Of a DNA stretch of 63,805 bases, positions 1 through 63,805 are shown in pieces. Below the pieces are notes generated by a model. The model made no database searches. It saw nothing but the letters and a program-made list of their open reading frames with translations, and was not told where the DNA came from. How positions within the stretch are numbered: position 1 is the first letter of the stretch; every line of letters begins with the position of its first letter. The position numbers were made by a program, and so were the translations under genes. Source of the stretch: Gemmatimonadetes bacterium bin94 (GTDB lineage: Bacteria; Gemmatimonadota; Gemmatimonadetes; Longimicrobiales; Gaopeijiaceae); contig MPNE01000022.1 of NCBI GenBank assembly GCA_002238865.1, positions 1 to 63,805 of the forward strand. Direction: 5' to 3'.

Positions 1-1221
1 CAGCGCCGGCGCGTCCACCGCAATCACTCCCGCGGCCACGATCTCCACGGCGGCGCGAACCTTCACGGCCTCCCGGACCTTCACGGCCAGCGCAGTCGCA
101 AGCGCGGCGTCCTCCCCCCCCCCCCCCCCCCTCCCCCCCCCGCCCCCCCCGCCGGCCTCCCCCCTCACCGTCAGCACGTCCTGGCCCCGGCCACCCTCGC
201 TGACCACCGCCTGATACCGGGCCACCGCCGGCTCGCCCCCCAACGCCGCCGCCAGCTCACGCGGGTGCACGAACATGCCCTTCACCTTCACCCCCTCCCC
301 CACCCTTCCCAGGAACCCGGCCAGGCGGGGGCTCGCGCGGCCGCACGGGCACGGCGAGCGGTTCCACGCCGACAGGTCACCCGTCCCGAAACGCACCAGC
401 GGGTAGACCTCGTTCGGGCTGGTGACCACCACCTGCCCGGCTTCGCCCTCCCCCGCCGAGCGATCATCCCCCGGGACGAGCACCTCGATCACCACCCCGG
501 TCGCGACGTGCCAGCCGTCCTTCTCCTCGCACTCGTAGCCGAGAGTCCCGGCGTCGGCCGTCCCGTAGGACTGGTAGACATCCACGCCGAATTCGTCCTG
601 CAGGCGGGCGCGGAGCGGCGGCGGAAGCGGCGCGCCCGTGACCAGAGCGCGGCGTAAGGGGAGCGGCACCCCCGCCTCGGCCGCCCGCTCCAGCAGGGTC
701 AGCAGAAACCGGGGCGTGCCGGCGTAGCCCGTCGCGCCGGCGGCGCGGGCCATCTCGATCTGCGCGGCCGTGTTGCCCACGCCCCCCGGGATCACGACGC
801 AGCCAAGCGCTCGCAGCCCGCTGTCGAGCATGAGGCCTCCGGGCGTCAGGTGGTAGGAGAATGTGTTCAGCACCACGTCGCCTTCACGGAACCCCGCAGC
901 GCGCACGGCGGAAGCCAGACGCCAGAAATCCTCCGCGTCGCCTTCCGGATCGTTGATCGGCCCCGGCGACCGGTAGATGCGCCGCAGCGACCCCTGCGGT
1001 ACGGCCAGCATTCCCCCGAAGGGAGGCTCGGCGGCCTGAAGCGCGGGCAAATCGTCCTTGGCCAGCACGGGAATCGCGGCTAGTCCGGCCACCCCCGCCA
1101 CCCGGTCGGCCTCGACGCCGGCGCGCCGCAGCCGCCGCCCGATCTCACGGCTGCGCTCCGCCCCGTACCGAACCGCGCGCACCGCCAGGCGGTCCTGAAG
1201 CGCGGACCAGTCCCCTTTCAC
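1..1221 (-). CDS. Phenylacetate-CoA ligase family protein (PaaK-like), 3' end cut by the window edge
   Basis: The gene activates an organic acid to its CoA thioester with ATP, if it behaves like the family. The frame read from GTG at 1221 stays open for 407 codons to the window edge. The middle carries the adenylation-domain stretch ending in a Tyr-Gly-Thr-Ala-Asp type motif (near 550-580). The C-terminal part has the PaaK-typical VKVKGMFVHPREL motif (about 250-287) and then the RYQAVVSEGG strand. The GTG overlaps the TGA of the upstream livF-like gene as GTGA, so I chose that start. A low-complexity Gly-rich insert (residues about 357-370) is encoded by a C-rich homopolymer but keeps the frame. 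Family lengths of about 420-450 suggest only a short piece is missing. It is the last visible gene of a transporter and CoA-ligase operon. The substrate is unknown; phenylacetate is only the family name. Confidence 0.85.
   Translation of the reverse strand, partial: MKGDWSALQDRLAVRAVRYGAERSREIGRRLRRAGVEADRVAGVAGLAAIPVLAKDDLPALQAAEPPFGGMLAVPQGSLRRIYRSPGPINDPEGDAEDFWRLASAVRAAGFREGDVVLNTFSYHLTPGGLMLDSGLRALGCVVIPGGVGNTAAQIEMARAAGATGYAGTPRFLLTLLERAAEAGVPLPLRRALVTGAPLPPPLRARLQDEFGVDVYQSYGTADAGTLGYECEEKDGWHVATGVVIEVLVPGDDRSAGEGEAGQVVVTSPNEVYPLVRFGTGDLSAWNRSPCPCGRASPRLAGFLGRVGEGVKVKGMFVHPRELAAALGGEPAVARYQAVVSEGGRGQDVLTVRGEAGGGGGGGRGGGGGEDAALATALAVKVREAVKVRAAVEIVAAGVIAVDAPAL
114..150. repeat. C-rich homopolymer tract inside the PaaK-like gene
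   Basis: The plus strand has 18 C (114-131), one T, 9 C (133-141), one G and 8 C (143-150). In the minus-strand reading frame this encodes Gly residues with one Arg. The frame is consistent on both sides at this length. Tracts like this are prone to slippage in replication and to errors in sequencing. Confidence 0.9.
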
Positions 1222-2018
1222 GACAGCCACCGCTTCCGGCGCCGGTAGTGCTTCACGTCCCGGTAGGAACGGCGCCCCGCGTCTCCCAGTCCCAGGTAGA
1301 ACTCCTTGACGTCCTCGTTGGTGCGCAGCTCGTCGGCCGTGCCCTCCATCACGACGCGTCCGCCCTCCATCACGTATCCGAAGTCGGCGACGGAGAGGGC
1401 AAGCCGCGCGTTCTGCTCGACCAGCAGGATCGTCGTCCCTTCGTCGCGATTGATCCGCTGAATGATCTCGAAGATGCTCTCGACCAGGATCGGAGCGAGG
1501 CCCAGTGAGGGCTCGTCGAGGAGCATCATGCGGGGCGAGGCCATCAGCGCGCGGCCCAGCGCGAGCATCTGCTGCTCGCCGCCGGAAAGGTGTCCCGCGG
1601 TCTGGCGGCGGCGTTCGGCGAGCGCCGGGAAGTAGTGGAATACCTTTTCCAGATCGGCATCGGTCCCCCGTCGGTCGCGCCGCGTGTACGCTCCCGCCGC
1701 CAGGTTCTCGCGCACGGTCAGATGCTCGAAGACCCGTCGTCCCTCGAGCACCTGGAAGATCCCCTTCTCGACGATCCGGTGCGCATCGACCCCCTGGATC
1801 TCCTCGCCGTCGAAGACGATCGTGCCGTCGGTGACCTCTCCGTCCTCCACGTGGAGGAGCCCCGAGATCGCCTTCAGGGTGGTGGTCTTCCCCGCCCCGT
1901 TCGATCCCAGGAGCGCCGCGATCCTGCCGTTGCCCACCTCGAGCGACAGCCCGCGCAGTACGAGGATCACGTCGTCGTAGAGGACCTCGATGTTGTTGAG
2001 CTTGAGGAGGGGATCCAT
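1218..2018 (-). CDS. livF: Branched-chain amino acid type ABC transporter, ATP-binding protein LivF
   Basis: This is one of two cytoplasmic ATPases that power the HAAT-type importer encoded around it. The 266-residue protein has Walker A GSNGAGKTTT near residue 34, the signature LSGGEQQ near 140 and Walker B MMLLDEP near 161, in normal order and spacing. The C-terminal tail is rich in Arg and Lys. Its ATG sits in a TGATG overlap with the end of the substrate-binding protein gene, and its TGA overlaps the GTG of the PaaK-like gene, so translation is probably coupled on both sides. LivF is preferred over LivG by its short insertion pattern and its position at the end of the cluster. The ligand could be a branched-chain amino acid, an aromatic acid or another small organic acid. 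Confidence 0.93.
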   Translation of the reverse strand: MDPLLKLNNIEVLYDDVILVLRGLSLEVGNGRIAALLGSNGAGKTTTLKAISGLLHVEDGEVTDGTIVFDGEEIQGVDAHRIVEKGIFQVLEGRRVFEHLTVRENLAAGAYTRRDRRGTDADLEKVFHYFPALAERRRQTAGHLSGGEQQMLALGRALMASPRMMLLDEPSLGLAPILVESIFEIIQRINRDEGTTILLVEQNARLALSVADFGYVMEGGRVVMEGTADELRTNEDVKEFYLGLGDAGRRSYRDVKHYRRRKRWLS

Positions 2019-3223
2019 CAGGGCGCTGCCGGCGCCTGCACGAACTCGGTGAGGGGCACCCACTCGCCGCCTTCGACGCGAAAGATTCGCAGCCCCTTGG
2101 CACCACGGTGGTCGGTGGGCGTGAAGGTGATGGGCACCGTCACGCCGCCCATGTCCAGGTCGGTGAAGGTCTCGAGCGCGGCCTTGATGTTCGCCCCGGT
2201 CAGCTCCTGGTCCGACGCCAGCACCTGCTTCATCGCCTCGGCGAAGATCGAAAACGTCCACCACGCCTGCGTGTAGGCGTTCGTCCTGCCTTCGATCGAC
2301 TCGCCCTTCGCCTCCAGGTATTCGCGGATGACACGGGTACCCGGTACGTCGACGCTCAGCGGTGCGTAGGGGATCGTCCCCACCACCCCCTCGGCGGCCT
2401 CTCCCGCCAACTGCACCAACTGCGCGTTGGAGCACCAGTTCAGGCAGATGAAGGTCGCGTCCACCCCGAGGCTGCGCGCGTTCTGCAGGGCCACCGCGGC
2501 CGGTCCCGACGTATTCTGGAACACCACGTACCGGGCACCGCTCTGGCGGATCCTCGAAAACTCGGCCGTATAGTCGACGGCACCCCGCGGCATCTCGTAG
2601 AGGGTCAGGTCGATCCCCAGCGCTGCCGCGAACTCCACGCCCCCGTGGCGGGATGGAGACAGTCCGAAGGGGCTCGCATTGTGCATGAGGGCAACGACAG
2701 GCGTTCCTTCGCCGTGGTTGCGCGCGATCCAGTCCAGGGCGATGCGGAACTGGTCGGTGTAGCTGCTGGCGACCAGGAAATTGTACGGGGAATCCGCCGG
2801 GTCGCCCAGGACGTGGGACAGGGACGCCGAGCTGAACGGGATCTCGTCTTCGGTGATGCGGAGCCGCAGTGCCTCGGTGTCCCCGGTGCCCCATCCCATG
2901 AAGACCACCACACCCTCGTTCACGAACTGGCTGTACAGCTGCTCTGCGCGGGCGACCTGGTAGGCGTAGTCCTGGTAGATCAGGTCGATCGGCCGCCCTT
3001 CGATACCGCCGCGCAGGTTCATCCAGTCGGCGTAGCCGCGCATGCCGTCCGCATAGTCGGTACCCACGTCGGCGGTGGGACCGGTGAGGTCGAAGATCGC
3101 ACCCACCTTGATGTCGGCGTCGGCGGCTCCGTCTCCCCCGCCATCGCCCCCACAGGCCGCGCTCGCGAGGAGGAGAGCGGCAGCAAGGAGGCGGATCGGC
3201 CCCGCGTTTTGGCGTCTGGTCAT
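2018..3223 (-). CDS. ABC transporter substrate-binding lipoprotein, LivK/Leu-Ile-Val binding family
   Basis: This is a 401-residue periplasmic binding protein of the type I fold used by HAAT importers. It has an N-terminal signal with lipobox (about residues 12-25, ending SAAC) followed by a Gly/Asp-rich linker, so it is probably a lipid-anchored protein. The mature start IKVGAIFDLTGPTADVG is the typical opening of the Peripla_BP_6 family. It lies between livM and livF with a 90-base gap upstream and a one-base TGATG overlap downstream. The ligand cannot be read from sequence. The two CoA ligases in the same operon favour a carboxylic acid over a simple amino acid, but that is inference. Confidence 0.92.
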   Translation of the reverse strand: MTRRQNAGPIRLLAAALLLASAACGGDGGGDGAADADIKVGAIFDLTGPTADVGTDYADGMRGYADWMNLRGGIEGRPIDLIYQDYAYQVARAEQLYSQFVNEGVVVFMGWGTGDTEALRLRITEDEIPFSSASLSHVLGDPADSPYNFLVASSYTDQFRIALDWIARNHGEGTPVVALMHNASPFGLSPSRHGGVEFAAALGIDLTLYEMPRGAVDYTAEFSRIRQSGARYVVFQNTSGPAAVALQNARSLGVDATFICLNWCSNAQLVQLAGEAAEGVVGTIPYAPLSVDVPGTRVIREYLEAKGESIEGRTNAYTQAWWTFSIFAEAMKQVLASDQELTGANIKAALETFTDLDMGGVTVPITFTPTDHRGAKGLRIFRVEGGEWVPLTEFVQAPAAP

Positions 3224-3313
3224 GGCGTCGTTCCCGTTCGATCGATTGGAGGATGCACACTACGCAAACGACGCGCTGCACCGCCACCCCTGCAAGGTGC
3301 CCGAACTGCCCCC

Positions 3314-4372
3314 TCACCCCCGCCGGTACGCGAACGGCCACACATGAAAGTAGTCTTTCACGTTGCCCCACAGTTTGGACAGCCCCTTGGGCTCGAAGAT
3401 CAGGAACAGAATGATCACGATTCCGAACACCGCCTGCTGTGCGTAGGGAAGCAGGCCTGCAACCATCGGGGCGGTTTCCTGCAGCGCTCGGCCCGCGTTC
3501 GTGATCAGCGCCGGAAGCAGCGTGATCAGCGCCGCGCCGAAGAACGACCCGCGAATCGACCCCAGTCCGCCGACGATGATCATCGCCAGGTAGACGATGC
3601 TCGTGTCGAGGGTGAATCGTTCCCAGGTGATGATGGTGCGGTAGTAGGCGATCATGGCCCCGGCCAGGCCGACGAAGAACGACGACGTGGCGAACGCGAG
3701 CAGCTTGGTGCGAAAGAGGTTCACGCCGATCACGCTGGCCGCGATGTCCTGGTCGCGTACCGCCACGAAGGCGCGTCCCATGCGCGTGCGGAAGAGGTTG
3801 GCCGCAAACAGAGCCGTGCCCGCCGCCATCGCCACCCCGAACCAGTAGAAGTTGAAGGTGGTGTTGAGCCGCACCCCGAAGAGGCTTGGCGCGGGAAGGA
3901 CGATCGCCTCGGTGCCGCCTGTCACCGCCGTCCAGTGGGTCATCGCCCACTCGACGATCTCCTGGGCCGCGAGGGTCGCGATGGCCAGGTACAGCCCCTT
4001 GAGGCGCAGAGAGGGCAGCCCGAAGAAGGTGCCCGCCACCGAAGTGAAGACGCACGCCAGCGCGATGCTCACGCCCCAGGGCAGCCCGAGGTTCAGCGTC
4101 AGGAGGCCGGCGCTGTACGCCCCGATGGCCATGAACGCGCCCTGTCCCAGCGAGATCTGGCCCGTGTAGCCCACCAGGATGTTCAGCCCGATCGCTCCGA
4201 CCGTGGCGATCGCCACCTGATTGGCCAGATCGAGCCAGTACGGGCCGGCCACGAAGGGGAAGACGAGCACGAATACGGCAAAGACCGCGAGCCGAATGCG
4301 CTCTGCCGGCCAGCGCCGCAGCCCCATGTCGGACTCGTAGCGGGTGTGGAAGACGCCGCACTCCAGGCTCAT
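3314..4372 (-). CDS. livM: Branched-chain amino acid type ABC transporter permease LivM
   Basis: This is an inner-membrane permease of 352 residues with about eight to ten hydrophobic segments. The stretch ILVGYTGQISLGQGAFMAIGAY (about residues 64-85) is the conserved BPD_transp_2 motif of LivM. The cytoplasmic EAA-like loop lies near residues 185-200. Its start follows the livH stop by 10 bases. An internal Met at codon 16 (about 4327) is an alternative start because the first 15 residues are polar. It pairs with the LivH homologue to form the translocation pore. Confidence 0.93.
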   Translation of the reverse strand: MSLECGVFHTRYESDMGLRRWPAERIRLAVFAVFVLVFPFVAGPYWLDLANQVAIATVGAIGLNILVGYTGQISLGQGAFMAIGAYSAGLLTLNLGLPWGVSIALACVFTSVAGTFFGLPSLRLKGLYLAIATLAAQEIVEWAMTHWTAVTGGTEAIVLPAPSLFGVRLNTTFNFYWFGVAMAAGTALFAANLFRTRMGRAFVAVRDQDIAASVIGVNLFRTKLLAFATSSFFVGLAGAMIAYYRTIITWERFTLDTSIVYLAMIIVGGLGSIRGSFFGAALITLLPALITNAGRALQETAPMVAGLLPYAQQAVFGIVIILFLIFEPKGLSKLWGNVKDYFHVWPFAYRRG

Positions 4373-4382
4373 CGTGACATCC

Positions 4383-5255
4383 TCATACCCGTTCGATGAT
4401 CTCCTTCCCGAAGAGTCCGTAGGGACGGACCATCAGCACGAGGATCAGTACCACGTAGGGGACCACCAGGCTCAGGCCGTGGCCCACATAGCCCCCGGTG
4501 TAGACCTCCAGCAGCCCGATGATCGCGCCGCCGATCACGGCACCCCTGATCGAGTCGAGCCCCCCCAGGATCACCACCGGGAAGACCCTGAGCCCGATCG
4601 AGGCCACGTTGGGGCTCACCCCGACGATGTTGCCGAGCATGATCCCGCCGATGGCGGCCGACGCCGCGGCCAGTGCCCAGGCCACGCCGAAGACCCGCGA
4701 GATGCTGATCCCCATGCTCAGGGCCGCCTGCTGGTCGTCGGCGATTGCGCGCATGGCGATCCCGTCCCGGGTATGCCGAAAGAAGAGGGCCAGCGCGGCC
4801 AGAACCGCGAGCGCGATGGGGATCGAGAGGAGCCGGCCGGTCGAAAGCACCGCCGGGCCGATGACGATGTCTCCCGAGGGCAGGAACGACTCGAACGCGC
4901 GCGGAGCCGGACCCCAGATCGCGTTGACCAGGCCCCGAAGCACCGACGACAGCCCGATCGTCACCATGATCATCGAGATGATGGGCTCGCCGATCAGGGG
5001 GCGCAGCACGAGCCGCTCGATGGCCAGCGCAACGGCAACGGCCAGCAGCACCGTGACGAGGACTCCGAGGCTCCACGGAAGCCCGGTCTGCGAGACGGCA
5101 AAGAAGATCAGGTAGGTGCCGAGAAGCAGAAGGTCGCCCTGAGTGAAATTGATTACGTCGCTGGCCTTGTAGATGACCACGAACCCGGCCGCGGCCAGGG
5201 CATAGACCATTCCGGTACTCAGCCCCGAGACCGTGAGTTGGAGGAAGACGTCCAT
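4383..5255 (-). CDS. livH: Branched-chain amino acid type ABC transporter permease LivH
   Basis: This is a 290-residue inner-membrane permease, the usual size for LivH. The opening segment GLSTGMVYALAAAGFVVIYK followed by DVINFTQGDLLLLG is the characteristic LivH N terminus. Further hydrophobic segments follow, with a loop at about residues 185-200 (SRVFGVAWALAAASAAIGG). The ATG overlaps the TGA of the upstream acyl-CoA ligase gene as TGATG. It is the partner of LivM. Confidence 0.94.
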   Translation of the reverse strand: MDVFLQLTVSGLSTGMVYALAAAGFVVIYKASDVINFTQGDLLLLGTYLIFFAVSQTGLPWSLGVLVTVLLAVAVALAIERLVLRPLIGEPIISMIMVTIGLSSVLRGLVNAIWGPAPRAFESFLPSGDIVIGPAVLSTGRLLSIPIALAVLAALALFFRHTRDGIAMRAIADDQQAALSMGISISRVFGVAWALAAASAAIGGIMLGNIVGVSPNVASIGLRVFPVVILGGLDSIRGAVIGGAIIGLLEVYTGGYVGHGLSLVVPYVVLILVLMVRPYGLFGKEIIERV

Positions 5256-7153
5256 CAGTCGAGCGTCTCGATCCGGAGCTCGTGGGCCACGTCCGACGTG
5301 CGTCCATCCTGGTAGGTGATCTCGGTCGCAACGGTGATCGAATCACCGTCCCCCTGCAGCGCGCCGATGATGTCGCCGAAGCGGTCCGCGATGTAACGGC
5401 GGCGGACCTTGCGTGTGCGCGTCAGCTCCGCGTCGTCGGCGTGCAGTTCCTTGTGCAGAAGGAGGAAACGGCGGACGCGGGCGGCCGGGGGCAGCTCCTC
5501 GTTGACGCCCGTGACATGGCGGCGGATGAGCCGGTAGACCTCGGCTCGGCGAGCCAGATCGGTAAAGGTGGTATACGGAATGCGGCGGCGCTCGGCCCAC
5601 TGACCCGCGTTCTCCATGTCGATCGCGATCATCGTGGTCACGAACGGAGCGCCGGCGCCGCCGAAGACCACCGCCTCGCGGATATAGGGACTGAACTTCA
5701 GTTTGTTCTCGACGAACTGGGGCGAGAAGTTGGTCCCGTCGGCGAGCTTCATCACGTCGGCGAGGCGGTCGATGACGACCAGATGACCGTCCTCGTCGAA
5801 GTAACCCGCGTCGCCGGAGTGCAGCCAGCCGTTCTCCAGCGTTTCGGCGGTGGCTTTCGGGTTGCGGAAGTAGCCCTCGAAGACGGCGGGACTCCGGCAG
5901 AGGATTTCCCCCGTATCCGAGATCCTGATCTCGGTTTCCGGGAAGGGTGTGCCCACCGTGTGGAAGCGGACATCGCCATCACGATGCACCACCGAGATGC
6001 CCGAGACCTCGGTCTGGCCGTAGAGCTGCTTGAGGTTCACGCCGATCGTGTGAAAGAACCGGAAGACGTCGGGGCCAAGCGCCGCGCCGCCCGTGTAGGC
6101 GCGTTTCACCCGGTTGAGGCCGAGCTGGTCGCGGATGGGGTGGAAGACCGTCCAGTCGGCAAGGCGGCGACGAAAGCGCGCGAGGACAGGGGCGCGCCGT
6201 CCACCCGAGGCGGCCTCGGTCGCGGCAGCCCCCTGCTTCATCGCCCATTCGTAGATCCAGCGCTTGAGCCGGGTCGTGTCCTCGGCCATGACCTGCACGT
6301 CCGAAACCATGTTCTCCCAGATCCGCGGGGGCGACATCAGGAATGCCGGACCGATCTCGCGCAGGTCCTGACGAACCGTAGCCGTCTCTTCGGGAAAGTT
6401 CACGGTGAAGCCCGTCAGCATGGCGCTCGCCACCCCGACCATCTGCTCGCCGATCCACGCCATGGGAAGGAACGAGACGAACTCGTCGCCGCGGCCCATC
6501 GGGTCGACCTCGACCAGCTGCGCCGCCATGGCGAGGAGGTTCGCGTGCGAAAGCATGGCAAGCTTGGGGATGCTGGTCGTCCCCGAGGTCGTGCAGAGGA
6601 GCGCGGTGTCGCCCGGCTGGACCTTCGCAAGCCTTGTGACAAATTCCCCGGGGAATCTGGCACGGAATCTGTCACCGAGTGCTTCCACCTCTTCAAATGA
6701 CATCAATCCGGGTGCCTCGTACCCGTACATCCCCCGCGGGTCGTAGTAAACGACGTATTCCAGCCCGGGCACCCGATCCCGCACCTCGAGCACCTTGTCC
6801 ACCTGCTCCTGATCCTCGGCGACGATCAACCTGGCCTCGGCGGCTTCCAGCATCTTCGCCAGCTCTTCCGAGATCGAGTCCTGGTAGAGCCCGAGAGGAA
6901 GTGCGCCGACCGCCTGCGCCGCCAGCTCGGCGATCACCCACTCGGGGCGATTGTCCCCGATGATCGCGATCCGGTCTCCCTTCTCGATCCCCAACTCGAC
7001 GAGCCCCAGCGCGAACGCCCGTACGCGGCCCAGATACTCTGCCCAGGTCGTCTCCTGCCAGATGCCGAACTCCTTCTCGCGCAGCGCAACCTCGTTCGGG
7101 CGGTCCGCGGCCCGGCGGGCGAGCAGGCCCGGCAGGGTGTCGGCGGCGCTCAT
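5255..7153 (-). CDS. AMP-dependent acyl-CoA synthetase, long-chain (FadD-like) family
   Basis: This 632-residue enzyme is expected to form an acyl-adenylate and then an acyl-CoA. The AMP-binding P-loop TSGTTSIPKLAMLSH lies near residue 185. The adenylation motif YGQTEVSG near residue 390 and the downstream GWLHSGDAGYFDEDGHLVVIDR motif (about residues 450-470) are intact. It resembles the long-chain FAA1/FadD15-type group. The start at 7153 was chosen because it makes an ATGA overlap with the stop of livG and gives the normal MSAADTLPGLL start; an open extension upstream to 7324 lies inside livG. ABC importers of this type are often encoded with an acyl-CoA synthetase in this position, so the imported acid may be activated on entry. 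Confidence 0.92.
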   Translation of the reverse strand: MSAADTLPGLLARRAADRPNEVALREKEFGIWQETTWAEYLGRVRAFALGLVELGIEKGDRIAIIGDNRPEWVIAELAAQAVGALPLGLYQDSISEELAKMLEAAEARLIVAEDQEQVDKVLEVRDRVPGLEYVVYYDPRGMYGYEAPGLMSFEEVEALGDRFRARFPGEFVTRLAKVQPGDTALLCTTSGTTSIPKLAMLSHANLLAMAAQLVEVDPMGRGDEFVSFLPMAWIGEQMVGVASAMLTGFTVNFPEETATVRQDLREIGPAFLMSPPRIWENMVSDVQVMAEDTTRLKRWIYEWAMKQGAAATEAASGGRRAPVLARFRRRLADWTVFHPIRDQLGLNRVKRAYTGGAALGPDVFRFFHTIGVNLKQLYGQTEVSGISVVHRDGDVRFHTVGTPFPETEIRISDTGEILCRSPAVFEGYFRNPKATAETLENGWLHSGDAGYFDEDGHLVVIDRLADVMKLADGTNFSPQFVENKLKFSPYIREAVVFGGAGAPFVTTMIAIDMENAGQWAERRRIPYTTFTDLARRAEVYRLIRRHVTGVNEELPPAARVRRFLLLHKELHADDAELTRTRKVRRRYIADRFGDIIGALQGDGDSITVATEITYQDGRTSDVAHELRIETLD

Positions 7154-7941
7154 GGCCCGGTCCTCGCATGCCCCAGGTAGGCGTCGATCACCGCCGGGTC
7201 GCGCCTCACGCGGTCCGGGGGGCCCTCGGCGATCTTCCGCCCGAAGTCGAGGACAACCACCCGGTCCGAGATGTCCATGATCACGTCGATGTCGTGGTCG
7301 ACCACGACGACGGTGACGCCCCACTCCTCGTGCACGTCGAGGATGAAGCGCGCCATCGACTCCTTCTCTTCGGCGTTCATCCCCGCCGTCGGTTCGTCGA
7401 GGAGGAGGAGGGAGGGGTCGAGGGACAGCGCGCGTCCCAGTTCGACGAGGCGCTGGTTCCCGTACGCGAGGTTCCCCACTTCGGCGCTGCGCAGCGGTTC
7501 CAGATTCAAGAAGTCGACTACGCGCTCCACATGGGTCCGGTGCTCGATCTCGCGGCGCCGCTGACGGCCCAGGTAGATGCCGCCGCTCAACACGCCCCCC
7601 TTCATGTGAACGTGGCGGCCCAGCATGAGGTTCTCCAGAACGGTCATGTGCTTGAACAGCTCGATGTTCTGGAAGGTGCGGGCCACGCCCAGCGCCGCGA
7701 TGCGGTGCGGCGGCAGGCGATTCAGCGAATGGCGCGCGCCGTCACCGTCGATGAGGGTGACCGTCCCGGCCTGCGGGCGGTACAGCCCCGACACGCAGTT
7801 GATGACGCTCGTCTTTCCCGCCCCGTTCGGCCCGATCAGCGCGAGGAGTTCGCCGCGCCGCACCTCCATGGCGAGCTCCGCGAGCGCGGTTACACCGCCG
7901 AAACGGAGTGAGAGGTCCTTGAGTTCGAGGATCGCCCCCAC
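7150..7941 (-). CDS. livG: Branched-chain amino acid type ABC transporter, ATP-binding protein LivG
   Basis: This is a 263-residue ATPase starting at GTG 7941. Walker A GPNGAGKTSVINC lies near residue 37. The Q-loop insertion and the LGRALSLDPSLLLLDEP signature/Walker B region lie near residues 170-185. The stretch HDIDVIMDISDRVVVLDFG matches LivG. It lies nine bases after the Ig-like lipoprotein gene and overlaps the next gene by four bases. It is the second ATPase of the importer. Confidence 0.93.
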   Translation of the reverse strand: MGAILELKDLSLRFGGVTALAELAMEVRRGELLALIGPNGAGKTSVINCVSGLYRPQAGTVTLIDGDGARHSLNRLPPHRIAALGVARTFQNIELFKHMTVLENLMLGRHVHMKGGVLSGGIYLGRQRRREIEHRTHVERVVDFLNLEPLRSAEVGNLAYGNQRLVELGRALSLDPSLLLLDEPTAGMNAEEKESMARFILDVHEEWGVTVVVVDHDIDVIMDISDRVVVLDFGRKIAEGPPDRVRRDPAVIDAYLGHARTGP

Positions 7942-7950
7942 CCGTCGTGT

Positions 7951-9636
7951 CTACTCGTGATCCCCGCCGCTCGAGACCGTGAAGTGGTTCGGGCTGCGGT
8001 ACCACCCCCGCGTCGCCGGCACGTGCGGGTCCACCTGAATGGACATTTCGTAGACAACGCGATAGTCGCCCGGATCCGTAGCGGTGTAGGGACAAACCTG
8101 TCCGTTCATGATCTGCGTGCCCGCGATATCGGACCACGCTTCGCTCGAATCCCCTCTGCTTTGCCACTTGGACTCGTGAACCGTGTACGTGTTGCCGTCC
8201 ACCGACTCGAAGTTGATCACCGGTGGCATGCATACGGCCAGCTGGTTCCCGAACGCGATGAGAATGCCATTGGCAACGTAGACCGCGGGCCAGGGCGTAG
8301 CGCCCGAATCGTCTACCGATACCGCAATCTCCCAGTCGGTGCCGAGCCCGCCGGTATCCGTAGCCGTCACGGTTACCATACTCGTGCCCACGGCCTTGCC
8401 CGTCAGAATGGCAATGCTGTGCCCGGCGGTGTCGACGATCAATTCGGCGGACACCGACGCGGTGTCGGCGTTGGAAATCGCGAAGGTCAGGGCGTCACCG
8501 TCGGGGTCCGTAAGGAATCTGCCCGCCAGGAGAGGAAGGGGGCCGCCACCGGCAGCAAGGGGGAGGACTTCGAAGGCGTCCGGGCTGAGCACGGGCGCCC
8601 GGTTCCCCGTGGTCACGGTGTCCACGACCGTGAAGGTGTTTTCGCTGCGATAGGCTCCCGAGAACGGCTCAGAATGCTCGTCGATCCGCGCCGTCATGTG
8701 AAAGACCAGCCGATACTCGCCCGCGACGGTGGTGGTGTAGGGACAAAGCCTGCCCTCCGTGTTGGCGGTGCCCGCGATATTCGCCCAGTCCGCCGCCGAA
8801 TCACTCCGGCTCTGCCACCCGGAACCGTTTATGGTGAAGATGAAGCCCGCGACGGTCACGAAATCCTCCAGTGGAGGAGAACACCGGCCCACGAGCGCAA
8901 GGCCGGCAATCTCGATCTTGTTGTCGGATACGCGGAATCCCGGGGACGGCGTAAAGCCGTCGCCGTCTACCGTCACGGCAAGCGATTGTTCGGCGGAGAG
9001 GCCTCCGGGGTCGGTGGCGATGATCGTCAGGTCGGTGGTCCCGACGGCCGTGCCGAGCAAGAGTATGGCCACGTGTCCCTCGGCGTCGATCCGCACCTCC
9101 GAGGCGGCAACGCCGTCGTCGCCGAACCGGGTGGTGAAGGTGAGGTCGAGGATGTCGTTGTCGGGGTCTACGAAGAACGGCGCCGGCTGTATGGCCGACA
9201 CGCCACCACCGACCGACAGGCGCACGTCGTCGATTGCGGATCTGGGTGTGGGGGGCAGGTTCGCGTCCACGGTCACGGACGCGGATGCGCTGAGGCTCTC
9301 GAACGACGCGGTCACTGTACCAGACCCGTTCGCCACCGCGGTCACCAGGCCGTTCGAGTCCACGGTGAAGACTCCTGGCGCGGAACTCGACCAGGTAAGC
9401 GTTCCAGGGAAACTGTTGCCGTATTGATCGGCGATGGAACCGACGAACATCCGTGTCTCGCCGATGGTGGTGAGCGTGACCGACTCGGGCGAAATCGAGA
9501 CCTCGGTCGCCTTGGGCGGATCGGGTTCCGTGGTATCGTCGCCGCACGCGGCCAGCATCGACACGCAGACAATCAGTCCGGCAATAATCCCCCGCCCCAC
9601 CCCGGTCTTGGGCACTGCACAGTCCAGGGTCGTCAT
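7951..9636 (-). CDS. Secreted lipoprotein with BIG_2 Ig-like domain and two cadherin-like/unknown repeat units
   Basis: The 561-residue protein has a signal peptide ending in the lipobox MLAAC (about residues 21-30). A BIG_2-type Ig domain follows (about 40-125; motif VTLTTIGETRMFVGSIAD). Then a two-part unit occurs twice. The first part is a cadherin-like strand region with DPDNDILDLTF or DPDGDALTFAIS. The second is a Cys-containing module with WQSRSDSAADWANIAGT / WQSRGDSSEAWSDIAGT and CPYTxTxxGxYRxV. Cys pairs in each copy could form disulfides. The start at 9636 gives the signal peptide directly; an upstream in-frame start at 9720 would add 28 residues without a signal. It is inserted between the flavoprotein and livG. 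Function unknown; an outer-surface adhesive or binding role is inference. Confidence 0.8.
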   Translation of the reverse strand: MTTLDCAVPKTGVGRGIIAGLIVCVSMLAACGDDTTEPDPPKATEVSISPESVTLTTIGETRMFVGSIADQYGNSFPGTLTWSSSAPGVFTVDSNGLVTAVANGSGTVTASFESLSASASVTVDANLPPTPRSAIDDVRLSVGGGVSAIQPAPFFVDPDNDILDLTFTTRFGDDGVAASEVRIDAEGHVAILLLGTAVGTTDLTIIATDPGGLSAEQSLAVTVDGDGFTPSPGFRVSDNKIEIAGLALVGRCSPPLEDFVTVAGFIFTINGSGWQSRSDSAADWANIAGTANTEGRLCPYTTTVAGEYRLVFHMTARIDEHSEPFSGAYRSENTFTVVDTVTTGNRAPVLSPDAFEVLPLAAGGGPLPLLAGRFLTDPDGDALTFAISNADTASVSAELIVDTAGHSIAILTGKAVGTSMVTVTATDTGGLGTDWEIAVSVDDSGATPWPAVYVANGILIAFGNQLAVCMPPVINFESVDGNTYTVHESKWQSRGDSSEAWSDIAGTQIMNGQVCPYTATDPGDYRVVYEMSIQVDPHVPATRGWYRSPNHFTVSSGGDHE

Positions 9637-9750
9637 TCCGCTCGTGCGCCTCCATCTTGTAGGCTGTTCAACCTGCACAACCTGGCAGGTCAATTGACAA
9701 TCGGTGACTCGATCAGGCATGTAAAGGGGAGCGCCACTCGGGTGCCACGA

Positions 9751-12297
9751 TCAGGCTCGTCGCGAGACGCTGCCCTTCATCCGACTGCCCGAAGGGTCGA
9801 ACAACGCCCCTTCGACCGCCGCGACGGTCACCGGGAACGTCTCGTTCATGTACATGACCTGTAGCCGCTCGCCGACGCGGGCGCGCTCGACCGGCAGGTA
9901 GGCCATCAGGAGATATCTCCCCACGGAAGGGCCCATCCCGGCGGAGGTTACGCGAGACTCCCTCCCCAGCGAGTCCACGATGCGGTTCCCGCCCCGCGTC
10001 AGGATCGGCTCGTTCCCACCGGTTGGGAAGCGGGCAACGCCCGCCGCGCTCATGTGGTCGTCGATCGTGAGCGTGCAGAGTCGTGCCGCCGGCCCCCGCT
10101 CGCGCGCCTTCGAGTAGGCTGCCTTGCCGATGAAGTCCGCCTGCTTGACCTGGCGCCGCGCCAGTCCGGCCTCGACCGGCGAATACTCGGAAGCAAGCTC
10201 GCTGCCCATGAGCAGGTAACCCTTCTCCATGCGCCCCGTGGTGCCGTAGACACCGATCCCCACGGGACGCACGTCGAATTCCCGGCCCACTTCCCAAATT
10301 GCGTCCCACAGTGCCAGGCCGTGTTCCGTCCGCGTGTAGATCTCCCAGCCTCCCTCGCCCACGTAGGAGATGCGCAGCATCGTGACGGGAATCCCGTCGA
10401 TCAGGGCGTGCCGCACCGTGCCGAATGGAAAGTCCTCGTGGCCCAGTCTGCTGTCTGTGATACTGGCGAGCAGAGCCTGTGCGTCGGGCCCCCACACGCC
10501 GAGCGTCGAGATCGCTGACGACCGATCCTCGAACTGGACCGACCCGTCAGCCGGCAGGTGCTTTCGGAACCAGAAGGCGTCGCGCGCTCCGTCGAAGACG
10601 CCGGTGACGATGCGAAACCGGTCGGGCGCGAGCCGCTGGATGGTCAGGTCGGCGCGAAAGCCTCCGTCCGGCGTCAGCAACGGAGTGTAGATCGAGCTTC
10701 CGACAGGGCGGTCGCACGTGTTGACCGTCATGGTTTCCAGGTACGGAACCACGCCGGGCCCGGAGACCTCGAAGATCTGGAACGCGCCCAGGTCGACGAT
10801 GCCGACACTCTCACGCAGGTGCAGGTGCTCCGCGTTGATGATCGGCGACCACCAGCGGCGGTCCCACTCGTGCGGGCGATCCGGGACGCTGTACCGCGCC
10901 ACCAGATCCTCGTTCGACGCATACCATTGCGGCCGCTCCCATCCCCGCGCCTCGAAGTACTCGGCCCCGAGCGCCTGCGTGCGGGGGTGGAAGGGCGACC
11001 GGTTGATGCCGCGCTCGGATTCCCACTGCTCGCGCGGATGCACGATCCCGTACGTCTTGGTGAAGTGCTCGCGGCATCGCGCGCGAACGTGATGCCCGGT
11101 GCGCTCGTGCGGCTGGAACCGCGTCACGTCGGAGCCGTGGGGATCGAGGAGGCGCGGGTAGCCGTGGGTCATCCACTCGGCGATAAGCTGGGCCGATCCC
11201 GGGCCCTCCCGCACCCAGACTGCCGCCGCCGACCAGAGGTTCGCCACCTCGGCGGTTTCGCCAAGAAGTTGCTGGGTATCGGGAGTCAGCGAAAGCAGGC
11301 CGTTGACGGCGTACTCCATCTCGGCGCCGGCCAGCAACTCGCCCATGATTTCGCGCGCACGCTTGAGCTGGGGCGCGAAGTCCCCGGGCGTGAAGGGCAG
11401 CTCGGTCGGGGAACGCTCCGCTTCGGCGACGGTCGGGATGTCGCCGGGATGCATCAGGATGGGGCGATGCGCGTACGAACCCACCTCCATCGCGCCGTAG
11501 CTCTGCCGTTCGTACATGAACGAGTCCATGTCGCGCACGATGGGGTAGCCGATCTCGTTGCCGGTCCCGACAAGGAGTTCGATCGGGCCGTAGTCGGCCA
11601 TCTGGTGCACCGCCGGGGTGAGCGGGATCGTGGCGCCGGCCATCGCGGCGATTCGCGGGCTCCAGACACCGCAGGCGATGATCGCGTGGTCCACTTCGGT
11701 GGTGCCGCGGCTCGTCTGCACCGCCCGGATGCGGGGACGCCCGAACGGCCCGGAGTCCACCTCGAGACCTGTGACTTCGGTCTCGTCCAGCACCGTCAGA
11801 ACACCCCTCGCCAGCGCCCGTTCCCGCATGATCGCGCCCGCCCCCACCGAGTCCACCACCGACACGCTCGAGGTGTAGAAACCGCCCAGGATCACGTCCG
11901 GATTGACGAACGGCACGCGTGCGACCACCTCCGCCGGCGTCAGCAGCTCGCTCTCGATCCCCCACACCTTCGCCGAGGTCATCCGCCGCCGCAGCTCCTC
12001 CATGCGCTCTTCGGTGCGCGCGACCTCGACGCCGCCGCAGGTCGTGTTCATGCCGAGCGCTTCATACTGGCGCTGGCTCTCCAGCGTGATCAGCGCGATC
12101 TCTCGGCCGTGGTCGGTGGGGAAGATGAAGTTGGACGCGTGGCCGGTCGATCCGCCGGGGTTGGGGAGCGGGCCCTTGTCGATCAGGACGAGATCGTCCC
12201 AGCCGAGTCTGGCCAGGTGCTCGACCAGGCAGTTGCCGACGATGCCGGCGCCGATGACGGCGACTCTGGCTCTGCGTGGGATGGGTGGTGTGGTCAT
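9751..12297 (-). CDS. Dimethylglycine/sarcosine dehydrogenase-like FAD oxidoreductase fused to a GcvT-type domain
   Basis: The 848-residue protein has the four-part layout of dimethylglycine and sarcosine dehydrogenases: an N-terminal DAO/FAD domain (about 10-370, dinucleotide motif VIGAGIVGN), the FAO_M linker (about 380-430), and folate-binding GCV_T and GCV_T_C domains (about 440-830). The motif GSTGHAS at about residue 50 aligns with the site of the histidine that carries covalent FAD in this family. Such enzymes demethylate N-methylated glycines and pass the one-carbon unit to tetrahydrofolate. No signal peptide is seen. It starts 24 bases after the small Cys protein gene. The true substrate among glycine betaine breakdown products is not decidable here. 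Confidence 0.85.
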   Translation of the reverse strand: MTTPPIPRRARVAVIGAGIVGNCLVEHLARLGWDDLVLIDKGPLPNPGGSTGHASNFIFPTDHGREIALITLESQRQYEALGMNTTCGGVEVARTEERMEELRRRMTSAKVWGIESELLTPAEVVARVPFVNPDVILGGFYTSSVSVVDSVGAGAIMRERALARGVLTVLDETEVTGLEVDSGPFGRPRIRAVQTSRGTTEVDHAIIACGVWSPRIAAMAGATIPLTPAVHQMADYGPIELLVGTGNEIGYPIVRDMDSFMYERQSYGAMEVGSYAHRPILMHPGDIPTVAEAERSPTELPFTPGDFAPQLKRAREIMGELLAGAEMEYAVNGLLSLTPDTQQLLGETAEVANLWSAAAVWVREGPGSAQLIAEWMTHGYPRLLDPHGSDVTRFQPHERTGHHVRARCREHFTKTYGIVHPREQWESERGINRSPFHPRTQALGAEYFEARGWERPQWYASNEDLVARYSVPDRPHEWDRRWWSPIINAEHLHLRESVGIVDLGAFQIFEVSGPGVVPYLETMTVNTCDRPVGSSIYTPLLTPDGGFRADLTIQRLAPDRFRIVTGVFDGARDAFWFRKHLPADGSVQFEDRSSAISTLGVWGPDAQALLASITDSRLGHEDFPFGTVRHALIDGIPVTMLRISYVGEGGWEIYTRTEHGLALWDAIWEVGREFDVRPVGIGVYGTTGRMEKGYLLMGSELASEYSPVEAGLARRQVKQADFIGKAAYSKARERGPAARLCTLTIDDHMSAAGVARFPTGGNEPILTRGGNRIVDSLGRESRVTSAGMGPSVGRYLLMAYLPVERARVGERLQVMYMNETFPVTVAAVEGALFDPSGSRMKGSVSRRA

Positions 12298-12321
12298 GGG
12301 CCCTTCACCGGCTCCTCCTGG

Positions 12322-12861
12322 TCATTCCCCCTGCAGTCCTCGGACCGCCTTCTCAATCCTCGCGATCGCGTCCAGGACGCTGTCCCGGACCTGGCCTTCG
12401 CCGCGGAATTCCTGCGCGAGGCGCTCCAGAATGGGGATGGCGCGCGGTTCCCGGAGTCGTTCCAGTTCATCGACGACGACACTCACGAGGTTCGTGCCGT
12501 AGAACGGATAGCCGTCGGACAGGTCGCCGGGCTCTTCCAGGATTTGGAGTAGCTGGTTGCGCACCTCCTCGGTGTCGGGTGCGTCCTTCCAGACCACGCG
12601 CCCCGAATCGTAGTAGTTGACTCCGTCGCGCTCGTACGACTCATCGACATATCTGTTCACCGGGCCAAGGGGCACCGGTACCCGCTTTTGCATCCGGTAG
12701 GGATGGTTCGCGCAGTAGGTATAGAAGGGGTCCTCTACCGGCAGATCTCTGATTTCACAGTGGCTCGCAATTGAATGATCGTGATTGGAACTCCCCATCT
12801 CGCCGCCGTTTGCCCGGTTGAACCAGCAAGTGCCGCAACAGTCCGAACCTCCGTTTGGCAT
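12322..12861 (-). CDS. Conserved hypothetical protein with Cys-rich N terminus and HEAT-like C-terminal helix
   Basis: This is a 179-residue soluble protein. The first 45 residues carry Cys and His clusters (PNGGSDCCGTCWFNR, then SHCEIR and YCANH), a spacing that could bind a metal or Fe-S centre. The C-terminal third (about 115-175) reads as helical with DSVLDAIARIEKAV, like a single HEAT repeat. The ATG at 12861 follows the amidohydrolase stop by four bases, which decides it over an upstream in-frame start at 12936. I do not recognise a characterised family. It lies between an amidohydrolase and a DMGDH-like flavoprotein, so it is likely co-transcribed. Confidence 0.7.
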   Translation of the reverse strand: MPNGGSDCCGTCWFNRANGGEMGSSNHDHSIASHCEIRDLPVEDPFYTYCANHPYRMQKRVPVPLGPVNRYVDESYERDGVNYYDSGRVVWKDAPDTEEVRNQLLQILEEPGDLSDGYPFYGTNLVSVVVDELERLREPRAIPILERLAQEFRGEGQVRDSVLDAIARIEKAVRGLQGE

Positions 12862-12865
12862 GCCC

Positions 12866-16135
<3,270 letters not shown>

Positions 16136-16243
16136 CTTGGAGGAAGATAGGGCCTGGTGACCCGCCGGGCCAACGGAAGGCGCTGGTTGGTCCTCCCGAG
16201 CGCCAGCGGTTCGGCAGTGTCAACGCCAGGCAAGACGGCGCCG

Positions 16244-17305
16244 CTAACCCCCGCGACGAAGCCATATGAGTACCACTCCGCAGGAGGAGCCTGTCCCCGA
16301 ATACTGTGGTGGTATTCCCCCCGTATTGCGATAGATCTCAACGCCGGCTACCGCCGAGGGGTTCACGATGTCGTCAATCCATGCGGGGTTACGGCCACCG
16401 CCAATCCTGACTCCCTCGAGATAGACGGTCGGAATGCACTCGGTCCCCATCCTGCGGAGCGCAAGAAATCCTCGGCTCGGCATTTGCGGATCGGGCACGA
16501 TCTTCACCCCCGGAAACCGCGTCAACGCGGCGGTAAGCCGAACAGGATTCCAGAATTCGAGTTCCTCGCGATCCAGAAAGTCACCCCAGCCGTCCTCTTC
16601 CCGCTGGTAGAATCCCACGCTCAGCAGATTCCTGTCCTGCCTGTCCACGGCTACCTCGATCGGGTCCAGCGCGATCGCGTCGACCGCCAGTTCAACGTGC
16701 AGCTTGACCACATGGTCCGCTTCCACCTCGATCGTCACCGAGCGCCGCCGGTATCCGAGATGCGTAAACTCGACATCGTGTCGCCCGGGGATCAACTCGG
16801 ACAGGGTGAAGCGGCCATCCTCGTCCGTAGTGGCCACGCGCCCGATTCCCGCAACGTTGGCGACGACCTCGGCAACCGGCTCGCCGCTCACCTGATCCGT
16901 GACGACTCCCACGATCCCCGTGATCATTCCGTCGCCCGGGTCCCCGATGGGCGTCAGGCCGAGGAAGAACTCGCCAGGCCGGTCGACCGTCAGGTCGCCG
17001 TCCAGATGCTGGTAGTCCTTATGAATCAATCGGAGGTCGTATACGCCGCGAGGAACGCTATCGAGGACGAACTGGCCGTATTCATCGGTCACGAAGGTCA
17101 GGCCCAGCGCTTCCAACACAACGACGACACCGCCGACGGGCCGTCCGGTCGCATCGTTCACCACGTTGCCGGTTACCGTCACCGTGGCGGCTCCCCGAGT
17201 CTCCTGCGCGGCCGTGAGTGGCACGGACAAGGTGTTGACCCAGACAAGAAGCGGGATCAGGTAGGGAAGCGACCCGCCCGGCGCACCCCCCGGTTGGCCC
17301 CTCAC
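16244..17305 (-). CDS. Secreted protein with two CarboxypepD_reg-like domains and a TonB-plug-like domain, no barrel
   Basis: The 353-residue protein begins with a hydrophobic signal (about residues 12-33, ending LTAAQ). Two carboxypeptidase regulatory-like beta-sandwich domains follow (about 35-120 and 125-215), each with the pattern GxVxDxxTGxPVxxVxV ... TDExGxFxLxxxxxGxYDL. The C terminus (about 230-353) resembles a TonB plug (VYLEGVRIGGG, VAGVEIYRNTGGIPPQYSG, CGVVLIW). No beta barrel follows. GTG 17305 overlaps the upstream peptidase stop (GTGA), so I preferred it over a longer open frame to 17467 that is inside the peptidase gene. This domain set recurs in Gemmatimonadota; function unknown. 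Confidence 0.82.
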   Translation of the reverse strand: MRGQPGGAPGGSLPYLIPLLVWVNTLSVPLTAAQETRGAATVTVTGNVVNDATGRPVGGVVVVLEALGLTFVTDEYGQFVLDSVPRGVYDLRLIHKDYQHLDGDLTVDRPGEFFLGLTPIGDPGDGMITGIVGVVTDQVSGEPVAEVVANVAGIGRVATTDEDGRFTLSELIPGRHDVEFTHLGYRRRSVTIEVEADHVVKLHVELAVDAIALDPIEVAVDRQDRNLLSVGFYQREEDGWGDFLDREELEFWNPVRLTAALTRFPGVKIVPDPQMPSRGFLALRRMGTECIPTVYLEGVRIGGGRNPAWIDDIVNPSAVAGVEIYRNTGGIPPQYSGTGSSCGVVLIWLRRGG

Positions 17306-18321
17306 TGCCCCAGCCCCGCCCGAATGAACGCCCACTGGAAGCGCATCTGATCCCGTACGGGCATGGCCGCGAGGCCGGCCCTCTCCACCTCCCCCCGCAC
17401 CTCCGCCTCCTCCCGACTCCCGGCCCCCCGGATCCGCGCCTCCCACCCCGCAATCCGCTCCCGCCACCGCACCAGCACAGGGTCCGGCGGCCCCAGCTCG
17501 GCTCCCACTCCCGGCGTGATGAACAGCGGCATCTCCGTCACGAGCGTCAGGGTGTCGCCGCTCAGCGACCGCACCGCCTCCATCGAGCTGGGACGGAATC
17601 GCGCCGCCGTCCCGGGGTCCTCCAGGTCGAGAAAGTGCCGCCTCATCGCGCGGGAATCGGGGCGGCTGCAGAACCCCCGCCCCAGACGGTGGAATCCCTT
17701 CTCACCGTGCCGCTGAACATCGTGCAGCGAGTACCCGGCGCCCTCCACCTCGCGTGTGAGCGCGTCGGCCATCTCGCCCAGGCGCGGCCACCACGACCGC
17801 TCGACCAGGAAGTACGGGCCCGCCGCCACACTCATGCCGTGCATGCTCGCGTGCAGATGGTACGGCGCGCCCGCCCGCCAGAATTCCCACGCGGCGCGGT
17901 TCTCGGGGCGGGCGCCCAGGTCGTCCTCGCCGCGCGGGAAGCCGAATTCGATATCGTCCCCGGGAAGTTCCCGCACCCGGTGGCGCAGGTACGAAACGAA
18001 GTCGTACCGCTCGGCGCCGGGGGTCTGCCACGCCGCATTGCGCTTCGCCCCGTCCGGGTTGACGTGCGGAATTACCGACCAGGTCGCTGCCCGCCGCAGC
18101 TCCGACCCGGACGGACCGGCCAGGAACCGCACCAGTCGGCCCAGAAAGCGCGGTCCCACCGGCTCGTCGGCGTGGCACCCCCCGATCAGGCTGACGCGCA
18201 GCGGTCCGTCACCGATCCGGTACGCAAGAATCGGCCGCCCCCGGCGGGAACGGCCGATCTCCTCACCCGGCGGTGGTGGGTCTTCGCAGGCGATAATCCG
18301 CCTTGAATGTAAAGTATGCAT
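17302..18321 (-). CDS. M14 family zinc carboxypeptidase-like protein
   Basis: The 339-residue protein carries the M14 zinc site: HADEP (about residue 50, HxxE), the Arg/Asn region IPHVNPDGAKRN (about 85-97), the second His in LHASMHG (about 158) and the catalytic Glu in LVTEMP (about 272). It has no obvious signal peptide. The ATG at 18321 sits 20 bases after the stop of the upstream lipoprotein gene. M14 members cleave C-terminal residues or gamma-peptide bonds in cell-wall peptides; the specificity is not visible here. It overlaps the plug-domain protein by four bases, which suggests translation coupling. Confidence 0.85.
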   Translation of the reverse strand: MHTLHSRRIIACEDPPPPGEEIGRSRRGRPILAYRIGDGPLRVSLIGGCHADEPVGPRFLGRLVRFLAGPSGSELRRAATWSVIPHVNPDGAKRNAAWQTPGAERYDFVSYLRHRVRELPGDDIEFGFPRGEDDLGARPENRAAWEFWRAGAPYHLHASMHGMSVAAGPYFLVERSWWPRLGEMADALTREVEGAGYSLHDVQRHGEKGFHRLGRGFCSRPDSRAMRRHFLDLEDPGTAARFRPSSMEAVRSLSGDTLTLVTEMPLFITPGVGAELGPPDPVLVRWRERIAGWEARIRGAGSREEAEVRGEVERAGLAAMPVRDQMRFQWAFIRAGLGQ

Positions 18322-18341
18322 TACATTATGGTAACTCTGCT

Positions 18342-18932
18342 TTACATCGCAACGTTAATACTCTGAGTGAATTCAACTTCCAGACCGCACATCGTTCCGG
18401 AAACAAGCCCCGCCGGTTGCAGACTCGACAGATCCAGGCCGAGCGTCAGGTCGATCATGCAGGTCCCCGAACGGTCTTCGAGTTGCCAATCCAGGCCGCC
18501 GGTCATCGACCCGTCCACCAGGAACTCGAACGTTTCTCCCACCACGGCAAAACCAATGGACAGCGCGATCACGACATCCGGATTGCCGTCCACCGTGAAC
18601 TCGTAACCCTCGCTCGAAAACACGCATCCGTCCGGGTCGAGCGTCGTGTGCGTAATCAGGCGGGTGGTGTCGCCTGCCATGTCCTCCCTGGCTTCAATCG
18701 CCGCCGTGACCTGTCCCCCCGACGGACATGCGACCACCGCGCCAGCCGGAGTCGTGGAAATGAATTCGGGGGCCGTGTCCTGGGCCAACTCCGTCAGGCC
18801 GAAGTACAGCGCCTCCGTCTCCTCCGGGGTCAGTGGATCGGCAGGGTCGGTGGTGCTTTCGCATGCGGCCAGCGTGGCCACTCCGGCCACCAGGAACGCT
18901 CCATATCGTGACATCCGTCCAGGTTCGGACAT
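18342..18932 (-). CDS. Small lipoprotein, unknown function
   Basis: This 196-residue protein has a signal ending in ATLAAC and an acidic linker. The mature part holds Cys residues that may pair (ACPSGG, PDGCVFS, GTCMID, GTMCG). A good ribosome binding site (GGAGAAG, about 7 bases before ATG 18932) supports the start; a second Met six codons in is possible. It is the first gene of the three-gene minus-strand run with the M14 peptidase and the plug-domain protein. I do not recognise a family. Confidence 0.75.
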   Translation of the reverse strand: MSEPGRMSRYGAFLVAGVATLAACESTTDPADPLTPEETEALYFGLTELAQDTAPEFISTTPAGAVVACPSGGQVTAAIEAREDMAGDTTRLITHTTLDPDGCVFSSEGYEFTVDGNPDVVIALSIGFAVVGETFEFLVDGSMTGGLDWQLEDRSGTCMIDLTLGLDLSSLQPAGLVSGTMCGLEVEFTQSINVAM

Positions 18933-19080
18933 TGTCTTCTCCTTCCTCAGCGGTTGGCCATACCATCCGTTGCGGTCCTACCCGGATTATACCCACCTGT
19001 TGCCCCGTTGTCCCCGGGTTACCCCCTGGCCCTATCTTACCCGAGGAAGTGCTTACCGCCCCATCAGGCCCGCGAACGAA

Positions 19081-20346
19081 ATGACCAGCCCCTCCCTGAG
19101 ACTCTCGCCGGGTGAAGACGCGCGCCTCGCGGGCGACGAAGGCCCCGCCGTGGCTCTTGCAATGGGGATCGTCGTCCGCATGGCCGAGATTCTCGGCGCC
19201 CGGGAGCTGGTCGAGATCGCGTCGTCCCACATCGACGGCTGCCTCTATCACGGTGACGGTGGCGTCGAGTTCGCCGAGCGTCTGGTCGATCTTGGCGGCG
19301 CCGTCGTGGTCCCCGCGACGCTGAACGTGGGCGCGCTCGACCTCCTCAACCCGGCGCGGGTGCGCTCGCAGGGCCACAAGCGCGAGATGGCGCTGCGGCT
19401 CATGAGGGCGTACCAGGCCCTCGGTTGCACCCCGACGTGGACGTGCGCGCCGTACCAGGCCGGGCACAGGCCCGCGCTGGGCGAACACGTCGCCTGGGGA
19501 GAGAGCAACGCGGTGGCGTTCGCCAACTCGGTGCTCGGCGCGAGGACAAACCGGTACGGCGACTTCATGGACATCTGTTGCGCGATCGCGGGGCGGGCGC
19601 CGCGCACGGGCCTCCACCTGCGCGAGCGGCGCCGTGCCACGGTCGTCGTCGATACGGGCAGGGTCGACCCCGATCTGAAGCGGCGGGACGTCTTCTACCC
19701 GGTGCTGGGAACCTGGCTCGGCGCGACGGTAGACGACCGCGTGGCGGTGGTGACAGGACTGCCCGGGACCGTCTCCGAAGACCAGCTCAAAGCCGTGGGG
19801 GCCGCAGCCGCGTCGGCCGGCGCGGTGGGACTCTTTCACGTGGAGGGGGTCACCCCGGAGGCTCCGGATCTGGAGACCGCGCTGGGGGGCGCGGCCCCGC
19901 AGACCGTGCTGACCCCGAATCCGCGCGAACTGCGGATCGTCCGAGACACCCTGAGCACGGCCGCCTCCGGCCCGATCGACGCGGTGGCTGTGGGTAGTCC
20001 GCACTTCTCACTGCAAGAGTTCCGGCACCTCGACAAGCTGCTCCCGGCAACCCCCTTCGCCGTGCCCTTCTACGTATGCACGGGCAGGTCGGAATACCGG
20101 CAACTCGAAGCATCCGGCCACCTCTCGCGCTTCCTGGGCGCGGGCGTTGAGATCGTGGTGGACACCTGCGTGGTGGTGACACCGATCCTGCCGCCCCAGG
20201 GCGGCGTCCTGATGACCAACTCCGGCAAGTTCGCGCACTACACCCCGGCCAACACGGGGTACGGCGTCGTCTATGGCAGCCTGGAGGACTGCGTCAGCTC
20301 CGCGATCCGGGCCCGGGTCAGCCGGGACGAGTGCCTGTGGAGCTGA
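19081..20346 (+). CDS. Aconitase X catalytic domain protein (AcnX large subunit)
   Basis: The 421-residue protein matches the AcnX (DUF521) catalytic subunit: AMGIVVRMAEILGARELVEIASSHIDGCLYHG near the N terminus (read in two parts), CTPTWTCAPYQAG (about residue 118), GESNAVAFANSVLGARTNRYGD (about 140) and a C-terminal DTCVVVTP. Cys residues in these blocks are candidates for the Fe-S cluster. AcnX enzymes dehydrate cis-3-hydroxy-L-proline or, in archaea, mevalonate 5-phosphate. The start at ATG 19081 matches the family N terminus; the open frame continues upstream without homology. The small subunit follows with a 16-base overlap. Confidence 0.9.
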   Translation: MTSPSLRLSPGEDARLAGDEGPAVALAMGIVVRMAEILGARELVEIASSHIDGCLYHGDGGVEFAERLVDLGGAVVVPATLNVGALDLLNPARVRSQGHKREMALRLMRAYQALGCTPTWTCAPYQAGHRPALGEHVAWGESNAVAFANSVLGARTNRYGDFMDICCAIAGRAPRTGLHLRERRRATVVVDTGRVDPDLKRRDVFYPVLGTWLGATVDDRVAVVTGLPGTVSEDQLKAVGAAAASAGAVGLFHVEGVTPEAPDLETALGGAAPQTVLTPNPRELRIVRDTLSTAASGPIDAVAVGSPHFSLQEFRHLDKLLPATPFAVPFYVCTGRSEYRQLEASGHLSRFLGAGVEIVVDTCVVVTPILPPQGGVLMTNSGKFAHYTPANTGYGVVYGSLEDCVSSAIRARVSRDECLWS

Positions 20347-20768
20347 GGGGAACACCCGTCCAGGAGGGGACCGGATCGGGACCCCTCCTGGTCCTGCGGA
20401 AGCCGCTCAGCTTCTGGGGAGGCGTGGACCCGCTGACCGGCGCCGTCTCCGACCCGCGCCATCCCCGCCACCGGGAACGGCTGACGGGACGCATCCTCGT
20501 CATGGAACGCACCATCGGCTCGAGTTCGTCCAGCGCGATCATGCTGGAGCTGCTCCGCAACGACGTGGCGCCGGCGGGCATCGTGGTCGGCAGGCCTGAC
20601 GCGATCCTGGTGCTGGGGATCCTCGTCGCGCGCGAACTCGGCTACCCGACGGTGCCCCTGCTGCGCGTCGGCGAGGAGGCAGTCGCCCGGCTCCAGATGG
20701 CAGAAGGCAAGTGGGGCGTGATCTCGGGCGACTCGCTCCGGGTGGAACCGGCTCAGGGCAGCGCGTAA
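20331..20768 (+). CDS. Aconitase X swivel domain protein (AcnX small subunit, DUF126)
   Basis: This 145-residue protein is the swivel domain that closes over the AcnX active site. Typical blocks are GSGPLLVLRKPLSFWGGVDP, RTIGSSSSSAIMLELLRN and PTVPLLR near the C terminus. It is separate from the catalytic subunit, as in the two-subunit (type IIa) form. The start is GTG 20331, or GTG 20337 two codons on; both overlap the large-subunit gene. The 3' end overlaps the convergent beta-propeller gene by 16 bases. Confidence 0.9.
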   Translation: MPVELRGTPVQEGTGSGPLLVLRKPLSFWGGVDPLTGAVSDPRHPRHRERLTGRILVMERTIGSSSSSAIMLELLRNDVAPAGIVVGRPDAILVLGILVARELGYPTVPLLRVGEEAVARLQMAEGKWGVISGDSLRVEPAQGSA

Positions 20769-22018
20769 CGCTCCAGGTACTGCAGACCGTACTCGTCCAT
20801 GCGGACCACGTACACCTTCCCGTCCCCGAAGCCGACCACGCGGCGCTCCGGGAGCAGCTCCACGACCATGTCCCGCGTCCCGGCCGCACCGAAAACATCG
20901 TACGCAGGGGCATCTCCCGCGTCGCGGTGACGCCTCACCCAGGCGCGGCCGCCCGGGTCAACCGGGATCGGACGGCCGTAGAACGCCGGCTTCGCGGCGG
21001 GCCATTCGTAACCGTCCAGGTCGTCATCGTCATCCGACGCACCGCCGCGGGAGGCGGTCATCGTCATCGAGTTGTTCACAACCGTGACCGCGATGCCCAT
21101 TCCGCCCCCGGTCTCGGAACGAGTGTGTGCCCACTCCTCCTTCTCGGCCCGGCCGATCGGCACCGCGTCGTACGCGATCGGGGGGCCGCTCGTGACGGCG
21201 CCTCCGGGACCGGTCCACTCCACGTGATAGTCCCCGGAACGGGCAATCACGACCCGGCCATCGGGCGCCACGCCCCAGGCGTCGGCCGCGGAGAGGGGGA
21301 TCGGACTGACCTGCGTGTTCTGGTTGTTGCGCCCCCCGGTGGTCCGGGTCGTGGTGCCCGGGAGTTTGATCTGCCCCACGGAGTCGACCACCTCGGATTC
21401 GAGGTCAAGCCGCAGGATATGCGCCGAGTCGGATGCCATTTCACCACCCATCCGCCCGAAGCTCCGGAAGTAGAGCCGCCCCCGATCGTCGACGGCCTGG
21501 GGGATCGCCAGCACCAGCTCCCGGCCCGGTCCCAGTTCCCCGATCGCATACGGGCGCGTGTCCCCGAACTCCAGCTCCGGGCTCAGCTCCGTCAGCCGTC
21601 CGTTGCCAAGATCGACCAGCAGGGTACGCCCGCCGGGCAAGGGCCACACGGCGTCGGGCTGCCGGTATTCGGCCGGCCCCTCGCCCACGCTCCCCAGCGT
21701 GTCGGCCATGCCCGTGGCCAGATCCAGCCGGACCAGCACCTGCCCCAATGCGTCGGCGACAAGCACCCGGCCGTCCGCCAACTCACGCACCGTGGAGACG
21801 ACCGAGAACGCCTCGTCGAATACTGCTTCAGGGTCCCCCAGCGTGGCGGTTTCCTGCGCCCCGCGAAGCCCCTGCACCGCAGCCGCGCCCACCAACCCCG
21901 CCACTCCCTGCGCTTCGGCCGCGCCCGCCACCGGATACCCGCTCCCCCGCGCGATCAGAATCGTCCCCGCGACGAGCACGAGCGCCCCTGCTCCCAATCC
22001 CAGAATGTTCTTCACCAT
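20753..22018 (-). CDS. Secreted or membrane-anchored 6-bladed beta-propeller protein
   Basis: The 421-residue protein has an N-terminal hydrophobic segment (about residues 5-25) and an Ala/Gly-rich linker. The rest is made of repeated beta-blade motifs such as VRELADGRVLVADALGQ, GEGPAEYRQPDAVWPLPGG and VVIARSGDYHVEW, the pattern of NHL/6-bladed propellers common in Bacteroidota and Gemmatimonadota. A short acidic insert (ASDDDDDLDG) lies near residue 335. The partner is unknown. The ATG lies 175 bases past the glutamine synthetase gene and its likely terminator. Confidence 0.8.
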   Translation of the reverse strand: MVKNILGLGAGALVLVAGTILIARGSGYPVAGAAEAQGVAGLVGAAAVQGLRGAQETATLGDPEAVFDEAFSVVSTVRELADGRVLVADALGQVLVRLDLATGMADTLGSVGEGPAEYRQPDAVWPLPGGRTLLVDLGNGRLTELSPELEFGDTRPYAIGELGPGRELVLAIPQAVDDRGRLYFRSFGRMGGEMASDSAHILRLDLESEVVDSVGQIKLPGTTTRTTGGRNNQNTQVSPIPLSAADAWGVAPDGRVVIARSGDYHVEWTGPGGAVTSGPPIAYDAVPIGRAEKEEWAHTRSETGGGMGIAVTVVNNSMTMTASRGGASDDDDDLDGYEWPAAKPAFYGRPIPVDPGGRAWVRRHRDAGDAPAYDVFGAAGTRDMVVELLPERRVVGFGDGKVYVVRMDEYGLQYLERYALP

Positions 22019-22099
22019 CCGGCCGACTCACTCCTCCCCTGGGGCACGCGCGGTGCCCGCCACAAAGTCACATCGCCAACGTCACATCCGTAGACGAGC

Positions 22100-22137
22100 C
22101 GGTGGGGCGCCACGGTTGCCCGCGTGACGCCCCACCG
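22100..22137 (-). terminator. Strong hairpin after glutamine synthetase III
   Basis: A perfect 10-base inverted repeat, CGGTGGGGCG at 22100-22109 and CGCCCCACCG at 22128-22137, with a nested CACG/CGTG stem (22111-22114 / 22123-22126). It lies 57 bases past the stop of the glutamine synthetase gene. No T run follows, so factor-independent termination is likely but not certain. Confidence 0.6.
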
Positions 22138-22193
22138 AATCCATCGTCGCGGCCCGGCAGCGTCTGCCCGAAGCCGCGCGACCGTCTTCCTGC

Positions 22194-24353
22194 CTACCGC
22201 ACGAAGATCATATCCCGGTACGACGGCAGCGGCCACAGGTCGTCGGGCACGACGCCCTCGAGACGGTCGGCCGCGCTCCGCACCGCGTCCATCGCCGGGG
22301 CCACCCCCTTGTGCATGTGCGTCATATGAGCACCGATGTCGTCGCCACCCTCGTGGGCAAGCTGCGCTTCGAGCGCATCGAGCGCCGCCACCAGTTCGTC
22401 CACCAGCCCGCCGACCGCTCCGGCGGTGGTACCCAGGCCCGCCGCTCCGGCCCCGCTTGCCTGCGCCGCCGCGATATCGCCCAGGTAGCGAACGGCCGCC
22501 GGCAACACCAGCGTACGGCCCATGCCGAGCGTCGTCTCTCCCTCGGTGTTCAACCGGGTCACGTACTGCTCCGCCCGGACCTCGTAGCGCGAGTGCACTT
22601 CGGCAGCCGACATTACGCCGTACTTGACGAACAGGGCTTCGTTCTTGTCGGAAATGATCGCCGGCAGCTGGTCCGAGGCGCTGCGGTTGTTCACCAGCCC
22701 GCGCCGCGCGGCCTCCTCGACCCAGTCGTCCGTGTAGTTGTCGCCGTTGAACAGGATGTGCCGGAAGTCCGAGACTGCGCTCGACAGGACCCCGCTCAGC
22801 GCCTCGCTGAGGCTCGCGCCGCCGGCCATGCCCGCGTCCACCGCATCGGTGAGCTCGTCGACCGACTCCGCGACGATCGTGTTGAGGACCGTCGCCGGGA
22901 AGGAAATGCTGATCGCCGATCCCAGTGAGCGGAACTCGAACTTGTTGCCGGTGAATGCGAAGGGCGACGTGCGGTTGCGGTCGCCCGACGCCTTCGGCAG
23001 GTCCGGCAGGCTGCTCACGCCCAGGTCCATCACGCCGCTGCCCCCGCCGGCCGACGCCGACCCGGAATCCGCGATCTGCTCGAAGATGCCCTGCAGCTCG
23101 TCGCCCAGGAAGATCGAGATGATCGACGGCGGCGCCTCGTTCGCGCCGAGCCGGTGGTCGTTCCCGGCGCTCGCGACACACGCCAGGAGCAGATCCTGGT
23201 GCCGTTCCACCGCCCGCATGACCGCCGTGCAGAAGAAGAGGAACTGCTCGTTCGCGTGGGCGGTCCTGCCCGGCTCCATCAGGTTCTGCGAGGGCGTGCC
23301 GAACGACCAGTTGAGGTGCTTGCCGCTTCCGTTGATCCCCGCGTAGGGCTTCTCGTGCAGCAGGCAGACCAGGCCGTACTTGCTCGCATTCCGCTCCATG
23401 ATGCGCATGGTGAGCTGCTGGTGGTCCGCGGCCACGTTCGCGTTTTCGTAGACCGGTGCGAACTCGAACTGCTGCGGCGCGACCTCGTTGTGGCGCGTCT
23501 TCATGGGGACGCCCAGGCGGAACAGGTCTGCCTCAACCGACTGGATGTAGGCCATCATGCGGTCCTGGATCGTCCCGAAGTAGTGGTCGTCCAGCTCCTG
23601 GCCCTTGGGAGGCTTGGCACCGAAGAGGGTGCGGCCCGAGTTCATGAGGTCGGGACGGCGGTAGTAGAACTCCTGGTCGATCAGGAAGTACTCCTGCTCG
23701 GGCCCGAGGCTGGCCGTGACCCGTCCCTTGTCATCGCCGAAGAGCGCCAGCGCCCGGCGGGTGACCCGGTCCAGCGCTTCCATCGACCTGAGCAGCGGGA
23801 CCTTCTTGTCGAGGCTGTCGCCGGTCCAGCTGACGAAGGCCGTGGGGATGCAGAGGTAGGTCGCGCTCTCGCCCGCCAGGATGAATGCCGGGGAAGTCGG
23901 ATCCCAGGCCGTGTAGCCGCGCGCCTGGTGCGTGAAGCGAAGTCCGCCCGAGGGGAACGATGACGCGTCGGGCTCGCCCTGGATCAGCTCGTCGCCGCCG
24001 AACTCGGTCAGCGCGCGTCCGTCCCTGTGAACCTTGAGGAAGGAATCGTGCTTCTCAGCGGTGCGGCCGGTCAGCGGCTGGAACACGTGCGTGTAGTGGG
24101 TGGCGCCCCGGGACAGGGCCCAGTCCTTCATCGCGGCCGCAACCGCGCTGGCGACCGCGGAGGTCGGCTTGTCACCGTGCTCGATGGTCGCCATCAACTG
24201 CTCATAGTAGCCTTCGGGGAGGCGGTGCTGCATCTGGGTGAGCCCGAAGGTGTCTTCTCCGAAGACCTCGGCGAGGTGGTAGTGATCCCTGGACGAAGGC
24301 GTCCAGGCGCGGGCGGCGTTGACGGAATCAAAGGGCTTCGCTGTGGTGGACAT
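22194..24353 (-). CDS. glnN: Glutamine synthetase type III (GSIII)
   Basis: The enzyme makes glutamine from glutamate and ammonia with ATP. The length (719 residues) and the order of motifs match GSIII, not GSI: the GSIII N-terminal domain opens with [12 protein letters not shown]; the catalytic domain carries [11 protein letters not shown] (about 213), [16 protein letters not shown] (about 290) and [13 protein letters not shown] (about 345); the C-terminal extension is helical. The ATG at 24353 has a GGAGGAG ribosome binding site about eight bases upstream, so I preferred it over ATG 24371, whose second codon pair forms that site. It is monocistronic between two hairpins or inverted repeats. 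Confidence 0.96.
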
Positions 24354-24550
24354 CGGGGTGCGCTCCTCCATGATCGCGTGGGGGTTGGTCGGGTGCCTGC
24401 GGGGGTTTCCGGCGGGTCCCGAAAAGGTAGGGAACAGAAAAACCTACCGGGATTCCGGACGAGGCGCAAAAGTGTCGCAACGATGCCCGGAAAGTGTGAC
24501 GGGCTGCGGTTTCAGAGTGTCAACCTCCGGCTGAGTTCGGTGGCGTGTGG

Positions 24551-24598
24551 TTGACAGTATTATCCTTGAAATATGTTCGTGTCTCGTTCATATTTCAA
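24551..24598 (+). promoter_or_regulatory. Promoter-like region with a 10-bp inverted repeat before the DUF4143 ATPase
   Basis: TTGACA at 24551-24556 is a perfect -35 hexamer; a TATGTT at 24572-24577 (15-base spacer) is a weak -10. A perfect inverted repeat TTGAAATATG (24566-24575) / CATATTTCAA (24589-24598) with a 13-base loop overlaps it and ends two bases before the ATG at 24601. The stretch is AT-rich compared with its surroundings. It could be an operator or a translation-blocking hairpin. Confidence 0.55.
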
Positions 24599-24600
24599 TA

Positions 24601-25764
24601 ATGATAGTTACCCGAAAGCAGCATCTGGCTCGTGTCCAGCTTTTGTTGGACGAGTTCCCCGTCGTCGCGCTCCTCGGCGCGAGGCAGGTCGGCAAGACGA
24701 CCCTTGCCCGTCAGTTGGCGGCGGCGCACGAGGGCCCCGTGGCCTGGTTCGATCTCGAAGACCCGGTCGATCTTGCCCGGCTGGAAGATCCCGGTCTGGA
24801 ACTCCGCTCCCTGCGTGGCCTGGTGGTCCTGGACGAGATCCATCGCTTGCCCGACATCTTCCAGCTGTTGCGCGTCCTTGCCGACCGCCCGGGACCTCCG
24901 GCCCGCTTCCTTGTGCTCGGCAGCGCCTCGCCCGAGCTGCTCCGACAGACCTCCGAGTCGCTCGCCGGGCGCGTCGCCTTCCATGAACTGGGCGGCTTCG
25001 ACCTCACGGAAGTGGACGATCCGGAGCGGCTCTGGCTGCACGGCGGCTTTCCGCGATCGTACCTCGCAAGGTCAGGTGCGGCGAGCCGACGATGGCGGGA
25101 CGGCTTCATCCAGACACTTCTCGCCCGGGATCTGCCGGATCTCGGCAACACCATCCCCTCGACGACGCTGCGGCGCTTCTGGACGATGCTCGCGCACTGG
25201 CACGGGCAACTGTGGAACGGCGCGGAGTTCGGACGTGCCTTCGGCGTCTCCCACACGACGGTACGGCGGTATCTGGACCTGCTGTCCTCGGTCTTCGTGG
25301 TTCGTCAACTTCAGCCCTGGTTCGAGAACATCAGCAAGCGGCAGGTACGCTCCCCAAAGGTCTACATCGCGGACTCGGGCGTCCTCCACGCGCTGCTCGG
25401 GCTTGCCGACCGAACGGATGTGATTTCACACCCCAAGGTTGGGGCCTCCTGGGAAGGGTTCGTGATCCAACAGATCGTGCAACTGATGCGGGCACCTCCG
25501 CAGCAGTGCTTCCACTGGTCGACCCACACGGGGGCGGAACTCGATCTGTTGGTGATCGCCGGCCACCGGCGCTACGGATTCGAGGTGAAACGCTCGGAGG
25601 CTCCGCGGCTGACGCGGTCGATGCGTTCGGCGGTGGAAACGCTGAATCTCGACAGCCTGGACGTGGTCCACGCGGGGACGAAGCGGTATCGGCTGGGCCC
25701 GCAAGTCCGCGCGCTGCCGGCGGGTGAGATGGTGGGGACGTTGCGGGCGCTGGGGGGGAGCTGA
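24601..25764 (+). CDS. AAA+ ATPase with DUF4143 domain
   Basis: The 387-residue protein has an N-terminal AAA_14 ATPase: Walker A GARQVGKTTLA (residues 26-36) and Walker B VVLDEIHRL (about 77-85), followed by sensor region LGSASPELLRQ. The C-terminal DUF4143 domain contains FGVSHTTVRRYLDLL (a winged-helix-like segment, about 215-230) and a PD-(D/E)xK-like nuclease-related core with SWEGFVIQQIV, ELDLLV and YGFEVKRS. Such proteins are common mobile accessory genes of unknown role. No ribosome binding site is visible before ATG 24601; upstream in-frame codons exist but run through the inverted repeat. It converges on the DUF4411 gene with 28 bases between. Confidence 0.9.
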   Translation: MIVTRKQHLARVQLLLDEFPVVALLGARQVGKTTLARQLAAAHEGPVAWFDLEDPVDLARLEDPGLELRSLRGLVVLDEIHRLPDIFQLLRVLADRPGPPARFLVLGSASPELLRQTSESLAGRVAFHELGGFDLTEVDDPERLWLHGGFPRSYLARSGAASRRWRDGFIQTLLARDLPDLGNTIPSTTLRRFWTMLAHWHGQLWNGAEFGRAFGVSHTTVRRYLDLLSSVFVVRQLQPWFENISKRQVRSPKVYIADSGVLHALLGLADRTDVISHPKVGASWEGFVIQQIVQLMRAPPQQCFHWSTHTGAELDLLVIAGHRRYGFEVKRSEAPRLTRSMRSAVETLNLDSLDVVHAGTKRYRLGPQVRALPAGEMVGTLRALGGS

Positions 25765-25792
25765 GGGCCCAACCGTAGTCCCGCGCCTCACC

Positions 25793-26257
25793 TCAGCGGA
25801 ACACCCAACCCTGTTGTCGAATGAGATCGAGCAGGCTCATGCTTGCGACCCCGAGCGCCGAGCAAACATCTGGGATCTTTGGGCGTTTGAGGCTACCGCT
25901 GGGGCGTTCACCCGTGACAACGGCGCATCTCCACACCTTGGCGAGGGCAATCACGAACGGATCGGCACCTGACCGACCACGCCTAGTGTCAATCAACCTG
26001 GGATGATCAGAGAGAATGGCGGAAACCGCATCCTGAATGTCGTCATCGATTGGCACGAAGAGCCCGTCCTGCCGCTCGGCCCACTCGAGAGCCTCGTCCT
26101 CTTTCTTCGCCAGCTCATACCGCACTTCCTCGGAAGCACGGAGGTGGCCGGACTCGATCAGTTCTCCGAGGTGTTGCCAAAGTCCGGGAAACGCCTCGCG
26201 TGGATAATATCGTGTCCAGCCGTCCAGGATCGCACTCGTGTCGATGCTGAATCTCAT
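25793..26257 (-). CDS. DUF4411 family PIN-like protein (putative toxin)
   Basis: The 154-residue protein starts with FSIDTSAILDGW, the first acidic strand of PIN-like nucleases (Asp at residue 6), and continues with EVRYELAKKEDE (about 43-54) and GADPFVIALA (about 97-106), which give further conserved acidic residues. This is the DUF4411 pattern. If it acts as the family suggests, it is an RNase toxin. It starts seven bases after the stop of the XRE/ImmA gene, the usual partner arrangement. Confidence 0.85.
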   Translation of the reverse strand: MRFSIDTSAILDGWTRYYPREAFPGLWQHLGELIESGHLRASEEVRYELAKKEDEALEWAERQDGLFVPIDDDIQDAVSAILSDHPRLIDTRRGRSGADPFVIALAKVWRCAVVTGERPSGSLKRPKIPDVCSALGVASMSLLDLIRQQGWVFR

Positions 26258-26264
26258 CGCTGGA

Positions 26265-27428
26265 TCACCTGAACATCACCTTCGACCCCATCACTCGCTC
26301 TTCAATCTTCGCCAAGTGCTTCAGGCGAACGTCCAGATACTCGGAGACGTCACGGGACGTGATCCTGTCCTGGTAGTAGGAGACAAGCACCAGCTTGACG
26401 AACACTTGACCGAGACCACTCACCGCCGACCGGTCTGGGGTTGCGAAGCCCGTCCGGGTCGCCTTGTACTGTGCCGACAGTGACTCTCGGCAAGAGCGGT
26501 AGTCCGTAACCGAGATCTGACCCGTATCGAGCAGCCGACGTAACACTACTTCCCATGAAACCGAGAAGTGGCTTGCCAACGCGCGAAGTTCGCGAGCCGA
26601 CCAGGCTGTACCAGCCGTATGGTCTCGGACGATAGGGGCCCGGATGAACGCCTCTCGCGGGACCAGGGTCTCCGCAGCGACCGCGTTACAGAATATCTCG
26701 GTGGCACTCTGTTCAGGCCGCTGGCTCGGGCGGTCGCGTAGATCGCAGATGCCTCCATTCCGCAGAAGCAGGTGGCAGAACTCGTGGAACAGAGTGAACA
26801 CCCGGCCGTTGGGAGCATCCTTGGTGTTCAGGACAATCAGCGGCATCGGCTCGTCGGCGACGGAGAACCCCCGCATCTCACTCACTTCCACGCCCCGAGC
26901 CTGGAAGACGAGCACCCCCCTGTCCTGTACGGCCTGCCGCCAGCCGTTCAGGGCCTCATACCCGTCTTTCCACCGCTTCTGCTCCCGGATTGAGACCCCG
27001 AGTAGCTTGCGGATCCGCCGAGCCACATCGATGACAGGCTCTCCACGGGAGGCACGGATGGGCAATGTCGGAGGCACATCGTCAAGGTCCGTGGCCAGAT
27101 CCAACGCCACTTGCCGCTTCTCGGACGCCAATCGAACCGCCAACCGAAGCGCAGGGGATTGATCGGCGACCGGGTCGCCCGGAAGTCGCCGAAAATCGTG
27201 TAGCGCCGTGAACTTCCAGGGCGGCTCCGCCAAGTAGAAGATCGCCAAGGGACGCTTGGCTGCGTTCGCCAGCAGCCGGAGCTGCCGAACGGTCGGCTGT
27301 CGCGTCCCCTCCTCCCACTGGCGAACGATCCCTTCACTGGTGCCCGCCTTCTTCGCCGCGTCTGCGACGGACAAGCCCGCCTCTGTGCGGACCCAGCGGA
27401 TCAGCTCTGGCTTCACACGCGCGCGCAC
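26265..27428 (-). CDS. XRE-family transcription factor with ImmA/IrrE metallopeptidase domain (putative antitoxin)
   Basis: The 387-residue protein has an N-terminal helix-turn-helix (about 8-62; AGLSVADAAKKAGTSEGIVR) and a C-terminal COG2856 domain with the zinc motif HEFCHLLL (about residue 217). This domain pair is known from mobile-element regulators and toxin-antitoxin pairs. The start is GTG 27428; another GTG four codons on is possible, and an AAAGGAG lies about 14 bases upstream. It is co-directional and nearly contiguous with the DUF4411 gene, so the two probably form one operon with self-regulation. Confidence 0.88.
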   Translation of the reverse strand: MRARVKPELIRWVRTEAGLSVADAAKKAGTSEGIVRQWEEGTRQPTVRQLRLLANAAKRPLAIFYLAEPPWKFTALHDFRRLPGDPVADQSPALRLAVRLASEKRQVALDLATDLDDVPPTLPIRASRGEPVIDVARRIRKLLGVSIREQKRWKDGYEALNGWRQAVQDRGVLVFQARGVEVSEMRGFSVADEPMPLIVLNTKDAPNGRVFTLFHEFCHLLLRNGGICDLRDRPSQRPEQSATEIFCNAVAAETLVPREAFIRAPIVRDHTAGTAWSARELRALASHFSVSWEVVLRRLLDTGQISVTDYRSCRESLSAQYKATRTGFATPDRSAVSGLGQVFVKLVLVSYYQDRITSRDVSEYLDVRLKHLAKIEERVMGSKVMFR

Positions 27429-27761
27429 CGCTTAATGTCAACTCCTTTCCGTCAGTTCATTCCGGTCCTGACCGCTCCTCCATGGCTGCCGCACCAATCT
27501 ACGGGGTCAACCCACCACGCGGGAACTGATCGCCCCACGGGCACGGCTCGTGTTCCACTCCGCTTCACCTGGTCCCCATTGAAATCTGAACGACTTCTTC
27601 TCAGCGCCGACCGGCCGCCGGTCACCGGCACCCCCGGCTTTCGCCGAAGCGAGTCCTCACTTGAAGTTTCTCCGCCCCAAATCCGCTACTGAGAGTACAC
27701 TCGATCCAATTGAGCCCACGCCAGGTCCCCAAGCCCGCGACCGATGATCCGGAGGACCAAG
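27429..27761. other. Intergenic region between divergent XRE/ImmA and small membrane protein genes
   Basis: This 333-base divergent spacer must hold both promoters. I see a short GC hairpin (GACCGG/CCGGTC, around 27609-27623) and no convincing -10/-35 pair, repeat or RNA gene. Base composition is less GC-rich than the flanking long genes. Confidence 0.5.
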
Positions 27762-28022
27762 ATGACCGACTCCAAGGAAACCAGGAAGCCCTATCGCGCG
27801 ATACTGCGGTCCATGAAATGCGGACGACGACGCAGGGGCCCCGGCTTTCTCTCGCTCCTCGCCCTGCTGTTCATCGGGCTGAAGCTGACCGGGCATATCG
27901 ACTGGTCGTGGTGGTGGGTGCTCTCGCCCATCTGGATCAAGTGCTCGTTCCTGCTCCTTCTGATCGTGGGAATCACCATCGCCATGAAGCGCACGGGCTG
28001 GAAACCCAAAGGGGAGACGTGA
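27762..28022 (+). CDS. Small two-segment membrane protein (transmembrane Fragile-X-F-like)
   Basis: This is an 86-residue protein. A basic N terminus is followed by a hydrophobic stretch (LSLLALLFIGLKLTG, about residues 30-45), a Trp-rich turn IDWSWWWVLSPIWI, and a second segment (CSFLLLLIVGITIAM, about 61-75). This layout is the one databases label transmembrane Fragile-X-F protein. The ATG at 27762 has a GGAGG site seven bases upstream, better than ATG 27744. It is convergent with the multicopper oxidase gene, eight bases apart. Function unknown. Confidence 0.75.
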   Translation: MTDSKETRKPYRAILRSMKCGRRRRGPGFLSLLALLFIGLKLTGHIDWSWWWVLSPIWIKCSFLLLLIVGITIAMKRTGWKPKGET

Positions 28023-28030
28023 CGCGTCCC

Positions 28031-29773
28031 CTAATTCTCCACCGTGAAGTGGAACATCATCCCCGCGTGCAGGTGCTCCGCGATGTGACAGTGCAGCATC
28101 CAGTCGCCCGGGTTCGACATCTCCACCAGGATGTCCATCGTTGACCCCACCGGTACGATCGCGGTGTCCTTCCACGCCATGTTGTCGCTCGGAACGTCGT
28201 CGCGGGCGAGGACCACGAAGCGCTGGCCGTGGACGTGCACGGGGTGGTTCATGGGGTGGAAGGAGTCCGGCGAGTTGAAAACACGGATCTTGACCAGGTC
28301 GCCCTGCCGGAAGGTCCAGTGGATGTCGCCGTTCTCGCGCCCGGTGTCCGTGTCGCGCAGGATCCAGGTGACCTGGTTGCCCGCCGAGAGCCAGTTCATC
28401 ATCGGCATGGCGTCGTTCCACTCCATGGGGGGGATGTACAGGGTGTCCATCTCCATGGAGCGCACGATCGGGAGCGGCAGCCCCTGCACGCGCACGGTGG
28501 CCTCGAGGGTGTGATCCGGGGCCCGGCCCAGATGGGCGCGCATGGCATCCGCCTCGGCCGTTTCGGCTTCGTGTCCGCGCAGGGTGGCGTGCGCTTCGGT
28601 CACGGCGTCGCGGACACGCGGCCCCGCCACGGTCACGAGGGCCAGGGTGTCCACCTCCGGGTAGAACTCGCCCCGGAAGTGGTTGATGGCCTGGATCGTG
28701 TTCGCGATCGCCACCTCCCCCTCTTCGGGGAAGAGCACGTCGACCACGTACCGCTCGGCCGGCGCGATCACCACGCTGGGCACCCACATCTCCCGTTCGA
28801 ACCGGCCCACGTCCGACGCGACCAGCTTCGCACGCGCCGACCCGAAGGTCACGTTGAAGGTGCGGGTGTTGGCGACGTTGGTCATGAAGAAGCGGATCAC
28901 TTCGCCCGGCCGCACCGTCAGCCCGTGTCCCGTCACGCCGTTGACGAGCATCACGTTGCCGAAACGCCCCATGAGCGCATGGGTCGGCGCTTCCTTCCCC
29001 CACGGGATGAACCCCTGCTCGTCCATCAGGATGTCGTCCAGAACGAGCATCTCTTCCCGGTGGGCGGGACCGTAGTAGTCCGGGTCGGGGGACGCGACGA
29101 GAAGATTGCCGTAGAGGCCCAGGTCCTGCTGGACGTCCTCGCGCACGTGGGGGTGGTACCAGAACATCCCCGCGTCGGGGACGCGCAACTCGTACGTGAA
29201 GGTTTCGCCCACCGCGATCGGGTCCTGGGTCAGTCCGGGCACGCCGTCGAAACGGTTCTCGAGGCGCAGGCCGTGCCAGTGCACGGTCGTGGGGCTCTCG
29301 ATGCGGTTGGTGACCCTCACCACGACGGTCGAGCCCTGCGGGGCCTGGATGAGGGGGCCGGGGTACTGGCCGTTGTAGCCGTACATCGCCGCCGTGTGGC
29401 CGTTCAGGGTCCGGCGGACGATGGTGACGTCGACGTTGAAGGTGTCGCCGGGCTCCAGGAGGACGACCTCGCCGGGGCGGGCCTCGGGCAGGGTAGCGAC
29501 GTCGATTCCCATCGCGGCCAGAAAAGGCTCGACCGGGGGCAGCGCCATCTCCAGACCCGGTATCATGGGCATGTTCGGGTCCATCGGGGGCATGCGCCAG
29601 CCGCTTCCCATGGCGCCCATCGTGTGGGCCGAGTGATCCATCTGCTGGGAGGCGGCGGGCGGGGCAATGGCCAGAAGGGCCGCAAGCGCGAGGGCGATGC
29701 GCGGCGCGGGCGACGAAGTGGCTGATGGGGCCGCCCGTGCGAGCCGCGCCGCAATGCCCAGCCCCCTACTCAT
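28031..29773 (-). CDS. Secreted multicopper oxidase
   Basis: The 580-residue protein has a signal peptide (about residues 20-43) and a Met/His-rich linker (MDHSAHTMGAMGSG, MPPMDPNMPMIPG) like those in copper-handling oxidases. All four copper motifs are present: HWHGLR (about 165), YHPHV (about 208), HPMNHPVHVHG (about 498) and HCHIAEHLHAGMM (about 555), so both the T1 site and the T2/T3 cluster should form. Met after the last His favours a T1 Met ligand. It overlaps the preceding gene by eight bases and is the last gene of the minus-strand run starting at hipB or at 31728. Likely roles are periplasmic metal or organic oxidation. Confidence 0.93.
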   Translation of the reverse strand: MSRGLGIAARLARAAPSATSSPAPRIALALAALLAIAPPAASQQMDHSAHTMGAMGSGWRMPPMDPNMPMIPGLEMALPPVEPFLAAMGIDVATLPEARPGEVVLLEPGDTFNVDVTIVRRTLNGHTAAMYGYNGQYPGPLIQAPQGSTVVVRVTNRIESPTTVHWHGLRLENRFDGVPGLTQDPIAVGETFTYELRVPDAGMFWYHPHVREDVQQDLGLYGNLLVASPDPDYYGPAHREEMLVLDDILMDEQGFIPWGKEAPTHALMGRFGNVMLVNGVTGHGLTVRPGEVIRFFMTNVANTRTFNVTFGSARAKLVASDVGRFEREMWVPSVVIAPAERYVVDVLFPEEGEVAIANTIQAINHFRGEFYPEVDTLALVTVAGPRVRDAVTEAHATLRGHEAETAEADAMRAHLGRAPDHTLEATVRVQGLPLPIVRSMEMDTLYIPPMEWNDAMPMMNWLSAGNQVTWILRDTDTGRENGDIHWTFRQGDLVKIRVFNSPDSFHPMNHPVHVHGQRFVVLARDDVPSDNMAWKDTAIVPVGSTMDILVEMSNPGDWMLHCHIAEHLHAGMMFHFTVEN

Positions 29774-30362
29774 ATCCGTAGGCCGCGCAGTTTTCCTGTT
29801 CGAAAGGGCCGTGGCCGGCCATGGTGTGCATCATGCCGCTGCGGGACATGCCGCGGATGATGATCGGGCCGCTCCACATGGAGGCCGCGGGGTCGAAGGC
29901 CGGCTCCAGGGTGACCACCACGAGGAACTTGTTCCAGATCACCTTGCCGGAAAACCCGGCCGGGTCGGTCATTTCGCCTATCTGCACGACGTGGTCCAGT
30001 TCGGGGGTGCTCGCCCACACCACGTAGGCGCCGCCCCGCGCCGGGCCCAGGCGCTCGAAGCGCACCGTGAAGTCGTACTGGTAGCTGCCGTCCGGACCGA
30101 GCGCGACGCCGTACGGCGACTGGGCGAAGGCGACTTCCCCGACGCCGGTCGCGTTTCCGGTCCCCGGAACGCGCCGGGTGGAGACCATCGGGAACCGGTA
30201 GTACTCGGGCCCCTCCACGAAGCCGCACACGCCGACGTCCTCAGCCACCTCGGCCGGCGGGCCGGCCACTCGCTCCGGGCTCTCGGGGTTCCGGGTCGGC
30301 GCGGCGACGATCAACACCGCCGCCAGCGCCGCAAAACCGCCCAGTCCGCCTGATCCGGTCAT
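29766..30362 (-). CDS. Secreted protein of unknown function, beside the multicopper oxidase
   Basis: The 198-residue protein has a short hydrophobic N terminus (GGFAALAAVLIVAAPT) that could be a signal or an anchor. The rest is beta-rich with no family I know. The C terminus has a Met/His cluster (GMSRSGMMHTMAGHG), similar in flavour to the Met-rich region of the oxidase, which suggests copper binding as an inference. The ATG is 28 bases past the LVIVD gene and the stop overlaps the oxidase start. Confidence 0.7.
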   Translation of the reverse strand: MTGSGGLGGFAALAAVLIVAAPTRNPESPERVAGPPAEVAEDVGVCGFVEGPEYYRFPMVSTRRVPGTGNATGVGEVAFAQSPYGVALGPDGSYQYDFTVRFERLGPARGGAYVVWASTPELDHVVQIGEMTDPAGFSGKVIWNKFLVVVTLEPAFDPAASMWSGPIIIRGMSRSGMMHTMAGHGPFEQENCAAYGYE

Positions 30363-30390
30363 CCTGTTTCGCCTCCGACCGCCCGGACCG

Positions 30391-31728
30391 TCAGCTGATC
30401 GGCCGCTTGACCGGCCCGTTCTCCCAGTCCTGGGCCGACGAGATATTGGGCACGCCCCAGTCCTCGCCGTTCCAGCCGCTGAATCCTTCCATGCGGAAGG
30501 TCCAGAAGCCGGTGGACATGTCGCTGACCACGATCAGGCCGTCTGCGTTGCGGACGTCGATTCCGAAGGCGCCGTTGAAGACCGCTGGGCGGTCCCTGTT
30601 GGGCGAGCCGATGTAGGTGTCGTAGTAGCCGACCGTGACCGGGTTCTCGGGGTCCATGAGCGAGAAGATCTGCAGGCCGTCGAGGTAGCCCGACGCGAAG
30701 ACGTAGGGCCAGCGGACCTCGTGGTTGTGCACCAGGTTCTGCCAGTCGGCGGTCCACGCGGAGATCGGCCGGTTGATGTTGGTAACCTCGCCGTCGAGCG
30801 CGGGCTGCAGGTCGAAGATGCGGATCGGGGCGTACTGGTACTCGGTCTCGGCAATCGCGTAGCGGCCATCGGGGCTGGGCGTGAAGGTGTGGCCGCCCCG
30901 CACCCCGCTGACGCCCGCGAGCGAGATGCGAAGTTCGGGGTTTTCGAGATCGGTGACGTCGTAGATGTAGTAGCCGCCCGTGCCGCCGCCGTAGAAGCGG
31001 TCCTCGCCGGTGTCGGGGTGGTAGCCGACGTAGAAGTCGTGGTATCCCCTGCCCGCTCGGTCGGCTTCCGTCTCGGGGACGGGCACGCGGCCCGCGTGGG
31101 CGTTTTCGAGGTCGCCCGCAACAACCTTGCCCAGATCGTAGACCTGGGCGAAGGGGCCGCGAATGGTCGTGAAGAGGAGGACGCGGCCGTCCGAGTGCTT
31201 GTAGATGAAGATGTTGTGGAAACCGCCCGGCATGTCGGGCTCTCGGAGTCTGGCCACTTCGCGAACGGTGGATGCGTCGGGGAGACCGGTCACGTCGAAG
31301 ACGACCGCGCCCAGATCCGTGTTCGGGCCACCCTGCCCGAACTGCAGCGACTGCACCACGTAGTACCGGTCGTCGATCTTGAAGTGCTTCACGTCCATGC
31401 CGCCGGTGCGCATGTGGAGGTCCTGGTTCTCGATCCTCCATTCGTACAGGAGTTCCGGGTGCTCCGGATCGGCGATGGAGATGATGTCGAGACCCTTCGG
31501 CCCGGTGTCGCCGTACACCATGCGCGCGACGTAGGCGTAGGGGCGATCAAGCTCCTGCTCCATGTCCAGGTCGGCCACCGACAGGCGCGGTCCCAGCGGG
31601 ATGTGGCCCAGGATCTCCATGTTGTCGCTGCCGGGCTTGGACGCCGTCCACTGGGCCTGGGCGGCGGGGGCGGCGGTCAGCAGGACGGCGGCGGCTAGGG
31701 CGGGAACGAGGGTGGCTCTACGCGACAT
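30391..31728 (-). CDS. Secreted LVIVD-repeat-type beta-propeller protein
   Basis: The 445-residue protein has a clear signal peptide (RRATLVPALAAAVLLTAAPAAQA). The mature part has repeated strand motifs ending in (V/I)xDVTxLxNP or ISIADPEHPELL, characteristic of LVIVD propellers. His residues occur in several blades (GGFHNIFIYKH, YHDFYVGYHPD, VHNHEVRW). The start at 31728 gives the signal peptide with a GGAGAG site; upstream frame to 31818 is unlikely. It opens the group of three secreted genes ending in the multicopper oxidase. Confidence 0.82.
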   Translation of the reverse strand: MSRRATLVPALAAAVLLTAAPAAQAQWTASKPGSDNMEILGHIPLGPRLSVADLDMEQELDRPYAYVARMVYGDTGPKGLDIISIADPEHPELLYEWRIENQDLHMRTGGMDVKHFKIDDRYYVVQSLQFGQGGPNTDLGAVVFDVTGLPDASTVREVARLREPDMPGGFHNIFIYKHSDGRVLLFTTIRGPFAQVYDLGKVVAGDLENAHAGRVPVPETEADRAGRGYHDFYVGYHPDTGEDRFYGGGTGGYYIYDVTDLENPELRISLAGVSGVRGGHTFTPSPDGRYAIAETEYQYAPIRIFDLQPALDGEVTNINRPISAWTADWQNLVHNHEVRWPYVFASGYLDGLQIFSLMDPENPVTVGYYDTYIGSPNRDRPAVFNGAFGIDVRNADGLIVVSDMSTGFWTFRMEGFSGWNGEDWGVPNISSAQDWENGPVKRPIS

Positions 31729-31837
31729 GACAACTCTCCGTGGCTGGCGGTCGGCCGGGTTGGCGAGGCTCCGGCCAGGGGAAAAAGCTACTGCCGTCGC
31801 CGGGGCCGGGGCAATCACGGCCGGGTGCGGCCGACCC

Positions 31838-32488
31838 TCAGAACGGCCACCGCTGCGCCGCCATCACCGCGGCGGTGGCCCCGGCGGCGGTCGACACCAC
31901 GATGTTCCAGGCTCGTTCGGGGACGGAGAAACCGCGCGCAGCGATGAACGCGGCGATGACGAGAACGGCCGCCACGACGATCTGGGCGAGTTCCAGGCCG
32001 ATGTTGAAGGACAGCAGCGGGACGAGGATGTCACGCTCCTGGCCCAGCGCCAGTCGGAGGAAGTTCGAGAAGCCGAGGCCGTGGATGACGCCGAAGAGGA
32101 GGGCTGCCGCGTAACGGGAACGGCGTTCCGCGCGGCGGGTGTCGGCGGCTTTGGAGGGGCGCCCCCCGCGTTTGGCGGCTTTGCCTGCGCGGCGACGCGG
32201 AGGACCGTGGCGCTGGACCACGATCAGGTTGAACACGGCCGTGGCTACGATCGTCACCGGGATGAGGAACTCCACGATACCCGAATCGACGCGTACGAGC
32301 CGCAGCGTGGCCACCGCGAGCGACACGGAGTGCCCGATCGTGAACGCCGTGACGAGGATCAGCAGCTCGCGCCACCGCGCCAGGGTGTAGGCCGCGCAGA
32401 GCACCGCCAGGAAGAGGATGTGGTCGTAGCCCTGAAGGTCGAGGAGGTGCTCGAAGCCGAGCCGCAGGTAGACGGTGAAGGTGGTCAT
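31838..32488 (-). CDS. HupE/UreJ-family membrane protein
   Basis: The 216-residue protein has about six membrane segments. Motifs GYDHILFLAVL (about 20-30), FTIGHSVSLA (about 47-56) and FGVIHGLGFSNFL (about 133-145) match the HupE_UreJ_2 pattern, in which His residues may bind nickel or another metal. A basic cytoplasmic insert (RHGPPRRRAGKAAKRGG) splits the protein after segment three. Its ATG overlaps the PHP gene stop (ATGA). The transported or sensed metal is unknown; a copper or nickel link with the downstream oxidase is inference. Confidence 0.85.
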   Translation of the reverse strand: MTTFTVYLRLGFEHLLDLQGYDHILFLAVLCAAYTLARWRELLILVTAFTIGHSVSLAVATLRLVRVDSGIVEFLIPVTIVATAVFNLIVVQRHGPPRRRAGKAAKRGGRPSKAADTRRAERRSRYAAALLFGVIHGLGFSNFLRLALGQERDILVPLLSFNIGLELAQIVVAAVLVIAAFIAARGFSVPERAWNIVVSTAAGATAAVMAAQRWPF

Positions 32489-33816
32489 GGCGCGGTGCGT
32501 TGCGGGGTGAGGGGGGCGCAGCGACGGATGGCCGCGCGCACGGCCACCCATGTGGCGATCCAGACGAGCCACGACATCCGCTCGGCCATGCTCAACATGC
32601 GGAAATGCTCCCAGAGCAGCCACGGGACGGTCGCCGCCAGCTTGACCACCGAATCATCATGGTACGGCATCCTGCGCTCCACCACCGTGACCGCGCGGCG
32701 CCGCTGGGCGTGCAGCACGGCCTCGACGGCGTCTCCGAGCCGGGACGGGGTCATGCCCTGCCAGCCCGGGACGCGCATCACGCTCCAGGCCGGGACGGTT
32801 CGTCCCCACCCGTGGAGGTTCGCGCCCGCCACCACCGCCAGATCCATCGAGTCGGCGAGTGCGAGGATCTCGCCGCGCTCGCCCCGGGCCTGCTCCAGGC
32901 CGCGCGGCGCGCCGTCGCTCAGCTCCACGCCGACCACACCAGCCGGGAAGCCGGGCGCAAGCGGCACGATCCGGTCGAGCGCCCCCGGGATCGTGTACAG
33001 CATGGTGGCGGGCGCCGCGCCCCGCCCCCGCGCGGCGGCGATCGAGTCAGGGTCGAGGTGGTGCCAGGTGCCGTCCAGCGCGAAGAGATAGCGGTCGCGG
33101 TCACCCAGGATGTTCGTGTGCCGGTTGCGGAGCCGCACCTCCATGCCGCCCAGCAGCACGGTGCGCTCGCCCGCCCGCTCCGGGTTGGCGGGCAGCGCGT
33201 CGTCCACACCCGCCCAGGTGTAGTGATCGGTGATGTAGGCCGCACCGAAGCCGCCGGCCTCGTGCCATGCGCGGTTCCTCGCGGCGGTGAAGCGGGACCA
33301 GCCGTCGTGGGAGTGGTTCGTGTGCGAATGGAAGTCCACCGCGAGGAGATCGGGGTCGGCGAGCCGGATCGCGGTCATGGGGCGCGGGATGAGGGCCGCG
33401 GCGGCGTAGAAGCCGAGCAGGGCGGCGAGCGCGACGGCGGCGCGGAGGACTTCCCGAGCGGCGAGGCGCGGCAGGGAGGGGCGCGGGGTGCCCGGGGCGG
33501 CCGAACGGGTGCGCCTGCGCGAGGCACGGGCCGCGGCGAGGCGGTGGGCGGCGTACAGGACGATCAAGGTCAGCACCAGCGCGTAGTGCTGTCGCAGCGC
33601 GAGGAGGGACACGCCGTCGAAGAGGCCGAAGAGGGGTGCGCCGAGGAGGTAGCCGAACGGCTGGTGGAGGGGGGCGGGGGGGGGGGGGGGGGGGAGGGGC
33701 GGGTGGGTGGCGGCGTCTTGCAGGGCGGGGATGGAGGTAAGCGCGGAGACGGCCACCAGACAGGCGAGGAGGATGGGGGCCCGGGAGGGGCGCCAGATCG
33801 GCCGGGGCAGGCTCAC
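32485..33816 (-). CDS. Membrane-anchored PHP-domain metallohydrolase (CehA/McbA-like)
   Basis: The 443-residue protein has three N-terminal membrane segments (about 14-33, 52-95, and 115-145), the first followed by a poly-Pro run (residues 39-47). The PHP domain begins with DFHSHTNHSHDGW (about 160), then AYITDHYTW, GGMEVRLR, GVVGVELSDG and VVAGANLHGWGR, giving the His/Asp/Glu metal ligands. A last membrane segment ends the protein (SWLVWIATWVAVRAAI). The GTG start at 33816 overlaps the hipA stop as GTGA, giving translational coupling. PHP enzymes hydrolyse phosphoesters; the substrate is unknown. The poly-Pro run lies in a 19-G tract. Confidence 0.85.
   Translation of the reverse strand: MSLPRPIWRPSRAPILLACLVAVSALTSIPALQDAATHPPLPPPPPPAPLHQPFGYLLGAPLFGLFDGVSLLALRQHYALVLTLIVLYAAHRLAAARASRRRTRSAAPGTPRPSLPRLAAREVLRAAVALAALLGFYAAAALIPRPMTAIRLADPDLLAVDFHSHTNHSHDGWSRFTAARNRAWHEAGGFGAAYITDHYTWAGVDDALPANPERAGERTVLLGGMEVRLRNRHTNILGDRDRYLFALDGTWHHLDPDSIAAARGRGAAPATMLYTIPGALDRIVPLAPGFPAGVVGVELSDGAPRGLEQARGERGEILALADSMDLAVVAGANLHGWGRTVPAWSVMRVPGWQGMTPSRLGDAVEAVLHAQRRRAVTVVERRMPYHDDSVVKLAATVPWLLWEHFRMLSMAERMSWLVWIATWVAVRAAIRRCAPLTPQRTAP
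33676..33694. repeat. 19-base G homopolymer in the PHP hydrolase gene
   Basis: Nineteen consecutive G on the plus strand, encoding part of the poly-Pro run after the first membrane segment of the PHP protein. The reading frame is intact at this length. Confidence 0.9.
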
Positions 33817-35108
33817 GGCACCGTCCTGGCCAGCAGGGTCGCCCGGTTTTCGACCCGCGCCGCCTGCTTCGCCAGGGCGTCCTGGTCCAGGCCGGGCAAC
33901 ACGAGTGCTTCCGCAACGGCGCTGCTTCGTTCGCTGGCCTGGTCGCACAGCTCCCCGACCCGCTGTCGGACGAAGGGGGCACCCAGGCCGCACTGACGGG
34001 CGAACCGGTCCCAGTCGCCGTGCCGGAACTCCTGCAGCGTACCGCGACCCGCGACTTTCATGGCCAACCTGGTCGAGAACCGAGGATAGGCAATCGTGGA
34101 CAGCAGGTCATACAGCGGCGCGAGTCCCACATCACCGTCCGGTTGCCGGAGAAGACTGTAGTTCTTGCCGTGAGCATCGGCGTTACCGAGCAGGACCTGG
34201 AGGATCGCCGCGTCAAGCAGCCCGAGCACCGCGATTGCGGGACGTGTGCAAACCCGCCGGATCAGGTCGAAGCAATGCGGAGATCCTGGGCCCCCGTCCG
34301 CAGCATACTTCCGCTGCGGAACGATCCCGAGTGCCTGGCAGAAATCCTCCTGATGCAGGCGCTTCACAGGTCCCTGCGGGGCAGGCAGGCGGTCGTAGCG
34401 CTCCACCAGCAGATATGGCATGCCGGCCACCACTCGCGGTCGCACCGGCGCCACGGCCAGTCCCAGGTCGGCGGCAAGGCACATCGCAAACGCTTCGTTC
34501 TCGGTTGTGGCTTCGAGACCAAGCATGGGGGGTTTGAGAATATGAGTCGTCGCCTGGCCGGGCACCGGGAGAGCGATCCGCCCGTGGACCAATACGACCG
34601 GGATCTTGGACTGTGCGCCCGCCAGGGACATGCGCAGGCCGTCCGCCGCACCCCGAACGTGCGAACCGGGGCCCTTCGCGATCCCGGTTAGAAACGGGCG
34701 CTGCCGGATCGTCTCCAGCACGCCGGCGAGTTCGTCGACCGAGAGGGCTTCCGGTACCGGTTCGGTCTCCGTGTCGCGTGGATCTTCGCCCTCCGGCAAC
34801 AACGAGAGCGCACCTGCTACCTCCGCTCCCAATCCGGCCAGCAACCGAAAGGTGTTGGCGGGCGACACCCCGAGTCCGGCAGCGGCACCGTCGCGTTGTG
34901 TACCCTCCGGCAACAGGCCCTCGAAGAACGGAAGGCAAAGCCGGGGACTGAAACTCTCCGGTCCCTTGGGCAACGAAAAGGAGATCGGCGGTGTCGCGGT
35001 GTCCTGGATCCAGTCACGGTCGTACGTGAAGCGCGCCGCGCCGTGGCGATGCAGGGAAAGCGAACCGACGATCGCGCTGTCCCACCAGACGGTCAGAGAA
35101 TCCGTCAT
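33813..35108 (-). CDS. hipA: HipA-family Ser/Thr kinase toxin
   Basis: The 431-residue protein has the HipA layout: N-terminal subdomain (about 1-110, with FSPRLCLPFFEGLLPEG), the P-loop/ejection segment SLAGAQSKIP (about 161-170, its Ser 161 corresponds to the autophosphorylated Ser of E. coli HipA), THILKP (178-183), the hinge YLLVERYDR (222-230), LHQEDFCQALG, the catalytic NADAHGKNYSLL (309-320) and the DFG-equivalent PLYDLLST (331-338). All catalytic residues are present, so the kinase is probably active. Family members phosphorylate tRNA synthetases such as GltX. It overlaps hipB by ATGA and the PHP gene by GTGA. Confidence 0.96.
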   Translation of the reverse strand: MTDSLTVWWDSAIVGSLSLHRHGAARFTYDRDWIQDTATPPISFSLPKGPESFSPRLCLPFFEGLLPEGTQRDGAAAGLGVSPANTFRLLAGLGAEVAGALSLLPEGEDPRDTETEPVPEALSVDELAGVLETIRQRPFLTGIAKGPGSHVRGAADGLRMSLAGAQSKIPVVLVHGRIALPVPGQATTHILKPPMLGLEATTENEAFAMCLAADLGLAVAPVRPRVVAGMPYLLVERYDRLPAPQGPVKRLHQEDFCQALGIVPQRKYAADGGPGSPHCFDLIRRVCTRPAIAVLGLLDAAILQVLLGNADAHGKNYSLLRQPDGDVGLAPLYDLLSTIAYPRFSTRLAMKVAGRGTLQEFRHGDWDRFARQCGLGAPFVRQRVGELCDQASERSSAVAEALVLPGLDQDALAKQAARVENRATLLARTVP

Positions 35109-35392
35109 TCGTAGGAGAACCGCTGCGGGTCGGCCCCATCTGCTTCCGCGACAGCCTCCGACCCCGCTCCCTCACTCGTAGCGGTCGCGCCCCCGGGCAA
35201 CTCCACACGCACCGTGCAACCGAGTGTATCGAGCACGGCGAGCACCTTCTCGAGCCGAACCGTCGCCTTGCCCCTCTCCAGTTCGGAGACAAACCGTACG
35301 CCGACGCCCGCAGCTCCCGCCAGTTGATCCTGGCGGAGGCCCTGGGCCTTCCGGGCCGCGCGCACGATCTGTCCAATCTCCGCAGGAGTCAT
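35105..35392 (-). CDS. hipB: HipB-like antitoxin, XRE-family DNA-binding protein
   Basis: This is a 95-residue protein with a helix-turn-helix (about residues 5-60, RKAQGLRQDQLAGAAGVGVRFVSELERGK) and a flexible acidic tail (about 72-95), as in HipB. I chose the ATG at 35392; the longer open frame to 35473 would cross the first operator-like palindrome. It should neutralise HipA and repress the operon by binding the palindromes upstream. The last residues include SYE, not the C-terminal Trp of E. coli HipB. Confidence 0.94.
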   Translation of the reverse strand: MTPAEIGQIVRAARKAQGLRQDQLAGAAGVGVRFVSELERGKATVRLEKVLAVLDTLGCTVRVELPGGATATSEGAGSEAVAEADGADPQRFSYE

Positions 35393-35434
35393 TCGCTCAC
35401 CATCCCCGTTTGGCCCATTCGCGCCCCGATTATT

Positions 35435-35594
35435 CCCGAACGGTAAAATCGCCTCGGAATGATGGCTAGTCAACCCCCTGCTGTCCCGAACGGGAAAAAA
35501 CTATGGCGAGCGGCGAGCTCGCGCCGTCCTATTTCCCGATCGGGACAAATCGATACCAAAGCACACCGCATGACCCGAAAGTTGCCCGATCGGG
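35435..35594 (-). promoter_or_regulatory. Four 50-bp-spaced CCCGANCGGG palindromes, putative HipB operators
   Basis: The core CCCGAACGGT/CCCGAACGGG/CCCGATCGGG/CCCGATCGGG starts at 35435, 35485, 35535 and 35585, exactly 50 bases apart. Copies 2-4 are perfect 10-bp palindromes with AT-rich flanks (TTTCCCGATCGGGACAA type); copy 1 has one mismatch. On the minus strand a possible promoter is TTGACT (35473-35468) and GATTTT (35450-35445) with a 17-base spacer, so copy 1 would cover the start of transcription and copy 2 would sit just upstream of the -35. Copy 4 begins 15 bases after the end of the DUF5916 gene. Confidence 0.85.
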
Positions 35595-35599
35595 AAAAC

Positions 35600-37960
35600 T
35601 CACCCCCCCGTAAACGTGTGCGAATACTTGACCAGGATCGCCCTGCCTGCCGACAGCGGCCGCCTCGGACCCAGCCCGTCGTCGCGCTCGCCGAAGAATC
35701 CCTCGTTGTAGACAATCCAGAGGTCGGTGCCTTCGCGGAAGTGGTAGCGGAAACGCACGTTGAGGCTGGTCTCCGCCGTCGCGCTGTTGTACTGGCCGAA
35801 GGTGGTCATCGAGACGCGGGGATTGAGCGCGGTCTTGATCCTCAGGCGCCCGAGCTGCGTGGTGGTGCCGACTTCCCGGTCGGCGAAATCGAGGCGGTTC
35901 ACCTCGTAGCCGCCCTCCAGCTCCAGGTACTTCGACACGACCCACGCGGGGGCCAGTGACAGGCTGACGCGGGTTCCGCCGTAGAAACTCCCCACCGAGG
36001 CATCGAATTCTCCCCGGAAAAGGGAGCTGCGGGGGAGTCTGAGCATGGCAGTCGCCTCGTGGAACCAGTACTCGCCCGCAGGAATGACCACATCGGAGAT
36101 CGAGAACGCATCGCGGACGCTCTCGAAGCTGGACAGGGTGCCGACGAGCAGGTTTGACCCGTCTCTGAACTCGAATTCGATCTCGGGCTTGATCTCCCGT
36201 GACTCGGGCGTTCGGTCTGCGTTGCGGAAGTACTGCGCCGTACTGAACTGAAGTGCGCGCGCGACCAGCGGCGACGTGGCATCCCGCAACTGACGGTAGC
36301 GAAGTTGACCGCCGCCGTACGCGAAGTCCTTGCGCAGCTGAAAACCGAGTCCGGGCAGGTAGTCGGCACCCACCCTAATCCCCTCGGCGTAGTACGAGAA
36401 TCCGTCATCCCGGCGGCGCTCCAGACGGGCCCTCGCGAGCCCCGATTCCAGCCCCCCCGTCTGGTCGGCTGCCTCGTCGAAGGTGTGCGCCCACTGCAGG
36501 ATCAGGTATTCGTTGCCCAGCCACCGCAGAACCGCGTCCAGCCCATAGGCGGTGTTGTTGCGACCCTTCGTCCCCAGGCGCGTGGTGAGCATGCCGCCGA
36601 TGCTCGAATAGTCGTCCAGGACCTGCTGGCGCAGGCGTACCACCCCCACGTTCTCCGAGGACCGGTCGCCGTGCGGGGCGGTCTGCATGCTGAGGACACC
36701 GAAGTCGGTCCCGGCCAACCTGCCCACCGCGCGGCCGCCCCCGTAGATGCGCACGATTTCGCCCTGGTCCAGCCCAATCCGCCGGCTGTGAAAGAGCCGG
36801 TTGAACATGCCGCCGGTGTTGAAGTCGAAGGTGGAGGCGCGTTCCTGGAAGAACTGTCGCTTCTCCGGGAAGAACAGCGCGAAACGTGTAAGGTTGATCT
36901 GCTGATCGTCGGCCTCGACCTGCGCGAAGTCGGTATTCACCGTCAAGTCGAGCGCCAGGTTCGAGGTCGGGGAGTACTTGAGGTCGATCCCCGCCTCGGT
37001 CGTTGGGTCGCGCTCGCTGCGCCATTCTGCCCGCGGCACGTCGGGCGGCTCCGCCAGCATCGGGGTCTGCTTGAAGCCGGCCAGGGAAAACGGTGTCAGG
37101 TACACCGGCGTCGACTGCTGCACATCGCGCAGCACAACGCGCTGAGCCCGCGAAGGCTTCGCGAAGCCCAAGCGGCCCCAGCCGGGTTCGATGGGCGGGA
37201 AGGTCTGACGCTCGTTCTTGCGCGGCACCACCCGGTAGGCGATGAGCCCCATGGTGACCTCGCCATCCGTGACCTGAAAGCCAAGGGTCGAGAAGGGAAT
37301 CCTGAACTCGGCGAACCAGCCTTCGCCGGTCTGGGTGGTGGCCACGTCCCAGTGCGAATTCCATTCCCAGTTCATCGGCATTCCGCTGGTGAACTCGGCG
37401 TCGTTGGACATCGTCCGGTCCTGCCGCACTCCCGCCGGGTTGGCGACGAACCAGACCGCGGTCTCGTAGTCGTTGTAGCTGTCGATGACCACCGCGAGGA
37501 TGTCGTCGCCGCTGTACTGGTCGCGATACAGGGTGCCGGTGCGGACCTGTGAGGGTTCGGAGTCGTACATGCGACCCGAGACGTAGAGATAGCGGTCGTC
37601 GTGCGCGACCCGGATCTCGGTCTCTTCGGTGAGCCGGCCGCGAAAGTTGGGCGTGTACATGGTCATCGCGAAGGGCGCGACCTGGTCCCAGGCCGCCTCG
37701 TCCACGATGCCGTCGAGCTCGATCTCGCCCGCCAGGCGGGGAATGGTGATGGGCGAGCCGGGCGAAGGTTCGACCGGGCGGAGCTGCCCCTGCAGGCCGG
37801 CGGGCATCGTCAGCAGTGCCGCGATGGTGGTCCAGGCCGCGATGATGGGCCGGGCCGCGATGGTCGGCCGGGCCGGAAGAGTGCTGGGGTTCACGTTGTC
37901 GAGTGCTTTGGCATGGGTGGCGTAGCTGGTGCGGGGAAGGTCGCGCACCGGTGATAACAT
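35600..37960 (-). CDS. DUF5916 domain protein with CBM9-like N-terminal domain
   Basis: The protein is up to 786 residues. After a signal-like segment (about 35-57, ending LQGQ) it has a carbohydrate-binding-9-like domain (about 70-250; ELDGIVDEAAWDQV, RVAHDDRYLYVSGRMYD, WFAEFRIPFSTLGF) and then the DUF5916 beta-barrel-like region (FFPEKRQFFQERASTFDF and repeated strands to the C terminus). Such proteins are outer-membrane or surface proteins common in Bacteroidota and Gemmatimonadota. The ATG at 37960 is only five bases from the divergent hydrolase ATG, so GTG 37894, just before the signal segment, may be the real start. Function unknown. Confidence 0.85.
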   Translation of the reverse strand: MLSPVRDLPRTSYATHAKALDNVNPSTLPARPTIAARPIIAAWTTIAALLTMPAGLQGQLRPVEPSPGSPITIPRLAGEIELDGIVDEAAWDQVAPFAMTMYTPNFRGRLTEETEIRVAHDDRYLYVSGRMYDSEPSQVRTGTLYRDQYSGDDILAVVIDSYNDYETAVWFVANPAGVRQDRTMSNDAEFTSGMPMNWEWNSHWDVATTQTGEGWFAEFRIPFSTLGFQVTDGEVTMGLIAYRVVPRKNERQTFPPIEPGWGRLGFAKPSRAQRVVLRDVQQSTPVYLTPFSLAGFKQTPMLAEPPDVPRAEWRSERDPTTEAGIDLKYSPTSNLALDLTVNTDFAQVEADDQQINLTRFALFFPEKRQFFQERASTFDFNTGGMFNRLFHSRRIGLDQGEIVRIYGGGRAVGRLAGTDFGVLSMQTAPHGDRSSENVGVVRLRQQVLDDYSSIGGMLTTRLGTKGRNNTAYGLDAVLRWLGNEYLILQWAHTFDEAADQTGGLESGLARARLERRRDDGFSYYAEGIRVGADYLPGLGFQLRKDFAYGGGQLRYRQLRDATSPLVARALQFSTAQYFRNADRTPESREIKPEIEFEFRDGSNLLVGTLSSFESVRDAFSISDVVIPAGEYWFHEATAMLRLPRSSLFRGEFDASVGSFYGGTRVSLSLAPAWVVSKYLELEGGYEVNRLDFADREVGTTTQLGRLRIKTALNPRVSMTTFGQYNSATAETSLNVRFRYHFREGTDLWIVYNEGFFGERDDGLGPRRPLSAGRAILVKYSHTFTGG

Positions 37961-37965
37961 ACTTC

Positions 37966-38820
37966 ATGACAACATTGCACCATGAAATCGTTGAGACGCG
38001 CGGCTCGGAGCCGTCCCGGCGGATGTTCCTCCTGCATGGCATCTACGGCGCCGGGAGGAACTGGGGCTCGGTGGCGCGGCGGCTCGTCAGGGCCCGGCCC
38101 GACTGGAGCATCGCGCTCGTCGACCTGAGGTCGCACGGCCGGTCGCCGAGGCTGTCGCCCAATTCGGTGGATGAGTGCGCGAGCGACCTCCTGCGCCTCG
38201 AGGAATACCTTGACCGCCCCGCCGACGCCGTTCTGGGCCACTCCTTCGGGGGCAAGGTCGCGCTTCTGTACGCGCGCCGGCGGGCAGCCCGGTACGCGCG
38301 GCCTGGCGACGGTGCGGCAAGGCGAGCCGGCGCCCTCGGGCAGCTCTGGATCATCGACTCGAACCCGGGCACGGGGCGCCCCGGGGGCAGTGCGTGGCGC
38401 ATGCTCGGCGTGCTGCGCCGCCACCCCGGTCCCTTCGGCAGCCGCGCCGAGGCCGTCGCAGCCGTCGAATCGGAGGGATTCTCACCGCTGGTTGCCGCAT
38501 GGATGGCCACGAACGTGCAGCGCGACGGCCAGGGCGACTGGGAGTGGCGGCTCGATCCAGACGAGATGGAGGCCTACCTGCGCGACTACTTCCGGAGCGA
38601 CGCGTGGGACGTGGTGGAGAGCCCGCCCACCGGAGCCGGAGTCCACTTCGTGAAGGCGACCGGCTCGGGCGTGCTGGACATTGCCGCCGTCGAGCGTATC
38701 CGCGAGGCCGCGCGACGGACGGGGCAGGTGTCCCTACATCAGGCCGAGGGTGGACACTGGCTCAACACCGAAAACCCCGCCGCGCTGCACGAGATCCTTG
38801 CCAACGGCCTGGCGGGTTGA
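37966..38820 (+). CDS. Alpha/beta hydrolase
   Basis: The 284-residue protein has the fold's oxyanion segment LLHGIYGAGRNW (about 23-34), the nucleophile elbow GHSFGGKVAL (Ser about 91) and a C-terminal GGHWLNTENP with the catalytic His (about 264). An acid residue is likely in the strand IIDSNPG. It resembles YbfF-type esterases. A Gly/Arg-rich stretch after the elbow (RRRAARYARPGDGAARR) is unusual and may be an insertion. ATG 37966 matches the protein start; a longer frame to 37903 overlaps the divergent gene. Confidence 0.85.
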   Translation: MTTLHHEIVETRGSEPSRRMFLLHGIYGAGRNWGSVARRLVRARPDWSIALVDLRSHGRSPRLSPNSVDECASDLLRLEEYLDRPADAVLGHSFGGKVALLYARRRAARYARPGDGAARRAGALGQLWIIDSNPGTGRPGGSAWRMLGVLRRHPGPFGSRAEAVAAVESEGFSPLVAAWMATNVQRDGQGDWEWRLDPDEMEAYLRDYFRSDAWDVVESPPTGAGVHFVKATGSGVLDIAAVERIREAARRTGQVSLHQAEGGHWLNTENPAALHEILANGLAG

Positions 38821-38859
38821 ATGGCCGACGCTGGCGGGGATCAGGGACGACCACGGCAA

Positions 38860-38891
38860 GGGCCCCCGCGCCCGGATCGGCACGGGGGCCC
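38860..38891. terminator. Bidirectional terminator between convergent hydrolase and TonB receptor genes
   Basis: A 9-base inverted repeat GGGCCCCCG (38860-38868) / CGGGGGCCC (38883-38891) with a 14-base loop, lying between stop codons at 38820 and 38934. No long T run. Confidence 0.65.
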
Positions 38892-38933
38892 GCCTGGACC
38901 CGTAGCGTCAAGCAGCTGCTACCGCTCTTCGGC

Positions 38934-41684
38934 TCAGTGAGAGATGTGGAATCCGAAGTTGAAGGTTCGCGGGAAGCCTATGTGCACCTCGGCATCATCC
39001 GCCTTGTGGCTGAGCCGGCCCGCCGCGCTTTCGGCGGCGTCGCGGTAGGCGTTGAAGCTTGAGTTGTCCTGAGCGTCCTGGATGTACACGGTGTCGAAGA
39101 TGTTGAACGCGTGCAGGAACAGGTACACGTTGCCGCCGAAGGCCCCCGACAGCTCGGCGGGGAGTCTGTACGACGTGTGGATGTCGAAGACCGTATACCC
39201 CGGGGGTCTCCAGGACTGAATGCCCGCTTCCTCGGCGCTTGTGCGCGAGAAGGGGTTGAAGTTGGCGTAGTGCTTCCCGTAGGTCTTGCCCACGAGCCGG
39301 CCGTAGAGCCCTCCGGACGGGAACACCGACAGCGCGTACGCCACCTGGAATTGGGGCGCGTCGCCCACGTAGAGGTCCTTCACGTAGAACCTGTAGTCCA
39401 GCGTCTCCGACTGGCGGTCCTCGGCCCGAAAACTGCCCTCGATGTCGTCGGTGTACTTCCAGTCGCCCAACGACAGGGCGCCGTCCAGGCGCATGAAGTC
39501 GGCCGGTTGGTAGGCACCCTCCAATTCGACGCCCATGTGGCGGGCGTCCATCCCCAGGAGGCGGATGACTGCGCCCTGCCCTTCCCCGAAGAAGTCCCTT
39601 GCAAACCGTGTGCCGGTCCGGTCGTTCCACTGGGTGAAGTAGATGTTGGCATCGAACGAGAACTGCCGGTTCAGCGACCGGAAGCGTGTTCCCGCTTCGA
39701 ACGACGTGAACGTCTCGTTCTTGGCGTTCTCGAGCAGCTGACCGCCTATGTCGTCGATTACGCCATCAAAGATCGGCACCTTGGACACCAGGCCGACATT
39801 CCCGTACAACGACCACTCGGCGTCCAGATTGCGCATTGCGCCGCCCTTGACCTGATAGCCCGACAGGCCGCCGCTGTTGATCTGTTGGAATCCGCCGGCG
39901 GAGCCTCTGGTGAAGAAGTCGACGAAGTCGTAGGAGATCCGGGAGACCCCCGCCATTCCGTAGAATGACCCGGCGAGCGACGACTTCTCGGCCTGCACGT
40001 GGGCGCCAATCCAGTTGACGTCGTTCTCGTTGTGGTAGTGAATCTTGTCGCCCAGCCCACGGTTGCCCTGGGCCTCGCTCCAGAAATCCGAACTGCAGCC
40101 GCGGAAGCAGTCGTTGTAGAACGCGCCGCCCAGCAGGTCGCGCACTTCGCGGTAGTGCTCGATCGTGGCGGTCCGCCAATCGAGGCCGACATTGGCGACC
40201 AGTCCGTTGTCGAAGTCCTTCTGGAGCTTGGCGATCGCGCCCCAGGTAGCCTGGTTGTTCACCGAGTTGCGGAGGATCCCGAAGGAGCCACCGCTATCGG
40301 TGCCGCGGTTGCGCGCGATGGTCGCGTTCCAGTCGGCGACCCGCTGATTGTATGTGTTGTCCCAGCGCAGCGAGCCATAGGTCCCGGTGCCTCCACCGCT
40401 CCCGCCGGAATAGTATGCGACGGTATTGGCAGTCAGTCCATTGCCGAGATACGAGTACCAGTTCAGGTTCACCTGGGGCTTGTGGAAGTAGTTTTCCCGC
40501 TCATTGAGGAAGTTGCGGTCGAAGCGGCTGGAGACGCCCGCGCCGGGGCCGGTACTGTTGTACTGGCGCCCGTTGTAGCTGGGATCCACGCCTGCGACGT
40601 TGGGACTCCAGTAGCGACCGGCCTCGTTCGCGAATTGATCGAGGGCAGCTGGATCGTAGTCGCTCAGCGAGGCGGCGAATTCGCGGTCCAGCGTGGCGAT
40701 ATTGAGCCTGTAGGACCTCTGGCCATGACGCTGGGGCGCCCCGAGCGCGTAGAATTCCAGCCGGTTGCGGTCGCTGAACCGGTACTGTGCCGCGGCGTAG
40801 AAGGACCACGCGTCCTGCCAGACGCCGTCAATGATGCCGTCGGCTGTCGTACGAACCGCCGACGTGGACATCGAGAAGTCGCCAACCGGCCCGGTCGCGG
40901 CGGTCAACGTCGTCTTCAGGAGGCTCCCGCTGCCGAATTCCTGCTTTAAGGTGTACCCCGGATTCGCGGGGCTGGGATCCGTGATCACGTTGAGGGTTCC
41001 GCCAATGGACGGCGTGGCCAGGTTGACCGCGCTCAGACCGCGCTGAAGCTGGATGCTGGTGGCGACGTCACCCGCCCCTTGCCAGTTGGACCAGTAGACC
41101 CAGCCGTTCTCCATGTCGTTCACGGGAACGCCGTTGATCATCACCGCCGTGTTGCGTTGGCTGAAGCCCCGCACGCTGATCCGCGCGTCCCCCGCGCCGC
41201 CGCCCTGGGCGGTCGAGTACACCGACGGGGTGACGTTCAGCACCAGAGGCAGGTCGCGAGAGCCGAGCTGCGTCTGGATTTGCGCCTTGGAGACATCGGT
41301 GAAGGCGACCGGCGTGCGGCGCTCTTCGGCCCGCTCGGCGAGCACACTGATCCCGCCGAGCGCAACCGCCGTCGAGGTCAGCGCAAAGTCCAGCATGTGG
41401 GTTCCGCCGGTCTCGACAGTGAGTTGCCGGCTCTCGGCGGAGTAGCCGATCAACTGGACCGATACGTCATACGATCCGGCCGGGACACCGAGGACGTTGA
41501 ATCGTCCATTGTCGTTGGTGAGCCCTCCGTACTGGGCCCCGGTCTGGGTGTTTGACAGCACCACCTGAGCGCTCGCAAGCCCCGATCCATCGGCGGTCAC
41601 GCTGCCCGTAACCGTTCCCATCTGCTGCGCGCCCAGTGGCAGCGCCAGGAACAGCAGAGCTGGTATTCCACGAAGTACTTTCAT
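38934..41684 (-). CDS. TonB-dependent outer-membrane receptor with CarboxypepD_reg domain
   Basis: The 916-residue protein begins with a signal peptide (LRGIPALLFLALPLGAQQ), a CarboxypepD_reg domain (about 23-105; GTVTGSVTADGSGLASAQVV), then a plug (about 120-235; RRTPVAFTDVSKAQIQTQLG, VSVRGFSQRNTAVMINGVPV in part) and a 22-strand barrel to the end. A GGAGGAGG ribosome binding site precedes ATG 41684. The 5' leader has two hairpins. The ligand is unknown; no transporter or siderophore gene is beside it. Confidence 0.93.
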   Translation of the reverse strand: MKVLRGIPALLFLALPLGAQQMGTVTGSVTADGSGLASAQVVLSNTQTGAQYGGLTNDNGRFNVLGVPAGSYDVSVQLIGYSAESRQLTVETGGTHMLDFALTSTAVALGGISVLAERAEERRTPVAFTDVSKAQIQTQLGSRDLPLVLNVTPSVYSTAQGGGAGDARISVRGFSQRNTAVMINGVPVNDMENGWVYWSNWQGAGDVATSIQLQRGLSAVNLATPSIGGTLNVITDPSPANPGYTLKQEFGSGSLLKTTLTAATGPVGDFSMSTSAVRTTADGIIDGVWQDAWSFYAAAQYRFSDRNRLEFYALGAPQRHGQRSYRLNIATLDREFAASLSDYDPAALDQFANEAGRYWSPNVAGVDPSYNGRQYNSTGPGAGVSSRFDRNFLNERENYFHKPQVNLNWYSYLGNGLTANTVAYYSGGSGGGTGTYGSLRWDNTYNQRVADWNATIARNRGTDSGGSFGILRNSVNNQATWGAIAKLQKDFDNGLVANVGLDWRTATIEHYREVRDLLGGAFYNDCFRGCSSDFWSEAQGNRGLGDKIHYHNENDVNWIGAHVQAEKSSLAGSFYGMAGVSRISYDFVDFFTRGSAGGFQQINSGGLSGYQVKGGAMRNLDAEWSLYGNVGLVSKVPIFDGVIDDIGGQLLENAKNETFTSFEAGTRFRSLNRQFSFDANIYFTQWNDRTGTRFARDFFGEGQGAVIRLLGMDARHMGVELEGAYQPADFMRLDGALSLGDWKYTDDIEGSFRAEDRQSETLDYRFYVKDLYVGDAPQFQVAYALSVFPSGGLYGRLVGKTYGKHYANFNPFSRTSAEEAGIQSWRPPGYTVFDIHTSYRLPAELSGAFGGNVYLFLHAFNIFDTVYIQDAQDNSSFNAYRDAAESAAGRLSHKADDAEVHIGFPRTFNFGFHISH

Positions 41685-42170
41685 CCCGATCTACCTCCTC
41701 CTCTTGAGAGACCTGTGCTGCATGGTTGGAGGCACGCGCCTCCGTCCTGATTTGTTTCATCAGAAAGCGGGTCCGGGCGATCCGGGACCCTGCCTCCGAA
41801 TCATACGCCCGCACTGGTTGGCGAGCGGTCACACCAGCGTAACAAGATCATGTCCTCGACCACGTTGACAATGTGAGAAACCGCCCGCCTACACACAAGC
41901 GAAGCGCCCGCGCCATCATTGGCCGGCCACCCCTCCGTCCGAAGCACCCAATCCACTGGACAGCCGCACGGAATCGGCATAGAATCCAATCGCGACAACC
42001 GGCAGCCCGTGGTGGACTCCCACTGGATTCGCCCGGCGATGCATCCCGGTTGCCGCCCGATGCGCTGACGAAACCGGAACCGGCAGTGGTTTCCACTCAC
42101 GCAGGCGGAACCACCGCGTCAGCCAGAAACGGCCGGCGCGGTTTCTTTTCGCTGCAACACAGGAGGACGA
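41685..42170. other. Divergent intergenic region between TonB receptor and Gld-type ABC operon
   Basis: This 486-base spacer has no convincing gene. On the receptor side it holds two hairpins in the likely 5' leader: GGAGGC/GCCTCC (41728-41733 / 41738-41743) and GGGTCC/GGACCC (41769-41774 / 41785-41790). A TTGACA on the plus strand near 41863 lacks a good -10. Promoters for both operons should be here. Confidence 0.55.
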
Positions 42171-43178
42171 ATGATCTCGGTGGAAGGTGTGACAAAACGC
42201 TACGGATTCCTCGTAGCGGTCGACCGGGCCACCTTTGACGTGGACCGGGGCGAGGTGGTCGGGTTCCTGGGACCCAACGGGGCCGGGAAGACGACCACGA
42301 TGAGGATGTTGACGGGCACGCTCCAGCCCGACGAAGGCGCGATTTGTTTCGACGGGAAGCCGATCGCCGACAATCTCACCGCGGCGAAGACACGCGTGGG
42401 GTACCTGCCCGAGGCGAATCCGCTCTACGACGACATGCTGGTGTGCGAGTTCCTCGAGTACGTCGCCCGCCTTCGAGGTCTCGACGACAGGCAAACCCGT
42501 GCGGGAATCGGCAGAGCTGTAGAGGAGACCGGGCTGGAGGACGTCTTCTTCAGGCCGATCAGCGAGATATCCAAGGGGTACCGCCAGCGCACCGGAATGG
42601 CCGGAGCAATCCTTCACGAGCCCGAAATCCTGGTGCTGGACGAACCCACCGAGGGGCTCGATCCCAACCAGCGCGTCGAGATCCGCAAGCTGGTCAGCTC
42701 GCTCGGCAGCGAGCGCACGGTGATCCTCAGCACCCACGTCATGCAGGAGGTCGAGGCGACCTGCGACCGCCTTCTGGTGATCACCAGGGGAGCCATCGCC
42801 GCCGACGGGACGGTGGCCGAGCTGATGGAAGCCGGCCACGGCATTTCACGCTACACGGTGGAGGCCGCCGGAGAAGGCGTGGTGGACGCGCTGCGCGGGC
42901 TTCCCGGCGTGGACGATCACTCGGTCGAGGCGATCGACGGGCGCGTGCGCGTGCGGCTGGAGACGACGGGCGATCAGGAACTCAGGCCCGACATCTTCCA
43001 GCTGGCGACGCGGCAGGGATGGGTACTCTGGGAGTTGAGGCGCGAGCGGGCGACGCTCGAACAGGTCTTCCGGGAACTCACCATGGACCACCCGGAGGTT
43101 GAAGCGAACGGCGCGGCCGATGCCGGAGACCCTGCCCCGGTCGCGAACGGTGGCGAGAACGGAGGCGACGACGAATGA
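42171..43178 (+). CDS. ABC transporter ATP-binding protein, GldA/NatA type
   Basis: The 335-residue protein has Walker A GPNGAGKTTTMRML (about residue 36), the signature ISKGYRQRTGMAGAI (about 130) and Walker B LVLDEPTEGLDPNQ (about 153). The C-terminal extension (about 230-335) ends in an Asp/Glu/Gly-rich tail. GldA-like ATPases pair with GldF-like permeases in gliding-associated and exopolysaccharide-linked exporters. It overlaps the next gene by ATGA, and the third gene follows by overlap too, so it is one operon. Confidence 0.92.
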   Translation: MISVEGVTKRYGFLVAVDRATFDVDRGEVVGFLGPNGAGKTTTMRMLTGTLQPDEGAICFDGKPIADNLTAAKTRVGYLPEANPLYDDMLVCEFLEYVARLRGLDDRQTRAGIGRAVEETGLEDVFFRPISEISKGYRQRTGMAGAILHEPEILVLDEPTEGLDPNQRVEIRKLVSSLGSERTVILSTHVMQEVEATCDRLLVITRGAIAADGTVAELMEAGHGISRYTVEAAGEGVVDALRGLPGVDDHSVEAIDGRVRVRLETTGDQELRPDIFQLATRQGWVLWELRRERATLEQVFRELTMDHPEVEANGAADAGDPAPVANGGENGGDDE

Positions 43179-45442
43179 TGAAACAGATCCTCCTCGTGGC
43201 CCGGAAGGAGCTTCGGAGCTTCTTCGATCAGCCCACCGCCTACGTGCTGGCGGTCGCCTTCCTGGGCCTCGGCCTCTACATGGCCTTCCGGTCCCTCTAT
43301 GCCATGTCGGTCGCTTCGCTGCGGCCCTTCTTCGACCTTCTCCCCTGGCTCCTGGTCGTGTTCATCCCGGCGGTGGCGATGAAGAGCCTCGCCGAGGAAC
43401 GCCGCGGCCGGACGCTGGAGTGGCTGATCGCGCAGCCGCTCACCGAGACCGAAGTCGTCCTGGGCAAGGCCCTGGGCAGCTGGCTGTTCGTGATGATCAC
43501 GCTGGCCGGCACCCTGCCGATGGCGGTGGGGGTGCTGCTCGCGTCGGAAGCCGACCCCGGCATCATGGTCGCGCAGTACGTCGGGGCCGCGCTCCTCACC
43601 GCACAGATGATCGCGATCGGGATCTGGGCATCGTCCATCACCCGGAACCAGATCACGGCATTCATCCTCGGCGCGATCACCTGCTTCGTGCTTGTCCTGA
43701 TCGGCACGCCGATCGTGCAGATCGGTCTACCCCGGCTGTTGGGGGGGTGGGCGGCCCAGCTCTCGGTGATCAGCCACTTCGAGAATGTCGCCCGGGGCGT
43801 GGTGGACCTCCGCGACCTGCTCTACTTCGGATCCACGTGCGGGCTCTTCCTTCTTCTTGCGGTGGCCGCGCTGGGAGGCGAGCGGCTCAGCCGGGGCGGC
43901 GCCGCTTTCCGCAGGCTGCGGCTCGGCACCGGTGTGATCGCGCTGGCGGTGCTCATGCTCAACCTGCTGGGCGGACACGTCCGGGGACGCATCGATCTCA
44001 CCCGCGACGACCTCTTCACCCTTTCGGACAGCAGCCGCGACATCCTCGGCGGCCTGGACGACGTGGTGAACCTCACATTCTTCGTGAGCGACGATCTGCC
44101 GCAGGAAATCCAACTCACCGAGCGTGACGTGCGGGATCTGGTGGCGGACCTGCAGAACGCCTCGAACGGGATGCTCGTCGCCGAAGAGGTCAACCCCGAC
44201 GACAGCGACGACGCGGCCGACCAGGCATCGTCGGTGGGTGTCATGCCCATCGAGTTCAACGTGCTGCGGGACGACGAACTCCAGGTCAAGCGCGGGTACT
44301 TCGGCCTGGCCGTCACGTACGCGGACGAGCAGGAGATCATCCCCGTCATCGACCGGGCCGACGACCTTGAGTTCCGCCTCGTGTCGGCGATCGCCAACAT
44401 GACGAACGACGACCGGCCGACCCTTGCCTTCATGTCGGGCTTCGAGGCGAAGGATCAGTTCTACTACCGGAGCTTCCGCGAGAGCATCGGCGAACGCTAC
44501 GGGGTCGTCACGATCGACATTGAGAACGACTCGACCGGGGTGCTCGAACCCGACTCGATCGACGTGCTGGTAGTGGCGGCGCCGGCCCAGCCGGTTTCTC
44601 CCGGCGTCGAGGCCGCGATCGACGGCTACCTGGACGCTGGCGGCGCTGCCCTGCTGCTCATGGAGCGCCACGCCCTCAGTCCCCAGTCGCCCGGCATGTC
44701 CATGCCCGTGACCACCGGCCTGGAACGCCTGCTCTCGGGGCGCGGCGTCGAGGCGTCGGGCGACCTCGTCTTCGATGTCGCCTCGGCTGAACGCGTTTCC
44801 ATGCGGCAGGGGATCTTCAATGTGGCGCGGACGTACCCGCTGTGGCCGGTTGCGTACACCGGCGGGGACCACTCGACGATCCGCGACCTGAACAACGTCA
44901 GCTTCGGCTGGGCCGCGCCCTTCACCTGGGAAGAGGGCGACCCTTCGGTGACGCCGCTCTGGAGCACCACGGAAGGCGGAGGAACCAGGCCGGCCGGAGG
45001 AATGATCGCCCCCAACATCGAGTTCGCCACGAGCGAGGACGAGTTGGGAATCCACACGCTGGCGGTCGCGGTGGATCCCTCGATGGCGGGAGACGACGGC
45101 GAAGAGGGCGGCGGGCCCGGTGGCCGGATCGTTGCAGTCGGGGACTCGGACTTTCTCGAGGACCGCTTCGTCCAGGCGAATTCCCAGAACCTGATCTTCG
45201 CCGCCAACGCGGTGGACTGGCTGGCCCAGGACGAGGCCCTGATCGGGATCAGGTCCAAGGACCGCACGCCTCCCAGCCTGTCCTTCCAGTCCGACGCCGG
45301 AAGGAACACGCTCAAGTGGACCTCGCTGATCGGCGTGCCCGCGATCTTCGTCCTCTTCGGATTTGTCCGGGTGAAGGGGCGAACAGCGCGCGCCGAACGC
45401 CGCTGGAACGAAGCAGCCGACAAGGAGGACGGCGATGAGTGA
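43175..45442 (+). CDS. ABC-2 permease fused to a GldG-like (ABC_transp_aux) domain
   Basis: The 755-residue protein joins what are often two proteins. Residues 1-245 form an ABC-2 permease with about six membrane segments (AYVLAVAFLGLGLYMAF, LLPWLLVVFIPAVAMKS, FVMITLAGTLPMAVGVLL and others). After a short linker and a seventh segment (GVIALAVLMLNLLGG, about 250) comes the GldG/ABC_transp_aux region: VNLTFFVSDDLPQEIQ, VRDLVADLQ and LAFMSGFEAKDQFYYRSF. A final membrane segment (SLIGVPAIFVLFGFVRVKG) anchors the periplasmic part. The fusion order matches GldF followed by GldG. Confidence 0.9.
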   Translation: MMKQILLVARKELRSFFDQPTAYVLAVAFLGLGLYMAFRSLYAMSVASLRPFFDLLPWLLVVFIPAVAMKSLAEERRGRTLEWLIAQPLTETEVVLGKALGSWLFVMITLAGTLPMAVGVLLASEADPGIMVAQYVGAALLTAQMIAIGIWASSITRNQITAFILGAITCFVLVLIGTPIVQIGLPRLLGGWAAQLSVISHFENVARGVVDLRDLLYFGSTCGLFLLLAVAALGGERLSRGGAAFRRLRLGTGVIALAVLMLNLLGGHVRGRIDLTRDDLFTLSDSSRDILGGLDDVVNLTFFVSDDLPQEIQLTERDVRDLVADLQNASNGMLVAEEVNPDDSDDAADQASSVGVMPIEFNVLRDDELQVKRGYFGLAVTYADEQEIIPVIDRADDLEFRLVSAIANMTNDDRPTLAFMSGFEAKDQFYYRSFRESIGERYGVVTIDIENDSTGVLEPDSIDVLVVAAPAQPVSPGVEAAIDGYLDAGGAALLLMERHALSPQSPGMSMPVTTGLERLLSGRGVEASGDLVFDVASAERVSMRQGIFNVARTYPLWPVAYTGGDHSTIRDLNNVSFGWAAPFTWEEGDPSVTPLWSTTEGGGTRPAGGMIAPNIEFATSEDELGIHTLAVAVDPSMAGDDGEEGGGPGGRIVAVGDSDFLEDRFVQANSQNLIFAANAVDWLAQDEALIGIRSKDRTPPSLSFQSDAGRNTLKWTSLIGVPAIFVLFGFVRVKGRTARAERRWNEAADKEDGDE

Positions 45443-46328
45443 GAAGACACTGCGCGCCTGCCTCTACTTCCTGGGCGCGGTGACCGTGCTGTACTTCGTG
45501 ATCACGCTCGGGCGGGGCGGGGCCGGGGGCGCATCCGCCGGCGATTCGGACCTGGCAGGGGCCTTCGCGGGCATCGATCGCGAAGCACTGGCCCGCGTCG
45601 ACCTGATCGGCCCTCGCGAGACAATCCGCCTGGAGCGCACCGGTGACGCCTGGACGGTGAACGGCTTCGAAGCGGATTCCGGCGCGGTCGCCCGGTTCCT
45701 GCGCGCGCTGGACGAGGTCGAGGTAGGACCCGTGGCCGCGGCCAACCCGGCCAACCATGAGCGCCTGGGCGTGAGCACGGACAGCGCCTGGACGCTGACG
45801 ACCGACGCCGGCACAACGGTGCTGCTCGGAAAGACGGGCAACCGGTTCCGCACCGCGTATGCGCGGCTGCCGGACGCGGATCAGGTCAGTCTCATCGAAG
45901 GCGACCTCCGCGCCGCCTCCGCGCGGTCCCTCTTCGACTGGCGCGACAAGGTCATCCTGAGCGCCGACACGGCAGCCATCGCCAGCATCCATGTGGCGCG
46001 GGAAGGCGAGACGGTCATCTACGAACGCGGGGATTCGACCTGGATGGTGGGCGGCGGCGGCGAGGCCGACGCCACCACCGTTCGGAACATCCTCCAGGAG
46101 CTTGCGGGCTTGCGCGCGAGCGGCTTCGCGCCGCAGGATGCCGAGATGCCGGAAGAGCCGGACCGGGCGGTGCTGGCTCTCGACGCGGATGGAATCGAGA
46201 TCGCTTCCCTGTGGCTCGCGGAACAGGAGAGCAACTTCCGGGTTTCCGCGTCCGCCAGTCCATACATTTTCGAGGTACCCACCTTCCGGGCCGATCGGGT
46301 CGCCCCCGCCCCACCCGACGACAGCTGA
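45435..46328 (+). CDS. DUF4340 domain protein, partner of the Gld-type ABC exporter
   Basis: The 297-residue protein has one N-terminal membrane segment (ACLYFLGAVTVLYFVITLG) and a soluble domain with repeated DUF4340 units: RVDLIGPRETIRLERTGDAWTVNG near the start and a similar strand set near 185-230 (ASIHVAREGETVIYERGDSTWMVG, read in parts). This family is typically encoded after GldF/GldG-type genes. It overlaps the preceding gene by eight bases. The substrate of the exporter is unknown. Confidence 0.88.
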   Translation: MSEKTLRACLYFLGAVTVLYFVITLGRGGAGGASAGDSDLAGAFAGIDREALARVDLIGPRETIRLERTGDAWTVNGFEADSGAVARFLRALDEVEVGPVAAANPANHERLGVSTDSAWTLTTDAGTTVLLGKTGNRFRTAYARLPDADQVSLIEGDLRAASARSLFDWRDKVILSADTAAIASIHVAREGETVIYERGDSTWMVGGGGEADATTVRNILQELAGLRASGFAPQDAEMPEEPDRAVLALDADGIEIASLWLAEQESNFRVSASASPYIFEVPTFRADRVAPAPPDDS

Positions 46329-46367
46329 GGTCGAGGGCGGCTGCCGACCGGCGCGAGCCCGGTCACG

Positions 46368-46383
46368 GCCGGCCATGGCCGGC
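46368..46383. repeat. 16-bp perfect palindrome before the GMC oxidoreductase gene
   Basis: GCCGGCCATGGCCGGC is a perfect palindrome 30 bases upstream of the GMC start and 40 bases after the DUF4340 stop. It may act as a terminator for the upstream operon or as an operator; with such GC content it could also be chance. Confidence 0.4.
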
Positions 46384-46413
46384 TCGGAAGGCGACACCAG
46401 CAAGGAGCCAGCG

Positions 46414-48192
46414 ATGAGCCAGAGCCCGAACTACGACGCGGTCGTCGTCGGCTCCGGGGCCGGGGGCGGCATGACCGCCTTCATCCTGGCCACTTCCGGA
46501 CTGCGCGTCCTCCTGCTGGAGGCGGGGCGGGACTACGATCCCGTCCGCGAAACGCCGATGTTCCAGCTGCCGAAGGACGCGCCCCTGCGCGCGGCGGGAA
46601 CCCCGGAGAAGCCCTTTGGATTCTACGACGCCACCGTGGACGGAGGCTGGCAGGTGCCGGGCGAGCCCTATTCGGTGGCCGATGGTTCCGAATTCATGTG
46701 GTGGCGCTCCCGGATGCTGGGCGGGCGCACCAACCACTGGGGCCGGATCTCGCTTCGCATGGGCGAATACGACTTCAAGCCGCGCAGCCGGGACGGGCTC
46801 GGCTTCGACTGGCCCATGTCGTACGAGGATCTGGCGCCGTACTACGACCGGACCGAGTCCCTGATCGGGGTCTACGGATCCAACGAGGGGCTGGAGAACA
46901 CGCCGAACTCGTCTCCGGGGGTCCTTCAGCCGCCGCCGAAGCCGCGGGCGTACGAGCTGCTGACGCGCAAGGCGTGCCGCCGGATGGGGATCCCGGTGAT
47001 CCCGGCGCACCTGGCCATCCTGACCGAGACCCAGGACGCCAACCGCCTGCCCGGCGAGATCTTCCCGGACAACGAACTGGCCCGGCGCGTCACCGCCGAT
47101 TCCATGCGGGGACGAGCCGCGTGTTACTGGGCAACCCCATGCGGGCGCGGCTGCTCGATCCGCGCCAACTTCCAGTCCACAACCGTCCTGTTGCCTCCCG
47201 CGCTGGCCACCGGCTCCCTCGACGTCCGCACGGGAGCCATGGTGCGCGAAGTCACCGTCGATTCACGGGGACGCGCCACCGGGGTTCACTACATCGACAA
47301 GGCCACGCTGCTGGACGAATTCGCCCCGGCACGGGTGGTCGTGCTGGCCGCGAGCGCGTGCGAGTCCGCGCGCATCCTCCTCAACTCGACCAGCAACGTC
47401 TTCCCCGACGGGGTGGCCAACTCCTCCGGCCTGGTGGGCAAGTACGTCATGGACACGGTCGGCGCCGGCGTCTACGCCCACATCCCCGCGCTGCAGTCAC
47501 TTCCCCCGCACAACGAGGACGGCGCCTCCGCCATGCACATGTACATGCCGTGGTGGCTGTACGGCGAGCAGGCGGCGGGCCGCATGGACTTCCCCCGCGG
47601 CTACCACATCGAGTTCGGCGGCGGACGGCGCATGCCCGGCTACGGCGCGTTCGCGGGGCTGGAGCCCCTCACCGGGGGCAGCTACGGCCAGCGCTTCAAG
47701 GACGACTGCCGCCGCTACTACGGCAGCTTCCTCTTCTTCGACGGCCGCGGCGAGATGATTCCCAACGAGGACTGCTACTGTGAGATCGACGGCGACAGGG
47801 TCGACCGCTACGGCATCCCCGTGCTGAAATTTCACTGGAAGTGGGCGGACCACGAGCTGAACCAGGCGCTTCACATGCAGCGCACCTTCGCCGGGATCGT
47901 GGACGAGATGGACGGGCAGCTGCTGAGCACCGTCGCCGACAACGGCGCCGACGCAATCTCGAAGGGCGGGCAGATCATCCATGAGGTCGGCGGCGTCCAG
48001 ATGGGCGACGATCCCCGAAGTTCGGTGCTGAACGAGTTCTGCCAGTCGTGGGACGTGCCGAACCTGTTCGTGACCGACGGGGCGCCCTTCGTGTCGAACG
48101 CCGACAAGAACCCGACGCTTTCGATCATGGCAATCGCGTGGCGGGCGAGCGACTACATCGTCGAGCAGCTCAGGCAGAGGAGCATCGGATGA
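46414..48192 (+). CDS. GMC-family flavin oxidoreductase (gluconate-dehydrogenase-like large subunit)
   Basis: The 592-residue protein has the N-terminal FAD motif VVVGSGAGGGMTA (about 9-21), the GMC motif LGGRTNHWGRISLRM (about 105-119), the Cys-containing CYWATPCGRGCSIRANFQ (about 236-253) and the C-terminal ADKNPTLSIMAIAWRASDYI with the catalytic His/Asn region. No signal peptide is present. The next gene encodes a Tat-signal small subunit, so export is likely by hitchhiking. An AAGGAG site lies about seven bases before ATG 46414. Members oxidise sugars or polyols; the substrate is not known. Confidence 0.93.
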   Translation: MSQSPNYDAVVVGSGAGGGMTAFILATSGLRVLLLEAGRDYDPVRETPMFQLPKDAPLRAAGTPEKPFGFYDATVDGGWQVPGEPYSVADGSEFMWWRSRMLGGRTNHWGRISLRMGEYDFKPRSRDGLGFDWPMSYEDLAPYYDRTESLIGVYGSNEGLENTPNSSPGVLQPPPKPRAYELLTRKACRRMGIPVIPAHLAILTETQDANRLPGEIFPDNELARRVTADSMRGRAACYWATPCGRGCSIRANFQSTTVLLPPALATGSLDVRTGAMVREVTVDSRGRATGVHYIDKATLLDEFAPARVVVLAASACESARILLNSTSNVFPDGVANSSGLVGKYVMDTVGAGVYAHIPALQSLPPHNEDGASAMHMYMPWWLYGEQAAGRMDFPRGYHIEFGGGRRMPGYGAFAGLEPLTGGSYGQRFKDDCRRYYGSFLFFDGRGEMIPNEDCYCEIDGDRVDRYGIPVLKFHWKWADHELNQALHMQRTFAGIVDEMDGQLLSTVADNGADAISKGGQIIHEVGGVQMGDDPRSSVLNEFCQSWDVPNLFVTDGAPFVSNADKNPTLSIMAIAWRASDYIVEQLRQRSIG

Positions 48193-48974
48193 GCGAGGAA
48201 AGGGGAGGATCCGGCGGGGTCGACGGCGAGCGCCGGCGCGACACCGTTGGCCGGGACGACGAGCGTCGGCCGGACACCGGACACCCGCTCGCCGACCCTT
48301 CCGCCATCACCCGGCGCGGCGCCCTCAAGGTGATCGCGGCGACGGCGGCCCTTGGCGGCGCGGCGGCTTCGTGCGCGCCCGAAGAGGCTGCCGAGTCCAC
48401 CCACGAGGCGCTGTCCGGCTTCGACCCTCTGCCCCCCAGCAACCCCCGCGCGGCAGGCACCCTGACCGATCCCGACATGCTCGCGCCCGTCGTCCCGTGG
48501 GAAATGGTCCTCACGGACGACGAGATGCGGCTCGTGGCGGCGCTGGCCGACGTGATCATCCCTGCGGACGACCGATCCCCCGCCGCAAGCGCGGTGGGAG
48601 TCCCGGAGTACATCAACGAGTTCGTTTCCGCGCCCGCCCACAAGGAGCAGCTGACCCGGCTGCGCGGCGGGCTGGCGTGGCTGAACAGGACGGCGAGCGA
48701 GCGCTTCGGGGCGACCGGTTTCCCGGCGTTGACCCTGGCGCAGCAGCACGAGATCTGCGACGGGATCCGCTTCGAGCCCGACGCGCCCGCCGAACTGAAG
48801 CCCCAGGCACGGTTTTTCGATGAATTTCGCGACATGGTGTCGACCGGGTTCTGGACTTCCGAGGACGGAATGCGCGATCTCGGGTACGTGGGGAACGTGC
48901 CGATCCCGAGCTTCGACGGGCCGCCACCGGAGGTGCTGGAGCGCCTGGGGCTGCAGGGGGAGGATCTGGTGTGA
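48189..48974 (+). CDS. Gluconate 2-dehydrogenase subunit 3-like protein with Tat signal
   Basis: This 261-residue protein has a polar Arg/Asp-rich leader followed by a twin-Arg signal (ITRRGALKVIAATAALGGAAASC, about 40-62 read in parts) that ends in a lipobox Cys. The mature part has the subunit-3 helical pattern (MRLVAALADVIIPADD, GVPEYINEF, FFDEFRDMVSTGFWTS). It carries the GMC flavoprotein to the periplasm. The ATG overlaps the GMC stop (ATGA), and the stop overlaps the next GTG. Confidence 0.9.
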   Translation: MSEERGGSGGVDGERRRDTVGRDDERRPDTGHPLADPSAITRRGALKVIAATAALGGAAASCAPEEAAESTHEALSGFDPLPPSNPRAAGTLTDPDMLAPVVPWEMVLTDDEMRLVAALADVIIPADDRSPAASAVGVPEYINEFVSAPAHKEQLTRLRGGLAWLNRTASERFGATGFPALTLAQQHEICDGIRFEPDAPAELKPQARFFDEFRDMVSTGFWTSEDGMRDLGYVGNVPIPSFDGPPPEVLERLGLQGEDLV

Positions 48975-49741
48975 GGCGGGAGGGCCCTGATCGTCCCTTG
49001 CCGCCGGGATTGGGGACACGCCATTCCGGTAGCGTCCCGCGGCCGGCGGTTCTCGCCTCCATTGCTCTCCTCCTCTTCGCCATCGCCTGCGCCCCACCCC
49101 CTGCCGATCCCGACCCCGCGCTCCTCGAGGCGGTGGACTGGTACACCGGCGTGGCCGGAACCGTGGACGACGCGCGCGCCCGCGAGCTTCTGGAAGAGGC
49201 GGTGGACCGCGGAACCCCGCTGGCGGTGATGTGGCGGGCGCGCGTCCATTCGACCGGGCGCATGGGGTATCCCCGCGACGAGGAATTGGCGCGGGACATC
49301 GCCGAAACAGTGATCGACGAGGTCCAGCGCGCGGCCGAATCGAGGATCCTCGAAGCAGTCTTCCTGATGGGGACCGCCTACGACGAAGGGCTCGGCAAGC
49401 CGCTCGATCCGGAGCGGGCGGCGGCGTGGCACCGCCGGGCCGCCGAACGCGGTCATGTCCTGGGCGCCCACAACCTGGGCAATGCATACGCTGCCGGGAG
49501 GGGCGTCACCGAGGATCATGAGCTCGCGGCCGAATGGTGGACCCGCGCCGCCGATCGCGGAGACGCGATCACCCAGTTGCGGCTCGGCGAAGCCCACGAA
49601 GCCGGGAGAGGGGTCCCCCGCGACCTGGAAAGAGCGCTCGCCTGGTACCGGCGCGCGGCCGCGGCCGGAAACGCGCAGGCCCTGGAAGCGGTAGAGAGGT
49701 TGGCGAGGCAGGACGGTGTTTCCAGCAACCAGGAAGAGTGA
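48971..49741 (+). CDS. Sel1-like repeat lipoprotein
   Basis: The 256-residue protein starts at GTG 48971 in a GTGA overlap. A signal ends in LLFAIAC (lipobox). Four to five Sel1-type helical repeats follow, such as LEAVFLMGTAYDEGLG, VLGAHNLGNAYAAGRGV, AITQLRLGEAHEAGRGV and RALAWYRRAAAAGNAQ. Sel1 repeats mediate protein contacts. Its place in the GMC operon suggests an accessory role. Confidence 0.87.
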   Translation: MRREGPDRPLPPGLGTRHSGSVPRPAVLASIALLLFAIACAPPPADPDPALLEAVDWYTGVAGTVDDARARELLEEAVDRGTPLAVMWRARVHSTGRMGYPRDEELARDIAETVIDEVQRAAESRILEAVFLMGTAYDEGLGKPLDPERAAAWHRRAAERGHVLGAHNLGNAYAAGRGVTEDHELAAEWWTRAADRGDAITQLRLGEAHEAGRGVPRDLERALAWYRRAAAAGNAQALEAVERLARQDGVSSNQEE

Positions 49742-49743
49742 CG

Positions 49744-50202
49744 ATGGCGGACACATCATCCCTTGAGGTCGCGGGCGAGAAGCGATCCTTCGGGTCGGCG
49801 CTCGCCGACTTCCTCTATCCGAAACCCGCGAAGCGCACCGTGGGCGGCATCTTCAAGTGGTGGGAGCGGCGGCGGCTCGCCTTCAACGCGATCATCGGGA
49901 CTGGCGGGGCCGCCGCGGTGTCGGCCGACGCTCTGGCCGACTGGCTTCAGGGAGCACCCGAAACGGAAGTGGTCATATTCCTGGGCGGGATCATGATCTT
50001 GGGGAACCTGTGCTACACGCTGGGCCCGCTGGTCGAAACGCTCGCCCACAAGCTGTGGGGCCGGGACGTCCTTCCCCTGGGCCCGCACCTGTTCCGGGCC
50101 GGGTTGATCTTCTCCGCCGGACTCATCTCCATCCCCCTGGTCCTGAACGGGTTCAGACTGGCCTTCCTGGTGCTGAAGGGCATGCTGGGCGGACTTCTGT
50201 AG
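49744..50202 (+). CDS. Membrane protein of unknown function
   Basis: This 152-residue protein has a basic N-terminal third (FLYPKPAKRTVGGIFKWWERRR) and three to four hydrophobic segments (FNAIIGTGGAAAV, VVIFLGGIMILGNLCYTLG, LFRAGLIFSAGLISIPLVL, LAFLVLKGML). ATG 49744 follows the Sel1 gene stop by two bases. It is the last gene of the GMC operon and is followed by a terminator. No family is recognised. Confidence 0.75.
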   Translation: MADTSSLEVAGEKRSFGSALADFLYPKPAKRTVGGIFKWWERRRLAFNAIIGTGGAAAVSADALADWLQGAPETEVVIFLGGIMILGNLCYTLGPLVETLAHKLWGRDVLPLGPHLFRAGLIFSAGLISIPLVLNGFRLAFLVLKGMLGGLL

Positions 50203-50220
50203 GGAGTGCACCAACGCAAC

Positions 50221-50255
50221 CGGCCCCGGCCCGGCACGAAGCCGGACCGGGGCCG
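50221..50255. terminator. Bidirectional terminator between the GMC operon and TonB receptor
   Basis: Inverted repeat CGGCCCCGG (50221-50229) / CCGGGGCCG (50247-50255) with an inner CCGGC/GCCGG stem, between convergent stops at 50202 and 50282. Strong GC hairpin without a T run. Confidence 0.7.
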
Positions 50256-50281
50256 TGACTGCCGGGGCAGCCGGAAACCGG

Positions 50282-53176
50282 CTACCAGCTGTAGCCCACC
50301 CGCGTGTAATAGTAGCCGCCGTTGAAGCCGAACGGCGTGAACTGCCCGAAGCGGTTGCCCACGCCGGCCGCCGCGCCCGGATACTCCTCCGGGTAGGTGT
50401 TGAGCACGTTCGTGGCGCCGACCGTAAGGTTCCAGCGGTCGGCGAACGTGTGGGCCGCCTCCACGTCGAAGAGCATGCGGGACGGGTAGTCGATGGTGGT
50501 TCCGGGATCGGACTCGTAGTAGGGCTGCTCGCCGTCGAAATAGCCGCCCCAGTAGCTGCCGCGCACCAGGAAGCGGGTGCCGCCGGCGAAGACGTGATTC
50601 ATCGCGAGGTTGCCGCGCACGTTGGGGAGCCCTTCCTCGAGGATCCGGATGCGGTGATCGGTCAGGGTGACGGGGTCGAAGTCCGTCACCGTGGTCTGGG
50701 TCCAGTTCCATGCGCTGGTGAAGGTTGTGGTGGAGCCGCTGGATCCGTCGACTCGATACGCGCCCACCAGGTCGATCCCGTCCGTCCGGGTCGCGAAGTC
50801 GTTGATGAAGAAACGGAACCGCGCGAGCACGCCACCCGGCCGGATGATGCCTTCGGCGATTAGCTGCTCGATCTCCGCCGGGCTGAGCGTTCTGTCGGCG
50901 CTCGTGGTGAGACGATCCGAGACCCGGATCTGGAAGAAGTCCATCGTAAGACTGAAGGGACCATCGTCGAATACGGCCCCCATGGCCATGTTGACGGACT
51001 TCTCCGGCGTGAGCGGCTCGCCGCCGAAGTTCGCTGCCAGCGGTGACGTCGACGGGATTGTGCCGTTGTTCGTCAGATCCATGATCGCCGGATCATAGAT
51101 CGTCGAGATGTTGAATGCGTTCTGCTGTCCCGGCGTGGGAGCGCGGAAGCCGGTGCTGACGCTGGCTCGGAGGCCGAGGTTCTCGGACGCGCTCACGCGT
51201 CCCGCGACCTTCCCGTTGACCGTCGTACCAAAGTCCGAGAACCGCTCGACCCGTGCGGCCACGCCGAAGGTCCAAAGACCCTCCGGTTCACGGATCTCCA
51301 AGTCGCCATAGGCGGCGAAATTGTTCCTGTTCCAATCACCCTCGGTAAGCGGTCCGAACCCGGTGAACCCGTTGGAGCCCGGAGTGAATCCCTGTGTCGC
51401 GAGCGGACCCTCGGTCCACGATTCCGTGGTGCCCCGGAAGATCTCGAAACCCTCGTTACGCCACTCGGTACCGCCGGCCACGTTGACCCGCTCGTTCAGC
51501 GCGTAGGACAGATCCAGGTTCAGGTTGATCTCCTGCTGGTCATAGATCCCGGGGCCGAACCAGGGGGTGCAGTCCTGATCGGGCACGACAAAGGACAGCG
51601 TCCGGTCCGCGCCGGCGCACGGCTGGTTGGGTCCGAGCGAGGCGTTGACCGTGTTGTACATGTAGAAGTCCATGTAGGACTTGCCCCACGACGCACTCGC
51701 GTCCCAGTTGAGGTCGCCGCTCGTGCCCCTGAGACCCGCCACCACGGACGCGTCGAGGACGTTCGCGCCGAACTGCGGCGTGAAGCCTCCGGGAAAGAGC
51801 TTCCGGAAGTTGAAGCAGTTGGGATCACCCATGACCTGATTGAACGCTGCCATGTTCTCGGAATTGTTGATCACCACGCCATCGTCGGTGACACGGACTT
51901 CAGGGCACATGGCCGATCCGTCGAGCACGCCGTCCTGCGCGTCAAGCATGTCGCCGACCAGGAGGATCCGCTCGCCGGCATCGTTCCGGGTTCCGAAGAC
52001 GCCGCTGCGGGTGCCCGGGTTCCGGAAGTAGAAGCCGCCCTCGACCTGCTTGCTCACATAGTTCCCGTGGCCGTAGAACTGCACGTCGTCGGTGAACAGG
52101 TAGCCCGTGTTCGCCCACAGCTTCAGCTCGTTCGAGATCTGAGGCGCGCCCCAGACCTGGGCCGGCGACCGGACGCTGCTGTTGCCGGCGCCGAGTAGCG
52201 CCAGGGCATCGAGGCGCTGTGTGCTCCGGTCCGTCGGATTGGCGTTGCCGTACTCGCCGGTCAGGTTCAGAAAGCCGGTTTCGCCAAGTGGCAGGCCCAC
52301 GTTTCCGGACAGGGTATACATCTCGCCGTCCCCCGGGAACGAGCCCTCCTCGAAGGGCTCACTGGTCTCCCCAAGGGGGTATCCGCCGGTCTTGATCTCG
52401 ATCGAGCCGCCGGACCGGTCATTCTTCAGCACGAAGTTCATGACGCCGGCGATCGCGTCGGAGCCGTACTGCGCAGAGGCGCCATCGCGCAGCACTTCGG
52501 CCTGCTCGAGCGCCATGCCGGGGATGAGTGCGATGTCGGGGCCCTGGGAGCCGTCGGCGAGGCCGTTGCCGTACCAGGTGATGACCGCCGTGCGGTGGCG
52601 CCGCTTCCCGTTGATCAACACCAGCGTATGGTCCGGGGCGAGGCCGCGCAGGTTGGCGGGACGAGCGAAAGTCGCCGCGTCACTGATCGGCTGGATATTC
52701 ACATTGAAGGACGGCACCACGTTCCGCAGCAGGTTGGCAAAGTCGGTGTCACCCTGCTGGACGATCTCCCGGGTGGGGATGACGTCTACCGGAACCGGTG
52801 ACTCGGTGACCGTCCTGGGCCGTGCACGGCTGCCGACCGCGACGAGACCCTCCAGCGCAACCGCGCCGACGCTGAGCGCTACGTCGAGCTGCATGGTCTG
52901 GTCGGCGGCGATGGTGACTTGCCGCGTCTCGGTCTGGTAGCCGATCAGCAGGATTTGGACCTCGTGGGTTCCGGCGGGGATGCCGGTGATCTCGTAGCCG
53001 CCGTCGGTGCGGCTGTTGGCGCCCATGCTCAAATCCGGCAGGGCAACCTGGGCACCGGCCAGCGGAGCGCCGGTCTCGGCGTTCGTGATGGTGCCTGCGA
53101 GCGTGCCCTGGGCCGTGGCCGAGCCGGGCAGTGCGAGCGCGATCAGCGCTCCGACAATGACGAGCCTCGTTTTCAT
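50282..53176 (-). CDS. TonB-dependent receptor with CarboxypepD_reg domain
   Basis: The 964-residue receptor has a signal peptide (TRLVIVGALIALALPGSATAQ), a CarboxypepD_reg domain (about 23-105), a plug (about 115-240; PVPVDVIPTREIVQQGDTDFANLL, HTLVLINGKRRHRTA, LRDGASAQYGSDAIAGVMNF, read in parts) and a barrel ending in Tyr-Ser-Trp, a normal barrel terminus. The plug matches receptors annotated as iron complex or general outer-membrane receptors. ATG 53176 lies two bases after the aminotransferase stop, with an AAAGGGG site upstream, so the two genes are coupled. Confidence 0.94.
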   Translation of the reverse strand: MKTRLVIVGALIALALPGSATAQGTLAGTITNAETGAPLAGAQVALPDLSMGANSRTDGGYEITGIPAGTHEVQILLIGYQTETRQVTIAADQTMQLDVALSVGAVALEGLVAVGSRARPRTVTESPVPVDVIPTREIVQQGDTDFANLLRNVVPSFNVNIQPISDAATFARPANLRGLAPDHTLVLINGKRRHRTAVITWYGNGLADGSQGPDIALIPGMALEQAEVLRDGASAQYGSDAIAGVMNFVLKNDRSGGSIEIKTGGYPLGETSEPFEEGSFPGDGEMYTLSGNVGLPLGETGFLNLTGEYGNANPTDRSTQRLDALALLGAGNSSVRSPAQVWGAPQISNELKLWANTGYLFTDDVQFYGHGNYVSKQVEGGFYFRNPGTRSGVFGTRNDAGERILLVGDMLDAQDGVLDGSAMCPEVRVTDDGVVINNSENMAAFNQVMGDPNCFNFRKLFPGGFTPQFGANVLDASVVAGLRGTSGDLNWDASASWGKSYMDFYMYNTVNASLGPNQPCAGADRTLSFVVPDQDCTPWFGPGIYDQQEINLNLDLSYALNERVNVAGGTEWRNEGFEIFRGTTESWTEGPLATQGFTPGSNGFTGFGPLTEGDWNRNNFAAYGDLEIREPEGLWTFGVAARVERFSDFGTTVNGKVAGRVSASENLGLRASVSTGFRAPTPGQQNAFNISTIYDPAIMDLTNNGTIPSTSPLAANFGGEPLTPEKSVNMAMGAVFDDGPFSLTMDFFQIRVSDRLTTSADRTLSPAEIEQLIAEGIIRPGGVLARFRFFINDFATRTDGIDLVGAYRVDGSSGSTTTFTSAWNWTQTTVTDFDPVTLTDHRIRILEEGLPNVRGNLAMNHVFAGGTRFLVRGSYWGGYFDGEQPYYESDPGTTIDYPSRMLFDVEAAHTFADRWNLTVGATNVLNTYPEEYPGAAAGVGNRFGQFTPFGFNGGYYYTRVGYSW

Positions 53177-53178
53177 GT

Positions 53179-54321
53179 TCAGATCCACCCCTTTCCGCGA
53201 AAGTCGCGCAGCGAGTCACAGAAACGGCTCATGTCCTCGGGGAGTCCGAAGGACAGCCGGTTCCAGTCAAGCATTGGCGGGAAGTCCCGTCCCACCAGGA
53301 ACCCCGCCTCGGCCATCCGGCCGCGATAGGTAGCGAGATCCCCGTTAATTCGGTGCATCAGGAAATTGGCCTGCGTGGGCATGTGCTCAAGCCCGAGTTC
53401 GTCCAGCGTGGACTGCACCATCTCCCGGGACGTACGGTTCGCCTCTCGGCTCTTGCTGATGAGCACCTCGTCCCGGAACGAGGCGCCGGCCGCGGCGATG
53501 GCGAGCTGGTTGCAGTTGTTGCGGGATGCGAAGTCCATCAGCCGGGCGGCCGTGTCGGGATGAGCGATCCCGTAGCCGATCCGGAGTCCCGCCAAACCGT
53601 AGATCTTGGAGAAGGTCTTCACGACGAGCACGTTTCGCTTCTTCGCTATCCAGGGAAGCGAACTCCACATGCGTTCGTCTGTCACGTACTCGATGTACGC
53701 CTCGTCCGAAAGGAAGAAGACGTGCTCGGGCGCATCGGCGATCCATTCGTCGATCGCGGCACTGGGCGTGATCGTCGCCGTCGGGTTGTTGGGGTTGCAG
53801 AGGTAGACCAGTGCCGGGTGCCCGGAACTCTCGGCCGCCTCGCGCATCCGGCCAATGTCGTGCTCGTGGCTGTCGGTCAGCGGCACCTTCACCAGCTCGT
53901 ACGCTTCGGTGCGCTGGTAGTTGGTCACCGCCTCGTACGTCGGATCGGCCATGACCAGCTTTGCCCGGGGCGCGGCGTACGCCTGCACCACCATCTGCAG
54001 CACCTCCGCCGAGCCGGTCCCCAGCACCACCTGGCTCTCGGCGACGTCATGAGCCGCCGCCAGCCTGGAAACGAGCACCGCCTGCTGGTCGGAGGGATAG
54101 CGGTTGGCAAGCACGATGGCTTCGACCAGCGCATCCTTCGCGGCTTCGGAGATCCCCAGCGGATTCTCGTTTGAGTTGAGGCGCACGGCACCATTGCTGG
54201 TCCTGCGGCCCGGCGCTGCGACAAGTGCAGCCAGGGGGTTCCCCGCTCCCCCCAGGGCATTCGTGCCCGCGGCAAGGCCGGAAATGACGCCAGCCTGTCT
54301 GAAAAAGTCGCGTCTGCGCAT
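53179..54321 (-). CDS. Tat-exported class I/II aminotransferase (HisC-like family)
   Basis: The 380-residue protein has a twin-Arg signal (MRRRDFFRQAGVISGLAAG) and a PLP-dependent aminotransferase domain. The PLP-binding Lys is in TFSKIYGLAGLRIGYG (about 226-241); ligands for the cofactor are in LSDEAYIEY and YLCNPNNPTATI. The pattern is HisC/class II fold type I. An exported PLP enzyme is unusual. ATG 54321 puts the Tat motif at the N terminus; the frame runs further upstream to 54384 without need. It is followed by a TonB receptor gene after two bases. Confidence 0.9.
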   Translation of the reverse strand: MRRRDFFRQAGVISGLAAGTNALGGAGNPLAALVAAPGRRTSNGAVRLNSNENPLGISEAAKDALVEAIVLANRYPSDQQAVLVSRLAAAHDVAESQVVLGTGSAEVLQMVVQAYAAPRAKLVMADPTYEAVTNYQRTEAYELVKVPLTDSHEHDIGRMREAAESSGHPALVYLCNPNNPTATITPSAAIDEWIADAPEHVFFLSDEAYIEYVTDERMWSSLPWIAKKRNVLVVKTFSKIYGLAGLRIGYGIAHPDTAARLMDFASRNNCNQLAIAAAGASFRDEVLISKSREANRTSREMVQSTLDELGLEHMPTQANFLMHRINGDLATYRGRMAEAGFLVGRDFPPMLDWNRLSFGLPEDMSRFCDSLRDFRGKGWI

Positions 54322-54509
54322 CGGCAACCTCCAGGATTGGGGTGGGGCAGAACATCGCCATATGAATAATGTGCCCAAGGGCATGGGTTTCGCTACCCCA
54401 CCAACGACAATCCAGGGGTTGCGACCGGGCGTTCCTCCGGCTAATCGGCGTTTCCGCTACTATCCTGCCTGGCGCCGTCTCCCGAGGTTCCCCTCTTCGG
54501 ACCTCAAAG

Positions 54510-56174
54510 TCAATCCCTGATCAGCACCGCATCCACGGCTCCGGTCATCTCCCACCGGGTCAGGACCACAGGAATTGCGCCCGCCCCGAAGAAGGCGTCG
54601 AAGAAGCGCTGGACGGTGAAGGCGTCTCCCTCCTGAATGGCCCACTCGGCCATGAGCTCCTCGATCTGGATCTTGCCGGTGATATAGCTGGTGCCGTAGC
54701 CGGGCTGCTGCAGGTAGAGGTGCTGTTCACCGCGCACCAGGTCGGCGTCCGGGAGCCACCCCCGCGGGGTCCAGGTGCTGGCGTGCGCGACGGCCTCCTC
54801 CATGTCGAAGACGTTGCCGTGCAGGTACAGCCCGCTGAGGGCACGCGCGGCCCGCTGAGCGAGCATGATCCACACGAGTTCGCGGGACCTGGGTTTTCCG
54901 TCCAGGAGTCCCGCGTGCATCATCATCTCCTCCATGCCGGTCGCTAGGCCCTCGGAGCGTGCGTCCCAGATGTTGTAGAGCAGCGGTACACTGCGCACCG
55001 GGCTGGCGTGCGGAGCCTCGGCCATGGTGGCAAGCTCGATCCAGTGGTGCATGTGGGCACGCATCACTACCGGGTCCCTGTAGGTGACTTCGCTGAAGAA
55101 GTTGCGAATCTCGCCGGGCGCGACCGGAGAGAAGGAACCGTTCTTGGCCCGAATGGCGGGGTCCATCCAGTCCTCGACCGTCTGGATCTCGTCGTCCTCG
55201 ATGAAACGCATGTAGTCGTCGACGGCGGCGTTGAGGCGCCGGTCGTACTCTTCGGCGGTGGCGATCCGCTCCAGCTCCGGGAGATTGCGGTTGCGGTGTT
55301 CTTCCAGCCGCAACGAGGAGTGCGAGCGGGCCAGCTCGCGCCGCATGAGCGTCACCTGCTGCTCCCATGAATACGGCACGAGATGGACGTTGTGCATGTA
55401 CCAGGTGTAGTTGTCCTTGCCCACCCCCGACGTACCGGTCTTCGAGTCGGCGAGCTCCCCTATCCAGTCGTGGAATCCGTCGGTGGCGGCGCCGGCGGCT
55501 GCGATCGCGTCGTCCAGCGCCCGGCTTGCGCCGCCCACGCGCCCGGCCAGCGCGTCAAGGTCCGAAGCCTGCGCCCGAAAGGAGCGAAGTCCGGCGACCC
55601 AGAGGTCGTGGGCGTTGCCGGTCAGATTGACGCGGGCCTGTTCGAGCAGCGCGGGAATGCTCCCGATCCTGGAAGCCAGCTCCGCCGCGTCGTTCTCCGA
55701 GAGCGGGTAGTCGTACGTCCAGAGGTCGATCCATCCGTGGATGACGGGGCCCTCATGGGCGGGCACGTCGCTCTCGGCGGCGAAGATTGTGACGTAGAAT
55801 GCGGGGTTGCGCGCCCACGGCTGCCGGACACGGTGGTCGAAGTCGAGGCCGTTCATCTCCGCGCGCACCAGGTGCCAGTCGATCTGCCGGGCGGCGGGCC
55901 ACTCCTCCGGATTCAAGGCCTCCAGACGGGCCCGCCACGCCGGCAGTTCGGCGTATTGGGCGGCCATGGCGTCGGCCGAATAGTCCGGAACCCCGTCGAC
56001 GAAGTCGGGGGCTTCGAATTCGCGCCACTCGGCGAAGAGGGCGGTCAGATCGTCGTAGCTGCCGCCACCGCCGGGCGCCTCGGGGGCATCTCCGGGCGCG
56101 CACGCAGTCGACGCCAGGCACATGGCTGCCACGCAGGCCCGAATCAGTCCGTTGGTGGTTCCTCGCATGTCCAT
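54510..56174 (-). CDS. DUF885 family secreted lipoprotein
   Basis: The 554-residue protein has a signal with lipobox (VAAMCLASTAC), a linker and a mostly helical body, typical of DUF885. The motifs RSEGLATGMEEMMMHAGL (about 410-428) and QQPGYGTSYITGKIQIEELM (about 490-509) match the family core. DUF885 proteins resemble peptidase folds but their activity is not established. Start at ATG 56174; a second ATG two codons on is possible. The DinB-like gene ends 11 bases upstream. Confidence 0.85.
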   Translation of the reverse strand: MDMRGTTNGLIRACVAAMCLASTACAPGDAPEAPGGGGSYDDLTALFAEWREFEAPDFVDGVPDYSADAMAAQYAELPAWRARLEALNPEEWPAARQIDWHLVRAEMNGLDFDHRVRQPWARNPAFYVTIFAAESDVPAHEGPVIHGWIDLWTYDYPLSENDAAELASRIGSIPALLEQARVNLTGNAHDLWVAGLRSFRAQASDLDALAGRVGGASRALDDAIAAAGAATDGFHDWIGELADSKTGTSGVGKDNYTWYMHNVHLVPYSWEQQVTLMRRELARSHSSLRLEEHRNRNLPELERIATAEEYDRRLNAAVDDYMRFIEDDEIQTVEDWMDPAIRAKNGSFSPVAPGEIRNFFSEVTYRDPVVMRAHMHHWIELATMAEAPHASPVRSVPLLYNIWDARSEGLATGMEEMMMHAGLLDGKPRSRELVWIMLAQRAARALSGLYLHGNVFDMEEAVAHASTWTPRGWLPDADLVRGEQHLYLQQPGYGTSYITGKIQIEELMAEWAIQEGDAFTVQRFFDAFFGAGAIPVVLTRWEMTGAVDAVLIRD

Positions 56175-56185
56175 TTCCTCTCCAG

Positions 56186-56797
56186 TTACCCTCCGGCCGA
56201 CCAGGGCGGGGTGACGCCGTTGGTGCGCGCATAGGCGATCGACTGGCCGAGGTGCTCGTGGCAGTGGGTGGCCACCAGCATCAGGGTTCCGCGCACCGTG
56301 GAATCGCCGCCGAACAGGTTCACCGCTTCCCGCAGGCGGTCGTCGGAGGTCCCTTCGATCACCTCGGCGACGTAGTCGAAGGAGGCGCCTAGAGCCTCGA
56401 CGATGGTCGCCTTGTCGCTGATCGATTCCGCGTTGGCGAAGTCATACCATGCCGGGTCGGCCGATTCGGGGGGGGCTGTCTGCAGAGTGCCCATCACGAT
56501 CCCGAAGTTGGCGGCCACGACATGCATGTACACCTCCGAAACCGAGCGCACACCCTCTGCAGGGCGCCAAACGTAGTCGGACTCGGGCATGGCTTCGGCG
56601 AGCTGGACGTACTTGTCGCGGACCTGAGCCAGGTCGGCCAGCATCTCGGACTGGAGGGTCGACGTGCTGGCGGCAGCATCTTCGGCAGCGTCCATGTCGC
56701 CCGCGGCCTCCGCCTCGCCGGTCTCGGCGGCCGGCGCGCAGGCCGCAAGCGCGAGCACGCACATGGCGGCGGCGGTAAACAGTTGTTCCTTCTTCAT
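56186..56797 (-). CDS. DinB-family lipoprotein
   Basis: The 203-residue protein has a lipobox signal (MCVLALAAC) and an Ala/Glu/Asp-rich linker. The four-helix DinB domain shows the metal His pattern: HVVAAN (about 93) and HCHEHLGQ (about 175-182). Exported DinB lipoproteins are common in this group of bacteria; function unknown. It is co-directional with DUF885 and 79 bases after the Fe-S protein gene. Confidence 0.85.
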   Translation of the reverse strand: MKKEQLFTAAAMCVLALAACAPAAETGEAEAAGDMDAAEDAAASTSTLQSEMLADLAQVRDKYVQLAEAMPESDYVWRPAEGVRSVSEVYMHVVAANFGIVMGTLQTAPPESADPAWYDFANAESISDKATIVEALGASFDYVAEVIEGTSDDRLREAVNLFGGDSTVRGTLMLVATHCHEHLGQSIAYARTNGVTPPWSAGG

Positions 56798-56876
56798 GTC
56801 TTGCTCCTCATCGGGAATGGAAGGCGGGTTCGGCTCCCGAGTGGGACCGGCCCGCGGCAGATGCTTCGAGTCCGGC

Positions 56877-58076
56877 CTATCCGGCAGCGTCCCACCAAAG
56901 TGAAGGTCGCAGCCGCTTTCCGCGACCCCCCACCCGGTCCAGCCAGAGCGCCAACCGCCTCAGCCTGGTTCCGGCGAGCCATCTCCACGCCCGGCTCCAC
57001 CATTCGCTGAAATCCCGGTTGTACGGGCAAACGCGGACGCAGATCGAGCAGTCCGTGTTCTGATTGGCCCAGAAGCGGAAGCACTTCTCGGCGTCGGTCG
57101 TCCACTTGCGGATGCCCTGGATGTTCGAGCGGTTGTGCATCAGCGTGGACGGCTCGCCCCCGGCGATGGCCTTCGCGGGGCAGCCATCCGTGCATGCCCG
57201 GCAGACATCGCACACCTCCCTGACGCCGAATCGGACGGGCCGGTCGTGCGCGAGGGGCATGTCGGTGAAGACCTTGCCGATCCTTACCCGCGGGCCGAAC
57301 TCGCGCGTGATGAGGAGGCCGTGACGGCCATATTCGCCCAGGCCCGCCTTGATCGCGAGCGGGATGACCAGCGCCGAGTCGTTCATGCTGGCCACCGCGC
57401 GGTAGCCCAGATTGGTGATGTACTGCGCGATGGCGAGGAGGACGATCGTGTCGCGCGAATAGGTGGCCCCGGTCGCGGCGCCGCTCAAGGCCGAGGGTGC
57501 GGTGCGAAGGAGTCCCTTGTCCATCGACTGTGCGATCACGACGACGTTGTCCAGGCCGCGCGGGATTTCCTGGGGCTTTTCGGTCTCGGTCTCGCGGCTG
57601 TACGCGTGGGTATACATCCAGCGCTCGTCATACCCGGTGATGCCCACGAGGTCCGCGCCCAACACCCTGGCGGACCGCTTGACCTCCCGGGCCATGGTCT
57701 CGGGCGAAGCCACGGGCAGCTCGCTCCCGGGCCCCTCCCTCATGACCGTATAGGGGTCCAGGAAGCCCTCGCGCCGGTCGGCGTCCTCGCGGAGTTCCGC
57801 AAAGATATCGGTCACATGCCACGACGCGTTGCGCAGGGCGTAGTCGCGCTGCGTGAAGCCGTCCACGGAACGCCATTTCATCTTCGGCGTCCTGTACGTC
57901 TCGTAGAACATGTCGGAGCGGTCGGACCGCACTTCCGGGTCCCAGAACGAGCGGCAGAAGATGTCGTCCTTCTGGGAGAAGCGGCGGAAGTCCGCGCCCA
58001 CCGCAAAGCCGGCTTCGCGGTCGGAGGCGGGGCTCGTCACGTCGTTTGCGCGGGGCTGGTCGTCCATGGGATCCAT
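56877..58076 (-). CDS. Reductive-dehalogenase-like Fe-S protein without Tat signal
   Basis: The 399-residue protein has two ferredoxin-type clusters near the C terminus: CDVCRACTDGCP (C289, C292, C295, C299) and CSICVRVCP (C343, C346, C350) with a further Cys at 332. The N-terminal and middle regions (MKWRSVDGFTQRDYALRNASWHV, GADLVGITGYDERW, GLGEYGRHGLLITREFGPRVRIGKVFTD, read in parts) are those of the RdhA/QueG-related cobamide-binding fold. No Tat signal and no rdhB-like anchor gene is seen, so it is likely cytosolic. ATG 58076 or 58067 is the start. It could be a respiratory relative or a catabolic dehalogenase. Confidence 0.87.
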   Translation of the reverse strand: MDPMDDQPRANDVTSPASDREAGFAVGADFRRFSQKDDIFCRSFWDPEVRSDRSDMFYETYRTPKMKWRSVDGFTQRDYALRNASWHVTDIFAELREDADRREGFLDPYTVMREGPGSELPVASPETMAREVKRSARVLGADLVGITGYDERWMYTHAYSRETETEKPQEIPRGLDNVVVIAQSMDKGLLRTAPSALSGAATGATYSRDTIVLLAIAQYITNLGYRAVASMNDSALVIPLAIKAGLGEYGRHGLLITREFGPRVRIGKVFTDMPLAHDRPVRFGVREVCDVCRACTDGCPAKAIAGGEPSTLMHNRSNIQGIRKWTTDAEKCFRFWANQNTDCSICVRVCPYNRDFSEWWSRAWRWLAGTRLRRLALWLDRVGGRGKRLRPSLWWDAAG

Positions 58077-58092
58077 GGGCGCAATCTACCGC

Positions 58093-59904
58093 CTATCCCT
58101 CCGGCCCGGCGACCCCCGGGGTAAGTTCCTCGCCGGGGTTGACGAAGCGGTTCATCTCGATCCGATACTGGCGGTCGTGGAGTTCGCGGTAGCGGCCTCG
58201 CTTCGCCATCAACTCGTCGTGCGTGCCCCGTTCCACCACCCGGCCCTCCTCGACCACGAGGATCTGGTCGGCGCTGCGAATGGTGGACAGACGATGAGCG
58301 ATCACGAAGGTGGTGCGGCCCCTGCGGAGTGCCTGCAGGCCTTCCTGAATCTGGGCTTCGCTTTCGGAGTCGAGGCTGGAGGTCGCCTCGTCGAGGATCA
58401 GGATCCTGGGATCCGCCAGAATCGCTCGGGCGATCGCCAGGCGCTGCCGCTGGCCACCCGACACCTTCACCCCGCGCTCGCCGATGATGGTATCGTAACC
58501 GTCGGGAAAGCCGGTGATGAATTCATGGCAGTTCGCGAGCGCGGCTGCCCGGCGCACCTCCTCGCGGGAGGCATTCGAACGCCCGTAGCGAATGTTGTAC
58601 TCGATCGTGTCGTCGAAGAGGAAGTTGTCCTGCAGCACAACCCCCACATGGCGCCGGTAGTCGCCCAGCCGGATCCCGGCCAGGTCGTGTCCGTCCACCA
58701 GCACCCGCCCGGTGTCCGGCGCGTTGAACGAGAGCACGAGACTGACCAGGGTGCTCTTCCCCGACCCGGACGACCCCACGAGCGCGGTCGTGGAGCCCGG
58801 CGGCGCATCCAGCGATACGTCTCTCAGGACGGGCACATCGGCATCGTAGGCGAAGGAGACGTTCTCGAAGGCGATGTGACCCTCCATTCGGCGGAGCCGC
58901 TCCTTCGCGGCGTCCCCGTCCGCCTCGGTGGCCATCGAGCGCAATTCCCGGATCCGGTCCAGGCCGGCGAAGGCGTCCGTGATCTGGGTCCCGATGCTTG
59001 CCATCTGCACCAGCGGGCCAACCATCATCCCGGTGAGGAAGAGGTACATCACGAAGTCGCCCAGGGACATGCTCCCGTCGACGATCGCGGCACCGCCCAC
59101 CAGGATCATCAACACGCTGATCAGCCCCACGATCACCGACGAGAACGAGGTGACCGCCGACACACCCGTCACGGCCTTGGCGACGTTGCGGAGGAGCCGG
59201 TGCGCACCCTTCGCGAAGACAAGGTCTTCCTTCCGCTCCGACGAGTACGCCTTCACGATGCGCACCCCGGAAATGCTCTCGCCGAGCCGCCCGGTCACTT
59301 CCGCGTTGATTCGGCCGCGCTCACGGAACAGCGGCCTCAGGCGCCGGAAGGCGAACGCCATGGCACCCCCGAAGACGAGGAGCACCGACATCGTGAATAC
59401 GGTGAGCGCCCAGTTGATGTACAGCAGGATCGCGAAGCACACGGCCGACGTGACGATCCCCCCGGTCAGTTGCACGAGGCCGGTTCCGACGAGGTTCCGG
59501 ATGCCTTCGGCGTCGGTCATGACGCGGGAGATCAGGACACCCGACTTTGTCGAGTCGAAGTAGTTGACCGGCAGGCGCGCGACATGGGCCTGGACCGTCT
59601 TCCGCATTTCGGTTATGGCCCGCTGGGCGGTGACCCCCAGGATCTGGGACAGTGCGAAGGTGCTGCCCCCCTGAACCAGGGCGGCCACACCCACGGCGAG
59701 GGCCAGGGGCATCAGCAACTCGGTACGTCCCAGCGCCACGACCTCGTCGATCAGGAACTTGGACGACGTCGGCGCTACCAGCCCCGCCAAACGGCCGATC
59801 ACCATGACTACGAGACCAAGGGCGACCCGCGAGCGGTAGCGCCAGATGATCGCCCTGGCCTCCTTCCATACCCTGGAAGGATCCAGCTTCGTTTTTTCCG
59901 GCAC
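58093..59904 (-). CDS. ABC exporter, fused permease and ATPase (MsbA/LmrA type)
   Basis: The about 603-residue half-transporter has six membrane segments (about residues 15-300) and an ATPase: Walker A VGSSGSGKSTLVSLVL (about 400), the signature VSGGQRQRLAIARAI (about 497) and Walker B ILILDEATSSLDSESE (about 517). It works as a dimer to export lipids, drugs or peptides. I chose GTG 59904, which has a GGGGGA site about seven bases upstream; a TTG at 59946 gives 14 extra residues. It lies 16 bases after the Fe-S gene stop on the other side (58076) and is probably co-transcribed with it. Confidence 0.9.
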   Translation of the reverse strand: MPEKTKLDPSRVWKEARAIIWRYRSRVALGLVVMVIGRLAGLVAPTSSKFLIDEVVALGRTELLMPLALAVGVAALVQGGSTFALSQILGVTAQRAITEMRKTVQAHVARLPVNYFDSTKSGVLISRVMTDAEGIRNLVGTGLVQLTGGIVTSAVCFAILLYINWALTVFTMSVLLVFGGAMAFAFRRLRPLFRERGRINAEVTGRLGESISGVRIVKAYSSERKEDLVFAKGAHRLLRNVAKAVTGVSAVTSFSSVIVGLISVLMILVGGAAIVDGSMSLGDFVMYLFLTGMMVGPLVQMASIGTQITDAFAGLDRIRELRSMATEADGDAAKERLRRMEGHIAFENVSFAYDADVPVLRDVSLDAPPGSTTALVGSSGSGKSTLVSLVLSFNAPDTGRVLVDGHDLAGIRLGDYRRHVGVVLQDNFLFDDTIEYNIRYGRSNASREEVRRAAALANCHEFITGFPDGYDTIIGERGVKVSGGQRQRLAIARAILADPRILILDEATSSLDSESEAQIQEGLQALRRGRTTFVIAHRLSTIRSADQILVVEEGRVVERGTHDELMAKRGRYRELHDRQYRIEMNRFVNPGEELTPGVAGPEG

Positions 59905-60000
59905 GTCCCCGTCCCCCTGCGTCGCTCCGTTTTTTCCGGATGACAACGGTAGCGCAGGCGGGACGGGGAAGCCAAGGGGCGTCGCTTGCGAACCGGTTGG

Positions 60001-60951
60001 CTACCCGGAACATTCCGCGATCAGGAGGCCACTCGAGGGCGGGGGGCCGCGCAGTTCCCGCTGGAAGGCGGCGGCACGCGTAGCCGGGTCGAAGGCGTCC
60101 AGCGAGGCGAAGCTGTGGCCGGCACCCTCCAGGGCGGCGAACAGGTTGCCCTGGAACATTGCGTTGCTGCCGTCCAGGTGGACCGCGAGCGCGAGCGGCC
60201 CGATGGCGTCCTGGAAGCGGCGGTGACGGATGAGAAGGTAGCCCAGGTTGTTGAGCGACCAGAGGTCTCCCGGATCGATCCACAGCGCTTCTTCATACTT
60301 TGCGATTGCGCTCGCGCAATCTCCGCTCACGTCGAGGGCGCGGGCGTGGATCCGCCTGGCCGCAACCGACGCCGGGTCGAGATCCTCGGCGATCGCCGCG
60401 TGTTCCCTGGCTTCATGCGGGCGGCCGATCTCAATGAGCACGCGCGCCAGGTTGACCCGTCCCTTCGGGTCATCCGGAGCGTTGGCAACCCACTTCCTGA
60501 GATGCAGCTCGGCCTCTCCCAGTTCGCCCTCTTCCCAGGCCGAAACGCCCAGCATGTAGTGCTCCCAGGGAACTCCCGCTCCAACCGAAGGAGGCGCATT
60601 GGTCGTAGCCGCGGGGGGATCCGCCGGCCTCGGTTCGGCCGCGACCGCGAGGGACTGCGACGGCTTCGGTTCGGCCACGGACCCGGCGGGATCCGATGGG
60701 GCCGGTTCTCCACCCGGCGACGAATTCACCTGCAAGCCGTCAGCCTCCGGCCACCCCCCCGCCTGCGCGTACATCACGTCCTGCCCGTGCTCCGAGATCA
60801 GCCCGGATACAGCAACGGCGTCGGCCGGTACGGCCTCCGCACCCTCGCCGGCACACGCTACCGTTCCCACAAGGAGCGCCACGGCAAGTATCACCGCCAC
60901 CCACAGCAACACCCCTTCCGAACGATCGACTCTTCCTGTCCTGGTCTCCAC
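60001..60951 (-). CDS. TPR-repeat lipoprotein
   Basis: The 316-residue protein has a membrane/lipobox segment (LLWVAVILAVALLVGTVAC, about 16-34), a Pro/Ala/Glu-rich linker (about 40-120) and TPR helices (about 125-260): WEHYMLGVSAWEEGELGEAELHL, RVNLARVLIEIGRPHEAREHAAIAEDLDP and WSLNNLGYLLIRHRRFQDAIGPLALAVHLDG, read in parts. GTG 60951 has GGGAGG eight bases upstream, so it is preferred over TTG 61053. It follows the two-component genes after about 300 bases. Role unknown. Confidence 0.8.
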   Translation of the reverse strand: METRTGRVDRSEGVLLWVAVILAVALLVGTVACAGEGAEAVPADAVAVSGLISEHGQDVMYAQAGGWPEADGLQVNSSPGGEPAPSDPAGSVAEPKPSQSLAVAAEPRPADPPAATTNAPPSVGAGVPWEHYMLGVSAWEEGELGEAELHLRKWVANAPDDPKGRVNLARVLIEIGRPHEAREHAAIAEDLDPASVAARRIHARALDVSGDCASAIAKYEEALWIDPGDLWSLNNLGYLLIRHRRFQDAIGPLALAVHLDGSNAMFQGNLFAALEGAGHSFASLDAFDPATRAAAFQRELRGPPPSSGLLIAECSG

Positions 60952-61250
60952 AATGACCTCCCTGGCCTGCCCTCGCCCGCATCGCGGTCTCGATACCGCC
61001 CGTTGGCGCGGGGTGATTGAACTCGGCCCCGAAGAGAGCAACGAGCGGGCCAAACCCCGGGCGAAAGGGTGTCACGACACCCAAGTGCCTATGGCAACAA
61101 GACTTGCGTGTGATTCGCGGATCGTGGTCCCGGTTGCGGCGCTGCCACTCTTGTGTCCGGGAGAACACGGTGCCGACGGGCTCCGGTGGCCCGAGGTCCA
61201 CGGAGCCCGCGCAGTGCCGGCAGTGGGCCCCGACGGTGGTTCCGGCAGCG
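60952..61250. other. Intergenic region between the response regulator and TPR lipoprotein genes
   Basis: This 299-base spacer holds the TPR gene's leader. I see no gene, repeat or clear sigma-54 site in the right orientation. Confidence 0.5.
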
Positions 61251-62645
61251 TCAGGAGTCGGCCCGGCGTATCCCCAGCCTGTTCATGATCTTCAGGAGGC
61301 TCGAGTGGTCGGAGAGGCCGAGCGCCCCGGCGGTGCGCCCGATCTTCCATGCGTGAGCATCGAGCGCACGGCGCACGATCGCCCGCTCGGCGGCCGCCTT
61401 CTGTTCGCGAAAGGTGCCGGAGAGGCCGCCGTCCGGTGACGGCACCGACTCCCCGGCCGGCCGGCCCCGATCTCCCTGTTGCCCCAGATCCGCGGGAAGG
61501 TGCCCGACATCGAGGACCGGGCCGTCCGAGGCGATGATCATCCGCTCAATGGTGTTGCGCAGTTCGCGGACGTTGTTGCGTGCCCACCGCCGCGCCCGGA
61601 GTGCCGCGTGCGCGGTCTCCGACACCGGCCGGGGTGACCGCCCAAGGCGTGAAGGCAGCGTCGCCGCGAAGTGTTCGACCAGACGGGTGATGTCGTCGCC
61701 GCGTGCGCGCAACGGCGGAACCCGGATGACATGCACGTTGAGACGGAAGAGCAGGTCTTGCCGAAACGTGCCCTTGTCCACCTCCGCGTCGAGGTCGCGG
61801 TGGGTGGCCGCTACGACCCGCGCTCCCACCGAGATCGGATCCTCGGCACCCAGGCGGGTGATTTCGCCGCCTTCCAGAACGCGCAGCAGACGCGACTGCA
61901 CCCCCCCCGGCAACTCCCCGATCTCGTCCAGAAACAGGGTGCCCGCGGACGCCCGTTCGAATGCGCCCCGTCGCGCCTTGACGGCCCCCGTGAAAGCACC
62001 CCGGTCGTGGCCGAAGAGGTCGCTGTCAACAAGTCCCTCGGCCATCCCGCCGCAGTTGACAGGCACGAAAGCCTCGTCGCGACGGGGGCTCTGGCGGTGA
62101 AGCTCGCGGGCCACCAGCTCCTTGCCGGTTCCGCTCTCTCCCAGGATCAGCACAGTGCTGGGAATGCCGGCCAGCCGCCCGATCATCGCACGCAGGTCGA
62201 CCATCGCCTCGCTCTCGCCGATGAGCGGAGAAGGCTGCACCGTCGGGGGCTCCACCTGGTCCAGCCTTTCCCGCAGGTCGCTTTGACGCAGCGCGAGACG
62301 CACCTCGTGGACCACGCGCGCCATGGGCTCGGCCTTGTCGATGAAGCTGAAGGCACCGAGCCGAACAGCCTCGACGCAGCGGTCATAGCTGCCGGTGCCG
62401 GTGTAGACGATCACCGGGACATCGATTTCCTGGTGGTCCATCGCGCGCAACACGTCGAATCCGTCGAGACCGGGCATTTCCAGGTCGAGGATCACGCAGT
62501 CGACCACTTCGCGCGAAAGCGTGTCCAGGCCCTCGGCACCGCCCGCCGCCACACGTGTCCGGAATCCGCCCAGCCGCCTCAGATCATAGGCGTATTGCTC
62601 CGCCAGAGGCCGTACATCGTCAACGATGAGTATCAGCTTGCTCAT
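61251..62645 (-). CDS. NtrC-family sigma-54-dependent response regulator
   Basis: The 464-residue protein has a receiver domain (phospho-Asp 54 in VILDLEMPG), an AAA+ domain with Walker A GESGTGKE (169-176), the sigma-54 contact motif GAFTGA (216-221) and Walker B TLFLDEIGEL, and a C-terminal Fis-type helix-turn-helix (about 430-462). It activates sigma-54 promoters. The ATG overlaps the kinase stop (ATGA), so it is the partner of the kinase upstream. Targets are unknown. Confidence 0.95.
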   Translation of the reverse strand: MSKLILIVDDVRPLAEQYAYDLRRLGGFRTRVAAGGAEGLDTLSREVVDCVILDLEMPGLDGFDVLRAMDHQEIDVPVIVYTGTGSYDRCVEAVRLGAFSFIDKAEPMARVVHEVRLALRQSDLRERLDQVEPPTVQPSPLIGESEAMVDLRAMIGRLAGIPSTVLILGESGTGKELVARELHRQSPRRDEAFVPVNCGGMAEGLVDSDLFGHDRGAFTGAVKARRGAFERASAGTLFLDEIGELPGGVQSRLLRVLEGGEITRLGAEDPISVGARVVAATHRDLDAEVDKGTFRQDLLFRLNVHVIRVPPLRARGDDITRLVEHFAATLPSRLGRSPRPVSETAHAALRARRWARNNVRELRNTIERMIIASDGPVLDVGHLPADLGQQGDRGRPAGESVPSPDGGLSGTFREQKAAAERAIVRRALDAHAWKIGRTAGALGLSDHSSLLKIMNRLGIRRADS

Positions 62646-63682
62646 GCATCCTCCGCCGCTTCCTTGAGGACCACGTCGACCCGCGTGCCCCGGTCCGCCT
62701 CGCTGTCGAGAACGATCCTGCCGCCGACGTCCGTGACGAGCCTGCGCGCGATCGCGAGGCCGAGCCCCGTTCCCTCCTCACGGGTCGTGAAGAAGGGTTC
62801 GAAGACCCGGGCGCGCACGTCCGGCGGTATGCCCGGCCCGTCGTCGGCCACTGTCAGCTGAAACCACGTACGCGCCCGGTCGTCCCGGACCCTGACGGAG
62901 AGCGTCACGGTCCCCCCGTCGGCGCCGACCGCCGCCATGGCGTTGGCGACCACGTTTTCCACGACCCGGCGAAGGGAGACGCCGTCCATCTCCACCCATG
63001 CGCTCCCTTGCCCGAGTTCGTCGACGATACGAACCGCCGGAGACGAAGCCGCGTTGGACTCGATGACCGAGCGGGCCACCGCACGAAGATCCGAACGGAC
63101 CCTCATGCTGTGCACGGCCACTGCCCGGTACTGATCCGCCAGATCACCCAGATAGTCCAGACTCTCCACCAGCGTCCCGGCCCGCGCGTCGAAGGCTTCG
63201 GCCAACTTGTCGGGTCCGCCATCGTGCGCTTCGCCCAGGTGGTTCATGACATTTCGAATCGGGACCAGGCCGTTGCGCACGTCGTGGTTGACCTGCCGGG
63301 CCAGCTCTCCGACCGTCGCGCGCTTTTCCGCTGCCTTGACCCTCACCACCCCTTCGCGGATACGGTCCAGCATCCCGTTCAGAAAGAACCCGAGGCGGTC
63401 GAGCTCCCTTCCGCCCCCTCCTTCGAAGGTTGCATCGAGGCGTCCCAGGTGCACCCGCCGCGCCGTCCCCGCCAGCTTCTGCAGCGGCTCCGAGAGGCGG
63501 CGCGCCATGGCCAGGCCCAGGAAGAGGGCCAGAATGGCCGAACCCAGGAGCGACAGGAGCCAGGCGCGGTCCCAGGACCGCACCATCGCCGCCAGCAACG
63601 GATCGCGCCAGGCGATGACCAGATCCACCGGCGCCCCCTCCCCGCCCCCCCCCCCCCCCCCCCCCCCACCATCCCGGCGCAC
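62642..63682 (-). CDS. Sensor histidine kinase with HAMP-like linker, 5' frame broken at a poly-C tract
   Basis: From GTG 63682 the 346-residue frame gives a poly-Gly leader (from the 23-C tract), a membrane segment (RAWLLSLLGSAILALFLGLAMA), a HAMP-like linker, the His box GELARQVNHDVRNGLVPIRN (phospho-His about 130) and an ATPase domain with the N box ENVVANAM, G1 DDGPGIPP and G2 GTGLGLAIARR. The 5' continuation is in a different frame, and this frame meets a stop at 63740-63742. The gene overlaps the response regulator by four bases. It may be phase-variable, mis-sequenced or a truncated form. Confidence 0.9.
   Translation of the reverse strand: MRRDGGGGGGGGGGEGAPVDLVIAWRDPLLAAMVRSWDRAWLLSLLGSAILALFLGLAMARRLSEPLQKLAGTARRVHLGRLDATFEGGGGRELDRLGFFLNGMLDRIREGVVRVKAAEKRATVGELARQVNHDVRNGLVPIRNVMNHLGEAHDGGPDKLAEAFDARAGTLVESLDYLGDLADQYRAVAVHSMRVRSDLRAVARSVIESNAASSPAVRIVDELGQGSAWVEMDGVSLRRVVENVVANAMAAVGADGGTVTLSVRVRDDRARTWFQLTVADDGPGIPPDVRARVFEPFFTTREEGTGLGLAIARRLVTDVGGRIVLDSEADRGTRVDVVLKEAAEDA
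63645..63667. repeat. 23-base C homopolymer in the sensor kinase gene
   Basis: Twenty-three consecutive C on the plus strand. The kinase frame and the upstream frame with the more natural amino acid content (63783-63785 register) differ by one base across the tract; 22 C would join them. Confidence 0.9.
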
Positions 63683-63805
63683 CCCGCCGCCGGCCCGCGC
63701 CCTCTCCGCGCCCGCCGAACGCGGTCCCCGCCCCCGCGATCAGACGCGGGTCCCCGCCGGCTTCCTCCGACGGCTCCGCCAGCATCCATACACCCTCGTC
63801 GGCGG
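63668..63805 (-). other. 5' part of the sensor kinase gene, out of frame and cut by the window edge
   Basis: In the frame with triplets ending at 63785 the stretch reads EGVWMLAEPSEEAGGDPRLI and then AGAGTAFGG, which looks like the end of a periplasmic sensor domain before the Gly run. The other two frames are Arg-rich or carry a stop. It probably belongs to the same gene as the kinase domain. Confidence 0.6.

Follow-up and report, generated by a model that had tools for sequence, protein, structure and literature searches.

Four short palindromes stand at exactly equal distances upstream of a hipB gene of Gemmatimonadetes bacterium bin94, which raises the question of what holds sites so regularly in place when the DNA between them is not repeated. 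The locus lies in a stretch of 63,805 bp (the window; contig MPNE01000022.1, positions 1 to 63,805), to which all coordinates refer unless another contig or locus is named.

The array and the hipBA operon

The hipB antitoxin/repressor gene (35105..35392, minus strand, ATG start and TGA stop checked) encodes a Cro/C1-type HTH protein of 95 aa, which matched TIGR03070 with 83 bits against a cut-off of 71.65 and also matched PF01381. It is followed directly by the hipA kinase toxin gene (33813..35108, minus strand), the start of which overlaps the hipB stop by 4 bp. The 431-aa product matched PF07804 and PF13657 above the cut-off as well as HipA structures in the PDB. It carries SLAGAQ at residue 161, GNADAHGKN at 308 and APLYD at 330, which we take to be the kinase motifs and the regulatory serine loop by comparison with the motifs of E. 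coli HipA. By its gene content the locus is a hipBA type II toxin-antitoxin operon, with toxicity and neutralisation predicted. Elsewhere in the same genome (G000), a second hipA was found at C54:45668-46387, and a weak HipB match (E 1.8e-4) was located about 570 bp from it, at C54:46959-47111.

The array occupied the gap between hipBA and a DUF5916/CBM9 gene (35600..37960, minus strand), the end of which bounds it. Since hipB and hipA are on the minus strand, as is the whole group, the order of transcription is DUF5916/CBM9 gene, array, hipB, hipA, and the array is directly upstream of hipB. The cores of the four sites, all assigned to the minus strand, are O1 at 35435..35444 (CCCGAACGGT, read as TTTTACCGTTCGGGAATA on the minus strand, one mismatch, extended site about 35431-35448), O2 at 35485..35494 (CCCGAACGGG), and O3 at 35535..35544 and O4 at 35585..35594, both of which are the perfect core palindrome CCCGATCGGG. 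O4 lies 5 bp past the stop codon of the upstream gene. The start-to-start spacing was 50, 50 and 50 bp, as the original prediction had stated for palindromes at 35435, 35485, 35535 and 35585; its core word, CCCGANCGGG, was placed correctly and slightly mis-stated, the fuller site being the even palindrome TTNCCCGAWCGGGNAA. Comparison of the spacers bore out that the bases between the sites are not repeats of one another.

Single one-mismatch matches to the core were at chance level in the window (95 observed, 85 expected), and a count of the exact word CCCGAWCGGG on the forward strand of the 4.42-Mb genome gave about 49 occurrences, or roughly one in 90 kb. In a scan of the whole genome, three exact cores within 110 bp at equal spacing were found at this locus only, the chance of which was estimated at about 1e-8 with the fourth site left out. 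An intrinsic terminator of the upstream gene was also considered and rejected, as four repeated loop-less 10-bp palindromes do not, by eye, fit one.

The even repeats with their variable spacers superficially resemble a mobile or repetitive element (REP-like, CRISPR-like or a tandem duplication) that came by chance to lie upstream of hipB. This reading is contradicted by the whole-genome scans, in which the core was clustered nowhere else; furthermore, the spacers are not duplicates, and relatives have the sites at corresponding positions before hipB, so that a repetitive origin has a negligible probability.

Conservation of the spacing in relatives

When 395 genomes of the phylum were scanned for core pairs at a distance of 42-72 bp, whatever the genes nearby, 25 of them had such pairs. 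Besides the window's own, regular arrays stood beside hipB in 15 of these, and the other 9 contained mostly isolated pairs with irregular gaps, along with two array-like cases without hipB in the stretch examined (L018 of genome G095 and L007 of G155). Regular arrays in the phylum are thus almost exclusively found before hipB. A second survey started from HipB protein similarity and comprised 80 named loci, whose records carry the names Gemmatimonadota, Acidobacteria, Planctomycetota, Chloroflexota, Alpha- and Gammaproteobacteria; since metagenome bins are among them, individual taxon names may be in error. Of the 80, 66 non-redundant loci had two or more TTCCCG sites. Over 72 non-redundant hipB loci, which span Gemmatimonadota, Acidobacteriota, Planctomycetota, Pseudomonadota and others, 128 of the 146 adjacent spacings were 48-52 bp. 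The search of relatives that had been proposed for the core and its spacing returned the same palindromes upstream of hipB across many genera, from several phyla. Homologous hipBA promoters without palindromes, or with randomly spaced ones, had been named as evidence against the original prediction, and a distribution of this kind is not what was found. With multiple look-alike palindromes around the predicted hipB promoter that recur in related loci, the locus has the makeup expected of a HipB multi-operator array. The distal spacers were about 30% identical between loci, against 25% when shuffled; the spacing between sites is conserved while the spacers drift. Exceptions of 30, 41 and 64-66 bp occurred within the window's own genus. 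In L131-L134 and their relatives, the 5' leader holds one operator more, some 24 bp ahead of hipB; it stands 64-66 bp from the next site, breaking the register of the array, and is absent in the window.

Conceivably, the palindromes belong to another regulator or a nucleoid protein and are merely near hipB. A case that speaks for this is L007 (1501-1558), in which two TTCCCGATCGGGAA-like sites, a TTCCCG pair, stand 48 bp apart and hipB was not found within the 2.9 kb examined; this pair is possibly a second HipB target or chance. Against this explanation, the association with hipB is kept across phyla and differing neighbours, the operator word changes with the recognition helix of HipB, and less similar HTH genes (L215-L231) are mostly without such arrays. 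We regard it as very improbable.

Position of the predicted promoter

A sigma-70-like promoter, TTGACT-17-GATTTT, was predicted between O1 and O2, in the hipB-proximal spacer. Its -35 box (TTGACT, 35468..35473, minus strand), a consensus match, lies 11 bp downstream of O2, and its -10 box (GATTTT, 35445..35450, minus strand), a weak consensus match 17 bp from the -35 box, abuts O1. O1 overlies the predicted start and O2 flanks the predicted -35, in agreement with the earlier proposal that the first site covers the transcription start and the next lies on the -35 side. Across loci, the sigma-70 promoter score was 8.41 in the proximal spacers (6.70 after shuffling) and the -35 kept the same position, whereas the distal spacers showed no signal (6.48; 6.50 after shuffling). 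The -35 position was enriched in the proximal spacers of 63 loci, not in the distal ones. Because the distal spacers lack a promoter signal, promoter size does not explain the distal operator spacing: it may fix the distance from O1 to O2, and by the spacer sequences it cannot fix those from O2 to O3 and from O3 to O4.

Proposed mechanism

From the observed array, the conservation of its spacing, the placement of the promoter (as a consensus match) and the association with hipB, we infer that O1-O4 very probably form a helically fixed autorepression array of HipB (HipBA), with probably cooperative occupancy. O1-O4 would be bound by HipB dimers, either on their own or together with HipA as a co-repressor. 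As O1 lies over the region of the predicted -10 and start, and O2 a short way upstream of the -35, the filling of both would exclude RNA polymerase, and O3 and O4 would extend the phased complex beyond the promoter. With a fixed 50-bp period, each dimer would be turned by the same angle against the next, a geometry suggestive of contact between adjacent dimers and of cooperative, switch-like autorepression. At 10.5 bp per turn, however, 50 bp makes 4.76 turns, short of a whole number, and the period does not imply simple stacking on one face or wrapping. Contact between neighbouring HipB sites goes through HipA in E. coli; at O1-O4 it may arise from HipB-induced DNA geometry alone.

HipB might instead bind each site independently, with the fit of the sigma-70 promoter alone setting the O1-O2 spacing and no higher-order complex formed. 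The constant place of the promoter in the proximal spacer is compatible with this, and the HipB of Legionella binds single operators on their own; the authors of that study consider that its operators may be partly occupied, unlike those of the cooperative E. coli protein (PMC10653801). However, O2-O3 and O3-O4 hold 48-51 bp although their spacers are nearly unrelated and without promoter signal, and other HipB subfamilies keep 27 or 60 bp as strictly. Independent binding is therefore judged unlikely, if the most probable of the alternatives weighed here.

Loci without hipA or without hipBA

In four congeners, hipA was deleted, truncated or broken and hipB was kept with its array: L013 (G247), L015 (G061), L016/L130 (G299) and L017 (G347). 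In L015, L016, L017 and L130, hipB stood between the DUF5916 gene and a gene matching window positions 32485-33993. As judged from these sequences, the four congeners retain the antitoxin without the toxin beside hipB; G394 was not counted as a loss, since its contig ends just after hipB. No HipA_C match was found in the whole genomes of G347 and G407, which keep operator spacings of 50 and 49 bp. Because the 49-51 bp spacing persists without HipA, HipA bridging seems not to be required in every case, and a recent loss of HipA would equally explain the spacing kept in these two genomes. Whether the spacing depends on HipA can be examined in nature at the hipB loci that are without hipA. In L018 (about 1501-1624), an array lies beside the DUF5916 gene without hipBA, and the G095 genome yielded neither a HipA nor a close HipB, so that this array is either a relic or a trans-regulated site.

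Such cases lend some weight to the possibility that the array of the window is itself a relic, inherited after selection on it had gone. In this genome, however, hipB and hipA are intact with the kinase motifs, and the four sites are near consensus. A relic is improbable here, hardly less so than a foreign regulator, and autorepression by HipB is the reading preferred.

Comparison with known systems

Autoregulation by HipB through multiple operators is known from E. coli. Like the window, E. coli K-12 hipBA has four even palindromes upstream of hipB, in its case HipB-bound, and a hipB-hipA operon. As the original prediction had said, its operators follow another consensus: the half-site differs (TATCCN8GGATA), and the spacing, which we measured as 28/39/28 bp, differs from the 50/50/50 bp of the window, whose HipA is 31% identical to that of E. 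coli. Because both word and spacing differ, the array of the window represents a different operator class and is not of the E. coli type.

In the HipBST system of Legionella, three evenly spaced operators were bound by HipB in EMSA (PMC10653801), and the spacing of the four predicted sites in the window is likewise even. The Legionella system differs in its 53-bp gaps between 18-nt sites (a 71-bp period by arithmetic), its motif and its split toxin genes. The best PDB match to the HipB of the window was HipB(Lp) (8ezt). For the hipBA1 and hipBA2 promoters of Caulobacter crescentus, a series of inverted repeats was noted, without an analysis across species (PMC7029023); the TTCCCG word was found at 49-50 bp in the Caulobacteraceae loci L159 and L208. 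In the literature searched, which did not extend to most subscription journals, there was no report of the TTCCCG/TTCCCGAWCGGGAA word as a HipB operator or of HipB operator spacing conserved across phyla. The array would extend the known multi-operator control by HipB; the proposed mechanism is ordinary, and the operator class stands out for how well its spacing is conserved. The class (TTCCCGAWCGGGAA at 49-51 bp) is a well-populated, sequence-defined set of candidate HipB operators outside the enterobacterial model, and it opens to direct test the higher-order complex of HipBA with its promoter that has been proposed to control persistence in E. coli.

Operator spacing in other HipB subfamilies

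Other HipB subfamilies, with different recognition helices, had other operator words at equally strict spacings, the word tracking the recognition helix. The spacing was 27 bp for TGTCGCCGWWCGCCGACA, 60/61 bp for GCACGATCGTGC and 72/71 bp for TTACTGCTATAGCAGTAA, the last being the word of a HipB(Lp)-like protein (L241). Two quite different words came close to the spacing of the window as well, AGTTCCCTWWAGGGAACT with 50/50 bp (L057) and ATTTAACGATCATTGAAT with 49/50 bp (L248).

The values 27.3, 39, 49.6, 60.4 and 71.3 bp fitted a period of 10.95 bp with a phase of one half (R = 0.99; p about 0.0003-0.001 for five distinct values, for an idea that arose after looking at the data). Thus, the spacings of HipB operators (27-28, 39, 49-51, 60-61 and 71-72 bp) might be quantised as (n + 1/2) turns of about 10.95 bp, a proposal that we consider doubtful. 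The fit fell to p = 0.12 once the exceptions of 30, 41 and 65 bp were counted in, and steps of 23 bp, which lie off the lattice, occur in class D arrays as well; it is kept as a hypothesis only, because the exceptions break the fit and its discovery was post hoc. If true, it would mean that one shared higher-order HipB-DNA geometry underlies all subfamilies, that adjacent dimers sit on opposite sides of a helix with the lengthened repeat that supercoiling gives to DNA in the cell, and that spacing is more conserved than the operator word. In L124, L125, L128 and L129, dense arrays of four to six AGAAACCTATAGGTTTCT sites, at spacings of 27 and 23 bp, were found upstream of another HipB-like gene.
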